This document shows positions 1 through 64,000 of a stretch of 64,000 bases of DNA, in pieces. The position numbers were made by a program, and so were the translations under genes. The notes beneath the pieces are model-generated. The model worked only from the letters and a program-made list of their open reading frames with translations, was not told where the DNA came from and did not search any database. Origin of the DNA: Desulfarculus baarsii DSM 2075 (lineage in GTDB: Bacteria; Desulfobacterota; Desulfarculia; Desulfarculales; Desulfarculaceae). Within the stretch, counting starts at the first letter, position 1, and every line of letters starts with the position of its first letter. The stretch spans positions 3,189,501 to 3,253,500 of the forward strand of contig NC_014365.1 of the NCBI RefSeq assembly GCF_000143965.1, written 5' to 3'.

Positions 1-462
1 GCCGCTGACCGCCGAGACCGGCACGATGGGCGCGTCTTCCAGAAACGTGCCCTGGACGTAGGCCCGGATGTCCTCGCCGACCAATTCCAGCCAATCGGGC
101 TCGACCATGTCGACCTTGGTCAGGGCCACCAGGCCGGCCTGCACGCCCAGCAGCGCGCATATGTCCATGTGCTCGCGGGTCTGGGGCATGACGCCCTCGT
201 CGGCGGCGATGACCAGGGCCACCATGTCGATGCCCGCCGCGCCGGCGACCATGTTTTTGACAAAGCGCTCGTGACCCGGCACGTCGACGATGCCCAGGCG
301 CTGGCCCGAGGGCAGATCCAGGTGGGCGAATCCAAGCTCGATGGTGATGCCCCGGGCCTTTTCTTCCTTGAGGCGATCGGTGTCGACGCCGGTGAGGGCC
401 TTGACCAGGGAGGTCTTGCCGTGATCGATGTGGCCTGCCGTGCCCAAGACAAGTTGCTTCAT
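1..462 (-). CDS. selB: Selenocysteine-specific elongation factor SelB, N-terminal part (cut by window edge)
   Basis: SelB is the GTPase that carries selenocysteyl-tRNA to recoded UGA codons on the ribosome. The minus-strand frame starts at the ATG at 460-462 and runs off the left edge, giving about 154 residues. They begin [19 protein letters not shown], so the P-loop of a translational GTPase is at residues 9-17. A switch segment ([11 protein letters not shown]), the G3 motif DVPGHERF and the G4 motif TKVD follow. ITIELGFA plus [13 protein letters not shown] is the SelB signature and separates it from EF-Tu (ITI.TAHVEY). The domains 2-3 and winged-helix region lie outside the window. Its presence implies that the organism makes selenoproteins; selA and selD are not in view. 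The ORFs of about 100 codons on both strands here are frame shadows. Confidence 0.93.
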
Positions 463-564
463 CGTTAAAAAATCCTCTGCGTGAACCAAACGGAATCCTT
501 GATCAAGCTGGCGCTGAACGCCTCGAGGCCATGAATTGTCGCCCGCGCCGTCAAGAGTGCGGCC

Positions 565-591
565 TTGACCAGCGGCCGATCTCATTATAAT
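565..591 (+). promoter_or_regulatory. Candidate promoter of ruvX-mltG
   Basis: TTGACC at 565-570 and TATAAT at 586-591 are separated by 15 nt, slightly short; TAATAA at 588-593 would give 17 nt. Transcription from the TATAAT would begin near 598, almost on the ruvX ATG at 600, so the message may be nearly leaderless or the real start may be further in. Confidence 0.5.
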
Positions 592-599
592 AACCATCC

Positions 600-1037
600 A
601 TGAGCCAGGCGACACCAGGCAAAATCATGGCCCTGGACGTGGGCCGGGCGCGCATAGGCGTGGCCGTCAGCGACGAGGCCGGCCTGACGGCCCAGCCCCT
701 GTGCGTGCTGCGCCGCCAGGGCCGCGACGAGGACGTGCGGGCCATTGGCCGCCTGGCCCAGCGCGAAGGGGCGCGGCTGATTGTCCTGGGCCTGCCGCTG
801 CACAACGACCAGATCGGCCCCGAGGCCCAGCGCGTGATCAGCCTGGGCCGGCGGCTCCAGCGACGGCTGGGCCTGCCGGTGGGGTTCACCAACGAGGAAG
901 ACACCACCATCGAGGCCCACGAAGCCATGCTGGAGGCCGACCTCAGCCGCAAACGGCGGGCCGAGGTGGTGGACAAGGTCGCCGCGGCGCTGATCCTGCG
1001 GCGTTGGCTCGACGGCATGCGCGAGGAGGTTTTATGA
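600..1037 (+). CDS. ruvX: Holliday junction resolvase-like RuvX / YqgF
   Basis: The 145-residue protein carries the YqgF/RuvX RNase H-like fold, which is linked to pre-16S rRNA 5'-end maturation and to Holliday-junction-like nuclease activity. The first strand reads [17 protein letters not shown], with the metal-binding Asp and the GxxRIGVA signature. [12 protein letters not shown] supplies the second motif, and DEVVDK-like residues ([14 protein letters not shown]) near the C-terminus supply the last acidic cluster. The first ATG at 600 sits only 8 nt after a TATAAT box. An internal ATG at 627 (MALDVG) would leave the family's usual N-terminus slightly short, so 600 is kept. The stop overlaps the next gene in an ATGA, which suggests translational coupling with mltG; the ruvX-mltG neighbourhood is seen in other bacteria. 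Confidence 0.9.
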
Positions 1038-2032
1038 ATCGGGGGCTGATCGCCGCCATCGTGGTGATTGCCGTCTGCCTGGCGGCGGTGGCCGGCTATT
1101 TCGGCGGCCGGACCCTGCTGCTCAACCACACCGCCGGCATCGGCGACAAGGACGTGGTGGTGGAGATTCCTCCGGGGGCCGGGGTGCGGGCCGTGGCCGA
1201 TCTGCTGGGTCGGGCCGACGTGGTCTCCAGCCCCAACCTCTTTTGGCTGACCACCCGCCTGACCTCGGCCGACGGGCCGATCCTGGCCGGCGAATACAAG
1301 CTGAGCCCGGCCATGACCTATGGCGGAATCCTGCGCGTGCTGCGTCAGGGCAAGGTGCTGCTGCACACGGTGGTGCTGCCCGAGGGCCTGACCATGGCCC
1401 AGGCCGTGGGACGGCTGGCCCAGGCCGGGCTGATCGACGAACAAAAGGCCCTGGCCTTGTGCGGCGACAAAGGCTTCGTGACGGCCATGGGCCTGGCCGG
1501 CCCGAACATGGAAGGCTACCTGTTCCCCGACACCTATCACCTGGCCAAGGGCCTGGGTGAACGGCGGATTCTGGGCCTGCTGGCGCGCCGCTTCCTGACG
1601 GCCTGGCGCGTGGTCGAGCAGCGGGCTTCCGCCCAAAAACTGGGCATGGCTCAAACCGTGACCCTGGCCAGCATCATCGAGGCCGAGGCCAAGTTGGCCA
1701 ACGAACGGCCGCTGATCAGCGCCGTTTACCACAACCGCCTGCGCGCCGGCATGCTCCTGCAAGCCGACCCCACGGTGATCTACGGCCTGGGCGGGCTCAA
1801 GCGACCGCTCAACCGCGCCGACCTGGCCGTGGACACGCCCTACAACACCTACCTGCGGCCCGGCCTGCCGCCGGGGCCCATCTGCAACCCCGGCCTGGCC
1901 AGCCTGGAGGCGGCGGTGGCCCCGGCCACGGTGGATTACCTCTACTTCGTGGCCAAGGGCGACGGCGGCCACGCCTTCAGCGCCGATTACCGCGACCAGG
2001 TCAAGGCCATCAACCGCTATCGCCGCCGCTGA
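1034..2032 (+). CDS. mltG: Endolytic murein transglycosylase MltG (YceG-like)
   Basis: The 332-residue inner-membrane protein cleaves nascent peptidoglycan strands and is thought to set glycan chain length. A single N-terminal transmembrane helix (residues about 4-25, IAAIVVIAVCLAAVAGYF) is followed by a LysM-like segment (VVVEIPPGAGVRAVADLL) and the YceG catalytic domain. The signature TLASIIEAEAK contains the catalytic Glu, and YHNRLRAGMLLQADPTVIYGLG and PYNTYLRPGLPPGPICNPG are the most conserved family blocks. The start ATG at 1034 overlaps the ruvX stop (ATGA) and is preceded by GAGGAGG. Length and motifs are normal for the family. No terminator-like hairpin with a U-run is visible directly after it. 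Confidence 0.93.
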   Translation: MNRGLIAAIVVIAVCLAAVAGYFGGRTLLLNHTAGIGDKDVVVEIPPGAGVRAVADLLGRADVVSSPNLFWLTTRLTSADGPILAGEYKLSPAMTYGGILRVLRQGKVLLHTVVLPEGLTMAQAVGRLAQAGLIDEQKALALCGDKGFVTAMGLAGPNMEGYLFPDTYHLAKGLGERRILGLLARRFLTAWRVVEQRASAQKLGMAQTVTLASIIEAEAKLANERPLISAVYHNRLRAGMLLQADPTVIYGLGGLKRPLNRADLAVDTPYNTYLRPGLPPGPICNPGLASLEAAVAPATVDYLYFVAKGDGGHAFSADYRDQVKAINRYRRR

Positions 2033-2172
2033 ACGGCCATTCAATCACATCTTGCCAGCCACCGGCCCAGTGGGTATATTGGCCCATGGACATGACCCGC
2101 GGGCCGGCCGCGGCCACGGCGGCCGCGGCAAAAACTCGTTGACAGGCACATGCGCTCATGTTAGAGCATGTC

Positions 2173-2200
2173 TTGAATGAGGCGTCATTCAGGGTATAAT
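2173..2200 (+). promoter_or_regulatory. Promoter with FadR-like operator upstream of the TetR-etfBA genes
   Basis: TTGAAT (2173-2178) and TATAAT (2195-2200) are spaced by 16 nt. The perfect inverted repeat TGAATGA-GGCG-TCATTCA lies at 2174-2191, so it fills the spacer and covers part of the -35. This layout matches the acyl-CoA-responsive operators of TetR-type FadR/YsiA regulators, whose consensus has TGAATGA and TCATTCA arms. Binding here would block polymerase, so autorepression plus control of etfBA is the natural reading. Confidence 0.75.
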
Positions 2201-2248
2201 ATGGATCGACCGCTTCCGAACCCGCGCGCCGCCAAAGGGCTTGACACG

Positions 2249-2848
2249 TTGAAAAACATAAAGAAAACATCCAGTGACAAACACCGTCGGATCATCGAAG
2301 CCGCGGTCAAGGTCTTTGCCAAGAACGGCTTTTACAACTCCAAGGTCAGCGAGATAGCCCGCGAGGCCAACGTGGCCGACGGGACTATTTACTTGTATTT
2401 TGAAAATAAGGATGACATTCTAATTTCTCTTTTCGAGGAGGAGTTGGCCCGGGTTCTGGAGCACATCCGCGAGGCCCTCGACGGCGAGACCGACCCCGTC
2501 AAAAAGCTCGAGCGCTTCGCCACGGTGCATCTGAACCTGGTGCAAGACAATCAGGACTTGGCCGAGATCATCCAGGTCGAGGTGCGGCAATCCTCCAAAT
2601 TCATGAAGGAATACAAAAATAGCAAATTTTTGGAATACCTGGACATCATCAGCGAAATCATCCGCGAGGGCCAGCAGCAAGGCATCTTCCGCAAGGACAT
2701 CGAGCCAGGCATCGCCAAGCGGGCGTTTTTTGGCGCCCTGGATGAAATGAGCCGTTATTGGGTGCTCTCCGAGGCCAGGAGGTACTCCATCGCCAAGGCC
2801 GTCCAGGACATCAGCAGCATCTTTCTGCGTGGCCTGATGGCGGCTTGA
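2249..2848 (+). CDS. TetR/FadR-like transcriptional regulator of fatty-acid/acyl-CoA metabolism
   Basis: The 199-residue TetR family protein has an N-terminal helix-turn-helix (KHRRIIEAAVKVFAKNGFYN, then SEIAREANVADGTIYLYFENKDD). Its all-helical ligand domain resembles the FadR/YsiA group, whose ligand is long-chain acyl-CoA. Start choice: an in-frame ATG at 2201 lies immediately after the TATAAT box, so it would be upstream of or at the transcription start. The TTG at 2249 follows an AAAGGG ribosome-binding site with good spacing, and the protein then begins at the conserved basic stretch LKNIKKTSS. The perfect operator at 2174-2191 and the etfBA genes about 60 nt downstream support a role in controlling beta-oxidation electron transfer. 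The specific ligand is inferred. Confidence 0.85.
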   Translation: MKNIKKTSSDKHRRIIEAAVKVFAKNGFYNSKVSEIAREANVADGTIYLYFENKDDILISLFEEELARVLEHIREALDGETDPVKKLERFATVHLNLVQDNQDLAEIIQVEVRQSSKFMKEYKNSKFLEYLDIISEIIREGQQQGIFRKDIEPGIAKRAFFGALDEMSRYWVLSEARRYSIAKAVQDISSIFLRGLMAA

Positions 2849-2868
2849 TCTTTCGCGCCGAAAAATGA

Positions 2869-2887
2869 GGGAAGGCCGGGCCTTCCC
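2869..2887 (+). other. Intergenic hairpin between the TetR gene and etfB
   Basis: GGGAAGGCC-G-GGCCTTCCC is a perfect inverted repeat just upstream of the AAAGGAGG of etfB. There is no U-run after it, so it is unlikely to be a full terminator. It may stabilise the etf message or mark an RNA processing point. Confidence 0.45.
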
Positions 2888-2909
2888 CAGTAAAAGGAGG
2901 GGTTTTGAA

Positions 2910-3680
2910 GTGAATATCGTTGTCTGCATCAAACAAGTACCCGACACCGAGACGGCAATCAAGATCGCCGCTGACGGCAAGTCCATCAGCACCGACGACA
3001 TCAAGTGGGTCATGAACCCCTATGACGAGTTCGCCGTCGAAGAGGCCCTGCGCTTCCAGAAGGAACAGAAGGCCACCGTCACGGTGGTCGGCGCCGGTCC
3101 CAAGCGCGTCACCGAGGCCCTGCGCACCGCCCTGGCCATGGGCGCCGACAAGGCCGTGCTGATCGAGGACGACGGCCTCTATGGCGCCGATCCCATCGCC
3201 ATCGCCAAGATTCTGGCCGCGGCGATCAAAGACCTGACCCCCGACATCGTCTTCCTGGGCCAGCGGGCCATCGACGATGACGCCGGCGTGGTCGGCGCGG
3301 CTCTGGCCGAGTTCCTGGGCATGCCCCAGCTTTCGGTGGTCACCAAGCTGAGCCTGGACGGCGACAAGGTCACCGTCAATCGCCCGGTCGAGGGCCAGAC
3401 CTTGGTCATCGAGTCGCCCCTGCCGGCGGTCATCACCTGCCAGAAGGGCCTCAACGAGCCCCGTTACGCCTCCCTGCCCGGCATCATGAAGGCCAAGAAG
3501 AAGCCTCTGGACACCAAGAAGTTGGCCGACCTGGGCGCCAGCGCCACCGGCTTCGCCGAGGTGGTGGCCATCACCCCGCCGCCCGAGCGCGCCGCCGGCG
3601 TGACCATCTCCGGCGACGATCCGGCCCAGATGGCCCTCAACCTGGCCAAGGCCCTGCGCGAGCAGGCCAAGATCATCTAG
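2910..3680 (+). CDS. etfB: Electron transfer flavoprotein beta subunit
   Basis: EtfB pairs with EtfA to carry electrons from acyl-CoA dehydrogenases (or in bifurcating complexes) through FAD, with AMP or a second flavin bound by the beta subunit. The GTG at 2910 is the start: a strong AAAGGAGG sits 9 nt upstream and the protein then begins NIVVCIKQVPDTET, the canonical EtfB N-terminus. An upstream ATG at 2865 would add 15 unconserved residues across the hairpin. The 256 residues include the AMP-binding-region blocks DPYDEFAVEEALR-type (MNPYDEFAVEEAL) and VGAALAEFLGMPQ, and the recognition loop segment LPAVITCQKGLNEPRYASLPGIMKAKKKP. It lies 61 nt behind a FadR-like regulator and upstream of etfA. 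No acyl-CoA dehydrogenase is adjacent, so the partner enzyme is not identified. Confidence 0.96.
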   Translation: MNIVVCIKQVPDTETAIKIAADGKSISTDDIKWVMNPYDEFAVEEALRFQKEQKATVTVVGAGPKRVTEALRTALAMGADKAVLIEDDGLYGADPIAIAKILAAAIKDLTPDIVFLGQRAIDDDAGVVGAALAEFLGMPQLSVVTKLSLDGDKVTVNRPVEGQTLVIESPLPAVITCQKGLNEPRYASLPGIMKAKKKPLDTKKLADLGASATGFAEVVAITPPPERAAGVTISGDDPAQMALNLAKALREQAKII

Positions 3681-3720
3681 TTTATCGCTAACGATTTCTC
3701 TCGAAGGGAGAGTGAAAGAT

Positions 3721-4680
3721 ATGGCAGGTGTTTACGTAGTCGCCGAACACAGGGACGGCGCGTTCCGCAAAGTGACCCTGGAGGCCGCCAGCGCCGCCAA
3801 AAAGATCGCCGACGAGTTGGGTTCCGAAGTCACCGCCGTGGTGTTGGCTTCGGGCATGGCCGACGCTTGCGCCGAGCTGGGCAAGTATGGCGTGAGCAAA
3901 GTGCTCTACGCCGATGACGCCGCCTTTGCCCAATACACCACCGACGCATACGCCAACGCCCTGGCCGAGCTGCTCAAGGACGCCGACGTGGTGGTCTTTG
4001 GCGCCTCCATGCAGGGCAAGGACTTGGCCGGCCGCCTGGCCGCCAAGCTCGACACCAGCGTGGCCGTCGATTGCACCGCCCTGGCCGTCGAAGGCGGCAA
4101 GGTCAAGGCCACCCGGCCCATCTACGCCGGCAAGGTCTACGCCGACATCGTCATCAACGCCAAGCCCCAGATGGTCACCCTGCGGCCCAACGTCTTCGAC
4201 GTGGTCGAGGTGGGCGGCCAGGCCGCCGTCGAGACCATCAGCGCCACGGCCGGCGAGGTCAAGACCAAGGTCGTCGACGTGGTCAAGGACGCCGGCGGCA
4301 AGATCGACCTGACCGAGGCCCTGGTGATCATCTCCGGTGGCCGCGGCATGAAAGACGGCGCCAACTTCGAGATCCTGGAAACCCTGGCCGGCCAGCTCAA
4401 TGGCGCGGTCGGCGCTTCCCGCTCGGCCGTCGACGCCGGCTGGCGTCCTCACCGCGATCAGGTTGGCCAGACCGGCAAGGTCGTCACGCCCAACCTCTAC
4501 ATCGCCTGCGGCATCAGCGGCGCCATCCAGCACCTGGCCGGCATGGGCTCGTCCAAGGTGATCGTGGCCATCAACAAGGACGCCGACGCCCCCATCTTCC
4601 AGAAAGCCGACTTCTGCGTTGTCGCCGACCTGTTCGACGTGGTGCCGGCCTTCACCGAGGAAGTCAAGAAGCTGGGCTAA
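3721..4680 (+). CDS. etfA: Electron transfer flavoprotein alpha subunit
   Basis: The 319-residue FAD-binding partner of EtfB starts at the ATG at 3721, with GGGAG 10 nt upstream; a GTG at 3712 lies too close to that site. The N-terminal domain starts [19 protein letters not shown]. The C-terminal FAD domain has the family signature: [19 protein letters not shown], then [42 protein letters not shown] and [20 protein letters not shown]. All canonical FAD-contact blocks are present. It has no ferredoxin-like N-terminal extension, unlike some clostridial EtfA proteins. It is followed by a strong intrinsic terminator. Confidence 0.97.
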
Positions 4681-4712
4681 CCGCCAAGCTTGCTTGAATG
4701 CTTGAACGCCAA

Positions 4713-4747
4713 ACAGGCGACGCCAATTGTGGCGTCGCCTGTTTTTT
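4713..4747 (+). terminator. Intrinsic terminator of etfBA
   Basis: A perfect 13-bp stem (ACAGGCGACGCCA / TGGCGTCGCCTGT, 4713-4725 and 4730-4742) with an ATTG loop is followed by a T run at 4742-4747. It ends the plus-strand regulator-etf unit and faces the convergent TetR gene at 4765. Confidence 0.93.
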
Positions 4748-4764
4748 CGCCTCGCGCGGGCTGG

Positions 4765-5478
4765 TCAGACCTGGGCCGGCCGGGGCCGCGCGCCGTCGAT
4801 GATGATCTTGATCAGGGTCTCCAGGTACTTGTCATCGTCGACGCGCTCGGCGGTATCGTGCGGCAGGCGGCGCAGCAGGCGCAGCTTGGCCTCGTGCCAG
4901 TGTTCGGCGGCGCTGAAGATCATCATCAGCAGGGCCGCCGGGTCGATATCCTGGCGCATCAGGCCTTTTTGCTGCATTTCGCTCATGGCCCGCACCATGT
5001 CCTCGCACAGGTCGAAGATATAGCGCTGGTTGGCGTCCTCCTCGGCGTCGCCGCCCTCGATCATGCGCACCGGCCGGGGGTGTTGCAGGAAAAACAGCGT
5101 GAACCACGCGCCCATGTGCACCAACAGCGGCGTGTCGGCCAGCATGCGAAAATAGGCCGTCAGCCCCGCGGCCAGGTAGTCGTCGCCCTGGATGGCCTGC
5201 TCCATGCGCTTGCGGCCCATGCGGCCCATGCGCACCAGATGGCGGCGCATCACCTCCAGGAACAGCCCCTCCTTGGAGCCGAAATAGTGATGAATCAGGC
5301 TCTGGGTGACCTTGCCCTTGGCCGCGATCTCGCTCATGGACGTGCCCGAAAAGCCCTTGCGGCTGAATAGTTTTTCGGCCGCCACCAGAATCTTGTCCTT
5401 GGTCGCCGCCGGATCACGCCGTTTGCGGCGAACTTCGCCCTTTAGTTCCTTGTCCATGCCCTCGCCCGCGCGGTCCAC
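4765..5478 (-). CDS. TetR family transcriptional regulator, divergent from an alpha/beta hydrolase
   Basis: The 237-residue protein has a classic TetR N-terminus after a basic stretch: ATKDKILVAAEKLFSRKGFSGT, then the recognition region MSEIAAKGKVTQSLIHHYFGSKEGLF. The rest is a helical ligand-binding domain (TetR_C-like) without a recognisable pocket motif. The GTG start at 5478 has GAGGGG about 8 nt upstream; an ATG at 5457 is an alternative. It is divergent from the hydrolase at 5656 across 177 nt, the usual arrangement for a local repressor. No FadR-like TGAATGA box is present there, so it should recognise a different site. Ligand and targets are unknown. Confidence 0.88.
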   Translation of the reverse strand: MDRAGEGMDKELKGEVRRKRRDPAATKDKILVAAEKLFSRKGFSGTSMSEIAAKGKVTQSLIHHYFGSKEGLFLEVMRRHLVRMGRMGRKRMEQAIQGDDYLAAGLTAYFRMLADTPLLVHMGAWFTLFFLQHPRPVRMIEGGDAEEDANQRYIFDLCEDMVRAMSEMQQKGLMRQDIDPAALLMMIFSAAEHWHEAKLRLLRRLPHDTAERVDDDKYLETLIKIIIDGARPRPAQV

Positions 5479-5594
5479 CTCAGACCCCTCGATGAATTGA
5501 CAACAAGCGCCTTACCAAAACGGGCCATTACCCATTAACAGACTAGATTAGACCAATTTCGCCGTTTGACAACCGCGCGCCGCCCTGTTTGTGC

Positions 5595-5621
5595 TATCTT
5601 GACCGCAAAAAACAGCGTTTT
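5595..5621 (+). promoter_or_regulatory. Possible extended -10 element and small inverted repeat before the hydrolase gene
   Basis: TGCTATCTT (ending 5600) looks like an extended -10 element. AAAAC-AGC-GTTTT (5609-5621) is a short inverted repeat directly downstream and could be an operator for the divergent TetR protein. The TTGACA at 5566 is 23 nt from this -10, too far to pair with it. Confidence 0.3.
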
Positions 5622-5655
5622 GGCCCAACGCAACCCATCGCGGAGGAACCATCTC

Positions 5656-6420
5656 ATGTGGGAGCAGCACCTGGTCGGCGGCAAAATCGGCTTGACCCGC
5701 GCCAACGGCTTCGATCCTTCCTTGCCCAGCATTTTGCTTATCCACGGCTCGGGCGGCTACAAAGAGCTTTACAATCACCAGATCATCGGCCTGCGCGGCC
5801 GGGCCAACGTGGCGGCCATCGATCTGCCCGGCCACGGCCAGACCGCCGGACCGGGCTTCCGCCAGGTCGAACCATACGCCCAGTGGCTGGCCGACTTCCT
5901 GGCCGCCGGGCCGGTGCGGCCGGTGGTCCTGGGTCACAGCCTGGGCGGCGCGGTGGCCCTGCAACTGGGCCTGGATCACCCCGAGTTGGCCAGCGGCCTG
6001 GTGCTGATGGGCAGCGGCGGCCGCTTGCGGGTCATGCCCCAATTTTTGCAGGGGCTCAAGGAAAACTTCGCCGCCACCATCCAGGGCGGCCTGGGCTTTG
6101 CCTACGCCCCGGACGCCGACGCGGCCATGGTCGCCGAGGGCGTGCGCAAGATGCTCCAGACGCCGGCCGAGCTGGTCTGGGGCGATTTCAGCGCCTGCGA
6201 CGCCTTCGACGTCACCCCGCGCCTGGGCCAGATCGACCTGCCGGCCCTGGCCCTGGTCGGCTCCGAGGACCGCATGACGCCACCCAAGTACAGCCAATAC
6301 CTGGCCCAGCACATGCCACGCTGCGCCTTCAAGCAGATTGACGGCGGCGGCCACATGCTAAACATCGAAAAACCGGCCGAGGTCAATCAGGCGCTGATCG
6401 AGTTTCTGGCCCAGTTTTAG
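5656..6420 (+). CDS. Alpha/beta hydrolase
   Basis: The 254-residue single-domain alpha/beta hydrolase has oxyanion-hole motif LLIHGSGG (residues about 27-34), PGHG, and the nucleophile elbow GHSLGG with Ser95. The acidic residue lies in VGSEDRMTPP and the catalytic His in GGGHMLNIEKP near the C-terminus. The triad is complete, so it should be an active esterase or related hydrolase; the substrate cannot be told. The ATG at 5656 has GGAGG 9 nt upstream, whereas the longer frame from 5566 has none. It is divergent from a TetR regulator that probably controls it. Its stop overlaps the convergent NUDIX gene by four nucleotides. Confidence 0.88.
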   Translation: MWEQHLVGGKIGLTRANGFDPSLPSILLIHGSGGYKELYNHQIIGLRGRANVAAIDLPGHGQTAGPGFRQVEPYAQWLADFLAAGPVRPVVLGHSLGGAVALQLGLDHPELASGLVLMGSGGRLRVMPQFLQGLKENFAATIQGGLGFAYAPDADAAMVAEGVRKMLQTPAELVWGDFSACDAFDVTPRLGQIDLPALALVGSEDRMTPPKYSQYLAQHMPRCAFKQIDGGGHMLNIEKPAEVNQALIEFLAQF

Positions 6421-6914
6421 GCCGGCAGCAGCCCCAGCACCAGGCCCAGCGACGGCGTGGCCATGGGCCCGGCGGCCAGGGCCATGGCCTCGGTCAGGCC
6501 AAAAAAACGGCCTTCGCTGATCTCGTGGGGGTCGGGCCGGGGCTCTTGGTCGGCGGTGGCGCGATAGACGGCGGTAAACTCGCCCTCGGTGAGGGCGCAG
6601 GCGGCCAGGCGGCCCAGGGGCTCCAGGGCCGACTCCAGGCCCAATTCCTCGGCCAGTTCGCGCCGGGCGGCCTGCTCGTAGCTTTCGCCGGGGTCCACGT
6701 GGCCGCTGGCCGAGCTGGTCCATTTGCCGGGGTGGGTGTCTTTGTTGGCCGAGCGCCGTTGCAGATAGAGCCGGCCGGCCTGGTCGAAGACCAGCACGTG
6801 CACGGCCCGGTGCAACAGGCCCTGGGCGTGGATATCGCCGCGTCGGGCCAGGCCGATCACCGTGTCGCGGCCGTCGACCACCTCCAGCACTTCGTCGGCC
6901 AGGCGCTGGTTCAT
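6417..6914 (-). CDS. NUDIX hydrolase (YfcD/isopentenyl-diphosphate-isomerase-like subgroup)
   Basis: The 165-residue protein has a complete Nudix box at residues 71-93, G-x5-E-x7-RE-xx-EE-x-G (GHVDPGESYEQAARRELAEE then LGL). The flanking regions (DEVLEVVDGRDTVIG, RAVHVLVFDQAGRLYLQRRS, THPGKWTSSASGHVD) resemble the YfcD-type branch, which shares its fold with IPP isomerase. The catalytic Cys/Glu pair of a true isomerase is not evident, so a nucleoside-diphosphate-type pyrophosphatase is more likely; the substrate is unknown. The start at 6914 overlaps the stop of the upstream small gene (ATGA), indicating coupled translation. Confidence 0.86.
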   Translation of the reverse strand: MNQRLADEVLEVVDGRDTVIGLARRGDIHAQGLLHRAVHVLVFDQAGRLYLQRRSANKDTHPGKWTSSASGHVDPGESYEQAARRELAEELGLESALEPLGRLAACALTEGEFTAVYRATADQEPRPDPHEISEGRFFGLTEAMALAAGPMATPSLGLVLGLLPA

Positions 6915-7213
6915 GGCTGGCGGTCCAGGCCCAGGCGCTCGATAAAAAACGGCTGGAGCGCCGGCGGCACGTCGGAGACGCGGCGATAGGCCAGGCGGCG
7001 GTCGCGCAGCTCCAGGCGCAACACGCCCGGCCCACGGTGGGCGCGCAACTCTTCGGCGGCCTGGGCCTGGCGCAGCAGCGCGCCGTAGAGCTTGTACATC
7101 CGCCACAGGCGCAGGCCTTCGGCCCCGCTGAAGCGGGCCAGCGAGCGGTTGCGCGTTGGTGGGCGATCGTCACGCAACAGGGCCAGAACTTCTTCGAAAA
7201 CGCCTGGTTGCAA
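6911..7213 (-). CDS. Small hypothetical protein coupled to the NUDIX gene
   Basis: A 100-residue protein I do not recognise. It is rich in Arg and Leu, with no transmembrane segment or Cys motif: an amphipathic N-terminal helix (VFEEVLALLRDD) and a C-terminal part that looks beta-rich (VLRLELRDRRLAYRRVSD). A TTG at 7211-7213 is the assumed start; GGAGG lies only 4 nt before it, so the start is uncertain. The ATGA overlap with the downstream NUDIX gene is the best evidence that it is real, and the opposite-strand ORFs here have no such coupling. Function unknown. Confidence 0.6.
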   Translation of the reverse strand: MQPGVFEEVLALLRDDRPPTRNRSLARFSGAEGLRLWRMYKLYGALLRQAQAAEELRAHRGPGVLRLELRDRRLAYRRVSDVPPALQPFFIERLGLDRQP

Positions 7214-7324
7214 CGGGCCTCCGTGGTCGTGAGGTGAGCGCGTCGGCCAACAGCGTCCTTGCCTGGCGCGCGCGCCTGTGGCAAGCTGACGCTTGAGGCA
7301 CTAATCGGAAAGCGCGGAAACAGC

Positions 7325-8125
7325 TTGCAGTATAACAAAATCCGCCTGGAGCGTCACGGGGCCGTGGCCCTGCTGACCCTGGACAACCCGGCCCAAATGA
7401 ACGCCGTGGATCAGCAAATGGGCCCCCAACTGGCCCACGCCCTGCAAAGCGTGGCCGCAGACGGCGATCTGCGCGCCCTGGTGTTGACCGGCGCGGGCGA
7501 CGTTTTCTGCGCCGGCGGCAACCTGCGCCGCGCCATGCAAGCCCTGGCCGCCGGACTCACCGCCGGCGCGGGGCATGTGTTTCTGGCCTACACCGCCTGG
7601 GTGCATCAGGCCGTGCATCTGCTGCTGACCATGCCCCAGGTGGTCGTGGCCGCCGTCAACGGCCCCACCGCCGGCGCGGGCCTGGCCTGGCTGCTGGCCA
7701 GCGATCTGGCCGTGGCCGATGAAAACGCGCGCATCAGGCCGGGCTTTCTGGGCGTGGGGTTGACCCCGGCCGGCGGCGTCACCCACCTCTTGCCCCAGGC
7801 CCTGGGCCCCGGTCGCGCCACCCAAGCGCTCATGCAAAACCAGGACATCGACCCCCGCCACGCCGTCGCCTTGGGCCTGCTCAACGCCGTGAGCCCGCCC
7901 GGCCAGGCCCTGGACATGGCCATGGCCATGGCCCGACAAGCCGCCGCCGGCTCCGCCGCCGCCTTGGCCCGCACCAAGGCCCTGTTGGGCCATCAGCGCC
8001 GCCAGGGCCTTTTGGCGCACATGGAACAAGAACGCCAGGCCACGGCCACCGCCGCCGATGGGCCCGACTTCCGCCGCCTGGTGGCCAAGTTTTTTCACAA
8101 GCAACCGGCAAGCATTGGAGAATGA
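7325..8125 (+). CDS. Crotonase-fold (enoyl-CoA hydratase/isomerase family) protein lacking both usual catalytic Glu
   Basis: The 266-residue protein of the crotonase superfamily normally acts on acyl-CoA thioesters. Fold hallmarks are present: VALLTLDNPAQMNAVD, the first oxyanion-hole loop CAGGNLRR, and NGPTAGAG before the second oxyanion helix. However, the two glutamates of classical enoyl-CoA hydratase (rat E144 and E164) align with Ala near residue 121 (AGAGLAW) and Gly near residue 140 (RPGFLGVG). Hydratase activity is therefore unlikely; isomerase, hydrolase or another crotonase chemistry is possible. The TTG at 7325 has GGAAA upstream and gives the typical MQYNKIRLER start. The next gene begins 2 nt after its stop. 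Confidence 0.85.
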   Translation: MQYNKIRLERHGAVALLTLDNPAQMNAVDQQMGPQLAHALQSVAADGDLRALVLTGAGDVFCAGGNLRRAMQALAAGLTAGAGHVFLAYTAWVHQAVHLLLTMPQVVVAAVNGPTAGAGLAWLLASDLAVADENARIRPGFLGVGLTPAGGVTHLLPQALGPGRATQALMQNQDIDPRHAVALGLLNAVSPPGQALDMAMAMARQAAAGSAAALARTKALLGHQRRQGLLAHMEQERQATATAADGPDFRRLVAKFFHKQPASIGE

Positions 8126-8127
8126 GC

Positions 8128-8796
8128 ATGGAATTCAAAGACGTCGTCAATGGCCGCTTTTCGTGCCGCGCCTTTTTGGACAAACCGGTCAGCCGCCAGG
8201 TGGTCGAGCAGATCGTCCAGACCGCCCTGCGCGCGCCCAGTTGGGGCAACACCCAACCCTGGAAGGTCTACGCCGTTGGCGGCGAGACGGCGGCCTCCAT
8301 CCGCGCCGCCCAGCGCCAGGCCATCGAAGAGGGCCGCCCCGGCAATCCCGACGTGGTCATGCCGGCCAAGTTCGAGGGCGCGTTGATGGATCGCTACCGC
8401 GCCCTGGGCATCGCCATGTTCCAGGCCATGGGCCTGGCCCGCGACGACAAAGAGGGACGTCTGCGTCATTATGTCAACAATTACGGTGCATTCGGCGCGC
8501 CGGCCATGCTCTATGTCACCGTGCCCAAGGGCCAGACGGCCTACGTCATCCTCGACGGCGGAGCCATCGCCACCATGCTTTGCCTGGCCGCCCACGAGCT
8601 GGGCCTGGCCACCTGCCTGGAGGCGGCCCTGGCCACCTACCCCGACATCGTTCGCCAGGAAGTGGCCATCGGCCCCGACGAAGACCTGCTCGTGGGCATC
8701 GCCCTGGGCTATGCCGACCCCGACGCGCCGGCCAACAAGTTCCGCGCCGACCGCATGCCCTTGGAGCAGGTTCTGAGCGTGGTTGATATGAGTTAG
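8128..8796 (+). CDS. Nitroreductase family FMN-dependent oxidoreductase
   Basis: The 222-residue nitroreductase-fold flavoprotein uses NAD(P)H to reduce nitroaromatics, quinones or related substrates. Visible motifs are RFSCRAFLDKPV (FMN phosphate-binding Arg/Ser), APSWGNTQPWKVYAVGG, and a C-terminal block GLATCLEAALATYPDIVRQE followed by LLVGIALGYADPDAPAN. The ATG at 8128 has GGAG with 7-nt spacing; the ATG at 8122 overlaps the crotonase stop but sits 1 nt from that GGAG. It forms a two-gene unit with the crotonase and converges on the phosphodiesterase gene with overlapping stops. Confidence 0.9.
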   Translation: MEFKDVVNGRFSCRAFLDKPVSRQVVEQIVQTALRAPSWGNTQPWKVYAVGGETAASIRAAQRQAIEEGRPGNPDVVMPAKFEGALMDRYRALGIAMFQAMGLARDDKEGRLRHYVNNYGAFGAPAMLYVTVPKGQTAYVILDGGAIATMLCLAAHELGLATCLEAALATYPDIVRQEVAIGPDEDLLVGIALGYADPDAPANKFRADRMPLEQVLSVVDMS

Positions 8797-10229
8797 CGCC
8801 CCCGCGGGCGGTCGAGTTGGTCCAGCCAGGGCCACGGCCGCCCGCGCCCCTTGGCCGGCGGGTCCAGCCCCAGCCAGGAGCAGGCCGTGGGGCAGACGTC
8901 GTATAGCGTGGCCCCGTGATGCTGGCGGCCGGCCTGGGCCAGGGCCTGGCCAGCGGCCGGCGCGGCGATGAACAGGCCCTCGGGCGCATGGTTGGCGTCG
9001 TCGGGGCCGGAGTCGTTATCCTGAACAAACAGCGGCCCGCCTCGCGGCCAGACCTGGCCGATCGCCCGCCAGGCCAGGTCGCCGGGGTAGAGCAAAAGAT
9101 CCGGGGCCGCGCCGTTGACGGCGGCGTAGGCCTGGCGCGGATCGACCACGCGGTTGCCCAGGGGCCGGCCATCGGGGCCGGGCATGGCCTCCAGTTCGGC
9201 GCGCAGTTCGGCCAAAAAGGCGTCGTAAGCGGCCGGATCGACGGCCCCTTGCGGCTCACGACCGGCCACGTTGCAAAAGATGCGCGCATAATAGCCGCCG
9301 TCGGACCACACCTTGGTGCGCGGCCAGTCGATCATCGCGGGCGCAAGCGGCGCGCCCTCGGCCGGTTCGACGCGCAGGCGCAGCAACCCCCGCTCCAGCA
9401 GCCACTGATTGATGCACAACCCGCCTTCCAGGCGGCGCGCGCCGTGATCGCTGACCACCAGCACCAGCGTCTCGGGCGGCAGCTCGGCCAAGAGCAGGCC
9501 GATCTGGGCGTCGAGGTCTTCATAGTGGCTGGCGATGGCCCCGGCCAGGGGCGAGCCGGGTTGGTGCAGACGGTGCAGTGGGTCGTGGTGCCGCCAAAAG
9601 GCGTGGTGCATGCGATCCGTGCCCATCTCCACCAGCCACAGCAGATCCGGGTCGTAGAGCCGCCACAGGCCACGGGCCACGGCGAAACGGCGTTGGACCA
9701 TGGTCCGCACGGTCTGGGCCAGGGCCGCGCGGTCGGCGCGGCGAAAGTCGGGCACATCGACGATGTAGGGCCCGCCGCCCCAGCGTTCCAGCCGAGGGCC
9801 CAGGCTGCGCGGCCAGGTCAGGCCGTCGGCGTTTTCGGGCAGAGGAAAACCGGCGACCATGGCCCCGCGCACGGCCGAGGCCGGCCAGGTCAGGGGTAGG
9901 CCCAGCACCGTCGAGCACAGCCCGGCCTGGCTGGCCATGTCCCACAAACGCGGGACGCCGACGCCCTGGGCGCTGGCCAGGGCCAGGGGGGCGTAGGAAT
10001 GGTCGGGCCGGTTGCGAAAACCGTAGAGGCCCAGTTGGCCCGGGTCCAGGCCGCTGGCCATGCTGACCCAGGCCGGCACGGTGATGGGCGGGTCGGTGCT
10101 TTGCAGGCGGCCCCAGCGACCACGGCGCATCAGCCCGCTCAGGTTGGGCAGGCGCGGGGTCAGTTGCTCAAAGACCAGCTCTGGCGCGGCGCAGTCCAGG
10201 CCGATGACGCACAGCCGCCGCCTGTTCAC
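8793..10229 (-). CDS. Alkaline-phosphatase-superfamily type I phosphodiesterase/nucleotide pyrophosphatase-like protein
   Basis: The 478-residue two-metal hydrolase fold begins RRLCVIGLDCAAPELVFEQL (metal Asp). The likely nucleophile Thr is in DPPITVPAWVSMASG, followed by VEMGTDRMHHAFW (Asp/His ligands), VVSDHGARR (Asp-His ligands) and NHAPEGLFIAAP. This is the type I phosphodiesterase branch; the substrate, a phosphodiester or phosphonate, is unknown. There is no signal peptide. The GTG start at 10229 overlaps the stop of the upstream M48 gene (GTGA). The longer frame reaching 10850 is an out-of-frame shadow of that gene. Confidence 0.85.
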   Translation of the reverse strand: MNRRRLCVIGLDCAAPELVFEQLTPRLPNLSGLMRRGRWGRLQSTDPPITVPAWVSMASGLDPGQLGLYGFRNRPDHSYAPLALASAQGVGVPRLWDMASQAGLCSTVLGLPLTWPASAVRGAMVAGFPLPENADGLTWPRSLGPRLERWGGGPYIVDVPDFRRADRAALAQTVRTMVQRRFAVARGLWRLYDPDLLWLVEMGTDRMHHAFWRHHDPLHRLHQPGSPLAGAIASHYEDLDAQIGLLLAELPPETLVLVVSDHGARRLEGGLCINQWLLERGLLRLRVEPAEGAPLAPAMIDWPRTKVWSDGGYYARIFCNVAGREPQGAVDPAAYDAFLAELRAELEAMPGPDGRPLGNRVVDPRQAYAAVNGAAPDLLLYPGDLAWRAIGQVWPRGGPLFVQDNDSGPDDANHAPEGLFIAAPAAGQALAQAGRQHHGATLYDVCPTACSWLGLDPPAKGRGRPWPWLDQLDRPRGR

Positions 10230-12085
10230 CGGGACTTGGCCTCTTGGGCGGCCCGCTTGAAGCGTTGGTATTGCTCCTCGAAGTAGGCGCGCTGCTCCTT
10301 GGGGCCGGCGGCAAGGGCCGCGGCGGCGGCGGCCTCGGCCTGATCGGGGCGGCCGTTGGCCAGATAGGCCTCGGCCAGGGTGTCCCAGATGTGCGGCTCG
10401 GGCCGCAGGCGCACGGCCTTTTCGGCCAACACCAAGGCGCGCTCGGGCCGGCGCAACGACTCTTCCTTGGCCGTGACCAACAGCCAGGCCAGGCTGTTGA
10501 GGGCCTCGGCGTTGTCTGGATCCAGGTCCACGGCCATGCGCAGATCGCCCAGAGCCCGGCGCTCGTCGCCCTGTTGATAACGCAGCAGGCCCAACTCCAG
10601 GCGCACGCCGGCGTCGTCGGGCCGCAAGGCCGCCCGTTCTTCCAGCAGGCGGGTGATGACGGCCTCTTGCAGGGCCGATCCGGCCCCGCTGTGGTCGGCG
10701 GCCAGCCCGGCGCCCACCAGCAAGCCCAGGCACAGGGCGTAGATCACCAGGGCCCGGCGCAGCATGCGGCCGTGGGCGGCGATGAGCCTGGGTTCGGCCT
10801 GGGCCTGGCGCAGGGCCTCCACCCGCTGGGCCACCGAAAAATGATGCCACGAAGGCACGTCGCGGATGTTGCCCGACAAGCTGGCGATGCGCTCCAACGC
10901 GCCGATCAGCGGCTCGGCCGAGCCCATGGCCTCGAGCGAAAAAAAGTCGGCCTGGCGCTCGAAGTGGCGCATGAAAAAGCCCATGCCAAAGCGCACGTAC
11001 AGCGCCAGAAAGATCACCAGCGGCAAGGCCAGCAGCAGCGTGAGGGGGTTGGCTTCCTGGGCCGGCGTCGAGAGGGCGGCCATGCCCCAGTCAAAGGCCG
11101 AAAGCAGATAGACCAGCCAGCCCATCAGCAGGTTGAACGAGCCGGTCAGGGCAAAGATGGCCAGGAAAAAACCCAGGAAAAACAAGATATAGGCCAGCAT
11201 ATGCCGATGGCGAACGTGGCCGGCCTCGTGGGCGGTCACCGCGGCAATCTCCGTTTCATCCAGGGCTTGGGCCAGGGCCTTGGTGACCAGCAGATAGCGC
11301 AGGCCCGGGGCCAGGCCCAGGATGCCCGCCGTCAGCACCCGGCCTTCCAGGATCGGCCAATCGACGATCTCGGCCACCGAGACGCCCAGACGCCGCAACG
11401 TGCGCGCGGCCACATCCCTGGTCGGTCCCTCGGGCAGGGGCCGGCAGCCCCACCAGCGGCGCACCAGCGGCGGAAACAATAGCGACATCAGGATCATCAG
11501 CAGCGACAAAAAGGCCAGGTCGCCCCAGGCCGTGCGCAGCCAGCCGTCGGCCGCCGGCCAGAGGGCCAGGGCCAGATCCTGCACGGCCACGGCAATCAGC
11601 CACGGGAACAGCACCGGGGCCACGAAGCGGGCCTGGGCCCGCACATGGGCCCAGCGCCCCAGGTCGCGATAAAATACGCGGGCCTCCAGCGGCTGCATGG
11701 TCCACCACACCACCACCAGGCAGCAAAGGTAGATCCCCGCCGCGCACAGGCCCGAAAGCGTCTGCCATTGGGCCAGGGCCGGCACGGCCATGAGTTGGGC
11801 CTTGAGGTCCAGGGCGGTGATCATCAGCACGAAGCAGGCAATGGCCCCACCGTGCAGCAGGCTCTCCAGCCGCCTGGTCGCCCTGGCCGGGTCGGTCGGC
11901 GGGTCGGCCCCGGCCAGGCGCTCCAGCAGGCGGCGCACGGCCAGTTGGCCGGCCGCCCACAGGCAGCACAGCGCCGCCAACGAGCCGAAAACGCTGTCCA
12001 GCGGCCGCAGGCCGGCCACGCCGGGCTGATAGGCCTCGAACAGCACCATCACCAGAATGAACGCGACTATCTGGGCGAAGAACAT
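10226..12085 (-). CDS. Membrane M48-family zinc metallopeptidase with C-terminal TPR region
   Basis: The 619-residue protein begins with several transmembrane helices (first at residues about 1-17), followed by an M48 peptidase domain. HEAGH near residue 286 is the zinc motif, and the third ligand lies in FERQADFFSLEAMG. Two more hydrophobic segments (YILFFLGFFLAIFAL, LVIYALCLGLLVGAGL) flank the domain. After about residue 480 there are tetratricopeptide-type helices (LGLLRYQQGDERRALGDLRMA and WDTLAEAYLANGRPDQAEAA). M48 membrane peptidases such as HtpX act in envelope protein quality control. The ATG at 12085 is chosen because the longer frame to 12130 would run into the terminator of the upstream tRNA. 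Confidence 0.86.
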   Translation of the reverse strand: MFFAQIVAFILVMVLFEAYQPGVAGLRPLDSVFGSLAALCCLWAAGQLAVRRLLERLAGADPPTDPARATRRLESLLHGGAIACFVLMITALDLKAQLMAVPALAQWQTLSGLCAAGIYLCCLVVVWWTMQPLEARVFYRDLGRWAHVRAQARFVAPVLFPWLIAVAVQDLALALWPAADGWLRTAWGDLAFLSLLMILMSLLFPPLVRRWWGCRPLPEGPTRDVAARTLRRLGVSVAEIVDWPILEGRVLTAGILGLAPGLRYLLVTKALAQALDETEIAAVTAHEAGHVRHRHMLAYILFFLGFFLAIFALTGSFNLLMGWLVYLLSAFDWGMAALSTPAQEANPLTLLLALPLVIFLALYVRFGMGFFMRHFERQADFFSLEAMGSAEPLIGALERIASLSGNIRDVPSWHHFSVAQRVEALRQAQAEPRLIAAHGRMLRRALVIYALCLGLLVGAGLAADHSGAGSALQEAVITRLLEERAALRPDDAGVRLELGLLRYQQGDERRALGDLRMAVDLDPDNAEALNSLAWLLVTAKEESLRRPERALVLAEKAVRLRPEPHIWDTLAEAYLANGRPDQAEAAAAAALAAGPKEQRAYFEEQYQRFKRAAQEAKSR

Positions 12086-12128
12086 CCCCTGTCTACTCCG
12101 GCCAGCGGCGGCAAGGGGTCTGGCAGAC

Positions 12129-12156
12129 AAAAGGCCCGGGGCGAGGCTCCCGGGCC
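12129..12156 (-). terminator. Terminator downstream of the tRNA-Ser genes
   Basis: On the minus strand GGCCCGGG-8 nt-CCCGGGCC is followed by TTTTGT. It starts about 20 nt past the 3' end of tRNA-Ser(GCU) and just before the M48 gene. Confidence 0.8.
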
Positions 12157-12174
12157 AGGTGGGAATCGTGGCAT

Positions 12175-12267
<93 letters not shown>

Positions 12268-12321
12268 GCTGCGGTATTCGTGGCCGCGGCTCGCTACGCC
12301 GCGCCTTTTGCACGTGCAAGA

Positions 12322-12407
12322 TGGCGGAGGGAGTAGGATTCGAACCCACGGACCTTTCGGTCTGCGGTTTTCAAGACCGCCGCCTTCGACCACTCGGCCA
12401 TCCCTCC
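12322..12407 (-). tRNA. tRNA-Ser (anticodon UGA)
   Basis: 86 nt including an encoded CCA. The acceptor stem is GGAGGGA/TCCCTCC, the anticodon arm is GCGGT-CTTGAAA-ACCGC with UGA, and the variable arm is GACC-GAAA-GGTC. It lies 54 nt upstream of tRNA-Ser(GCU) in the same orientation, so the two are probably cotranscribed. Confidence 0.96.
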
Positions 12408-12545
12408 GCGAGGCCGGCCGTCCAGCCGCCGCCAGTCAACGGACAGCGCCAAGCGCCCGCCTCCCGACGGATTGCTTTATTTACCATCGCCCACCAAGGG
12501 GCGTCAAGTGCCGTGGTCAAATATAGCCGCCACCGGCAAAGGGCC

Positions 12546-12761
12546 TCAGACCTTGGTCTCTGTCTCTTCCTTGGCCTTGGCCGCCTCGTCGATCTTTTCG
12601 GCCTCCTGGCCGGTCAACGCATCGTCTTTGACGCCCTTGCGGAAGTTCTTGATGGCCTTGCCCAGGTTGCCGCCCACCGAGGGCAGTTTGCCCGCGCCGA
12701 AGATGATCAGCACGATGACAAGGATGATCAGCCACTCGAAATGCCCTATGCCGCCAAACAT
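12546..12761 (-). CDS. tatA: Sec-independent (Tat) translocase subunit TatA
   Basis: The 71-residue protein [40 protein letters not shown] has one N-terminal membrane helix. It then has the FGxxKLP hinge, an amphipathic helix and a charged, disordered tail. This is the TatA/TatE pattern for the pore-forming Tat component, which moves folded proteins across the inner membrane. It is a lone gene: tatC and tatB are not in the window. It sits between a Cys-rich protein gene and the tRNA-Ser pair, all on the minus strand. Confidence 0.93.
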
Positions 12762-12798
12762 TGGCAGACCTCCGCGCCCCTAGCGCCGCCTGGGCGGC

Positions 12799-13173
12799 CT
12801 ATTGGCTGTATTCCTGCATCAGCCGAAGAAATTCCGGCGCGCCGCGAAACTTGCCCGCGGCCTCCATGAACGCCAACCAGTTGCGCCACATCGCCGCCCA
12901 CTGCTCGGTGTGCCAGAAGACGTCGTCGGCCAGGCCCTCCTCGCGGCGCAGAAAGGCCGTGGCTTCATCGTGGCAGCTCGCGCACAGGGGATATGGAACC
13001 TTGACCAACAGCGGCTGGGGTTGTTCCACGCCCTGGCCGCAGAAGGCGCAGCGCCTCGGGCAGATCCCGCAAGACATCGCCGCGGCCACGGCCTCGGCCT
13101 TGCGCCGCTGACGGCCTTCGTCGATCCGGCGCTCCTTGCTCTTGCGGCGGCTCAAATCGATGACCTCGGCCAT
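12799..13173 (-). CDS. Small Cys-rich, zinc-ribbon-like hypothetical protein
   Basis: A 124-residue protein of unknown function. After a very basic N-terminus (LSRRKSKERRIDEGRQRRK) come paired cysteines, CGICPRRCAFC (Cys35, 38, 42, 45) and CASCH (Cys64, Cys67, His68), which look like a zinc- or metal-binding knuckle. A Trp-rich helical C-terminus (TEQWAAMWRNWLAFMEAAGKF) follows. The ATG at 13173 is chosen because GGAG lies 6 nt upstream; the ORF extends to 13215 without a better site. It lies 37 nt upstream of tatA in the same orientation. I do not recognise the family. Confidence 0.72.
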   Translation of the reverse strand: MAEVIDLSRRKSKERRIDEGRQRRKAEAVAAAMSCGICPRRCAFCGQGVEQPQPLLVKVPYPLCASCHDEATAFLRREEGLADDVFWHTEQWAAMWRNWLAFMEAAGKFRGAPEFLRLMQEYSQ

Positions 13174-13314
13174 GGCTCTCTCCATATCGTGGCGCAGACG
13201 GCCATACAATACCAATGGCGCGGGCGTCAGTCAAGCGGACCACCCGACGTCGTTCACGGGCTCATCTTTAAATTTTAACGCTGTTTCGGGCGCTTGGCAA
13301 CAAAGGCGGCCTTT

Positions 13315-13770
13315 TCAGCGTAGGGCCACTTCGATCACCGCGTAGCCGTACTCGCTGGAAAAGGGAACCGCCAACACCGGGCTGGCCGCATGCTCGATGC
13401 AGTGGCCGTGGCCGTCGTAGATCCGGGGGATGCCGGCCCGCAGGCCCAGGCCCTTCTCGGAAAGCTCGCGGCGGGCAGCGCCGGAGATCATGTTGGTCAG
13501 CTCGCCCACGGCGTCGCGCACGGCGTCGTCGATGGCGCTGATTTCGTCGCCGAGCATGCCGCGCATCACGGCCTGGATCAGCCCGAAATGAAACGTCACC
13601 GCCAGGGAGCCCTCGGCGGCCCCGCTCAGGCCGATGACGCCGCTGATGTCGCCCTCGGCCAGGGTCTGCTGCTTGAGGTAGGGCTTGCCGGCCTCCAGGG
13701 CCACGCCGGCCATGGTGCCCAGCACCTCGACCACCCCGCTCAGGAAAGGATTGACGTATTTGACATCCAT
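13315..13770 (-). CDS. cheX: CheX/CheC-type chemotaxis phosphatase
   Basis: The 151-residue CheC/CheX/FliY-fold protein dephosphorylates CheY-P. The phosphatase motif Glu-x2-Asn is present as GELTNMISGAARREL (E90, N93), and the N-terminus MDVKYVNPFLSGVVEVLGTMAG is typical of CheX. A single active-site helix motif agrees with CheX rather than CheC, which has two. The ATG at 13770 gives the conserved start; a GTG at 13782 adds four residues. No other chemotaxis or flagellar gene is nearby, so it is an orphan here. Downstream, 141 nt separate it from the Cys-rich gene. Confidence 0.85.
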   Translation of the reverse strand: MDVKYVNPFLSGVVEVLGTMAGVALEAGKPYLKQQTLAEGDISGVIGLSGAAEGSLAVTFHFGLIQAVMRGMLGDEISAIDDAVRDAVGELTNMISGAARRELSEKGLGLRAGIPRIYDGHGHCIEHAASPVLAVPFSSEYGYAVIEVALR

Positions 13771-13993
13771 CGCCCGTTTCACCCGGTTGTGGCGACCAGC
13801 CGCCGGCCACGGGCGCGCGCGCCGGGTGGCTTGCCGTCGGGTTGGCAGTCCCGCCGCCGTGGCCGCCCGGGCGGCTGTAGGCCGGTGACTTTGCGCCCCC
13901 GGCTTTCGCGCGGGTTTGCCCTTTCACACCAACTGGGCGTTTATCTTAACACAAGCCGTGGGCCATTGCCCGATTTTACGGCAAGACGCGCGG

Positions 13994-14009
13994 CCACGGC
14001 GTTCCGTGG
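13994..14009 (-). other. Hairpin downstream of pyrF
   Basis: CCACGG-CGTT-CCGTGG forms a 6-bp stem 4 nt past the pyrF stop. The downstream minus strand lacks a T run, so it is at best a weak or Rho-assisted end of the radical-SAM/radC/pyrF unit. I see nothing else clear in the 243-nt gap (13771-14013). Confidence 0.4.
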
Positions 14010-14013
14010 TCGC

Positions 14014-14706
14014 TCAGGCCTGTGCCATCTCTTGCACAATCCGGCGCGCCGCCTGGGCCGGGTCAACCGCGTCGCGGATGGGCCGGCCCACCACGATGTG
14101 GCTGGCCCCGGCGCGCACGGCCATGGCCGGGCTGACCACCCGCTTCTGGTCGTCGTCACCGGCCTGGCCCGGTCGGATGCCCGGGCAGACCACCAACGCC
14201 TGGGGCCCCAGCGCCTGGCGCACCGCCGCCGCCTCCTGGCCCGAGCAGACCACGCCGGCGCAACCGGCGCCCATGGCCAAACCGGCCCGGCGCAGCACCA
14301 ACTCGCGGGGGTCTTGCAGGGCCGGCGGATAGCCCATGGCCGCCAGATCTTCGGGGCCCAGGCTGGTCAGGGTCGTCACGCCCAGCAGTCGCGTGCCCCC
14401 CAGGTCCACGCCCTCGAAGATGGCCATCTGGTCGCAGTGACAGGTCAGCATGCCCACGCCCAGCGCGGCGGCCTGACGGGCGGCGGCGCGCATGGTCGCC
14501 GGGATGTCGTGCAGCTTCAGATCCAGGAATATCTCGCGCGCGCCGGCCGCGCGCAGCTCGGCCAGCACCGCCGGCCCCTGGGCCACGAACAGCTCCAGGC
14601 CCACTTTGAACACGCCGACGTCGTCTTTCAACAGCTCCACCAAACGCCGCGCCTCGGCCACGCTGGGCACGTCCACGGCGAAAATAAGCCTGTCACGAGC
14701 TTGCAT
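14014..14706 (-). CDS. pyrF: Orotidine 5'-phosphate decarboxylase
   Basis: The 230-residue enzyme catalyses the last step of UMP synthesis, OMP to UMP plus CO2. The TIM-barrel active-site tetrad is visible: Lys34 in VFKVGLELF and the Asp62-x-Lys64-x2-Asp67 motif in LDLKLHDIPATM. The phosphate-binding C-terminal block reads VVCPGIRPGQ...DQKRVVSPAMAVRAG, ending HIVVGRPIRDAVDP. The ATG at 14706 lies 7 nt after the radC stop, so the genes form a cluster with radC and the radical SAM gene. It belongs to the short bacterial group I type. Confidence 0.96.
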   Translation of the reverse strand: MQARDRLIFAVDVPSVAEARRLVELLKDDVGVFKVGLELFVAQGPAVLAELRAAGAREIFLDLKLHDIPATMRAAARQAAALGVGMLTCHCDQMAIFEGVDLGGTRLLGVTTLTSLGPEDLAAMGYPPALQDPRELVLRRAGLAMGAGCAGVVCSGQEAAAVRQALGPQALVVCPGIRPGQAGDDDQKRVVSPAMAVRAGASHIVVGRPIRDAVDPAQAARRIVQEMAQA

Positions 14707-14713
14707 CGGTGAT

Positions 14714-15439
14714 TCATCCTTCCAGGTCAAGGGCTTGATACTCGGCCGCCACGCCGGCCAAAAAGCCGCTCTGGGCGAAACTGTGCAACTGGCGTCCGGC
14801 CACGATGATGTGATCGACCAACTCCAGACCCACGCCCTGGCAGGCGTAGTAGAGCCGGCGGGTGATGGCGCGGTCGTCGGTGCTGGGCGTGGCGTCGCCG
14901 CTGGGGTGGTTGTGGGCGCAGGCCAACGCCGTGGCCCCGCGCGCAAGGGCCAGGGCCGCCACCTCGCGGGGATAGACCACCGCCCGGTCGATGGTGCCGC
15001 TGAAAACGTCCTCGATGGCGATCAAACGCCGCCGCCCGTCCAGAAGCATCACGCGAAAGACCTCGCGCTCCAGACTTTGCATGCCCATGCGCAGATATTC
15101 GGCCGCCTGCTCGGCCGCCAAAAAGGCCTCGCCGCGCAGCAATTTGTCTTCCAGATAACGCCGGGCCACCGCCGGCACGAGCTTGAGGCCCAGGACGTTT
15201 TTGGGCCCCACGCCCTTGACCTGGGCCAGACGTTCGGCCGGGGCGTCCAACACGGCTTGCAACCCGCCCAGCTCGCCCAACAGCGTCCGGGCCTGCTGCT
15301 TGCAATCCTGACGGGGCGTGGCCAGGGTCAGCAATAGCTCCAGCGCCTCCTCGTCGGTGAATTTGGCCAGGCCATGGGCCAGGAATTTGTCGCGCAGACG
15401 TTGGCGGTGGCCCGCGCCGGGGTGCTCACTCGCGCTCAC
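14714..15439 (-). CDS. radC: RadC family JAB1/MPN (JAMM) domain protein
   Basis: The 241-residue RadC-like protein has an N-terminal helix-hairpin-helix-like region (KGVGPKNVLGLKLVPAVARRYL). Its C-terminal JAMM metal-binding domain has HNHPSGDATPSTDD (His176, His178, then Asp188-189) preceded by the conserved Glu region. RadC was once linked to DNA repair, but its biochemical role is unsettled; the JAMM fold suggests metal-dependent hydrolysis. It sits 3 nt after the radical SAM gene stop and 7 nt before pyrF, so it is cotranscribed with both. Confidence 0.93.
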   Translation of the reverse strand: MSASEHPGAGHRQRLRDKFLAHGLAKFTDEEALELLLTLATPRQDCKQQARTLLGELGGLQAVLDAPAERLAQVKGVGPKNVLGLKLVPAVARRYLEDKLLRGEAFLAAEQAAEYLRMGMQSLEREVFRVMLLDGRRRLIAIEDVFSGTIDRAVVYPREVAALALARGATALACAHNHPSGDATPSTDDRAITRRLYYACQGVGLELVDHIIVAGRQLHSFAQSGFLAGVAAEYQALDLEG

Positions 15440-15442
15440 GCC

Positions 15443-16471
15443 CTAGCCCCAAACCCCGGCCACGGCCGCGCCGCAACGGGCGCAGGCCCCGTCGACCAGG
15501 CCGCCGACGTCCACGCCGTAGCCATGGCGGGCCACCACCTTGGCCCCACAGGCCGGACAATAGGTGTTTTCGCCGTCGTGGCCAGCCACGTTGCCGATGT
15601 AGACGTGCCGCAAGCCAGCCTGGCGACCGATGGCCAGGGCCCGCTCCAGGCTGGCCAGGCTGGTGGCGGCGGGGCCGTGCTCGGCGTATTTGTAACGCGG
15701 CTGGTAGGCGCTGACGTGCCAGGGCGTATCGACCGAGAGCTTTTCGACAATGAAGCCACACAAGCGGGCCAGTTCGTCGGGATCGTCGTTTTTGCCGGGG
15801 ATCAGAAGCGTGGTCAGCTCCAGCCAGACGCCGGCCCGACGCAGGCGCGTCAGCGTGTCCAAAACCGGTTGCAGGCGGGCCTTGCATTCGTGGCGATAAA
15901 ACTCGTCGTTGAAGGCCTTCAGGTCCACGTTGGCCGCGTGCAAAAGCCCCTGGCAGGCCTCCACGCAGTCGGCCGACTGATAGCCGTTGGTGACGAAGAC
16001 GTTTTTCAGCCCGGCCTCCACGGCCAGGGCCATGCAATCGCGGGCGTATTCAAAGTAGATCGTGGGCTCGGTGTAGGTGTAGCTGATCGAGGCGCAAGCC
16101 GCCGCCTTGGCCTGGGCCACGATGGCCGCCGGCTCGATGAGGCCCCCTGGCCCGCCGCCGGCGACCTCGCCGTCGCCGGACGCCTGGCTGATCCGCCAGT
16201 TCTGGCAAAAGGCGCAGGCGAAATTGCAACCCACCGTGGCGATGGAAAACGACCGCGAGCCGGGCAAGAAGTGGTAGAGCGGCTTTTTCTCGATGGGATC
16301 GACGTTGGCGGCGATGGGCCGGCCCCACACCAGCGACCACAACACGCCGTCTTGATTTTCGCGCACCTGACAGATTCCGCGCTTGCCGGGGGCGATCGTG
16401 CAACCATGGGCGCACAGCCGACAACGGACCTTGCCGTCGGCCAACGCGTCCCAGAATTCCGCCCGTCGCAT
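15443..16471 (-). CDS. amrS: AmmeMemoRadiSam-system radical SAM enzyme (AmrS / PflA-like)
   Basis: The 342-residue radical SAM protein has a [4Fe-4S] motif CNFACAFC (Cys82, Cys86, Cys89) inside FSIATVGCNFACAFCQNW, typical of the PflA-like AmrS family. An N-terminal Cys cluster (CRLCAHGCTIAPGKRGIC) precedes it. A C-terminal zinc-ribbon-like tail carries two CxxC pairs (CPACG and CARCG). AmrS normally works with a Memo-like and an AMMECR1-like protein; neither partner is in this window. The second ATG of a pair (16471) has GGGAGG 6 nt away and is chosen. It leads a tight radical-SAM/radC/pyrF cluster. Confidence 0.88.
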   Translation of the reverse strand: MRRAEFWDALADGKVRCRLCAHGCTIAPGKRGICQVRENQDGVLWSLVWGRPIAANVDPIEKKPLYHFLPGSRSFSIATVGCNFACAFCQNWRISQASGDGEVAGGGPGGLIEPAAIVAQAKAAACASISYTYTEPTIYFEYARDCMALAVEAGLKNVFVTNGYQSADCVEACQGLLHAANVDLKAFNDEFYRHECKARLQPVLDTLTRLRRAGVWLELTTLLIPGKNDDPDELARLCGFIVEKLSVDTPWHVSAYQPRYKYAEHGPAATSLASLERALAIGRQAGLRHVYIGNVAGHDGENTYCPACGAKVVARHGYGVDVGGLVDGACARCGAAVAGVWG

Positions 16472-16557
16472 CATCGGCCTCCCGCTTGGTTGTTTTTTTT
16501 GGCTCGGAGCAAGCCGCGCCGCCGATGGAATCTTCCGCAACGCGGCCTCCTTGTGGC

Positions 16558-16565
16558 ATTATAAA
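16558..16565. promoter_or_regulatory. Overlapping divergent -10 elements
   Basis: ATTATAAA reads TATAAT on the minus strand (16558-16563) and TATAAA on the plus strand (16560-16565). It lies between the divergent radical SAM and TPR genes and could serve both. No convincing -35 hexamer is seen on either side, so the call rests on the -10 and the gene layout. Confidence 0.45.
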
Positions 16566-16596
16566 CCGGTTGTAAACGGATTCCCAGGGGTTGGAC

Positions 16597-17829
16597 TTGA
16601 AACTGTCTTACCAGAAAATGCAGGCGCTCCTGGTCGAGGGCAACAAAATGGCCCTCGACACCCTCGAAGGCTATCTGGAGCCGTTCAAGTTTTACCGGGT
16701 CTGGACGGCCGTGGGCGTGGATGAAGCCATGCTCGCCATCAAGGATCGGCCCATCGACATCATCATCACCGGTTGGAAGATGCAGCCCATCAGCGGCCTG
16801 CAACTGGTGGAGATGGCCCGCCGCCGGCCCGAACTCAAGGACGCGCCCATCCTGCTGGTGGCCGACCGCCGCGACAAGCACTTGGAGAAAATCGGCAAGG
16901 ATTCCGGGGCCACGGCGGTCATCGGCCACCCCATCACCGCCAAGGACGTCCAGCGGGTGGTGGACGAGATGCTCTCCAAGCGGATCGACCCCCAGCACGA
17001 GCAGTTCCTGGCCCACATGGAGGCGGCCCGTCAGGCCGAACGCCGCAAAAAATCCGCCGAAGCCATCGAGGCCTATCGTCAGGCCCTGGAACTGTTCGAG
17101 GACGAAACGGCCATGATGGCCCTGGCCCGCCTGCTGCGGCGGGCCGGCGACGAAGACGGCGCCACGAAGTTGCTCTTCGCCACGCTGCGGGCCAACCCCG
17201 ACGCCCTCAAGGCCTACCTGGAACTGGCCATGATCTATCGCGGCCAGAGCCGCCTGGAAGACGCCCTCAAGGTGATGCAGGCCGCCCTGGGCGCGGCCGA
17301 ACGCCTCAAACACGGCGGGCTGACCAAGGCCAGCCTCTATTACTACATGGGCGAAATCGAGTTGCAGCTCAAGCATCTGCAAAAGGCCCTGGGCCACTTC
17401 GACCTGGCCATGGGCGAACTGCCCGACGACGTGGAAATGGCCAGCAACATCGGCGACGCCCTGGCCGGCCAGGGCCACTACGCCGAGTCCGAGCAGTATT
17501 ACCAAAAGGCCCTGGAGCTCGACCCCAGCCTGGCCCACGTCTACAACCGCCTGGGCATCGCCCACCGCCGCCAGGGCAAGCACGACATGGCCCTGAACCT
17601 CTACCGCAAGGCCCTGGCCTTCCACCCCAACGACGAACACCTGCTCTACAACATGGCCCGGGTGCACTGGGAGTTGGCTGAATACCAACTGGCCTCCGAG
17701 GTGCTGACCAAGGCCCTGGAGATCAACCCCGAGTTGGTCGAGGCCCAGCGCCTGCTGGGCGCGGCCTTGCACAGGATGGGCTTCCAGGTCACCGCCGACG
17801 GCGCTCCCCCCGAGCCCGGCGACGACTGA
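16597..17829 (+). CDS. Pseudo-receiver domain plus TPR repeat protein
   Basis: The 410-residue protein has a CheY-like receiver fold at residues about 8-125 (ALLVEGNK...DIIITGWKMQPISGLQLVEMARR...APILLVADRRD). It is degenerate: the phospho-acceptor Asp is Gly59 (ITGW in place of ITDW), the conserved late Lys is His111 (GHPI for KPF), and only one of the acidic pair remains. It should not be phosphorylated. From about residue 150 to the end there are several tetratricopeptide repeats, including NIGDALAGQGHYAESEQYYQ, YNRLGIAHRRQGKHDMALNL and NMARVHWELAEYQLASEV. The TTG at 16597 has AGGGG 6 nt upstream. It probably acts as a scaffold or as a sensor independent of phosphorylation. Confidence 0.85.
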   Translation: MKLSYQKMQALLVEGNKMALDTLEGYLEPFKFYRVWTAVGVDEAMLAIKDRPIDIIITGWKMQPISGLQLVEMARRRPELKDAPILLVADRRDKHLEKIGKDSGATAVIGHPITAKDVQRVVDEMLSKRIDPQHEQFLAHMEAARQAERRKKSAEAIEAYRQALELFEDETAMMALARLLRRAGDEDGATKLLFATLRANPDALKAYLELAMIYRGQSRLEDALKVMQAALGAAERLKHGGLTKASLYYYMGEIELQLKHLQKALGHFDLAMGELPDDVEMASNIGDALAGQGHYAESEQYYQKALELDPSLAHVYNRLGIAHRRQGKHDMALNLYRKALAFHPNDEHLLYNMARVHWELAEYQLASEVLTKALEINPELVEAQRLLGAALHRMGFQVTADGAPPEPGDD

Positions 17830-17986
17830 AGCGCCCCCGCCAGCCTGCACGCCATCGGTTGCCCCCTGTCATCGCGAATCATTCGGTGCTAATCTGAGCA
17901 TGCGGCCCGGCCCGCGCGATGGGCGCGCGATGGCTTGGCGCATGGGAGCAGAGGGGCCATGGCCCCGCTTGTGACGGAGTGACGAC

Positions 17987-18424
17987 ATGAACGCGTCAGC
18001 GAAACGCGGCTATTGGGCCGCCCTGATTTGCTCATTGACCATGGCGCTTTGCCTGGCCGGCCCCTTGCCGGCGCGGTCGGCCCAGGACCAGGCCGGCCGC
18101 GCAGCCACGGAGTGGCTGGCGTTGGTGGATGGCGGCGACTATCGGCAGGCCTGGAGCGCGACCGGCGAGTTGATACGTGATGCGATGACCGCCCAGGCCT
18201 GGGAGTCGCTGCTGGAACAGGCGCGCCGCCCGTTGGGCGAAAAATCGGCCCGCCAGGAGACGTCGCGGCGCGCCTACGAGCAATTGCCCGGCGCGCCGGA
18301 TGGTCAATACCTGGTTCTGACCTTCGATTCCAGCTTTGCTCACAAGGCGCGGGCAATGGAGACACTGACCCTGCGCCGCGAGGCCGACGGCGTCTGGCGC
18401 GTGGTGGGCTACTTCATTCGTTGA
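17987..18424 (+). CDS. DUF4019 family secreted protein
   Basis: The 145-residue protein has a signal peptide at residues about 1-31 (a Lys/Arg start, then AALICSLTMALCLAGPLPARSA). The mature part matches DUF4019: AATEWLALVDGGDYRQAWSATG, RRPLGEKSARQE, LPGAPDGQYLVLTFDSSFAHKARAMET and a C-terminal GVWRVVGYFIR. The function of the family is unknown; an export or periplasmic location is inferred. The ATG at 17987 has GGAG with 7-nt spacing. Its message probably ends at the terminator at 18492-18514. The upstream 157-nt gap contains only a GGGGCCATGGCCCC palindrome. Confidence 0.85.
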   Translation: MNASAKRGYWAALICSLTMALCLAGPLPARSAQDQAGRAATEWLALVDGGDYRQAWSATGELIRDAMTAQAWESLLEQARRPLGEKSARQETSRRAYEQLPGAPDGQYLVLTFDSSFAHKARAMETLTLRREADGVWRVVGYFIR

Positions 18425-18491
18425 TCTCGGACCAGGCGCGCCGCCCGCCGCGGGAGTATAATCGGCGCGCCGCGTTCGCCGAGCCATGATT

Positions 18492-18514
18492 GGCCCGACG
18501 GGTCCGGTTTTTTT
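18492..18514 (+). terminator. Terminator or attenuator before the first GT-C-like gene
   Basis: GGCCC-GAC-GGGTCC (18492-18505, one G:U pair) is followed by a run of seven T ending at 18514. A TATAAT at 18457-18462 lies upstream without a clear -35. The hairpin may end the DUF4019 message or attenuate a promoter of the following operon. Confidence 0.7.
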
Positions 18515-18547
18515 GTGCGAAAACAGCCGCGGAAGCCATTATCGCTC

Positions 18548-21277
18548 ATGAACCAGGATAGCGCCCCAGCCCCAGAGCGACCGGCGTTGGCAACCGGCCC
18601 CAAATATTATCTGGCCGTGGTAGGCATGATCTACGCCGCGGCCGTGGGCCTACGCGTGGCCCGTTTCCTTTCGGCCCGGCTATCGGCCGAAAACGGCTTG
18701 GTCGGCAGCACGGCCGAACAATTTCTGCGGGGCGACTTTCCCCTGTTCCTGATGGGCAAGGACTTCATGGGCGTCTATGACGTGTTGCCCATGGTCCCGC
18801 TTCTGCATTTCCTCGGGCCGTCGTCGTACATCCTCAATCTATGGTCGCCGCTCTACACCCTGGGGGCCATGATCGTCGTTCACCGGCTACTCCAACGCGT
18901 GGTCGGCCCCTGGGGCGTGCTGACGGGCCTGGCTTTTCTGGCCATCCCGCCGGCTTTCTGGCTGCACTACTGCGGCTACGCCCAGACTCACTACACTCTG
19001 GGCGTGCTGCTCAGCGCCCTGCTGATGCTCCAGACCGCGCGCCTGTCCGAGGCCGAGCACTGGGGCGCGGGCCAGACATTTTTGTGGGGCCTGGCCGCCG
19101 GGGCCGGGCTCTACGGCAACGCCCAGACGGTGGGCGTATTTTTGGCCTGCGCGGCCTTTTTGCTGGCCACGTCCTGGCGACGCGTGCGGCCGCTGAATCT
19201 GGTCGCCTTTTGCGGCGGCGGCCTGCTGGGCGGCCTGCCCCTGCTCTACTATCTGCTCACGGCCCAAACCGCCTACGCCGACAAGATCAACGTCTTTTCC
19301 TGGGGCTACGTGGCCAAGCATTTCCACGAGCTGTGGACCAACGCCCTGCCCATTATCCTGGGCTTCAACACTCCGCCCACGGGGGGAAGCCTGAGCCCCG
19401 CTTCGCCTTGGTTTGGCTTGTATCTGCTTTTGCTGGCGGTGGTCTGCGCGGGCCTTGGCGGGTTGATCCAGCGTGGTCTGCGGGGCCGCCCCCGCCTGGC
19501 GCTGCTGTTTCCCCTGGTGGCGGCGGTGTATGTGGTCATTTTGCTCACTAGCCACTATGGCCTTTTTCTGCATGGCAGCCAGCAGGCCTATCTCATGTCG
19601 CTGTACCTGGTCTTGCCCGCCGCCCTGGGCCTGGTGGTCACCTGGTTCGAACCACGCGCCAAGATCGCCGCCGGCTTGTTGACGGCCCTGACCATAGGCA
19701 TAAACGTCGGCGGTTACGCCGCCTTCCGGCCCAATGTCTACCCGCTGTTTCTTTCGCCGGCCATCCAGGCCCGGCAAAACCGCGATTACTTGGAGGCGGC
19801 GGAGCTTTTGCGCCGGGCCGGGGCCCACCATGTCTACGCCGAAAACAGTTGGCTCCTGGGCTTTTACGGCAATGGCGACCCGTTGGCGGTGCATCCGTGG
19901 CAGCCGCGCAAAAACGAGGACGCCCACCGGGTCGACGCCAGCCTTGATCCGTTGTTTTATGGCGTGGATATCGCTTCCTCGACGACTTTGCTGGGCCTGA
20001 AGCACAAAATCGCCACCGTGGGCGGTCGACTGTCGCGCTGGGGTTTTGCCCAGCCCGACAAGGGCCTTTTGCTGGAGCGCCACGCTTGGCGGGCCCGAAG
20101 TCTGAACGGCCAAGACCTGGGCGACGCCCTCGGCGATGGCGATTTGGCCAGCGGCTTCCAGACCGCCGGTCCAGCCGGGCCGGGCCAGGGTTTCGTCCTG
20201 GATTTGGGCGCGGCCCAGACGGTCAGCGGCCTGGCCCTGATCCCGCAAGGTTATGTCGAAACGCCCAAGGGCCTGACCATCGAGGGCTCGCTCGACGGCC
20301 ACGTCTTTTTCCCTCTGGCCCAAAGCCACGGCTACGTCGGGCCGTTCTATATGTCCGGGCCCCATCCGGTGCTCAAACTGCGTCATCCCAGGGTCGAAAG
20401 CTATTGGCGGCCTTGCCTAGTCCGCCAGATCAGGATCAGCCACCTTGGCCGCTCCAACCGGCCCTGGTCCGCGCGCGAGGTTCTGCTCTGGGGCCCCGGG
20501 CCGGCCGCCGGGCCAGACGCCGACTGGTCGTCCAGCGCCGTGGCCTTGCGCCGGCTGGTCGGCCGGCTCAAGCCCGCGCGGGTCTACGCCGACACCTGGG
20601 CGGCGGCGGTGGCGCGCACCAGCGCGGACGCGCCGCCGTGGATCAGCCTGGCCCACGGCTTCCACAACGAAAGCCGGCCCGATCCGCCCCTGGCGCAATG
20701 GCCGGAGCTGATCGCCGGGCGGGGCTCGTTGGTGGTCGTCGATCGGCCAGAGGCCGCCGCCACCCGCCGCGCCCTGGAGCTGCTGGGCTTGCCGTTCACG
20801 GAGGCGTCTGCCGGCCGATTACGGGCCTTCGCCCTTGGCAATCCACCGGCCCGCCCGGTCATCGAGCCCCGCGCGATCAGCTCGCGGCTCTCGCCCGCGG
20901 CCGCCGCCCAACTAGCCCACCCCGGCGGCCGAACGCCCTGGAGCACCAACGGCCCGCAAAGCGCCGGCGGCGCGCTGGATATCGACCTGGGCCGGCCGCG
21001 CCTGGTGCGGCTGGTGGAGCTGCGCACCCCCGATTTCGCCCAAGACTACCCCCGCGCGCTGACGGCGTGGGTCTCCGACGACGGCCGCGCCTGGCGACCC
21101 ACGCCCCTCGCGCCGGCCGGACCACTGTTCTTCAGCGGGCAGATGTTGCTGCGCCGTGGCGGCGCGGTCAATATCTTCAGCCTCGGACCTGGCGTGACCA
21201 CGCGCCATCTGCGCCTGGCCCTGGCCCCCAACCATTGCCCGTGGTGGTGGTCGGTCCAGGAGCTGGTTCTGCGCTAG
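18548..21277 (+). CDS. GT-C-like multi-pass membrane protein with two discoidin-like domains, paralog A
   Basis: A 909-residue protein with roughly ten membrane helices in residues 1-390. The fold resembles GT-C/PMT-like glycosyltransferases, which use polyprenyl-phosphate sugars outside the membrane. The loop after helix 1 reads SAENGLVGSTAEQFLRGDFP and contains a possible catalytic acid. The soluble C half has one F5/8-type-C (discoidin) like domain at residues about 535-650 (GFVLDLGAAQTVSGLALIP), a middle alpha/beta segment, and a second discoidin-like domain at about 800-909 (DIDLGRPRLVRLVELR, ending WWWSVQELVLR). It is a tandem paralog of the next gene. The start is set by alignment with it (MNQDSAPA versus MSQNSAPA); a GTG at 18515 abuts the terminator. 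A specific substrate cannot be given. Confidence 0.78.
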   Translation: MNQDSAPAPERPALATGPKYYLAVVGMIYAAAVGLRVARFLSARLSAENGLVGSTAEQFLRGDFPLFLMGKDFMGVYDVLPMVPLLHFLGPSSYILNLWSPLYTLGAMIVVHRLLQRVVGPWGVLTGLAFLAIPPAFWLHYCGYAQTHYTLGVLLSALLMLQTARLSEAEHWGAGQTFLWGLAAGAGLYGNAQTVGVFLACAAFLLATSWRRVRPLNLVAFCGGGLLGGLPLLYYLLTAQTAYADKINVFSWGYVAKHFHELWTNALPIILGFNTPPTGGSLSPASPWFGLYLLLLAVVCAGLGGLIQRGLRGRPRLALLFPLVAAVYVVILLTSHYGLFLHGSQQAYLMSLYLVLPAALGLVVTWFEPRAKIAAGLLTALTIGINVGGYAAFRPNVYPLFLSPAIQARQNRDYLEAAELLRRAGAHHVYAENSWLLGFYGNGDPLAVHPWQPRKNEDAHRVDASLDPLFYGVDIASSTTLLGLKHKIATVGGRLSRWGFAQPDKGLLLERHAWRARSLNGQDLGDALGDGDLASGFQTAGPAGPGQGFVLDLGAAQTVSGLALIPQGYVETPKGLTIEGSLDGHVFFPLAQSHGYVGPFYMSGPHPVLKLRHPRVESYWRPCLVRQIRISHLGRSNRPWSAREVLLWGPGPAAGPDADWSSSAVALRRLVGRLKPARVYADTWAAAVARTSADAPPWISLAHGFHNESRPDPPLAQWPELIAGRGSLVVVDRPEAAATRRALELLGLPFTEASAGRLRAFALGNPPARPVIEPRAISSRLSPAAAAQLAHPGGRTPWSTNGPQSAGGALDIDLGRPRLVRLVELRTPDFAQDYPRALTAWVSDDGRAWRPTPLAPAGPLFFSGQMLLRRGGAVNIFSLGPGVTTRHLRLALAPNHCPWWWSVQELVLR

Positions 21278-21361
21278 ACCGTTGGGGCGAACTGCGCTAT
21301 GCTGCACGCAAACGGTGGCGATGTCACGGTCATGGCCTGCCCCAAGGACCACAGCCGCGTC

Positions 21362-24169
21362 ATGAGTCAAAACAGCGCCCCGGCCGAGGAGCGGCCGGCG
21401 CCGGCAATCGCGCCGAAACGTTATCGGGCAATGGTCATCGCCCTCTACGCCGTGGCGGTGGGCCTGCGCTTGGCCCGTTACGCTTGCGGCCGCCTGTCGG
21501 GCGAAAACGCCCTTATCGGCTCCACGGCCGAGGAGTTCCTGCACGGCAATTTTCCTTTTTTTCTGCTGGGCAAGAATTTTTTCGGCACCTACGACGCCAT
21601 GCTCAGCGCCCCGCTGATTTTTCTGTTCGGGCCGTCGTCCTACATCCTCAACCTTTGGCCGCCGCTGTTCTCGCTGATCGTCATGGTGGTGGTGCACCGC
21701 GCGTTGATCCGCGTGCTCGACCCGCCGGGCGTGCTGGCGGGCCTGGCTTTCATGGCCGTCCCTCCGTCGCTGTGGCTGCTGTATTCCGGCTACGCCCAGA
21801 CCCATTATTCCCTCGACGTCGTCCTGAGCGCCCTTTTGCTGCTGCAAACCGTGCGGCTGAGCCAAGCCCCTCGCTGGAGCGCGGGCCAGGCCTTTTGGTG
21901 GGGCCTGGCCGCCGGGGCCGGCCTTTACACCAATCCACAGACGGTGTGCGTGTTTTTGGCCTGCGCGGCATTTTTGCTGGTCACGGCCTGGCGGCGCGTG
22001 CGGCCGCTGAACCTGGCGGCCTTTTGCGGCGGCGGCCTGCTGGGCGGCCTGCCCGTGCTCTGCTATTACGCATTGCACGATCTGACCTACAAAAAACAGC
22101 TGGCCTCGGTCTTTGGCTGGCATTATCTGCCGCCCAACCTGAAGGCCTTTTTGTTCAACTCGCTGCCCATCATCGTGGGCTTCAACACCAAGATCAGCGG
22201 TGACGAGCTGTTTGTTGGCTCACCGCGCTTTTGGGCCTACGCCGCCGTGGCCATGCTTATGGCCGTGGGCATGGGCGCGCTGTCGTGGCGCGGTCTGCGC
22301 GGCCGCCCCCGCGAGGCCGCCTTGCCGCCGCTGGTGGCCGCGGTCAACCTGGCCGTTTTGCTTTTTTCGGTCTATGGCTTGGCCCTGGCCTCCTATCGTC
22401 AGGCCTATCTACTGCCGTGGTATCTGGCCTTGCCCTTTTGCTGGGGACTGGCGGCCTCTTGGGCGGCGCGCTGGCGGACCTGGGCCTTATGGGCCTGTCT
22501 GGCCTTGATAATTGGCGTCAGCGTAAGTGGCTACCCGCGCTACACCTATCACGGGCTGCCGCTGTTTTTGCCGCCCTCCCGGCAATACGCCGAAAACCAG
22601 CTTTGCCAAGAACAGGCGCGGCAACTGCGCCAGGCCGGCGTCGCGGGCCTGTACGCCCTGGATAGCTGGCTGATAGGCTATTACACCGACGGCGACCCCC
22701 TGGCCGTGCACCCCTGGGCCGCGCGCAAACCCATGCACGCCCACCATGTCGACGCCATGGCTGATCCGCTGTTTTATGGCGATTTTCTGGCCGACGCGCC
22801 GGGGCTGTTAGGCCTGGCCCACAAAACCGCGCCAGTGGCCGGCCAACCAGGCCGGTGGGGTTTTGCCCAACCGGACAAGGGCCGACTGCTGGAACGCCGG
22901 AACTGGCGGGCCGCTAGCCTGGATGGCCTTGACCTACGCCGGGCGCTAAATGACAACGACCTGGCCACCGGCTTCCAGACGCCGGCCAACGCCGCGCCAG
23001 ATCAAGGCTTTGTCCTGGATTTGGGCGCGGCCCACGCCATCACGGGCGTCGGCCTCATCCCGGCCGATCACGCCCAGACCCCAGCCGGGCTGCGCATCGA
23101 GGCCTCGATCGACGGCGTTGGATATTGCACCTTGGCCCAGGCCGCGCACTATCGCGGCCCCTTTTACGTCTCCGGCCCCCATCCGTTTTTGCGCCTTTTC
23201 CATGGCCGGGTGGAGAGCTGGTGGCCGGCGCGGTCGATCCGTTATCTGCGCTTTACGCACCTGGGCCCGGCCAGGCATCCCTGGTCGGTGCGCGAAGTGT
23301 TGCTCTGGGGCCCCGCCGGGCCGGGCCAGCGCGCGACCGATTGGGCCCAGACCGCCGACGAGCTGACGCGGGTCGTGGCCGCGCTGAAGCCAAAGCGCGT
23401 CTATGCCGACGCCTGGGCCGCGGCCGTCTTGCGCCTTCGCCTGGACCACGAGCCCTGGATCAGCCTGAGCCAACCATACGACAACACCGGGGCCCAAACC
23501 ATGGAGCTTGGCCATTGGCCGAGGTTGGACCCCGCTCCGGGAACGGTGGTGGTCTTGGAGGCCGCCGAGGCCCCGGCGGCCCGTCTGGGCCTGGAGCGCT
23601 GGGGCTTCATCTTCGAGGAGCGCCGGGCCGGCCGGCTGGTGGCGTTTAATTTACTGGGCCAGCGCCTGGGGCCACGTATCGAGCCAGCGGCGGTGAGTTC
23701 GGCCAGCGACCCCCGGCGGGCCGCGGCCCTGACCGGCGCTGGCCCCGGCGACGGGCCATGGTCCTCGGGTGGCCCGCAAAACCAGGGCGGCGCACTGGTC
23801 ATCGACCTGGGCCTCAGCCAACCCGTGCGCTGGCTGGAGTTGCACTGCCCCAGCGCCTACAAAGATTTTGCCCGTGGCCTGGCGGCCCGCGCCTCCGACG
23901 ACGGCCACACCTGGCGCGTCGTGGAGATCACGCCCGCCGGCCCCCTGGCCTTCAGCGGCCAGGCCCTGCTGGCCCAGTCCGGCGCGGTGACCGCCTATCA
24001 CCTGGAAAACGGCCTGAAAGCACGCTATCTGGAACTGTCGCTGGACACCGGCGAACCACGCTGGTGGTGGTCGGTGGAAAAGTTGATCCTGCGCGCGCCG
24101 CCCAGGCCAGACCGGGCCACGCGACGCCAAGTCCCTCCGAACAACCCGCAAGTGGTGGCGATCCGATGA
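21362..24169 (+). CDS. GT-C-like multi-pass membrane protein with two discoidin-like domains, paralog B
   Basis: A 935-residue protein with the same architecture as the preceding gene and a tail of about 25 residues. The membrane half includes GENALIGSTAEEFLHGNFP and GPSSYILNLWPPL, matching paralog A in position. Discoidin-like domains lie at about 537-650 (GFVLDLGAAHAITGVGLIP) and 802-910 (LVIDLGLSQPVRWLELH, ending WWWSVEKLILR). DNA stretches around the FLACAAFLL and FCGGGLLGGLP segments are nearly identical in both copies, so this is a tandem duplication. The ATG at 21362 is chosen by alignment with paralog A and has only a weak upstream AAGGA. Its stop overlaps the GT2 start (ATGA), linking it to a polyprenyl-phosphate-type sugar donor enzyme. 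Confidence 0.78.
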   Translation: MSQNSAPAEERPAPAIAPKRYRAMVIALYAVAVGLRLARYACGRLSGENALIGSTAEEFLHGNFPFFLLGKNFFGTYDAMLSAPLIFLFGPSSYILNLWPPLFSLIVMVVVHRALIRVLDPPGVLAGLAFMAVPPSLWLLYSGYAQTHYSLDVVLSALLLLQTVRLSQAPRWSAGQAFWWGLAAGAGLYTNPQTVCVFLACAAFLLVTAWRRVRPLNLAAFCGGGLLGGLPVLCYYALHDLTYKKQLASVFGWHYLPPNLKAFLFNSLPIIVGFNTKISGDELFVGSPRFWAYAAVAMLMAVGMGALSWRGLRGRPREAALPPLVAAVNLAVLLFSVYGLALASYRQAYLLPWYLALPFCWGLAASWAARWRTWALWACLALIIGVSVSGYPRYTYHGLPLFLPPSRQYAENQLCQEQARQLRQAGVAGLYALDSWLIGYYTDGDPLAVHPWAARKPMHAHHVDAMADPLFYGDFLADAPGLLGLAHKTAPVAGQPGRWGFAQPDKGRLLERRNWRAASLDGLDLRRALNDNDLATGFQTPANAAPDQGFVLDLGAAHAITGVGLIPADHAQTPAGLRIEASIDGVGYCTLAQAAHYRGPFYVSGPHPFLRLFHGRVESWWPARSIRYLRFTHLGPARHPWSVREVLLWGPAGPGQRATDWAQTADELTRVVAALKPKRVYADAWAAAVLRLRLDHEPWISLSQPYDNTGAQTMELGHWPRLDPAPGTVVVLEAAEAPAARLGLERWGFIFEERRAGRLVAFNLLGQRLGPRIEPAAVSSASDPRRAAALTGAGPGDGPWSSGGPQNQGGALVIDLGLSQPVRWLELHCPSAYKDFARGLAARASDDGHTWRVVEITPAGPLAFSGQALLAQSGAVTAYHLENGLKARYLELSLDTGEPRWWWSVEKLILRAPPRPDRATRRQVPPNNPQVVAIR

Positions 24170-25116
24170 AACTGATAATCCAGATCCCCTGCTACAACGA
24201 AGAAGCAAACATCGCCGAGACCCTGGCCTGTCTGCCCCGGCGACTGCCCGGCGTGGACACCATCGAATGGCTCATCATCGACGACGGCTCCACCGACGGC
24301 ACCGTGGCCGCGGCCAAAGCCGCCGGGGCCGACCACGTGGTCAGCCTCAAACCCAACAAGGGCCTGGCCCGCGCCTTCATGGCCGGACTCAACGCCTCCC
24401 TGCGCGCCGGGGCCGACATCATCGTCAACACCGACGCCGACAACCAATACAACGCCGGCGACATCCCCAAGCTGATCCAGCCGATCATCAACGGCCAAGC
24501 CGATTTCGTCATCGGCGCACGGCCCATCCGCGAAACGACGGACTTTTCGGCGGTCAAGCGCTTCCTGCAAATGCTGGGCAGTTGGGTCGTGCGCAAGGCC
24601 AGCGGAACCGACATCCCCGACGCGCCCAGCGGCTTCCGGGCCATGAACCGCAAGACCGCGCTCTGCCTCAATGTTTTCGACAACTACACCTACACCCTGG
24701 AGACGATCATCCAGGCCGGCGCCGAAAACATGGAAATCGTTTCGGTGCCCATCCGCACCAACCCCGTGTCGCGCCAATCGCGCCTGGTCAAGAGCGTGCC
24801 CAGCTACGTCAAGCGCTCCATGGCCACCATCGTCCGCTCGCTGGTCTTTTATCGGCCGTTCCATTTTTTCAGCTTTTTGGGCGCGGCGCCCTTTGTAGGC
24901 TCGACGTTTCTGGCCGTGCGCTGGCTGGTGTTGTACTGGGGCGGCACTTCGCGGGCCCACGTGCCCAGCCTGGTGGTGGCCGCCGTGCTGGCCTTCGTGG
25001 CCTTCCAGTGCTGGTTCACCGGCTTGGTGCTCAGCTGTTTTTCGACCCAGCGTCGGATGTTGGCCGAGGTCCAGCGGGCCCAGCGTGGGCAGGAATTGGG
25101 CGGTGGCTTGGGCTAG
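24166..25116 (+). CDS. Family 2 glycosyltransferase, polyprenyl-phosphate sugar synthase type
   Basis: The 316-residue GT-A fold begins KLIIQIPCYNEEANIAETL. Motifs are WLIIDDGSTDGTVAAA, the metal-binding DxD at NTDADNQY, and a SGFRAMNRKTALCL acceptor-side block. After about residue 225 come two hydrophobic segments (FFSFLGAAPFVGSTFLAVRWL and VVAAVLAFVAFQCWFTGLVL), the GtrB/DPM1-like C-terminal membrane anchor. It probably transfers a sugar from a nucleotide-sugar to polyprenyl phosphate on the cytoplasmic face. The ATGA overlap with the GT-C-like gene suggests it supplies that protein. Its stop overlaps by 4 nt the convergent flippase-like gene. Confidence 0.9.
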   Translation: MKLIIQIPCYNEEANIAETLACLPRRLPGVDTIEWLIIDDGSTDGTVAAAKAAGADHVVSLKPNKGLARAFMAGLNASLRAGADIIVNTDADNQYNAGDIPKLIQPIINGQADFVIGARPIRETTDFSAVKRFLQMLGSWVVRKASGTDIPDAPSGFRAMNRKTALCLNVFDNYTYTLETIIQAGAENMEIVSVPIRTNPVSRQSRLVKSVPSYVKRSMATIVRSLVFYRPFHFFSFLGAAPFVGSTFLAVRWLVLYWGGTSRAHVPSLVVAAVLAFVAFQCWFTGLVLSCFSTQRRMLAEVQRAQRGQELGGGLG

Positions 25117-26069
25117 GCCCCGGCCGATGGCGAGCCGCCCGGGGCCGCGCGCATGTAGGCCGCAATAAAAGGCAGACCGGCCAGGGCGGGCATGACGTAA
25201 CGCATGGTGCACAACAGCCCCAAGGCCGCGCCGACGGCCGGGCTGAAATAGCCGGCGTAGAGGTAGATCAACGCCGCGTCCCGCGCGCCGACGCCGGCGA
25301 ACGAAAAGGGCAGCAGCCCCGCGAAGATGGCCAGGGCCGTCAGGCTGAAGCTGACCACCAGGCCCACCTGGGCGTTGAGGGCCAGGATAAACAGCCAGAT
25401 CTGCAACAGATGCATCAACCACAGCGCCAGCGAGGCCAGGGCCACCCGCAGGCCGGCCGCCGGCGAGGCGGCCAACTGCCGCTGCATGACGCTCCACGAC
25501 TGTTCGGTGCGCCCAATGAATTCCCGCGCCTTGGCCCAGGGGATCAGCCGGGCCAGGCCGAAAAACAGCCCGGCCAAACGCCGGCTGACCAATAGCGACA
25601 GCCCGATCACCCACAAGCAGGCCGCCGCCACGCCCAGCCCACGCACCACGGCGTCGGCGCTTTGCAGCACCAAAAGCCCCACCAAGCACCAGCTAAGCAG
25701 CGAAAGCACGTCGCAGAGCTTTTCAAAAAGCACCACGCTGAGGGCCGCCGGGCCGGTCATGTGGCCTTTGTTGCGCATGAAATAGGCCTTGGACAGATCG
25801 CCGATCTTGGAGGGCAAGACCATGTTGAGCGTGCTGGCCGCCAGCACCAGCTTGAGCGCCTCGCCCAGGCCAACGTTGGCCCAACGAGGCACCAACAGCA
25901 AAAAACGCCACGCCGTAAACACGGTGATCGGCGCGACCATGGCCAGGCCGACCAGCAGCAAGCCGCCCCGGCAATGCAGCACGACGGCGATGAATGCGTC
26001 CAGGTCGATAAGGCTGTAGATGGCCGCCAACAGGCCCAGGCTGATGACGATGGCGATCAGCCGCTTCAT
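25113..26069 (-). CDS. Flippase-like integral membrane protein (UPF0104/YbhN family)
   Basis: The 318-residue protein has about eight hydrophobic helices and no soluble domain. The signature regions are RFLLLVPRWANVGLGEALKLV, STLNMVLPSKIGDLSKAYFM and VVLFEKLCDVLSLLSW. It belongs to the lysylphosphatidylglycerol-synthase-TM / flippase-like family, members of which occur near polyprenyl-phosphate sugar genes (AglD-type) and lipid modification genes. A role in moving or presenting the lipid-linked sugar is inferred, not shown. It starts 1 nt after the stop of the upstream toroidal protein gene, so the two are translated together. It converges on the GT2 gene. Confidence 0.82.
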   Translation of the reverse strand: MKRLIAIVISLGLLAAIYSLIDLDAFIAVVLHCRGGLLLVGLAMVAPITVFTAWRFLLLVPRWANVGLGEALKLVLAASTLNMVLPSKIGDLSKAYFMRNKGHMTGPAALSVVLFEKLCDVLSLLSWCLVGLLVLQSADAVVRGLGVAAACLWVIGLSLLVSRRLAGLFFGLARLIPWAKAREFIGRTEQSWSVMQRQLAASPAAGLRVALASLALWLMHLLQIWLFILALNAQVGLVVSFSLTALAIFAGLLPFSFAGVGARDAALIYLYAGYFSPAVGAALGLLCTMRYVMPALAGLPFIAAYMRAAPGGSPSAGA

Positions 26070-26070
26070 G

Positions 26071-27678
26071 TCATAAACGCCTTTCCAGCCGCAGGGCCTG
26101 GCCGTCGGCCGGTCGTGGCTGGCCAGGGATCAGCTCCAGCCACTCCTGGAGCTGGCCTTGCTGATAGGTGCGGCTCATGGCGATGTAGATCGATGTCTGA
26201 TCGCAGCCGATGGCCACTCGCTCCACCGCCGACCAATCCGGGCAGTTCAGCTCGTCGGTTATCGTCCAGCCGCCGTCCGCGAAGCGAAACACCCGCCGAA
26301 AGCGGTGCGGCGACTCTCGCCGGCCAACGATCAACAGTCGCTGCAACACACGGCGCACCAAGTCCGGGGCCAGCCGTCCCACGCTGAGCATGCCCAAGCG
26401 CAGAATTAGCAACCTGGTGGTGGTCATCAGGCTCTGCTTGGCCCAACTCAGGTGGCCGGCCACGCTGATTGCATCGTCGCTCAACTCCAGGTCGTAGTCG
26501 CCGCACATATGACCCACGGCGTTGCGCGCCTTTTTGCCCCGGCGTTCCACCACCGAAAGCTGGCTGTCGCTGATCGCCAAGGCGTCATCCTTGAATAGCT
26601 TGAAGGCCCCGCCCTTGTTCAGGCCGGCGTAAAGCTCGTAGCCAGAGCGCCGCTCCACCAGCAGCCCCGCCTCGGCAAACCACAGCCGCCCCTGGGGCCG
26701 GGGGCCGGGTTCGGGCCGCTGCTCCACGAAATCGCGCCAGGTCAGCAGATAGTTGATCACGTGATGGCCCAGGATGTGGTCGTCGCCGTGGCAGGCCTCC
26801 AGGCCGCCGCGCAAGGCGCGCGCGAAGCGGGTGTTGAGATCCAAGGCCGGCGGATGCCAGCGGCCGGCCAGCTCGAAGCCGTGCGGAAAATAATTATAGG
26901 TGTTGCGGCTGCAATATTCGCCGCCCAACGTGCCGTCGGGGTGCATGAGTTGGGCCACGAAATCGATGGCTTGGCGCAGGGGCTCGCGTAGCCCCAGCCC
27001 TGGGCGCAGGCGATCCAGATCAGCCAGATAGGCGATGGTCAACGTCAGATAACCGGGGTCGCAACCGTCGTATTCGGGAAACCAGCCCTCGGCGCGCCGC
27101 CACGCGAGCAACTGCCTGACCCGTTCTTCAATGGCCGTTTCGAAGCGCTCCGTGCCCAATAGCTCGGCGCTCTTGGCCAGGCCCAGCGCGACCAGGGCCT
27201 GATGGTTGGACAGCTGGCCCGACTCCTGGCGTTGGGCCAGCCAGACCGCCCGTTTTTCGACAAAACGCAGCAGATCATCGTCGTCCAGGCCCAGCAGCAG
27301 CATGCTCTCGGCAAAGGCCAGCAGGGTGAACGCCGCCGCGCCCAAGGCCTTTTCAAAGGGGTAATAATCGTCGCACGAGCCATCGGCGTGGGCCGAGGCC
27401 GCCGCGAAGCCGATGCCGGCCCGCACCCACTGTCGCAGGGCCTCTTGGCCGCGCCACGGGTTGTCGGGCAGATCCAGGGCGTACACCAGCGCCAGAGGGT
27501 AGACGAACTCCTGGGACATACCGCAGGGAAAATCGATGATTTTGTAGTGCCAGTGGTTGCGGTCGAAGCAGCCATGGGTGGGGCTGTGACGGTTGCGATC
27601 CTGCAAGGTGAGAATCTTGGGGATATCGGCCAGAGCCTTGGCGGCGAAGAGGTCGCGGATCGAGGTTACCGTGGTCAT
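26071..27678 (-). CDS. Putative alpha/alpha-toroid protein, heparinase II/III-like C-terminus
   Basis: A 535-residue soluble protein without signal peptide. Residues about 1-330 are helical repeats of the toroidal type, with clustered Trp/His/Tyr (HGCFDRNHWHYKIIDFPCGM, DGSCDDYYPFEKALGAAAF, YCSRNTYNYFPHGFELAGRW). The remainder looks like a beta-sandwich (LWFAEAGLLVERRSGYELYA, GGAFKLFKDDALAISDS). This resembles heparinase II/III-like or related polysaccharide-active folds, but I cannot place it firmly. The ATG at 27678 is used; the frame extends to 27921 only through the tRNA-Ala region. Coupling with the flippase-like gene and its position beside the GT genes suggest a part in glycan handling. 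Confidence 0.62.
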   Translation of the reverse strand: MTTVTSIRDLFAAKALADIPKILTLQDRNRHSPTHGCFDRNHWHYKIIDFPCGMSQEFVYPLALVYALDLPDNPWRGQEALRQWVRAGIGFAAASAHADGSCDDYYPFEKALGAAAFTLLAFAESMLLLGLDDDDLLRFVEKRAVWLAQRQESGQLSNHQALVALGLAKSAELLGTERFETAIEERVRQLLAWRRAEGWFPEYDGCDPGYLTLTIAYLADLDRLRPGLGLREPLRQAIDFVAQLMHPDGTLGGEYCSRNTYNYFPHGFELAGRWHPPALDLNTRFARALRGGLEACHGDDHILGHHVINYLLTWRDFVEQRPEPGPRPQGRLWFAEAGLLVERRSGYELYAGLNKGGAFKLFKDDALAISDSQLSVVERRGKKARNAVGHMCGDYDLELSDDAISVAGHLSWAKQSLMTTTRLLILRLGMLSVGRLAPDLVRRVLQRLLIVGRRESPHRFRRVFRFADGGWTITDELNCPDWSAVERVAIGCDQTSIYIAMSRTYQQGQLQEWLELIPGQPRPADGQALRLERRL

Positions 27679-27830
27679 GACGGCGCTTTTACCTTTCACG
27701 ACGGAGCGGCCACGCCGGGCAGGTGGGCGGCTGAATTCACAGCGGATTTTAGCCGTCCACCTGGCCAAAGGCAACAGGCATTCATCGTCGTTTCCGTTCG
27801 GCGTCGAACGCCGCCACGCCAACGGCGAAA

Positions 27831-27857
27831 GGGCCACGGATTGATCATCCGTGGCCC
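27831..27857 (-). terminator. Terminator of tRNA-Ala
   Basis: An 11-bp perfect stem GGGCCACGGAT/ATCCGTGGCCC with a TGATC loop lies 16 nt past the tRNA 3' end. On the minus strand it is followed by a short TTTC. It separates the tRNA from the toroidal protein gene; the rest of the gap (27679-27830) shows nothing recognisable. Confidence 0.8.
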
Positions 27858-27872
27858 TTGGCTTTTCGTACT

Positions 27873-27948
27873 TGGTGGAGCTAAGGGGGCTCGAACCCCT
27901 GACCTCTTGACTGCCAGTCAAGCGCTCTCCCAGCTGAGCTATAGCCCC
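27873..27948 (-). tRNA. tRNA-Ala (anticodon GGC)
   Basis: 76 nt with encoded CCA. It has acceptor GGGGCTA, D arm GCTCAGCTGGGAGAGC, anticodon arm CTTGA-CTGGCAG-TCAAG with GGC, and T arm CAGGGG-TTCGAAC-CCCC. The discriminator is A. It has its own promoter upstream and a terminator downstream. Confidence 0.97.
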
Positions 27949-27961
27949 AAGCGCGGGTCAT

Positions 27962-27990
27962 TATCTATCAGATGCCGCTTGGCTTGTCAA
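27962..27990 (-). promoter_or_regulatory. Promoter of tRNA-Ala
   Basis: On the minus strand TTGACA (27985-27990) and TAGATA (27962-27967) are spaced by 17 nt; the overlapping GATAAT would give 19 nt. The transcript would start a few bases before the tRNA. Confidence 0.8.
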
Positions 27991-28064
27991 CGGTCCGACG
28001 CATAATTATCTGGCCGCCATCGCCCCACCGACGGCCGGAGGCGGGTCGCGCAATTAACGTCCCG

Positions 28065-28093
28065 TTGACGGGGGAAAAGCCTTCTGCTATAGA
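28065..28093 (+). promoter_or_regulatory. Sigma-70 promoter of the 561-codon frame/moaA unit
   Basis: TTGACG (28065-28070), a 17-nt spacer and TATAGA (28088-28093) precede the gene at 28123. Transcription would start near 28100, leaving a leader of about 23 nt that contains GGGAG. Confidence 0.75.
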
Positions 28094-28122
28094 ATATCAA
28101 CAATTTGGCCCACGGGAGCGCC

Positions 28123-29790
28123 ATGAGCCAACGAAAGCGGGCTTTCCAGGAAGTAATAATCAACCAGACGCCCTTGTGGGACTATTTCGCCGCCAGCGCC
28201 GAGGCCGTCGACTTTGATCATCTGCGTCAGGCCCTGGATTTTCTGCACATCGACGGCGGACTTATCGCCGCCTACGGCCCCGACTACCCCCTGGTCGAGC
28301 CGCGCGAGTTGGCCCCGCCCCTGGATTCTCCGCTGATCGAGCACACCAGCCTGCCGGCCTTCAGCATGGTCGTCTTCGACCGTCCGTTAAGTTATCAGGA
28401 CGAAGGTTTTCAGTTCGATCTGCTCACGCCCGAGGGCCGGCCCAGCGACCCCAGCCTGGCCGCCGCCAACCGCCAAGCCTTTCGCGGCCGGCTGCCGCGC
28501 AACCTTTGGGGCCGCATGGAGCGGATCATCGGCCGCCGGGCGGTGACTCCCCTGGCCAACTACCCCGACATTTTCGAGTTGGTCACGCACATGGACCGCG
28601 CCCACGTCCTGGCCCGCGACGCCAGCGGCGAATTCCGCATGCTGGGCGTGTTCGCCTCCCTGCCCTCGGACCTGGACGGCGAGATCAAGCGCTTCGGCCG
28701 GCATATCGGCAAGTTCAGCCCTGGCGACAACGAAAGATACGCCGCCAACCGCCTGTTCGTCTATCGCTTCCTGATGGAGCAGACCGGCATGCCCATCTGC
28801 GGCGAGCGCCACACCTCGGCGGCCTTGTTCGCCCGCCGCCTGATGCAGCGCCGCGAGCGCTTCATCATCAAGGTGCTGGGTCAGAGCGACCGAGCCATCA
28901 CCACCCTGACCAGCCATGGCGCGCACAACTCGTTGCCTCGCGTGGAAAAGGTCGCCCTGGTTCAGGCCGCCGCCTGTGATCCCGAACGCCTGGCGCGCAT
29001 CCGCCAGGAGGGCTTTTTCCTCGATCCGGCCCGCCAGGTGGTCATCCTGCGCGTGCGTTATCAGCAGCACGCCTATCACGTCGACAACGTCATGGAAGAC
29101 CGCGCCTGCTCGGTGCTGGCCCAGGAGCTGATCCATCCGGTCAACGGCAGAGTCCTGGGCGAAGTGGACGTGCTGGGCCTCAACCAGGATCGCCTGCTGC
29201 AACTAAACGACATCGTGCGCGGCGAGTATCAGGGCGACATCGTCTATCGCGGCCGCGAGGTGATCTCCTCCACCGGCGCCATCGACGACCGGCTGCGCTT
29301 TCTGGTCGCCTGGCTGCAAAAAAACCGCTTCCAGATCGCCGACTACAGCCCCGACCACTTCGATCGCATCCTCAAAGTGGTTTTGAAGTTCCTTGGCGAA
29401 CCGACCCACGCCGAGGATTTGACCCGCCACGAAGAATTGGCCCAAGAAGCCCAGACCTTGCTGGCCGAATTGCGCCTGTCCCACCGACTCCGCCTGCTGG
29501 AGCGTCTGGTGCGCACCCGCTCTGACTCCGAGGGGCGCAAGCTGCAACACGCGCAGATCCTGGTCATCCTCAATCATTTTTTGGGCACCGAGGGCGAAGA
29601 ACTGGCCGCCCAGCATCCCAAAGTCATGCGCAAGCTGCTGCGCATCTGCGTGCGCTACCTCGACCAACCCTACCTACGGCGGCAATACCTGGCCAAGACG
29701 CCCAAGACCCAATACGACCATAACCTGCTGGACGAATACGAACGCCTGACCCAGTTCGTGGAGCAGTGCCAGATCATGGTCGGCCGTTGA
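28123..29790 (+). CDS. Hypothetical protein of 555 residues, family not recognised
   Basis: The ATG at 28123 has GGGAG 4 nt upstream and a clean promoter; the frame extends six codons further. The protein is soluble with no signal peptide or Cys motif. Its N-terminal third is mixed alpha/beta (HIDGGLIAAYGPDYPLVEPR, LPAFSMVVFDRPLSYQDEGF). The middle has several His/Glu/Arg-rich stretches (MPICGERHTSAALFARRLMQR, VRYQQHAYHVDNVMEDRACS, AQELIHPVNGRVLGEVDVLG). From residue about 430 it is helical and charged (TRHEELAQEAQTLLAELRLSH, LRICVRYLDQPYLRRQYLAK). No nucleotide-binding or known catalytic motif is evident. Codon composition looks like its neighbours. moaA follows 52 nt downstream. Function unknown. 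Confidence 0.8.
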   Translation: MSQRKRAFQEVIINQTPLWDYFAASAEAVDFDHLRQALDFLHIDGGLIAAYGPDYPLVEPRELAPPLDSPLIEHTSLPAFSMVVFDRPLSYQDEGFQFDLLTPEGRPSDPSLAAANRQAFRGRLPRNLWGRMERIIGRRAVTPLANYPDIFELVTHMDRAHVLARDASGEFRMLGVFASLPSDLDGEIKRFGRHIGKFSPGDNERYAANRLFVYRFLMEQTGMPICGERHTSAALFARRLMQRRERFIIKVLGQSDRAITTLTSHGAHNSLPRVEKVALVQAAACDPERLARIRQEGFFLDPARQVVILRVRYQQHAYHVDNVMEDRACSVLAQELIHPVNGRVLGEVDVLGLNQDRLLQLNDIVRGEYQGDIVYRGREVISSTGAIDDRLRFLVAWLQKNRFQIADYSPDHFDRILKVVLKFLGEPTHAEDLTRHEELAQEAQTLLAELRLSHRLRLLERLVRTRSDSEGRKLQHAQILVILNHFLGTEGEELAAQHPKVMRKLLRICVRYLDQPYLRRQYLAKTPKTQYDHNLLDEYERLTQFVEQCQIMVGR

Positions 29791-29842
29791 CGGCGGGGCC
29801 CGCGGCGGCTACAATCCCTTAAAGCCCCCCCGCGAGGACCAC

Positions 29843-30889
29843 ATGGCCAAACCCGGCGGAAAGAGCCGTTTCATCCAGCCCGACGAGATGCTCGTCGACG
29901 GCCACGGCCGCATGCTCAATTATCTGCGCGTATCGCTGACCGACCGCTGCAATTTTCGCTGTATTTATTGCATGCCGCCCGGCGGCGTGGACAAGATCCC
30001 CCACGACGACATCCTCAGCCTGGAGGAAATCGCCCGCGTGGCCCGCGTGGCCGTGGCCATGGGCGTAGACAAGATCCGCCTGACCGGCGGCGAGCCATTG
30101 CTGCGGCGCAACTTGCCAGTTTTGCTCGATAAGCTCTCGAGCATCCAGCCCCGGCCAGATATCCGCCTGACCACCAACGGCTTTTTTCTGAGCGCGGCCC
30201 TGCCCTGGCTGCTGGCTGGCGGCGTCAGCGCCGTCAACGTCAGCCTGGACACCCTGAGGCCCGACCGCTTCGCCGCCATCAGCGGCCTGCCGCCCCAGGC
30301 CGGCCCCCGCGCCCTGGACGCGGTGCTGGGCGGCATCCGCGCCGCCGTGGCCCAGGGTGGCCTGCGGGTCAAGGTCAACACGGTGCCCCTGGCCGGCTTG
30401 AACGACGACGAGGTCGCCGACTTCGCCCGCCTGGCCGCTCAACTGGGCGTGGCCGTGCGTTTCATCGAATACATGCCCGTGGGCCGACTGACCCGCTATC
30501 GGCCCGAGCGCTTCATCAGCTCCGACGAGGTGCTGGGACGGTTGGCCGCGTTGGGCTCCCTGGCGGCCATCGACCACGATCCGGCCGACGGGCCGGCCCA
30601 ACGCTTCGCCCTGCCCGGCGGCCGTGGCGAAGTCGGCGTGATCAGCGCCATATCCAGCCATTTCTGCGCCACCTGCAACCGTCTGCGCCTCACCGCCGAC
30701 GGTCGGCTGGCCCCCTGCCTGTTCAGCGACGAAACCATCGCTCTACGGCCCACGCTGCGCTCCGGGGTCGACGACCGTCAGATCAGCGCCCTGCTAGCCC
30801 TGGCCGCCCGGCGCAAACCCAGCCGTCACCAGCATCAGCCGGCCGACGTCGCCGCCACCGGCTGTCAGATGTCCAACCTGGGCGGCTAA
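29843..30889 (+). CDS. moaA: GTP 3',8-cyclase MoaA
   Basis: The 348-residue radical SAM enzyme makes 3',8-cyclo-7,8-dihydro-GTP, the first step in molybdenum cofactor synthesis. The N-terminal [4Fe-4S] motif is RCNFRCIYCMPPGG (Cys36, Cys40, Cys43). IRLTGGEPLLRRNLP contacts SAM. The C-terminal cluster motif SSHFCATCNRLRLTADGRLAPC holds the second Fe-S site, and the protein ends MSNLGG, the essential C-terminal Gly-Gly. All family hallmarks are intact. No other moa or moe gene is in the window; the neighbours are a DUF1992 gene 23 nt downstream and the unrecognised gene upstream, so this is probably one message. Confidence 0.97.
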   Translation: MAKPGGKSRFIQPDEMLVDGHGRMLNYLRVSLTDRCNFRCIYCMPPGGVDKIPHDDILSLEEIARVARVAVAMGVDKIRLTGGEPLLRRNLPVLLDKLSSIQPRPDIRLTTNGFFLSAALPWLLAGGVSAVNVSLDTLRPDRFAAISGLPPQAGPRALDAVLGGIRAAVAQGGLRVKVNTVPLAGLNDDEVADFARLAAQLGVAVRFIEYMPVGRLTRYRPERFISSDEVLGRLAALGSLAAIDHDPADGPAQRFALPGGRGEVGVISAISSHFCATCNRLRLTADGRLAPCLFSDETIALRPTLRSGVDDRQISALLALAARRKPSRHQHQPADVAATGCQMSNLGG

Positions 30890-30912
30890 GCCGCCCGCAC
30901 CGGAGCGCCGCC

Positions 30913-31308
30913 ATGGCCTTGGGCTTTTTCGCCAAGCTGGCCGAGGAAAAGATCAGGCAGGCCGTCGAACGCGGCGAGATGGACGATCTGCCCGGCCTGG
31001 GCCAACCACTGGACTTTGAAGACGACGCCATGGTCCCGGAAGACCTGCGCATGGCCCACCACGTGCTCAAAAACGCCGGCTTCATCCCGCCCGAGGTAGA
31101 ACTGCGCGGCGAGATCGCCCGCACCGAGGAGCTGCTGGTCGCCGCGCCCGACGAAAAGGCCCGTTACATCGCCATCAAGCGGCTGAATTTTCTGACAATG
31201 AAGCTAGGCGAACTGCGCCCGCGCTCGGCCCTTCTGGATGAACACGCCTACGCCCAGCGTATCGTGGCCCGCCTGTGCCGCGACGCTTCCGGCGAGAAAG
31301 GCTCATAG
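30913..31308 (+). CDS. DUF1992 (DnaJ homologue subfamily C member 28-like) protein
   Basis: The 131-residue protein matches DUF1992 (DNAJC28 conserved region): LAEEKIRQAVERGEMDDLPGLGQPL near the start, then AHHVLKNAGFIPPEVELRGEI. There is no J domain or HPD motif, so it is not a working DnaJ. The family function is unknown. It sits between moaA (23 nt upstream) and an alpha/beta hydrolase that starts 1 nt after its stop. The ATG at 30913 is the only sensible start; the spacing suggests one operon. Confidence 0.86.
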   Translation: MALGFFAKLAEEKIRQAVERGEMDDLPGLGQPLDFEDDAMVPEDLRMAHHVLKNAGFIPPEVELRGEIARTEELLVAAPDEKARYIAIKRLNFLTMKLGELRPRSALLDEHAYAQRIVARLCRDASGEKGS

Positions 31309-31309
31309 C

Positions 31310-32098
31310 ATGGCCGGCCCCTTTGAGACCACCCCACCCCGCACGACCTGCCTCAACCCCAGCGCCAGCGGCGGCGACGTCTTGCTGGTCCACGGGGCCT
31401 GGCATGGCGCTTGGTGCTGGGAGTCGCTGACCCCCGGTTTGACCGCGACGGGCTGGCGCGTCCATCTGCTGGATCTGCCCGGCCACGGCGCCGACGTCTG
31501 GGCCTTGCCGGCCATGACCAGCATCAAACACTACGCCGACTACGTGGGCCGTTGCGTGGAGGCCATCGGCGCGCCGGCGTTGATCGGCCATTCGCTGGGC
31601 GGCTGGATCGTCCAAAAGCTCCTGGAGACACGCGATCTGCCGGCGGCGCTGATCTGTCCGCTGCCCGGCGGCGGGCTGCCGCTGCTGGGCCTACTGCGCC
31701 TGATGGCCGCCTACCCCCTGGCCACGACGGGCACGTTTTTGGGCCGCCCTTTGCGCATCGCCGACGAGGCCATGGCCCGGCGGTTGTTCCATCCACGCAT
31801 CCCCGTGGCCGAGCTACGGGCCAACCTGGCGCGCATGGTGGCCGAACCGGCGCGGGTGATGATCGAGATGGGCCTGGGCCTGGCCCGGGCTCGGGCGGCG
31901 GCCGGCGCGCGGCCCCGGCTGGTTATCGCCGCCGAAGATGATTTTTTCATCGCGGCCTCGGCGCTCGAGCGCCTGGCGCGGCGCATGTCGGCGCGGCTGG
32001 CCCTGTTGCCCGGCTATCCGCACAATCCCTGGGTCGACGACGAGCGCGGCCTGGTGCTTCAGGAATTGCAGCGTTTCTTGGCCGAGGCCGCCAAATAA
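31310..32098 (+). CDS. Alpha/beta hydrolase (EstC/hydroxynitrile-lyase-like branch)
   Basis: The 262-residue hydrolase starts its fold with VLLVHGAWHGAWCWESL (oxyanion HG and the aromatic WHGAWCW hallmark of the branch). LLDLPGHG follows, with the nucleophile elbow GHSLGG at Ser95. The acid is in VIAAEDDFFIAA and the likely His in LPGYPHNPWVDDE. Plant-type members of this branch include salicylate/methyl esterases and lyases, but the bacterial role is unknown. The ATG at 31310 begins 1 nt after the DUF1992 stop, and the end converges on rplQ with a minus-strand terminator between. Confidence 0.86.
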   Translation: MAGPFETTPPRTTCLNPSASGGDVLLVHGAWHGAWCWESLTPGLTATGWRVHLLDLPGHGADVWALPAMTSIKHYADYVGRCVEAIGAPALIGHSLGGWIVQKLLETRDLPAALICPLPGGGLPLLGLLRLMAAYPLATTGTFLGRPLRIADEAMARRLFHPRIPVAELRANLARMVAEPARVMIEMGLGLARARAAAGARPRLVIAAEDDFFIAASALERLARRMSARLALLPGYPHNPWVDDERGLVLQELQRFLAEAAK

Positions 32099-32128
32099 CA
32101 AACCGCCCGCGCCCGACGAAGCGGGCGG
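32094..32128 (-). terminator. Terminator of the ribosomal supercluster, downstream of rplQ
   Basis: On the minus strand CCGCCCGC-10 nt-GCGGGCGG (32103-32128) is followed by TTTGTTATTT. The hairpin lies 36 nt past the rplQ stop. The tail on the plus strand is not T-rich. Confidence 0.88.
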
Positions 32129-32164
32129 CAGGCGGTCTGACCTTGGCGCCGAAAACGCGCGGCG

Positions 32165-32533
32165 CTATTTGCTTTCGGAGGCCGAAACCAGCTCGACGAT
32201 GGCCATGGGGGCGGCGTCGCCACGGCGCACGCGGGTGGCCACCACCCGCACATAGCCGCCGGAGCGCTGCTGATAACGATCCTTGGCCTCGGCGAAGAGC
32301 TTGCCGCAGACGGTGTGGCTGTGCATATAGGCCTCGGCCAGGCGGCGGGCGTGCAGATCGCCGCGTTTGGCCAGGGTGATCATCTTGTCGGCGGCCTTTT
32401 TCAGCTCTTTGGCCTTGGCGTGGGTAGTCTCCACTTTGTCATGCTCAAAGAGCGCGGTCACCAGATTGCGCATCATGGCCTTGCGATGGGCCGAGTCGCG
32501 GGAGAGCTTCCTGGTAAGCGTGCGGTGTTTCAT
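32165..32533 (-). CDS. rplQ: 50S ribosomal protein L17
   Basis: 122 residues. The N-terminus [20 protein letters not shown] is canonical and binds 23S rRNA. The end [20 protein letters not shown] is the conserved C-terminal strand pair. It is last in the alpha part of the cluster. Its ATG overlaps the rpoA stop (ATGA at 32530-32533), indicating coupled translation. A terminator follows. Confidence 0.98.
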
Positions 32534-33534
32534 TTTTCTCTATCCCTGTTTTCCAAATCGTCCCTGGCGGGGAAGCCGTCGAGCTTCATGCCCAGAGACA
32601 GGCCCATATCGGTGAGCATCTCTTTGATTTCGTTGAGCGACTTGCGGCCGAAGTTCTTGGTTTTGAGCATTTCGGCCTCGCTGCGCTGCACCAGTTCGCC
32701 AATGTATTTGATGTCGGCGTTCTTGAGGCAATTGGCGCTACGCACGCTCAGTTCCAGCTCGTCGACGGTGCGGAACAGATTTTCGTTGAGCCTGGGCTCT
32801 TCCCGCTCCTCCTCGTGGGTAGGTTCGGGCTCCTCGGGGAAGTTGATGAAAATCTGCAACTGCTCCTTGAGGATTTTAGCGGCGTAAGCCACGGCGTCCT
32901 CCGGCCTGACCGCGCCGTTGGTGTGGACCTCCAGGGTCAGCTTGTCGTAGTCGGTGATCTGGCCGACACGGGCCTGGGTCACGACATAACTGACCTTGGT
33001 GATCGGCGAAAAGGCCGAATCTATGGCGATATAGCCGATAGGGTCCTCGGGGGACTTGTTCCGCTCGGCGGTGACATAGCCCTTGCCCGTGCGCACGGTC
33101 AGTTCGGCCTCCAGCCGCCCTTCGGGGCTGAGGGTGGCGATGTGGTGCTCGGGGTTGAGTATCTCCACATCGGGCGGCGTTTTGATGTCTCCGGCCTTGA
33201 CCACGCCCTCGCCTTGGGCGCTGATGGTCATGGTGGTGGAGTCGAACCCCAGGTAGCGCAGCTGGATGCCCTTCAGATTCAGGATGATGTCGGTGACATC
33301 CTCCAGAACGCCGGGGATAGTGGAGAACTCGTGAAGCACGCCTTCCATGCGCAGGTTAGTGACCGCCGCGCCTTGCAAAGAAGAAATCAAGATGCGCCGC
33401 AGGGCGTTGCCAATGGTATGGCCGAAGCCCCGCTCCAGGGGTTCGCACGAGAATTTTCCATACCGGCTAGTATGAATTTCTTCGTCAATTTGTAGCCGTG
33501 AGGGCTTGATAAGCTCTCTCCAATTCCTCTCCAT
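32530..33534 (-). CDS. rpoA: RNA polymerase alpha subunit
   Basis: 334 residues. The N-terminal dimerisation domain contains [19 protein letters not shown]. An acidic linker around residue 240 ([20 protein letters not shown]) leads to the C-terminal domain, with [18 protein letters not shown] carrying the Arg that touches UP elements. K and N contact residues appear in [15 protein letters not shown]. The full-length alpha-CTD means UP-element and activator contacts are possible. It lies between rpsD and rplQ, the standard alpha operon order. Confidence 0.98.
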
Positions 33535-33564
33535 GGCTTCTCCCTAGAGTCGGGTTTCCAGGCG

Positions 33565-34194
33565 CTAGCGGGAGTAGAGCTCCACGATGAGCTGCTCCTG
33601 CATGGGCATGGTCAGCTCCTCGCGAGTGGGCAAGGCTTTGACCGTGCCGCTGAGGTCCTTCACATCCAGTTCCAGCCAGCCGGGAATGGTGCGCCGGGCC
33701 ACCGCTTCCATGGCTTCCTTGAGCTGACCCAGCTCGCGGCTGGTCTGGACCACGGCGACGACGTCGCCGGCCTTCACCAGGGCCGAAGGAATGTTGACCT
33801 TGTGGCCATTGACGGTGAAGTGGCTATGACGGACCCACTGACGGGCCTGGGTGCGGCTGTTGGCGAAGCCAAGCCGAAACACGACGTTATCGAGCCGCCG
33901 CTCCAGAAGCTGGAGCAGGTTGTGGCCAGTGACGCCATGCATGCTGGAGGCGCGTTTGTAGGTCAGGCGGAATTGGTTTTCGGCCAGGCCATACATGCGC
34001 TTGACTTTTTGTTTTTCGCGAAGCTGAATGCCGTAGTCGCTGGCTTTGCCGCGCCGGCCCTGGCCGTGCTGGCCCGGGGGATAGGTGCGTCTTTCCACAG
34101 CGCATTTGTCACCGTAGCAGCGGTCGCCCTTGAGATACAATTTTTGCATCTCGCGGCGGCACAGGCGGCAGACGGAACCTCTATATCGTGCCAA
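33565..34194 (-). CDS. rpsD: 30S ribosomal protein S4 (zinc-binding type)
   Basis: 209 residues from a TTG at 34194, chosen because GGAGG lies 7 nt upstream and the protein then reads [16 protein letters not shown], the canonical start. The frame open to 34260 has no site. Cys9, Cys12, Cys26 and Cys31 (CRLC and CYGDKC) form a zinc site, so this is the C+ form. The S4 RNA-binding fold is [20 protein letters not shown], then [11 protein letters not shown]4 nucleates 30S assembly and in many bacteria represses the alpha operon. Confidence 0.96.
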
Positions 34195-34229
34195 GACAGT
34201 TCCTCCGTAAAGCAAAAGACCCTGGGGGC

Positions 34230-34625
34230 CTAGACGCGACGCCGCTTGGGCGGACGGCAACCATTGTGGGGCACTGGAGTCACGTCGCGGATGATGGATA
34301 CGTTCAACCCGGCGTTGTTGATGGCGCGCAGAGCGGCTTCACGACCGGCGCCCGGGCCCTTGACGTTCACCTCGACCGTGCGCATGCCGTGTTCCATGGC
34401 CTTTTTGGCGGCGTCCTCGGCGGCCAGCTGGGCGGCGAACGGCGTCGACTTGCGCGAGCCCTTGAACCCCTGCACGCCCGAAGACGACCAGGAGATGGTG
34501 GCGCCCTGCTGATCGCAGATGGTCACAATCGTGTTATTGAATGTCGACTGAATGTGCACGACGCCCGTGGGAACGTTTTTGCGTTCCTTGCGCTTGCGGA
34601 CGTTCCTTTTCTGCGCTTTGGCCAT
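34230..34625 (-). CDS. rpsK: 30S ribosomal protein S11
   Basis: 131 residues. The pattern [20 protein letters not shown] and the end [26 protein letters not shown] are the standard S11 sequence at the platform near the Shine-Dalgarno helix. The basic N-terminus ([13 protein letters not shown]) is normal. It overlaps the rpsM stop by 1 nt and precedes rpsD. Confidence 0.98.
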
Positions 34626-34996
34626 TATTTCTTCCTCTTACCGACCACGGCCCGGCTGGGGCCCTTACGGGTGCGGGCGTTGGTCCGCGTGCGCTGGCCG
34701 CGAACCGGCAAGCCACGACGATGCCGCAGACCGCGGTAGCATCCCAGGTCCATCAGCCGCTTGATGTTCATCGACACCTCGCGGCGCAGATCGCCCTCAA
34801 CCTTGTAGGCTTCGTCGATGACCTGGCGGATGCGGTTTACCTCTTCACTGTTGAGCGCGTCGCTCTTGGTGTCGGGGTTGACGCCGGCGGCGTCAAGAAT
34901 CCTCTTCGATGTGGACGGCCCGATGCCATAGATATAGGTCAGCGCCACTTCGATGCGTTTGTTGCGGGGCAAATCGATCCCTGCGATGCGTGCCAC
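34625..34996 (-). CDS. rpsM: 30S ribosomal protein S13
   Basis: 123 residues, [26 protein letters not shown] at the start. The C-terminal rRNA/tRNA-contacting tail is [25 protein letters not shown]. It sits at the top of the 30S head and takes part in the B1 intersubunit bridge. It follows rpmJ and precedes rpsK, with standard spacing. Confidence 0.98.
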
Positions 34997-35007
34997 GCGA
35001 TCCCTCC

Positions 35008-35124
35008 TTAACCCTGACGCTGATTATGGCGTGGGTTCTTTTTGCAGACGACCCGGACAACGCCGTTGCGTTTGATGATCTTGCAGTCTTTGCAGATCTT
35101 TTTGACTGATGCTCGCACTTTCAT
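35008..35124 (-). CDS. rpmJ: 50S ribosomal protein L36 (zinc type)
   Basis: A 38-residue gene: [20 protein letters not shown] then [18 protein letters not shown]. Cys11, Cys14, Cys27 and His33 make the zinc ribbon, so this is the C+ form. It lies between map and rpsM. The 85 nt between it and map contain no infA reading frame. Confidence 0.95.
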
Positions 35125-35209
35125 GAGCCTAACCTTCTTTATGCCAGCGCGCCGCGCACACGGCGATACGCCATAACAGGCCCTTTTCGCCTAGGTGGCT
35201 GTCGGCCCC

Positions 35210-35956
35210 TTACGGCAAACTCAGAATGCGGGGGCCATCCTCGGTGATGGCCACCGTATGCTCATAGTGGGCCGAAAGTTTACCGTCCACGGTCACCGCC
35301 GTCCAGCCGTCGGAGAGAATTTTCACCCCATAAGCGCCGACGTTGACCATGGGTTCGATGGCCAGCACCATGCCGGCCTTGAGTTTGACGCCCTTGCCCG
35401 GCGCTCCGTAATTGGGCACCTGGGGCTCTTCATGCAGGGCCCGGCCAATGCCGTGCCCCACAAACTGTCGCACCACGCTGAAACCGGCCTCCTCGGCCAC
35501 CCGTTGCACCGCCGCCGAAATGTCGCCCAGGCGGTTGCCGGGCCTGGCTTGCTCGATGCCCGCCTCCAAGGCGCGGCGCGTGGCGTCCATGAGCTTGCGC
35601 GCCTCCGGGCTGACCTGGCCCACGGCGACCGTGGTGGCCGAATCGCCGTAGAAGCCGTCCTTGATCACCCCAAAATCCATGGAGATGATGTCGCCTTCGC
35701 GCAGGGCCCGCTCACCGGGAAAACCGTGCACGACTTCTTCGTTGACCGAGCAACACAGCGCGAACGGATAGCCGTTATAGCCTTTGAACGCGGGCCGGCA
35801 GCCCATTTGACGGCACATTTCCTCGGCCGCGCGGTCGAGTTGGGCCGTCGTGACCCCAGGCGCCACCATCCGGCTGACGGCCTGAAGAACCTGTCCAACG
35901 ATCTGGTTGGCTTGACGCATCAACTCCAGTTCGCTGGCGCTTTTGATTATGATCAT
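35210..35956 (-). CDS. map: Methionine aminopeptidase, type I
   Basis: The 248-residue two-metal enzyme removes N-terminal Met from nascent proteins. Metal ligands are in IISMDFGVIKDGFYGDSA (two Asp), VGHGIGRALHEEPQVPNYG (His), VLAIEPMV (Glu) and SAHYEHTVAITEDG (Glu). There is no N-terminal zinc or SH3 extension, the usual bacterial MAP1a type. It sits between adk and rpmJ as in many spc operons. Confidence 0.97.
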   Translation of the reverse strand: MIIIKSASELELMRQANQIVGQVLQAVSRMVAPGVTTAQLDRAAEEMCRQMGCRPAFKGYNGYPFALCCSVNEEVVHGFPGERALREGDIISMDFGVIKDGFYGDSATTVAVGQVSPEARKLMDATRRALEAGIEQARPGNRLGDISAAVQRVAEEAGFSVVRQFVGHGIGRALHEEPQVPNYGAPGKGVKLKAGMVLAIEPMVNVGAYGVKILSDGWTAVTVDGKLSAHYEHTVAITEDGPRILSLP

Positions 35957-35977
35957 GGGCTGCCGGCTCTCTATGCT

Positions 35978-36631
35978 TTAGCCCAGGACCGCCTTGATGC
36001 GACCAAAGATATCGTCGATCGAGCCCACGCCCTGGATGGGCCGCAACAGGCCCTTTTGCTGATAATAGTCGATCAACGGCTTGGTCTGGTCGTCGTAGAC
36101 CTTCAAGCGGTTGGACACGGTGGCCTCGTTGTCGTCGTCGCGCTGATACAGCTCGCCGCCGCACTTGTCGCACTTGCCCTCGGTCTTGGGCGGATCGAAC
36201 ATCACGTGGAAGCCCGAGCCGCAGGCCTTGCAGGTGCGGCGACCGGTCAGGCGGCCCAAAAGCTCGCTGCTGGGCACCTCAATGCTGACCACGTGATCGA
36301 TCTTGCGGTTCATCTCGGCCAGAACCTTGTCCAGGGCCTCGGCCTGGGGCACGGTCCGCGGGAAACCGTCGAGCATGAAGCCTTTGGCGCAGTCGGGCTG
36401 AGCCATGCGGTCCTTGGCCAGGCCGATGACGATCTCGTCGGTGACCAGCTTGCCGGCGTCCATGAATTTTTTCGCTTCGATGCCCAGAGGAGTCTGATTC
36501 TTGACCGCCTCGCGCAGCATGTCGCCCGTGGAAATCTGGGGAATGCCGTAAGCGTCGATCAACTTCTTAGCCTGAGTGCCTTTGCCAGCGCCCGGAGGGC
36601 CCAACAGAATCAGATTCATGACGCGCTCCAT
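35978..36631 (-). CDS. adk: Adenylate kinase (zinc-LID form)
   Basis: The 217-residue enzyme interconverts ATP + AMP and two ADP. The P-loop is [10 protein letters not shown] and the AMP-site block is [18 protein letters not shown] follows, with a LID carrying CKACG and CDKCG, a four-Cys structural zinc. This is the long bacterial form. It lies between secY and map, as is common in spc clusters. Confidence 0.97.
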
Positions 36632-36684
36632 TCGTAAAAAGACTTTAATATCAATATGCCGGCCTCCGTGAAGAAGGCGTCGTC

Positions 36685-37992
36685 TTATCTGCCCTTGATC
36701 ACGCCCTTTTTCATCAGGCTTTCGTAGTGCCGGCTCATCAGGTGGCTCTCGATCTGCGACATGGTGTCCAGCGAGACGCCGACGACGATGAGCAAGGCCG
36801 TGCCGCCGAAATAAAAGGGCACGTTAAACTGGGTGATCAGCAGCGTGGGCAACACGCACACCGCCGAGATGTAGGCCGCCCCACCCAGGGTCAGACGGGT
36901 CAGCACGCGGTCGATATAGTCGGCGGTGCGCTTGCCGGGGCGGATGCCCGGAATGAACCCGCCGTATTTCTTCATGTTGTCGGCCACATCGGTCGGATTG
37001 AAGGTCACGGCCGTGTAGAAGTAGCAGAAGAAAACGATCATGCCCACGTAGAGGATGTTGTACATCCAGCCATCGGGGGTCATGGCCGCGGCAAACTGCT
37101 GCACGATCGGCACGTTGACGAACTGGGCGATCGTGGCCGGGAACATGATGATGCTGCTGGCGAAGATCGGCGGGATGACGCCCGCGGTATTGATCTTCAG
37201 CGGCAGATGGGTGGTCTGGCCGCCATAAACGCGCCGGCCCACCACCCGCTTGGCGTACTGCACCGGGATGCGCCGCTGGCCCTGCTCCACGAAGCAGATC
37301 GCCGCCACCACCGCCACCATCACCAGCACCAGCACCAGCAGCATGAACACGCTGACCTCGCCAACGCGCACCATGCGGAAGGTGTTGAAGATGGCCGCTG
37401 GCAGGCTGGCCACGATGCCGGCGAAGATAATCAGACTGATGCCGTTGCCGATGCCCCGCTCGGTGATCTGCTCGCCCAGCCACATGATGAAGGCCGTGCC
37501 CGAGGTCAGGGTGATCATGGTCATCAACCGGAAGCCCCAGCCGGCCTCGGGCACCACCAGCGCGCCGTTGGGCGCGGTCATCGACTCCAGGCCGATGGCA
37601 ATGCCCATGCCCTGGACCAACGACAGCAACACCGTGCCGTAACGCGCGTATTGCGTTATCTTCTTGCGCCCTTCCTGGCCTTCTTTCTTCAGTTCGGCCA
37701 GCCGGGGCACCACCACCGTCAGCAGATCGAGGATGATGCTGGCGCTGATGTAGGGCATGATGCCCAGGGCGAAGATGCTCATGCGCTCCAGGGCGCCGCC
37801 GCTGAACATGTTGACCAGGCCCAGCAACGGGATGTCGGTGTTTTGAAAAAACGCGGACAAGGCAGCGCCGTCGATGCCGGGAGTCGGAATGGCGCAACCG
37901 ATCCGGTAAACCGCCAGCATCATCAAAGAGAACAGAACTCTTTTGCGCAGCTCGGGGATCTTGCCAATATTTCCGACGCCAGCCATTGCCAC
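36685..37992 (-). CDS. secY: Preprotein translocase subunit SecY
   Basis: The 435-residue core of the Sec channel has ten hydrophobic helices. The plug/helix 2a region is [19 protein letters not shown]. The cytosolic loop contains [15 protein letters not shown], and loop C5 has [23 protein letters not shown] with the conserved Arg for SecA. The GTG at 37992 follows GGAG about 10 nt upstream; an ATG at 37986 is an alternative. SecE is encoded about 26 kb upstream in the same cluster. Confidence 0.97.
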
Positions 37993-37993
37993 G

Positions 37994-38434
37994 TTAGATC
38001 AACTCCACCTTGCCGCCGGCGGCCTCTACTTTGGCCATGGCGCTCGCGCTGGCCCGGTCGACCTGCACCGTCACGGCGCGGTCGAGCTCGCCGGAGCCCA
38101 GCAGTTTGATGACGTCAAAGGCGCCCTTGATCAGGCCGGCCTCGGCCAGGGCCAGCGCGTCGATGACGCTGCCGGCCTCGAAACGGTTGAGGTCGCGGAC
38201 ATTGATCTCGGCGGTGACGGTCTTGAAGATGTTTTTGAAACCACGCTTGGGCAACCGCCGCTGCAAGGGCATCTGACCGCCCTCGAAGCCGGGGCGAACA
38301 CCGCCGCCGCTACGGGCGTTTTGACCCTTGTGGCCCTTGCCGGCCGTGTGGCCCTGGCCGGAGCCCTTGCCGCGACCGACGCGCTTCCTGTCTTTTTTGG
38401 AGCCGGCAGCCGGCTTCAGCTCGTTCAGCTTCAT
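37994..38434 (-). CDS. rplO: 50S ribosomal protein L15
   Basis: 146 residues. The Gly/Lys-rich N-terminal tail ([20 protein letters not shown]) enters the 50S core. Then come the conserved [19 protein letters not shown] and a C-terminal globular domain ending [11 protein letters not shown]. It is followed 1 nt later by the GTG of secY, so coupling is likely. Confidence 0.98.
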
Positions 38435-38442
38435 GGCGCTGA

Positions 38443-38631
38443 CTACTCCGAATCAGACAACACCTGCACCAGGTGTTCGACTTTCTTAACCATTCCCCGG
38501 ATGGCCGGGGTGTCTTGCAGAATCACGGTCTTGTTTAGCTTGGTCAGACCCAGGCCGCGCAGAGTGTCTTTCTGCCGCTGGGTGCGGCCGATGCCGCTGC
38601 GCACCAGCTTGACGCGGATATTCTCCGCCAT
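38443..38631 (-). CDS. rpmD: 50S ribosomal protein L30
   Basis: 62 residues: [20 protein letters not shown] then [20 protein letters not shown]. This is the short bacterial L30 with the typical GL.K....V D.P...G core. It is encoded between rpsE and rplO. Confidence 0.97.
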
Positions 38632-38655
38632 GTTGCACCTCCGCAGGGGGCTGTT

Positions 38656-39183
38656 TTAAAACTCGGGCTCCAGCTCGACAACGTTTTTGCCGCGCAGGCG
38701 GGCCACTTCGTCGGCGCTCTTGAGACCGCGCAGACCCTCCAGAGTGGCCTTGATCACGTTGTGCGGGTTGTTGGTGCCCAGAGTCTTGGTCAGAATATCG
38801 GTGACCCCGGCCGCCTCCAACACCGCGCGCACCGCGCCGCCGGCGATGACGCCCGTTCCCGGACGGGCCGGACGCAGCATCACCTGGCCCGCGCCAAAGC
38901 GCCCGACGATCGGGTGGGGGATGGTGCCGCCGCTGAGCGCCACCGACGTCATGTCGCGCTTGGCCTTTTCGACGCCCTTGCGGATCGCCTCGGGAACCTC
39001 GTTGGCCTTGCCCAGGCCGAAGCCCACGCTGCCCTGGCCATCGCCAACCACGACCACCGCCGAGAAGGAGAACCTGCGGCCGCCCTTGACGACCTTGGCC
39101 ACGCGGTTGATATGAACCACCTTGTCAATCAGCTGCGATTCTTCTTCGAAGACTTCTTTCTTTTTACGTCTGCTGTCCAGCAA
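38656..39183 (-). CDS. rpsE: 30S ribosomal protein S5
   Basis: 175 residues. The dsRBD-like N domain is [28 protein letters not shown], and the C domain is [23 protein letters not shown] with [19 protein letters not shown]. These residues contribute to translational accuracy. Its length is slightly above E. coli because of a short acidic N-terminal extension. It lies between rplR and rpmD. Confidence 0.98.
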
Positions 39184-39225
39184 GGCTTAAATCCTTCCTA
39201 TGCCTGGTCGGCGTCGGCCGTCCGG

Positions 39226-39594
39226 CTAGAACTCCAAACCACCTTCGCGAGCCCCGTCGGCCAGGGCCTTGATGCGGCCATGATACAAAAACCCATTGCG
39301 GTCGAAGACCACCTTGGAGACGCCGGCCGCCTTGGCCACCTGGGCGATGGTCATGCCCACCTTCTTGGCCGTGGCGACGTTGCCCTTGTGGCCGGGCTCC
39401 TGGCGCAGGCCGTCCGACAGGCTGCTGGCGGCCGCCAGGGTCCGCCCCGAGTCGTCGTCGATAACCTGACAATAGATGTGGTTCAGGGAACGGAAGACGC
39501 ACAGCCTGGGCCTGTCGGCCGTGCCGCGCACCTTGCGGCGCACGCGCACCTTGCGTTTCTGCAGAGCCACCGTCCTGGGATTGGTCTTGCCCAT
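39226..39594 (-). CDS. rplR: 50S ribosomal protein L18
   Basis: The 122-residue 5S rRNA binding protein has a basic N-terminus ([20 protein letters not shown]) and [20 protein letters not shown]. The end [28 protein letters not shown] is the classic L18 C-terminus. It works with L5 at the central protuberance. Confidence 0.98.
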
Positions 39595-39636
39595 ATCCTC
39601 TTACCTTTATCGACACCCGGCAACACGCCGGAAAGC

Positions 39637-40176
39637 TTACTTGGTTCCGGCCTTACCCACCTTGCGGCGGATGACCTCGTCGGAGTACTTGATGCCTTTG
39701 CCCTTGTAGGGCTCGGGCGGACGATAACGCCGGATGGTGGCCGCCGTCTGACCCAGCAACTCCTTGTCGATGCTGCTGAGAGTGACGATGGTGTTTTTCT
39801 CCACCGCGCCGCTGACGCCTTCCGGCAGGACAAACTCCACCGGATGGCTGAAGCCCAGGGCCAACTTCAGCGTGCCGCCGTTCAACTCGGCGCGGTAGCC
39901 CACGCCATTGATCTCCAACACCTTGGTGAAGCCGGCGCTGACGCCGTGGACCATGTTGAACAGAAGCGAGCGGCTCAGGCCCCACAGAGCGATGGCGTTT
40001 TTGGACTCCTCGCGGGGCTTGACCCGCAGATCGCCCTCGTCGCGGACTATCTCCACCAGCGGGTGGAACTGGCGCTTGAGCGCGCCCTTGGCGCCCTTGA
40101 CCTCGACAAGCTGCCCATCGATGGTGACCTCGACGCCCGCGGGCACGGTCACAGGCAGTTTTCCAATACGACTCAT
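39637..40176 (-). CDS. rplF: 50S ribosomal protein L6
   Basis: 179 residues from the ATG at 40176 (MSRIGKLPVTVPAGVEVTID). The frame is open to 40257, but that part overlaps rpsH. The tandem alpha/beta domains include VLEINGVGYRAEL and the conserved C-terminal RRYRPPEPYKGKGIKYSDEV, which contacts the sarcin-ricin loop region. Confidence 0.98.
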   Translation of the reverse strand: MSRIGKLPVTVPAGVEVTIDGQLVEVKGAKGALKRQFHPLVEIVRDEGDLRVKPREESKNAIALWGLSRSLLFNMVHGVSAGFTKVLEINGVGYRAELNGGTLKLALGFSHPVEFVLPEGVSGAVEKNTIVTLSSIDKELLGQTAATIRRYRPPEPYKGKGIKYSDEVIRRKVGKAGTK

Positions 40177-40196
40177 GACAAATATCTCCCGCGCCC

Positions 40197-40592
40197 CTAC
40201 CAGATTTCGCAGAGGACCTCGCCGCCGACCTTGGCCTTGCGCGCTTCGCGGTCGCACATCACGCCCTTGTTGGTCGACAGGATGGCGATGCCCAGGCCGG
40301 AGCGGATTTTCTGCACCTCGGTATGGGGCACATACACCCTGCGGCTGGGTTTGCTGACCCGCTTGAGCCCTTCGATGACGCTCCTGGAGCCGTGATAACG
40401 CAGCTTCAGGCTGAGCGTGGCCTGCGGCGAGCCGGGGACCACTTCGTAACCGGCGATGTAGCCCTCCTGCACCAACGTTTCGGCAATGGCCGCCTTGATG
40501 CTAGACGACGGCAGGTTCACCTCGGTCTGGCGGGCCATGATCGCATTGCGGATGCGGGTGAGCATGTCGGCGATGGGATCGTGCATGGACAT
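40197..40592 (-). CDS. rpsH: 30S ribosomal protein S8
   Basis: 131 residues, [20 protein letters not shown] at the start. The 16S rRNA binding C-terminal core has [20 protein letters not shown] and [20 protein letters not shown]. In E. coli S8 also represses the spc operon; a matching mRNA site was not identified here. Confidence 0.98.
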
Positions 40593-40603
40593 GTCTCTTC
40601 TCC

Positions 40604-40789
40604 CTACCAGCTAGCCTTGATCACGCCAGGCAGCTCGCCTCGCAGGGCCATATTGCGGAGGCAAACGCGGCAGAGGCCAAACTTGCGGATAAAGGCCCGG
40701 GGCCGGCCGCAAATGGGGCACCGATTTCTGCGGCGCACCTTGAATTTTGGCTCGCGCGACATCTTTTGCATCTGCGCTAACTTGGCCAA
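40604..40789 (-). CDS. rpsN: 30S ribosomal protein S14, zinc type (S14Z)
   Basis: 61 residues, the short zinc-binding form: [40 protein letters not shown] with four cysteines in two CxxC pairs. This differs from the ~100-residue Cys-free S14 of gamma-proteobacteria and is consistent with a deltaproteobacterial-type lineage. It sits between rplE and rpsH. Confidence 0.98.
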
Positions 40790-40810
40790 CTGATCCCTCC
40801 TGATGTATCT

Positions 40811-41416
40811 CTAGGCCCGGAAGGGCACGCCCAGCAGACGGAGCAGCGCGCGCCCCTCTTCGTCGGTCTGGGCAGTAGTTACGATGGTTATGTTCATTCC
40901 CTTGACCTTGTCGATCTTGTCGTACTCGATCTCCGGGAAAATTATATGCTCTTTCACGCCCAGGGTGTAGTTGCCGCGGCCGTCGAAGGCCGTGGCGCTG
41001 ACACCGCGGAAGTCGCGCACGCGGGGCAGGGCGATGTTGAACAGTTTGTCCATGAAAAACCACATCTTCTCACCCCGGAGAGTAACCGAGGTGCCGATGG
41101 GCATGCCCTCGCGCAGCTTGAAGGAGGCGATGGAGCGCCGGGCCCGGTTGATCATGGCCCGCTGGCCGGCGATCATGGTCAATTCCTCGGCCGCCGCCTC
41201 CAACACCTTGATATTCTGGATCGCCTCGCCCACGCCCATGTTCAGGACGGCCTTGACCGGCTTGGGCACCTGCATGATGTTTTTGTACGAGAACTGCTCG
41301 ATGAGTTGCGGAATGCACTCCTGCAGATACTTCTCGCGCAGCCTGGGAGCCACCTTTTCGATGACTTCGGCCGGCTGTTCCTGGCCTTCGGCCTTTTTCT
41401 TCTTTTTGTCAGCCAT
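40811..41416 (-). CDS. rplE: 50S ribosomal protein L5
   Basis: 201 residues, about 20 more than the common 179. The extra part is a charged N-terminal extension ([20 protein letters not shown]) before the canonical [15 protein letters not shown]. Core blocks are [20 protein letters not shown] and [20 protein letters not shown]. It binds 5S rRNA and touches P-site tRNA. No better internal start with a ribosome-binding site is obvious. Confidence 0.97.
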
Positions 41417-41482
41417 TGCTCGCCGTTTTTTGAAGCCGGATTAACGCCGGCTCGTCCTACGGTTAATGATTAAACCGTGTTT

Positions 41483-41803
41483 TCAAGCGTCAAGAAGCTC
41501 GCCGCATTTCTTGCAGAAGCGACTGGTCTTGCCGTCGTCGAGAACCTTGCGACCCAACCGGCTGGCCTTCCCGCATTTGTCGCAGATGACCATGAGGTTG
41601 CTGATGTCGATGGGCATTTCCTTCTCGACGATGCCGCCCTGATTGTTCTGGCTGGGGCGGGTGTGGCGCTTGACCACGTTGACCTTTTCGACGATGGCCC
41701 GGTTGTCGGCCGGCAGCACGCGCAGGACTTTGCCCACCTTGCCGCGATCGCGGCCAGCCGTGACCATGACCTTGTCGTCTTTTTTGATGCTCAGTTTGCT
41801 CAT
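41483..41803 (-). CDS. rplX: 50S ribosomal protein L24
   Basis: 106 residues. The KOW motif is MVTAGRDRGKVGKVLRVLPA. The C-terminal tail carries CDKCGKASRLGRKV and CKKCGELLDA, two CxxC pairs seen in many zinc-using bacterial L24 proteins. It is an early-assembly protein at the exit tunnel. Confidence 0.97.
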   Translation of the reverse strand: MSKLSIKKDDKVMVTAGRDRGKVGKVLRVLPADNRAIVEKVNVVKRHTRPSQNNQGGIVEKEMPIDISNLMVICDKCGKASRLGRKVLDDGKTSRFCKKCGELLDA

Positions 41804-41811
41804 ACCGACAC

Positions 41812-42180
41812 CTACAAAACCTCGGGCGCCAGCGACACGATCTTCATGTAGCGCCTGGCCCGCAGTTCCCTGGCCACCGGCCCGAAGATACGGGTGCCGA
41901 TGGGCTCTCCGGCATTGTTGATCAACACGGCCGAGTTGTCGTCGAATTTGATGGCCGAGCCGTCGGCCCGCCGCACTTCCTTGGCCGTGCGGACCACCAC
42001 CGCCTTCATGACATCGCCCTTCTTGACCTTGGAGTTGGGCAGGGCCTCCTTGACCGAGACCACGATGACATCGCCCAAGCTCGCATAGCGCCGCTTGGAT
42101 CCCCCCAGCACCTTGATGCAGTAAAGCCTCTTGGCGCCGGAGTTGTCGGCCGATTGCAAATTGGTTTCAGGCTGGATCAT
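41812..42180 (-). CDS. rplN: 50S ribosomal protein L14
   Basis: 122 residues: [40 protein letters not shown], then the C-terminal [26 protein letters not shown]. Fully canonical. It is an intersubunit-bridge protein and the docking site of RsfS. It precedes rplX. Confidence 0.98.
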
Positions 42181-42201
42181 GGTGTCACACTCCCCGGGGG
42201 C

Positions 42202-42465
42202 CTACGCCACCCGCTCCAGCACCTTGCTGACGCGCCAGCGTTTGAGTCTGCTCAGGGGCCTGCTCTGACGAATGAGCACGGTATCGCCCACCCTGCAGTC
42301 GTTGGCCTCGTCGTGAGCCATGAACTTGGCCCGGCGCCGCACGTACTTTTTGTAAATGGGGTGTTTCACCAGGCGCTCGACCTGGACCACCACCGTTTTG
42401 TCCATCTTGTCGCTCACCACCACGCCGGTGAGAGCCTTGGCGTTTCCGCGATCATTGTTGGCCAT
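42202..42465 (-). CDS. rpsQ: 30S ribosomal protein S17
   Basis: 87 residues. OB-fold blocks are [20 protein letters not shown] and [20 protein letters not shown], followed by [20 protein letters not shown]. It binds the 5' domain of 16S rRNA. It lies between rpmC and rplN. Confidence 0.98.
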
Positions 42466-42493
42466 ACAAACACCTTAGCCTTATCGGGGCTTT

Positions 42494-42685
42494 TTATTCC
42501 GCGGCCAGCTGGCGCATGACCGTCAGAACGCGGGCGATGTCTTTTTTGGTCACTCCCAGTTTCATGGGGTTTTCCAACTGCCCGGTGGCGTTCTGAAACT
42601 TGAGGTTGAACAGCTCCTGACGCAGATCGTCGAGTTTGCGCTCCAACTCCCCAAGGGAAAGACTCTTCAGTTCAGACGCTTTCAT
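42494..42685 (-). CDS. rpmC: 50S ribosomal protein L29
   Basis: 63 residues of two antiparallel helices: MKASELKSLSLGELERKLDD and LRQELFNLKFQNATGQLENP, with the C-terminal KKDIARVLTVMRQ. It sits at the tunnel exit next to L23, a docking region for trigger factor and SRP. Its start lies 4 nt after the rplP stop. Confidence 0.97.
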   Translation of the reverse strand: MKASELKSLSLGELERKLDDLRQELFNLKFQNATGQLENPMKLGVTKKDIARVLTVMRQLAAE

Positions 42686-42689
42686 AACT

Positions 42690-43097
42690 TCAGCTCCTTT
42701 CGACGATGCGAGTCTTGAAAGGAAGCTTGTGGCTGGCCAGGCGCAGGGCCTCCATGGCCGTCTCGCGGGCCACGCCGTCGATCTCGTAGATCATGCGGCC
42801 CCTGGGCACCACGGCGACCCAGCCTTCCGGCGAGCCCTTGCCCTTGCCCATGCGCGTCTCGGCCGGCTTTTTGGTGTAGGGCTTGTCCGGGAAAACCCGG
42901 ATGAAGACCTTGCCGCCGCGCTTGATGTAGCGGGTAATGGCGATACGGGCCGACTCTATCTGTTGGTTGGTCATCCAGCCAGCGCCGACGGCCTGGAGGC
43001 CGTACTGGCCGAAGGAAACCCTGTTACCGGACTGACAAGCGCCACGCATGCGGCCCTTCATGACTTTCCGGTGTCTAACTCTTTTTGGCGCAAGCAT
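42690..43097 (-). CDS. rplP: 50S ribosomal protein L16
   Basis: 135 residues: [20 protein letters not shown] and [20 protein letters not shown], then [36 protein letters not shown]. The conserved Arg in the MGKGKG region neighbourhood is a known hydroxylation site in other species. It helps organise the A-site tRNA elbow contact. Confidence 0.98.
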
Positions 43098-43122
43098 TTT
43101 TCAGTGCCTTTCCAGGCAGGCC

Positions 43123-43782
43123 TCAGGAGGCCTGCGCCTGCGTCTTGTCTCGATCGTCAAGGACCTCGCCCTTGAAGATGAGCACCTTCACGCCGATGAC
43201 GCCGTAAGTTGTCCTGGCTTCGGCAAAACCATAGTCAATGTCGGCCCGCAGGGTGTGCAGGGGCACGCGGCCCTCACGGTACCACTCGCGGCGGGCCATC
43301 TCGGCGCCGCCCAGACGGCCCGAGCACTGGATGCGGATGCCCTGGGCGCCCAGTTTGAGGGCGGTGGTCACGGCCCGCTTCATGGCCCGCCGGAAGGCGA
43401 TGCGCCGCTCGAGCTGACTGGCCACGCTTTCGGCGACCAGTTGGGCGTCCACTTCGGGCTTGCGCACCTCGTGGATGTCGAGCATGACCTCGCGCTTGAT
43501 CAACTGTTCCAGGGCCTTTTTAACCGATTCGATCTCGGAGCCCTTCTTGCCGATAACAATGCCCGGCCGAGCGGTATGGATGCGGATCTTGGCCTTGTTG
43601 GCCGCCCGCTCGATCTCGATATGGGAGACCCCGGCGTGAAAGAGCTTCTTCTTGAGGAACTTGCGGATCTGGTGGTCTTCAAAGACCAACCCCGCGTAGT
43701 CTCTCTTGTTGGCGAACCAACGGGAATCCCAAGTGCGGATCACTCCCAGTCTGAACCCAATCGGATTTACCTTCTGTCCCAA
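43123..43782 (-). CDS. rpsC: 30S ribosomal protein S3
   Basis: 219 residues from a TTG at 43782. AAGGAG lies 7 nt upstream, and the protein then reads [19 protein letters not shown], the canonical start; the frame open to 43878 only crosses rplV. The KH domain has [20 protein letters not shown] and [21 protein letters not shown]3 has a role in mRNA entry and helicase activity. Its C-terminal tail is short. Confidence 0.96.
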
Positions 43783-43796
43783 ACCAGGTCTCCTTG

Positions 43797-44129
43797 TTAA
43801 CGCTCGGCCACGACCACGGTGATGTGGCTGGTCCGTTTCCTGATAGAAAAGGCGCGACCCATGGCCCGGGGGCGCCAACGCTTCAGCGATGGCCCACCGT
43901 CAACAAAGGCGACCTTCACGTAAAGCTTGTCGACGTCGATGCTGGAGTTCTGCGTGGCGTTGGCGGCGGCGGAATGAATCACCTTCGCCATCAAGCCAGC
44001 GGCCTTCTTGGGCGTGAACTTCAGCTTATTCAGAGCCTCCTCGACCTTCATTCCGCGCACGGCGTCAGCCACCAGGCGAACCTTGCGGGGCGAGATGCGC
44101 ACGAACTTTGCTTTGGCGGTAGCTTCCAT
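43797..44129 (-). CDS. rplV: 50S ribosomal protein L22
   Basis: 110 residues. [20 protein letters not shown] opens the globular domain. The long beta hairpin lining the exit tunnel includes [20 protein letters not shown], with the wild-type arrangement of the macrolide-relevant loop. It lies between rpsS and rpsC. Confidence 0.98.
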
Positions 44130-44137
44130 GTCAGCCT

Positions 44138-44416
44138 CTACTTCTTCTTGCCTTTTTTGTCGGCGGCATGGCCATAGTAGGTGCGCGTGGGAGCGAACTC
44201 GCCCAGCTTGTGGCCGACCATGTTCTCGGTAACGAACACGGGGACGAACTTTTTGCCATTATGCACCGCAAAGGTCAGGCCGACGAACTCAGGCATGATC
44301 GTCGAGCGACGGCTCCAGGTCTTGATGACCTTGCGGCTGCCACTATCGACCGATTGCTCCACCTTGGCGGCCAGATGATCGTCGACAAAAGGTCCCTTTT
44401 TAAGACTACGCGGCAT
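44138..44416 (-). CDS. rpsS: 30S ribosomal protein S19
   Basis: 92 residues: [20 protein letters not shown] and the core [20 protein letters not shown], then [20 protein letters not shown]. It sits in the 30S head beside S13. It follows rplB by 11 nt. Confidence 0.98.
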
Positions 44417-44427
44417 TTCTCACTCCC

Positions 44428-45252
44428 CTACTTGGTGCGCCGGCGGACAATGAACTTGTCCGAAGGCTTCTTCTTGCGGGTGCGGTATCCCTTGGCGGGC
44501 ATACCCCAGGGGCTGCAGGGGTGACGGCCGCCGCTGCTCTTGCCTTCGCCGCCGCCCATGGGGTGGTCGACCGGGTTCATGGCCACGCCGCGGACCCGAG
44601 GCCGACGGCCCAGCCAGCGGTTGCGGCCGGCCTTGCCCAGGCTCACGTTCTCGTATTGTTCGTTGCCCACCTGGCCCACCGTGGCCCGGCACTTGATGTG
44701 CACCTTGCGCATCTCGCCGGAAGGCAGCTTGAGGATGGCGTAGTCGCCTTCCTTGGCCATGAGCTGGGCGTAGGCCCCGGCGCTGCGCACCATCTGGCCG
44801 CCGCCGCCGATCTTCATCTCGACGTTGTGCAGCAGGGTGCCCAGGGGCATGGACTCCAGGGGCATGGCGTTGCCCGGCCGGATGTCGGCCTTGACGTCGC
44901 TGACGATGACGTCATCGACTTTGAGGCCCTTGGGCGCCAGGATGTAACGTTTCTCGCCGTCCTGATAGTGCAGCAGGGCGATGTTGGCCGAGCGGTTGGG
45001 GTCGTACTCGATGCCGGCCACGCGGGCAGGAATGCCCAGCTTCTCGCGCTTGAAATCGATCTGGCGATACTTGCGCTTGTGACCGCCGCCGCGATGCCGC
45101 GTGGTGACCCGACCGTAACTGTTGCGCCCGCCGCTCTTCTTCAGGGGCTCGAGCAGGCTCTTTTCCGGCTCGTGCTTGGTGATTTCTTCGCTCACCAGCT
45201 GCGTGGCGAACCGTCGACCCGGCGAGGTTGGTTTAAATTTCTTGATGGCCAT
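44428..45252 (-). CDS. rplB: 50S ribosomal protein L2
   Basis: 274 residues. Central blocks are [20 protein letters not shown] and [20 protein letters not shown]. The C-terminal peptidyl-transferase-near region has [20 protein letters not shown] with the conserved His. It is needed for subunit association. Canonical length. Confidence 0.98.
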
Positions 45253-45301
45253 GAGCTTTCGTCTCTCCAGCTAGCCGTTGCCGCAATGGGCCTTCCAGAA
45301 A

Positions 45302-45592
45302 CTAGGCTCCCTCGAAGAAGTCCACGCTCTGGCCCTCGGCCAGGGTGACATAGGCTTTCTTCCAGTCGCTGCGTCTGCCCACGATGCGGCCCATCCGCTT
45401 GTCCTTGCCCTTGACCGACACGGTGCGGACGTCGAGCACCTTGACGTCGAACAATTTTTCGACCGCCTGCCTGATCTCGACCTTGTTGGCCCGCCGATCG
45501 ACCTCGAACAACAACTGGTTGTTGTCCTCTTTGGCGATGGTGCCTTTTTCCGTAATCAGCGGCCGACGAATGACTTCTCTGAGGTCTTTCAC
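45302..45592 (-). CDS. rplW: 50S ribosomal protein L23
   Basis: 96 residues: [20 protein letters not shown] at the N-terminus, [20 protein letters not shown] and [21 protein letters not shown]23 docks trigger factor and SRP at the exit. Its ATG overlaps the rplD stop (45589-45592). Confidence 0.98.
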
Positions 45593-46209
45593 GACAGGGC
45601 CTCCTCGATGCGCCCGACCGCCGGCTCCAGGAGCATCAGCCGATCGTAGCGGAGGATATCGTACACATTGAGGCCCTCGGCGCGCAGAACCTTCACCATG
45701 GGAATGTTGCGCGCGCTCTTTTCCAGGACCTCGTCGGGCCCGGCGGTGACCACCAGGACGTTTTGCGTCTGGAAGGTCGCCAGCACCTCGGCGAAGGCCT
45801 TGGTCTTGATGGCCTCGAGGCCAAAGCCCCGCAAAACCATCAATTTTTCCTCGGCCAGCTTGTCCGAAAGGGCGCTTTTGAGGGCGGCCTTACGCACTTT
45901 CTTGGGCACGTTGTAGTCGTAGTCGCGGGGCTTGGGGCCGTGAGTGGTTCCACCACCGCGCCACAGGGGGCTGCGCCGCGAACCGACGCGGGCCCGACCG
46001 GTGCCCTTTTGCCGCCAGGGCTTGCGGCCACCGCCGCGCACTTCCGAGCGGGTCTTGGTGCAGGCCGTGCCGGCCCGACGTTTGGCCAGCTGCCAGACAA
46101 CCACTTCGTGCAGAAGGTGGGCCTTGACCTCGGCGGCGAAGACTTCGTCCGCCAGCTCTATCTCGCCGACCTTCTGTTTTTTCTCGTCGTATACGTCAAC
46201 CTTCGGCAT
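45589..46209 (-). CDS. rplD: 50S ribosomal protein L4
   Basis: 206 residues. The tunnel-lining loop is [20 protein letters not shown] and [20 protein letters not shown], followed by [20 protein letters not shown]. In E. coli L4 also represses its own operon; no S10-leader equivalent is evident upstream of rpsJ, where only 55 nt separate it from tuf. Confidence 0.98.
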
Positions 46210-46226
46210 TTTTTCACCAGTCGGGA

Positions 46227-46850
46227 CTAGCCCGCCTTCTCAACCAGAACGATGCCGCCGTTGGGGCCGGGCACCGCGCCGCGGACCACCACGAGATTCT
46301 GCTCCGGCCGCACATCCACGATTTTCAGGTTGCGGACCTGCTTGCGCTCGGCGCCGTAGTGACCCGGCAGGCGCACGCCCTTGAACACCCTGGACGGATC
46401 GGCGCTCTGACCGATGGAGCCGGGGGCGTCGTGGGTGGTGCAGCCGTGGGTGTCCCGACCGCCGCCAAAGTTGTGCCGCTTGACCACGCCGGAAAAACCA
46501 CGGCCCTTGCTGCGGCCCGTCACGTTGACCGAATCGCCCATCTTGAACATGTCGGCGGTGATGGTCTGGCCCACCTCGAAGTCGGCCACGTCCTCCACCC
46601 GAAACTCGCGCAAGGTCGAGGTCGCCTCGACGCCGGCTTTCTTGAAGTGGCCGGCCGTGGGCTTGTTGACGTTTTTGGCCTTTTTGGCGCCGAAGCCAAG
46701 CTGCAACGCGTTGTATTGGTCGTTGTCCTCGGTCTTGATCTGCACGACGTGACACGGGCCCACTTCCAGCACCGTCACCGCCACCGCGCGGCCTTCCTCG
46801 AGGAACAAGCGGGTCATGCCCACTTTTTTACCGATCAGTCCCTTTAACAT
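46227..46850 (-). CDS. rplC: 50S ribosomal protein L3
   Basis: 207 residues from the ATG at 46850 (MLKGLIGKKVGMTRLFLEEG); a GTG at 46859 adds three residues. The extended loop that reaches the peptidyl transferase centre is VTGRSKGRGFSGVVKRHNFG, then GRDTHGCTTHDAPGSIGQSA. It is an early assembly protein. Position between rpsJ and rplD is standard. Confidence 0.97.
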   Translation of the reverse strand: MLKGLIGKKVGMTRLFLEEGRAVAVTVLEVGPCHVVQIKTEDNDQYNALQLGFGAKKAKNVNKPTAGHFKKAGVEATSTLREFRVEDVADFEVGQTITADMFKMGDSVNVTGRSKGRGFSGVVKRHNFGGGRDTHGCTTHDAPGSIGQSADPSRVFKGVRLPGHYGAERKQVRNLKIVDVRPEQNLVVVRGAVPGPNGGIVLVEKAG

Positions 46851-46867
46851 TTCGGCCACCCTGCTGC

Positions 46868-47179
46868 CTAGAGCTTGATCTCCACATCCACGCCAGCGCT
46901 GAGGTCGAGCTTCATCAGGGCGTCGACCGTCTGCTGAGTCGGCTCCAGGATGTCCAGGAGACGCTTGTGGGTGCGGATCTCGAACTGTTCGCGGCTCTTT
47001 TTGTCGATGTGCGGCGAGCGCAACACCGTGAACCGGTTGATTCTGGTGGGCAGGGGGATGGGCCCAGCCACTTTCGCTCCGGTTCGCCGCGCGGTCTCCA
47101 CGATCTCGGCCGCGCTTTGATCCAGCAGCCTATGATCATAGGCTTTGAGCCGGATGCGTATTTTCTGATTCTGGATCAT
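46868..47179 (-). CDS. rpsJ: 30S ribosomal protein S10 (NusE)
   Basis: 103 residues: [20 protein letters not shown] and [20 protein letters not shown], then [20 protein letters not shown]. It also works as NusE with NusB in antitermination and binds NusG. It begins 55 nt after tuf, so str and S10 parts are probably one transcript. Confidence 0.98.
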
Positions 47180-47234
47180 GGGGTAACTCCCGCGTCCTTA
47201 TCCTAAAGCCCAAGCGCCAGCGCGCCGGGCCACT

Positions 47235-48434
<1,200 letters not shown>

Positions 48435-48450
48435 GACTATCGTTCCTCCT

Positions 48451-50559
<2,109 letters not shown>

Positions 50560-50577
50560 GATCCGGTCGCTTTCAAC

Positions 50578-51060
<483 letters not shown>

Positions 51061-51124
51061 TCAAAAGTTCCTACGCCTCGCGCCGCGAATGGCCGCGTCG
51101 GGCCGTCCGCGTCGCCACACGCGC

Positions 51125-51496
51125 TTATTTGGGGCGTTTGGTTCCGTATTTCGAACGGCCCTGGCGGCGGTTATCCACGCCCACGGCGTCCAAGGTGCCA
51201 CGGATGATGTGATAACGCACACCGGGAAGGTCCTTGACGCGCCCGCCGCGGATCAACACCACCGAGTGCTCTTGCAGGTTGTGACCTTCACCGGGGATGT
51301 AGCTGGTCACCTCGATGCCGTTGGTCAGACGCACCCTGGCCACCTTACGCAAAGCCGAGTTGGGCTTCTTGGGGGTGGTGGTGTAGACGCGGATGCACAC
51401 GCCCCGTTTTTGGGGGGATTTCTGCAAGGCCGGTGTGTTGTTTTTCGCGCGCTGACGTTCACGCCCATTGCGCACAAGCTGATTGATAGTGGGCAA
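51125..51496 (-). CDS. rpsL: 30S ribosomal protein S12
   Basis: 123 residues. The decoding-centre loops read [20 protein letters not shown] and [20 protein letters not shown]. The Lys residues associated with streptomycin sensitivity are unchanged, as is the Asp after the second Lys (RimO target). It is the first gene after a 413-nt gap with its own promoter and attenuator-like hairpin. Confidence 0.98.
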
Positions 51497-51547
51497 CTAT
51501 CGCCTCCTGTGTTGCCTATCCACTGCCGGGGCAAAGGGGTTGTCGCC

Positions 51548-51566
51548 AAAAAACAGGCCCCGGCCT
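51548..51566 (-). terminator. Attenuator-like hairpin in the rpsL leader
   Basis: On the minus strand AGGCCGGGGCCT is followed at once by GTTTTTT (A run at 51548-51553 on the plus strand). The stem is only 4-5 bp, so it would be weak. It sits about 50 nt before the rpsL start and downstream of a TATAAT. Confidence 0.45.
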
Positions 51567-51686
51567 TCCATTATAGAATTGTAGCGCCGCCCGCTCGGGG
51601 CGACGAACCGCGGCAAAAAAGTGCGCAGTCCTCTCTTGTGTCCTTGGCAGGACAATCGAGAAGACGCATTGCCGCTGGAGTTGCTA

Positions 51687-51715
51687 TTCCTACCTTCAAG
51701 CGCCCCATCTGTCAA
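51687..51715 (-). promoter_or_regulatory. Promoter candidate of the str/S10 part
   Basis: On the minus strand TTGACA (51710-51715) and TAGGAA (51687-51692) are 17 nt apart. This would give an untranslated leader of about 185 nt before rpsL, long enough for regulation by attenuation or by a ribosomal protein. Confidence 0.65.
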
Positions 51716-51846
51716 GGGACTTTTGCGCCGGGAACAGCAACTTTTCCTTCGGCAAGGCGAAACCACTGCCTCACTGAGCCATGGAACGCCAAAGATACAG
51801 CATAATCGGCCAATCGTCCACTGTCGGCCGCCGAATATTATCCAAT

Positions 51847-51887
51847 GGCAAGGCCCCCGACGCGCGCTCGACGCCAGGGGCCTTGCC
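51847..51887 (-). other. Hairpin downstream of rpoC
   Basis: GGCAAGGCCCC and GGGGCCTTGCC form a perfect 11-bp stem around a 19-nt loop, 22 nt past the rpoC stop. No T run follows on the minus strand. A processing site or pause/Rho-assisted end is more likely than a simple intrinsic terminator. Confidence 0.55.
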
Positions 51888-51909
51888 CGCTTCAAAAGCC
51901 CCGGGAGGC

Positions 51910-56109
<4,200 letters not shown>

Positions 56110-56166
56110 GGGACATCTCCTTCTAGTAAAGGCCTGCGAACAAGGGGTTCCCGACGACGCTGGCGG

Positions 56167-60327
<4,161 letters not shown>

Positions 60328-60483
60328 GGACTCTCCTTGAGGAGGGCAACAGGGGAGGCCCGGCAGCACGAAATGTGGCCGGGGCGCCTTGCACGCCTGA
60401 CAACGGGCGCACGGCGGCACCTGGCCGCCAGCCCTGCTCAGCGGCCCGGCTCCGCCGGGGGCGCAGTGTTGTATCTTCGCGCC

Positions 60484-60524
60484 GTTGTTGGCCAAAAGGC
60501 CAACTGGGCCCCTTGGCCAACAAC
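60484..60524 (-). promoter_or_regulatory. Hairpin in the rplL-rpoB intergenic region
   Basis: GTTGTTGGCCA and TGGCCAACAAC make an 11-bp stem with a 19-nt loop that contains two further GGCC elements, so alternative short stems (TTGGCC-AAAA-GGCCAA) are possible. No U run follows on the minus strand. In E. coli the same gap holds an attenuator and an RNase III site that set the ratio of ribosomal to polymerase subunits; a similar role is inferred. The remaining 230-nt gap (60328-60556) contains only the rpoB ribosome-binding site. Confidence 0.6.
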
Positions 60525-60556
60525 GACTTATGCACTCGAGGCAGTATTAACGCCTT

Positions 60557-60937
60557 CTACTTGACTTGCACGACCGCGCCAGCTTCCTCGAGCTGGGCCT
60601 TGATGCTCTCGGCCTCGTCCTTGGGCACGGCTTCCTTGACCGGCTTGGGAGCGCCGTCGACCAGATCCTTGGCCTCTTTCAGGCCCAGGCCGGTGATGGC
60701 GCGCACGACCTTGATCACCTGGATCTTCTTGTCGCCGGCGGTCTCGAGGATGACGTCGAACTCGGTCTTTTCCTCTTCGACGGCCTCGGCGGCGGCCGGG
60801 GCGGCGGCGGCCACGGCCATGGGCGCGGCGGCGGAGACGCCGAAGACATCCTCAAGCTCTTTAATCAGCTCGGACAGCTCCAGCACGGTCATGTTTTTGA
60901 GAAACTCGATAACGTCGTTCTTGGTGATATCGGCCAT
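60557..60937 (-). CDS. rplL: 50S ribosomal protein L7/L12
   Basis: 126 residues. The N-terminal dimerisation helices are [20 protein letters not shown]. An Ala-rich flexible hinge ([20 protein letters not shown]) leads to the factor-binding C-terminal domain [40 protein letters not shown]. It recruits EF-Tu and EF-G to the stalk. It follows rplJ by 66 nt. Confidence 0.98.
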
Positions 60938-61003
60938 TGTGATAATTCCTTTCGATGCGGGCCGCGCGTGCCGGGCCCGGCGCGTAATGCAAGTCGCGTT
61001 TGC

Positions 61004-61531
61004 CTAGGCGGCGTTCTCCGCCTTTTGTTCCTCGATGGCCTTGAGGGCGTTGAGAAGGCCACGAATGACCTGGGCCAGCACGGTGACGAAGCCCCTGGGC
61101 ACGCCGTTCATGGTGCCCAACAGCATCGCCAGCAACTGCTCCTTGGCGGGCAGTTTGGCCAGCGCGTCGATCTGGTCGGCCCCGATGGCTTTGCCTTCGA
61201 CCATGCCGCCCTTGAGGACGAGCTTGTCGTTGATCTTGGCGAAGTCCTTGAGCACCTTGGCCAGCTCGACCGGGTCTTCGTAGCTGATGGCCACGCCGTT
61301 TGGGCCTTCCAGGCCATCGGCCAGGACCGCCGAGGACGTACCCTCGGTCGCCCGTCGGAGCAACGTGTTCTTGACGACTTTGTAGTCCAGGCCCTTTTCT
61401 TTGAGCTGCGCGCGCAGCTCGGTCATCTTTTCGACCTTCAGGCCACGGAAGTCGGTCAGGATCACGGCCCGAGCGCGACCAAGGCGTTCGGCCATTTCCT
61501 GGACCAGGGCCTCTTTCTCGCTACGGTTCAC
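61004..61531 (-). CDS. rplJ: 50S ribosomal protein L10
   Basis: 175 residues: MNRSEKEALVQEMAERLGRA and RGLKVEKMTELRAQLKEKGL in the rRNA-binding domain, with a C-terminal helix (GFVTVLAQVIRGLLNALKAI) that anchors L12 dimers. With L12 it usually represses its own mRNA by binding a leader; the 221-nt gap upstream fits such a leader. Confidence 0.98.
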   Translation of the reverse strand: MNRSEKEALVQEMAERLGRARAVILTDFRGLKVEKMTELRAQLKEKGLDYKVVKNTLLRRATEGTSSAVLADGLEGPNGVAISYEDPVELAKVLKDFAKINDKLVLKGGMVEGKAIGADQIDALAKLPAKEQLLAMLLGTMNGVPRGFVTVLAQVIRGLLNALKAIEEQKAENAA

Positions 61532-61752
61532 GGTGTCTCCCTCGTTTCTCCTGGACCCGGCCCATGGTCAAAGACCAAAGCGTCTTTGCGCCGCGACTTC
61601 TCACGCGCAAGCCCACCCGTTCACGTTTCGGCGGGTGACCTCGGTCATTATGGCTGCCAGCCAGCCGCCCGCTGTCTTCAACACAAAGGGGCGAGCCCAG
61701 ATTGCTATGTCCGCCCGGCTCGCGCCGGGAATATAACCAAAAAATCAGCCGC
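61532..61752 (-). promoter_or_regulatory. Putative L10 leader (rplA-rplJ intergenic region)
   Basis: The 221-nt non-coding gap upstream of rplJ is at the position of the ribosomal protein L10 leader. Readable hairpins on the minus strand are CACCCG/CGGGTG (61614-61619 with 61632-61637), AAAGAC-GCTTTG-GTCTTT (61570-61587) and CCCGGC-GCGA-GCCGGG near 61717-61732. A T run (six T, about 61737-61742) follows rplA without a strong stem. I could not confirm the exact L10-leader consensus by eye. Confidence 0.55.
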
Positions 61753-62463
61753 CTAGCCCTTGGCCGAGATGGCCTTGACCTCGGCGACATCAAGCCGCAC
61801 GCCAGGGCCCATGGTCGTCGAAACGGCGATGCCCTTCATGTAGGTGCCCTTGGCCGCCGTCGGCTTGAGGCGGATCAAGGTCTCCAGCAGGGCCTCCATG
61901 TTTTCCTTGAGCTTCTCGACGCCGAAGCTGGCCTTGCCGATGGGCGCGTGGATGATGCCGCCCTTTTCGACGCGGAACTCGATCTTGCCGGCCTTGATCT
62001 CCTTGACGGCCTTGGCCAGGTCGAAGGTGACGGTGCCGGTCTTGGTGTTGGGCATCAAGCCCCGGGGGCCCAGCACGCGGCCCAATTTGCCAACCACGGC
62101 CATCATGTCCGGGGTGGCCACGCAGCGGTCGAACTCCAGCCAACCGCCCTGAATCTTTTCGAGCAGATCCTCGGCGCCCACTTCGTCGGCCCCGGCGTCC
62201 CTGGCTTCCTGGGCCTTTTCGCCCTTGGCGAAGACGGCCACGCGCACGGTCTTGCCGGTGCCGTGGGGCAGAACAACGGTGCTGCGGATCATCTGATCGG
62301 CGTGGCGGGGATCGACGCCCAGGCGCACGGCCACGTCCACCGACTCGTCGAACTTGGCGAATTTGGCTTCCAGGGCGGCCTGAATGCCTTCCTCGAAGCC
62401 GTAGCGCTTGCTGCGATCAATCTTGCCGCGGGCGGCGACAAGTTGCTTTCCACGTTTGGCCAT
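61753..62463 (-). CDS. rplA: 50S ribosomal protein L1
   Basis: 236 residues: [20 protein letters not shown], the Gly-rich rRNA-binding surface [20 protein letters not shown] and [20 protein letters not shown]. It forms the L1 stalk and in many bacteria represses the L11 operon by binding its mRNA. It lies 84 nt after rplK. Confidence 0.98.
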
Positions 62464-62547
62464 GGCTCGTTCTCCATTTCAGCGGAGTCCCGTGTTCATG
62501 CGGCCAGGCCCGGCCTCCACGGGGAATCTATTATTATATACCGTTTG

Positions 62548-62970
62548 CTAGACGATTTCCAGGCCCATCGAGCGCGCCGTGCCCATGATGGTCTTCATGG
62601 CGGCCTTCAAGTCCCTGGTGTTCATGTCTTCCATCTTCTGCTTGGCGATGTCCTCGACCTGCTTCTTGCTGAGCTTGCCGACCTTGACCTTGTTGGGCGT
62701 GCCGCTGCCGCCGGGGATGCCGGCCGCCTGGCGCAAAAGCACCGCCGCCGGCGGAGTCTTGGTGATGAAGCTGAAGCTGCGATCGGCGTAGACGGTGATC
62801 ACCACGGGGATGATCGTGTCGCCAACGCCCTGGGTGCGGGCGTTGAAAGCCTTGCAGAACTCCATGATGTTGGCGCCGTGGGGGCTCAGGGCCGGGCCGA
62901 TGGGCGGGCTGGGGTTGGCCTTGCCGGCGGGGATTTGCAGCTTGATATTAGCGACGACTTTTTTTGCCAT
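62548..62970 (-). CDS. rplK: 50S ribosomal protein L11
   Basis: 140 residues: [20 protein letters not shown] and [20 protein letters not shown] in the N domain; [20 protein letters not shown] then [20 protein letters not shown] in the rRNA-binding C domain. It belongs to the GTPase-associated centre (thiostrepton site) and is needed for RelA response in species that have it. Confidence 0.98.
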
Positions 62971-63064
62971 TTGTCATTTCTCCGATGCGGGCCCGCGGAC
63001 GGCGCGCCTTAGCGGCCATTGCCTGGGCGCCCACCGAGCCGGTTGCGGCCGGAACGCGGCCGCG

Positions 63065-63598
63065 TCAAACCTTGGTGACCTGCACGAACTCCAGCTCCAC
63101 CGGAGTCGCCCGTCCAAATATGCTGATCAACACCCGAAGCTTGCCTTTTTCGGGGTTGACTTCCTCGACCGAGCCATTGAAATTGTTGAAGGGGCCGTCG
63201 ATGACCCGGACCTCGTCGCCCTCCTCGAAGTTGAACTTGGGCCGCGGGGCCTTGGTGCCCTCCTGCATCTGGCTGAGGATGCGCTGGGCCTCCTCGTCGC
63301 TGATGGGCGTGGGGTCGGTCTCGGAGCCGCCCACGAAACCCGTGACCTTGGCCGTGTCCTTGACCAAATGCCACGTCTCGTCGTTCATTTCCATCTCGAC
63401 GACGATGTAGCCGGGATAGAACTTGCGCGACGACTCCCGGCGCTGGCCCTTGACCATCTCCACGACTTTTTCCATGGGCACGAGAATCTGGCCGAAGTAA
63501 TCATCCAGGCCATGGGAGCGCACCCGCTCCGTGAGCGATTCGCGCACCTTGTTCTCGAAGCCGGAATAAGTGTGGACAATGTACCACTTTTTGGCCAT
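63065..63598 (-). CDS. nusG: Transcription termination/antitermination factor NusG
   Basis: 177 residues from the ATG at 63598 (MAKKWYIVHTYSGFENKVRE). The NGN domain includes SSRKFYPGYIVVEMEMNDET and KDTAKVTGFVGGSETDPTPI. The C-terminal KOW reads VRVIDGPFNNFNGSVEEVNPEKGKLRVLISIFGR. It links RNA polymerase to Rho or to S10. It is preceded by secE with 23 nt between them. Confidence 0.98.
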   Translation of the reverse strand: MAKKWYIVHTYSGFENKVRESLTERVRSHGLDDYFGQILVPMEKVVEMVKGQRRESSRKFYPGYIVVEMEMNDETWHLVKDTAKVTGFVGGSETDPTPISDEEAQRILSQMQEGTKAPRPKFNFEEGDEVRVIDGPFNNFNGSVEEVNPEKGKLRVLISIFGRATPVELEFVQVTKV

Positions 63599-63621
63599 CG
63601 CTAAACCAATCCCTTCCGTCG

Positions 63622-63975
63622 TCAGCCGATAACGTAACCAACGATGCGGGACAGGATGTAGTCCACCATGCCCAAAAATGCCGACACGATGACGACAAGG
63701 ACCACCACAACGCTGGTGCTGGCGACCGTCTGCTTGCGCGAGGGCCAGACCACTTTCTTCAGCTCGGTGCGGACCTCGCGCAAAAACTGCACGGCCATCG
63801 GCCACCATTGGGCCGGGCTGACGGCCGTCTTTTCCTTGGCCGCCGCCTTGCCGGAGGGCTTGGCGTCCTTGGCCCCCTGGGCGGGCTTGGCCTTCTTGCC
63901 CTTGTCGGCGGCCGATGCGCCCACCTGACCGGCCTTGGCGGATTCGGCGCTGTTTTTCTTGGTATTATTGGCCAT
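63622..63975 (-). CDS. secE: Preprotein translocase subunit SecE
   Basis: 117 residues with one C-terminal membrane helix (TSVVVVLVVIVSAFLGMVDY). The conserved amphipathic segment FLREVRTELKKVVWPSRKQT precedes it. An N-terminal Lys/Ala-rich tail of about 60 residues (KGKKAKPAQGAKDAKPSGKA) is a low-complexity extension. SecE clamps SecY. The 25 nt beyond to the window edge show no complete gene; rpmG or a tRNA would be expected next. Confidence 0.95.
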   Translation of the reverse strand: MANNTKKNSAESAKAGQVGASAADKGKKAKPAQGAKDAKPSGKAAAKEKTAVSPAQWWPMAVQFLREVRTELKKVVWPSRKQTVASTSVVVVLVVIVSAFLGMVDYILSRIVGYVIG

Positions 63976-64000
63976 AAGTGCGGCTCACCACCAGAAGCCT

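Follow-up and report, generated by a model that had tools for sequence, protein, structure and literature searches.

A predicted glycosylation locus with a duplicated, discoidin-tailed GT-C gene pair and a PF03706 flippase-like gene in Desulfarculus baarsii

Described three-component systems and their relatives

Several described systems combine a donor synthase, a flippase and an extracytoplasmic glycosyltransferase of the GT-C type. In GtrA/GtrB/Gtr and ArnC/ArnEF/ArnT, a GT2 enzyme loads polyprenyl phosphate and is followed by a periplasmic GT-C enzyme, the flippase being GtrA or an EmrE-like (SMR) protein; across the described three-component systems, the flippases are of the GtrA, Wzx, SMR or MATE type (PMC8035078, PMC11127046). 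Systems in which the GT-C enzyme carries a glycan-binding module have also been published. The pentofuranose system of Citrobacter youngae O1/O2 (ORF15, ORF14 and ORF12/GT136) comprises a donor synthase, a flippase and a GT-C enzyme with a C-terminal acceptor-binding module, and in O1 this CBM binds the acceptor O-polysaccharide and is dispensable for activity (PMC11127046). The mycobacterial AftD/Emb (EmbC) arabinosyltransferases likewise consist of a GT-C part followed by glycan-binding beta-sandwich domains.

For PF03706 proteins, which are also found fused to AglD, a role in flipping lipids and lipid-linked saccharides has been predicted; in archaea, a PF03706 protein (arCOG00899) adjoins a PMT/STT3-like protein (arCOG00563) and an AglD-like GT2, a neighbourhood whose function is predicted (PMC5898192). 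Flipping, on glycolipids, is likewise predicted for GpgF, a bacterial PF03706 homolog (PMC12713373). In the open papers searched (PMC5898192, PMC12713373), that PF03706 proteins flip lipid-linked sugars stands as a prediction, not as a demonstrated activity.

The D. baarsii locus described here resembles each of these and differs from each. Where Citrobacter O1/O2 has a phosphoribosyltransferase and a phosphatase as synthase, a MATE flippase and, in the prototype, one CBM and no duplicated GT-C, D. baarsii has a GT2, a PF03706 protein and a pair of GT-C proteins with two discoidin domains each. Compared with AftD/Emb, the D. baarsii protein is smaller, its domains are placed differently, and it belongs to another phylum with another cell envelope. 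The GtrA/GtrB/Gtr and ArnC/ArnEF/ArnT systems, unlike D. baarsii, use a GtrA or SMR flippase and a GT-C enzyme without tandem CBM32 domains. The archaeal neighbourhood sets the same three kinds of protein side by side, with discoidin tails and a duplicated GT-C unmentioned in PMC5898192. Our literature searches on discoidin-bearing GT39-type enzymes and on heparinase-like genes in O-antigen clusters found nothing useful. An earlier note on this DNA, made from the letters alone, had presented the locus as a candidate undescribed lipid-linked glycosylation system. This stands for the exact set of genes, which we have not found described, but not for the kind of system, since both three-component systems (PMC11127046) and the archaeal neighbourhood (PMC5898192) are already in print: the design is known from other bacteria, and this gene combination is new and partly lineage-specific.

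The locus and its gene products

The window analysed is a stretch of 64,000 nucleotides (bases 3189501-3253500) of the complete D. baarsii genome (3,655,731 bases), and positions below are those of the window. The earlier note had reported two tandem GT-C-like genes coupled to a GT2 gene, with a flippase-like and a heparinase-like gene converging on them, and all five ORFs were indeed found in this arrangement, with homologs of each in related genomes. GT-C membrane protein 1 (18548..21277, + strand; 909 aa) is followed by GT-C membrane protein 2 (21362..24169, + strand; 935 aa), which is 54% identical to it. Alternative starts exist for both (GTG at 18515 and ATG at 21299, respectively), but 18548 and 21362 are the likely ones because both proteins then open with M[NS]Q[DN]SAPA.ERP. 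GT-C gene 2 shares a 4-base ATGA overlap with the GT2 gene (24166..25116, + strand; 316 aa), which starts at 24166. The GT2 gene in turn overlaps the flippase-like gene (25113..26069, - strand; 318 aa) tail to tail by 4 bases (25113-25116), and a single base separates the latter from the heparinase-like gene (26071..27678, - strand; 535 aa). The layout suggests two operons that converge, with GT-C 1, GT-C 2 and GT2 in one and the heparinase-like and flippase-like genes in the other.

GT-C gene 1 is preceded on the same strand by a gene (17987-18424) for a DUF4019 protein (7e-37) with a hydrophobic N-terminus. The heparinase-like gene has a tRNA-Ala gene (27873-27948) immediately upstream, on its own strand, and insertion beside this tRNA was considered; GC content lends that idea no support. 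A composition-defined island was ruled out, the GC content of the five genes (0.64-0.68) lying inside the range of the window, and in viral contigs the GT-C and heparinase-like profiles gave no relatives that would point to a phage origin. Beyond the tRNA gene, 28123-29790 encodes a 555-residue protein without a Pfam match that is 54-62% identical in 19 of the 20 genomes of the family and whose homologs adjoin a moaA-like gene in most genomes inspected. The 28123-moaA block and the gene at 16591 are kept in relatives, in a different arrangement.

The N half of GT-C protein 1 was compared with known structures using an AlphaFold model built on an alignment of 13 sequences (pLDDT 83, pTM 0.78). 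Residues 18-501 (18599..20050, + strand) match ArnT (5f15; Z 23.0 over 429 residues) and AglB (3waj; Z 23.5) and also Pmt4 and PglB, which at the level of the model confirms the GT-C fold proposed in the earlier note. A Pfam search of both window proteins gave only F5/8 type C stretches and no PMT_2 (PF13231), while PMT_2 was matched by 7 of the 13 aligned family members at E <= 1 (best 2.5e-9). With the full-length protein, the top Foldseek match is mycobacterial AftD (E 5.6e-10; ~12% identity), with an rmsd of about 25 A over the whole chain, so that domain placement differs between the two.

The two discoidin-like domains ascribed to each protein were also recovered: F5/8 type C (PF00754) scores over its cut-off for two stretches in each (9e-10, 3e-10). 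In protein 1, the best structures for domain 1 (residues 506-650; 20063..20497, + strand), which also matches PF00754, are sugar-binding CBM32 modules (Z about 15), and domain 2 (residues 787-899; 20906..21244, + strand; PF00754 E 9.1e-10) can be aligned to domain 1 with hhalign. Each GT-C protein is therefore predicted to possess a CBM32-type discoidin beta-sandwich twice over, with sugar binding as the predicted function. The C half of protein 1 is made up of two units, each a small alpha/beta part plus a discoidin part, that match mutually (hhalign E 6.7e-10), as do the discoidin parts alone (E 3.1e-11); by these profile comparisons, it is an internal duplication. In a tree of GT-C homologs, the two window proteins pair with support of 100/100, the next sequence being L003 from another genus (44%), and on this evidence they are a lineage-specific duplicate pair.

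Alignment and secondary structure place E48 of protein 1 (codon 18689..18691, + strand), the acid that starts the helix after TM1, at the predicted catalytic position. Of 25 homologs, 22 have Asp at position 48 and the other three, the window pair and L003, have Glu; positions 48 and 78 are acidic in all 25. In ArnT, PMT and Emb enzymes (PMC7801869) and in PimE (PMC12041525), the Asp at the matching place is described as the acid of the active site, the match being drawn from place in the fold and alignment within the family. Judged by this alignment, Glu in place of the catalytic Asp is unusual.

Assignment of the GT2 protein to the polyprenyl-phosphate-sugar synthases is well supported by sequence comparison: it matches PF00535 (E 2.9e-24), and its nearest solved structures are Pyrococcus DPMS (PfDPMS, 3.7e-12), ArnC and GtrB, in keeping with the GtrB/DPM1 type given earlier. 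The closest NCBIfam model is AglJ (1.5e-25), at a score far below the AglJ cut-off. GT2 genes are common, with 10-29 per genome.

The flippase-like protein proved to belong to PF03706/UPF0104 (PF03706 E 6.2e-30, 105.1 bits against a cut-off of 33.4; TIGR00374 43.6 against a cut-off of 43.2) and not to the GtrA/SMR, Wzx or MATE types. Given that described systems use flippases of those types, PF03706 would be the variant part of the system. Three further PF03706 genes are found in the D. baarsii genome.

For the fifth protein, a toroidal, heparinase-like fold had been proposed, and sequence evidence lends this modest support. No Pfam match was found at E <= 1, Hepar_II_III models included, nor at E <= 5 when the protein was taken together with four relatives. 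A search of PDB profiles gave weak alpha-toroid matches only (E >= 0.05), and a single-sequence AlphaFold model was unusable (pLDDT 39). On the positive side, SNH and DPGY motifs are invariant in all five sequences, and when a profile of the five was aligned with four members of the heparinase family (PF07940) found in the same class (hhalign probability 61%, E 8e-5), SNH fell on SNH/NNH and DPGY on VPY. Lyases of the heparinase type use Asn, His and Tyr in catalysis. Inspection by eye revealed no evident signal peptide. Relatives of the gene sit among polysaccharide genes, beside AsnB-like genes, in three genomes (G002, G003 and G011, by eye); in one of these (G002, 71% complete), no GT-C relative was detected. 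The protein is probably not a core part of the system but a polysaccharide-modifying enzyme in its own right, encoded in one operon with the flippase-like gene.

Neighbourhoods in the Desulfarculaceae

The earlier note had said that its reading would be refuted by homologs of the five genes that do not cluster elsewhere. In our sample of 20 Desulfarculaceae genomes, the set was indeed not found elsewhere, and a conserved five-gene system was rejected. The glycosylation model put forward in that note is reasonable and partly supported, but is of an already known kind. Across 63 genomes of the class, to which the GT-C and heparinase-like profiles were also applied, discoidin-tailed GT-C proteins turned up in 18 of the 20 family genomes and in none of the 43 others (E <= 0.001), an expansion in the Desulfarculaceae; more distant relatives occur in one MAG each from the Thermodesulfobacteriota and the Sumerlaeota.

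A smaller association of GT-C, GT2 and PF03706 genes does recur in the Desulfarculaceae, where it involves GT-C paralogs more distant from those of the window. Of the 37 genes in that more distant clade, 15 have PF03706 within 6 kb and at least 24 have GT2 in the same range. Members of the clade to which the window proteins belong (13 genes) mostly lack a GT2 or flippase nearby: PF03706 is within 6 kb of only four and GT2, among the matches listed, of three, two being the window pair in each case. Neighbours here include DNA-ligase-like, purA-like and ABC-exporter-like genes (names assigned by eye). Counted per locus, PF03706 is found within 6 kb of GT-C at 12 of 43 family loci where about 0.7 would be expected from random placement; as glycan genes tend to cluster in any case, this null is a lenient one. 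Six of the 12 loci (G003 and G005-G009) are a single orthologous cluster from one genus and so do not count as independent. Contig ends hide some neighbours.

Pairs of a GT2 and a PF03706 gene are widespread across the family (for example L046:9195-10918, L052:11681-13417 and L058:2271-4017). Two genomes (G003 and G006) have such a pair at 2.6-4.9 kb from a close relative of the window's GT-C genes, which is not so in the window's own genome.

A proposed mechanism and its alternatives

We think it fairly probable that the locus encodes a three-component extracytoplasmic glycosylation system, for which we infer the following steps. The GT2 enzyme would transfer a sugar from its nucleotide-activated form to polyprenyl phosphate, and the PF03706 protein, or another flippase, would turn the lipid-linked sugar over to the periplasmic face. 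Both GT-C enzymes would then take it as donor for a surface or periplasmic glycan, the acceptor glycan being held by their tandem CBM32 domains, and the two copies may each have a site or an acceptor of their own. What the analysis shows directly is the fold, the domains, the overlapping genes and linkage at the level of the family; enzyme activities, flipping, donor, acceptor and division of labour are proposals. In favour of this mechanism are the GT-C fold with CBM32 domains and AftD as top Foldseek match, the acidic residues at positions 48 and 78, the likeness of the GT2 to DPMS, ArnC and GtrB and its ATGA overlap with GT-C 2, the proximity of PF03706 and GT2 to GT-C genes in the family, the archaeal PF03706 neighbourhoods, and the acceptor binding by the CBM of the Citrobacter O1 enzyme. 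Against it stand the rarity of PF03706 and GT2 near GT-C genes in the window's own clade, the placing of the flippase-like gene on the opposite strand with the heparinase-like gene, the Glu for Asp, the abundance of GT2 genes and the fact that six of the 12 loci are one orthologous cluster. The full version, in which PF03706 is a dedicated polyprenyl-phosphate-sugar flippase feeding a duplicated GT-C pair with two acceptor-holding CBM32 domains each and a catalytic Glu for Asp, is possible but tentative.

The strand and the 1-base spacing from the heparinase-like gene would also fit a different division of the locus, in which the GT-C pair and GT2 form a unit using a flippase encoded elsewhere, and the PF03706 and heparinase-like genes form a separate convergent operon acting on another lipid or polysaccharide. 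The genome has further PF03706 genes, and the family also has members with other substrates, phospholipids for MprF and, by prediction, glycolipids for GpgF (PMC12713373). The recurrence of PF03706 near GT-C and GT2 in Desulfarculaceae and archaea argues the other way, and we regard this division as rather unlikely.

It is less likely again that the GT-C enzymes modify proteins by PMT-like O-glycosylation, with the discoidin domains binding the glycoprotein as it grows, or some other partner. The GT-C fold resembles not only ArnT but also Pmt4 and oligosaccharyltransferases, homologs match PMT_2, and CBM32/discoidin folds also bind proteins and lipids (neuropilin and factor V/VIII appear in the Foldseek top list for protein 1), but the best structures for residues 506-650 are sugar-binding modules, and the closest architectures, AftD and Citrobacter ORF12, act on polysaccharides (PMC11127046). 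Restriction of Glu48 to the window pair and L003, at a place where characterised GT-C enzymes have an active-site Asp (PMC7801869, PMC12041525), could mean that one or both proteins are catalytically impaired and serve mainly in glycan binding or as a scaffold. This we consider very improbable, as an acid is retained at position 48, position 78 is acidic throughout, and both copies are full length, 54% identical and show no decay.

If the three-component reading is right, the GT-C pair with its tandem CBM32 domains would bring sulfate reducers into the range of the AftD/ORF12 design, in which the transferase itself keeps hold of the polymer that it modifies. The PF03706 flippase is the part most worth testing, and the recurrent GT-C/GT2/PF03706 clusters of the Desulfarculaceae offer a compact set for testing PF03706 flipping. 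At one locus (L049:1-10485), two GT-C genes, a GT2 and a PF03706 gene lie beside HddA-, GmhA-, GmhB- and HddC-like genes, assignments that mostly fall below NCBIfam cut-offs; orthologous clusters (L031, L032, L059, L061 and L062) are found in the same Desulfarculaceae genus. The gene content of these clusters hints at a donor of the heptose type there.
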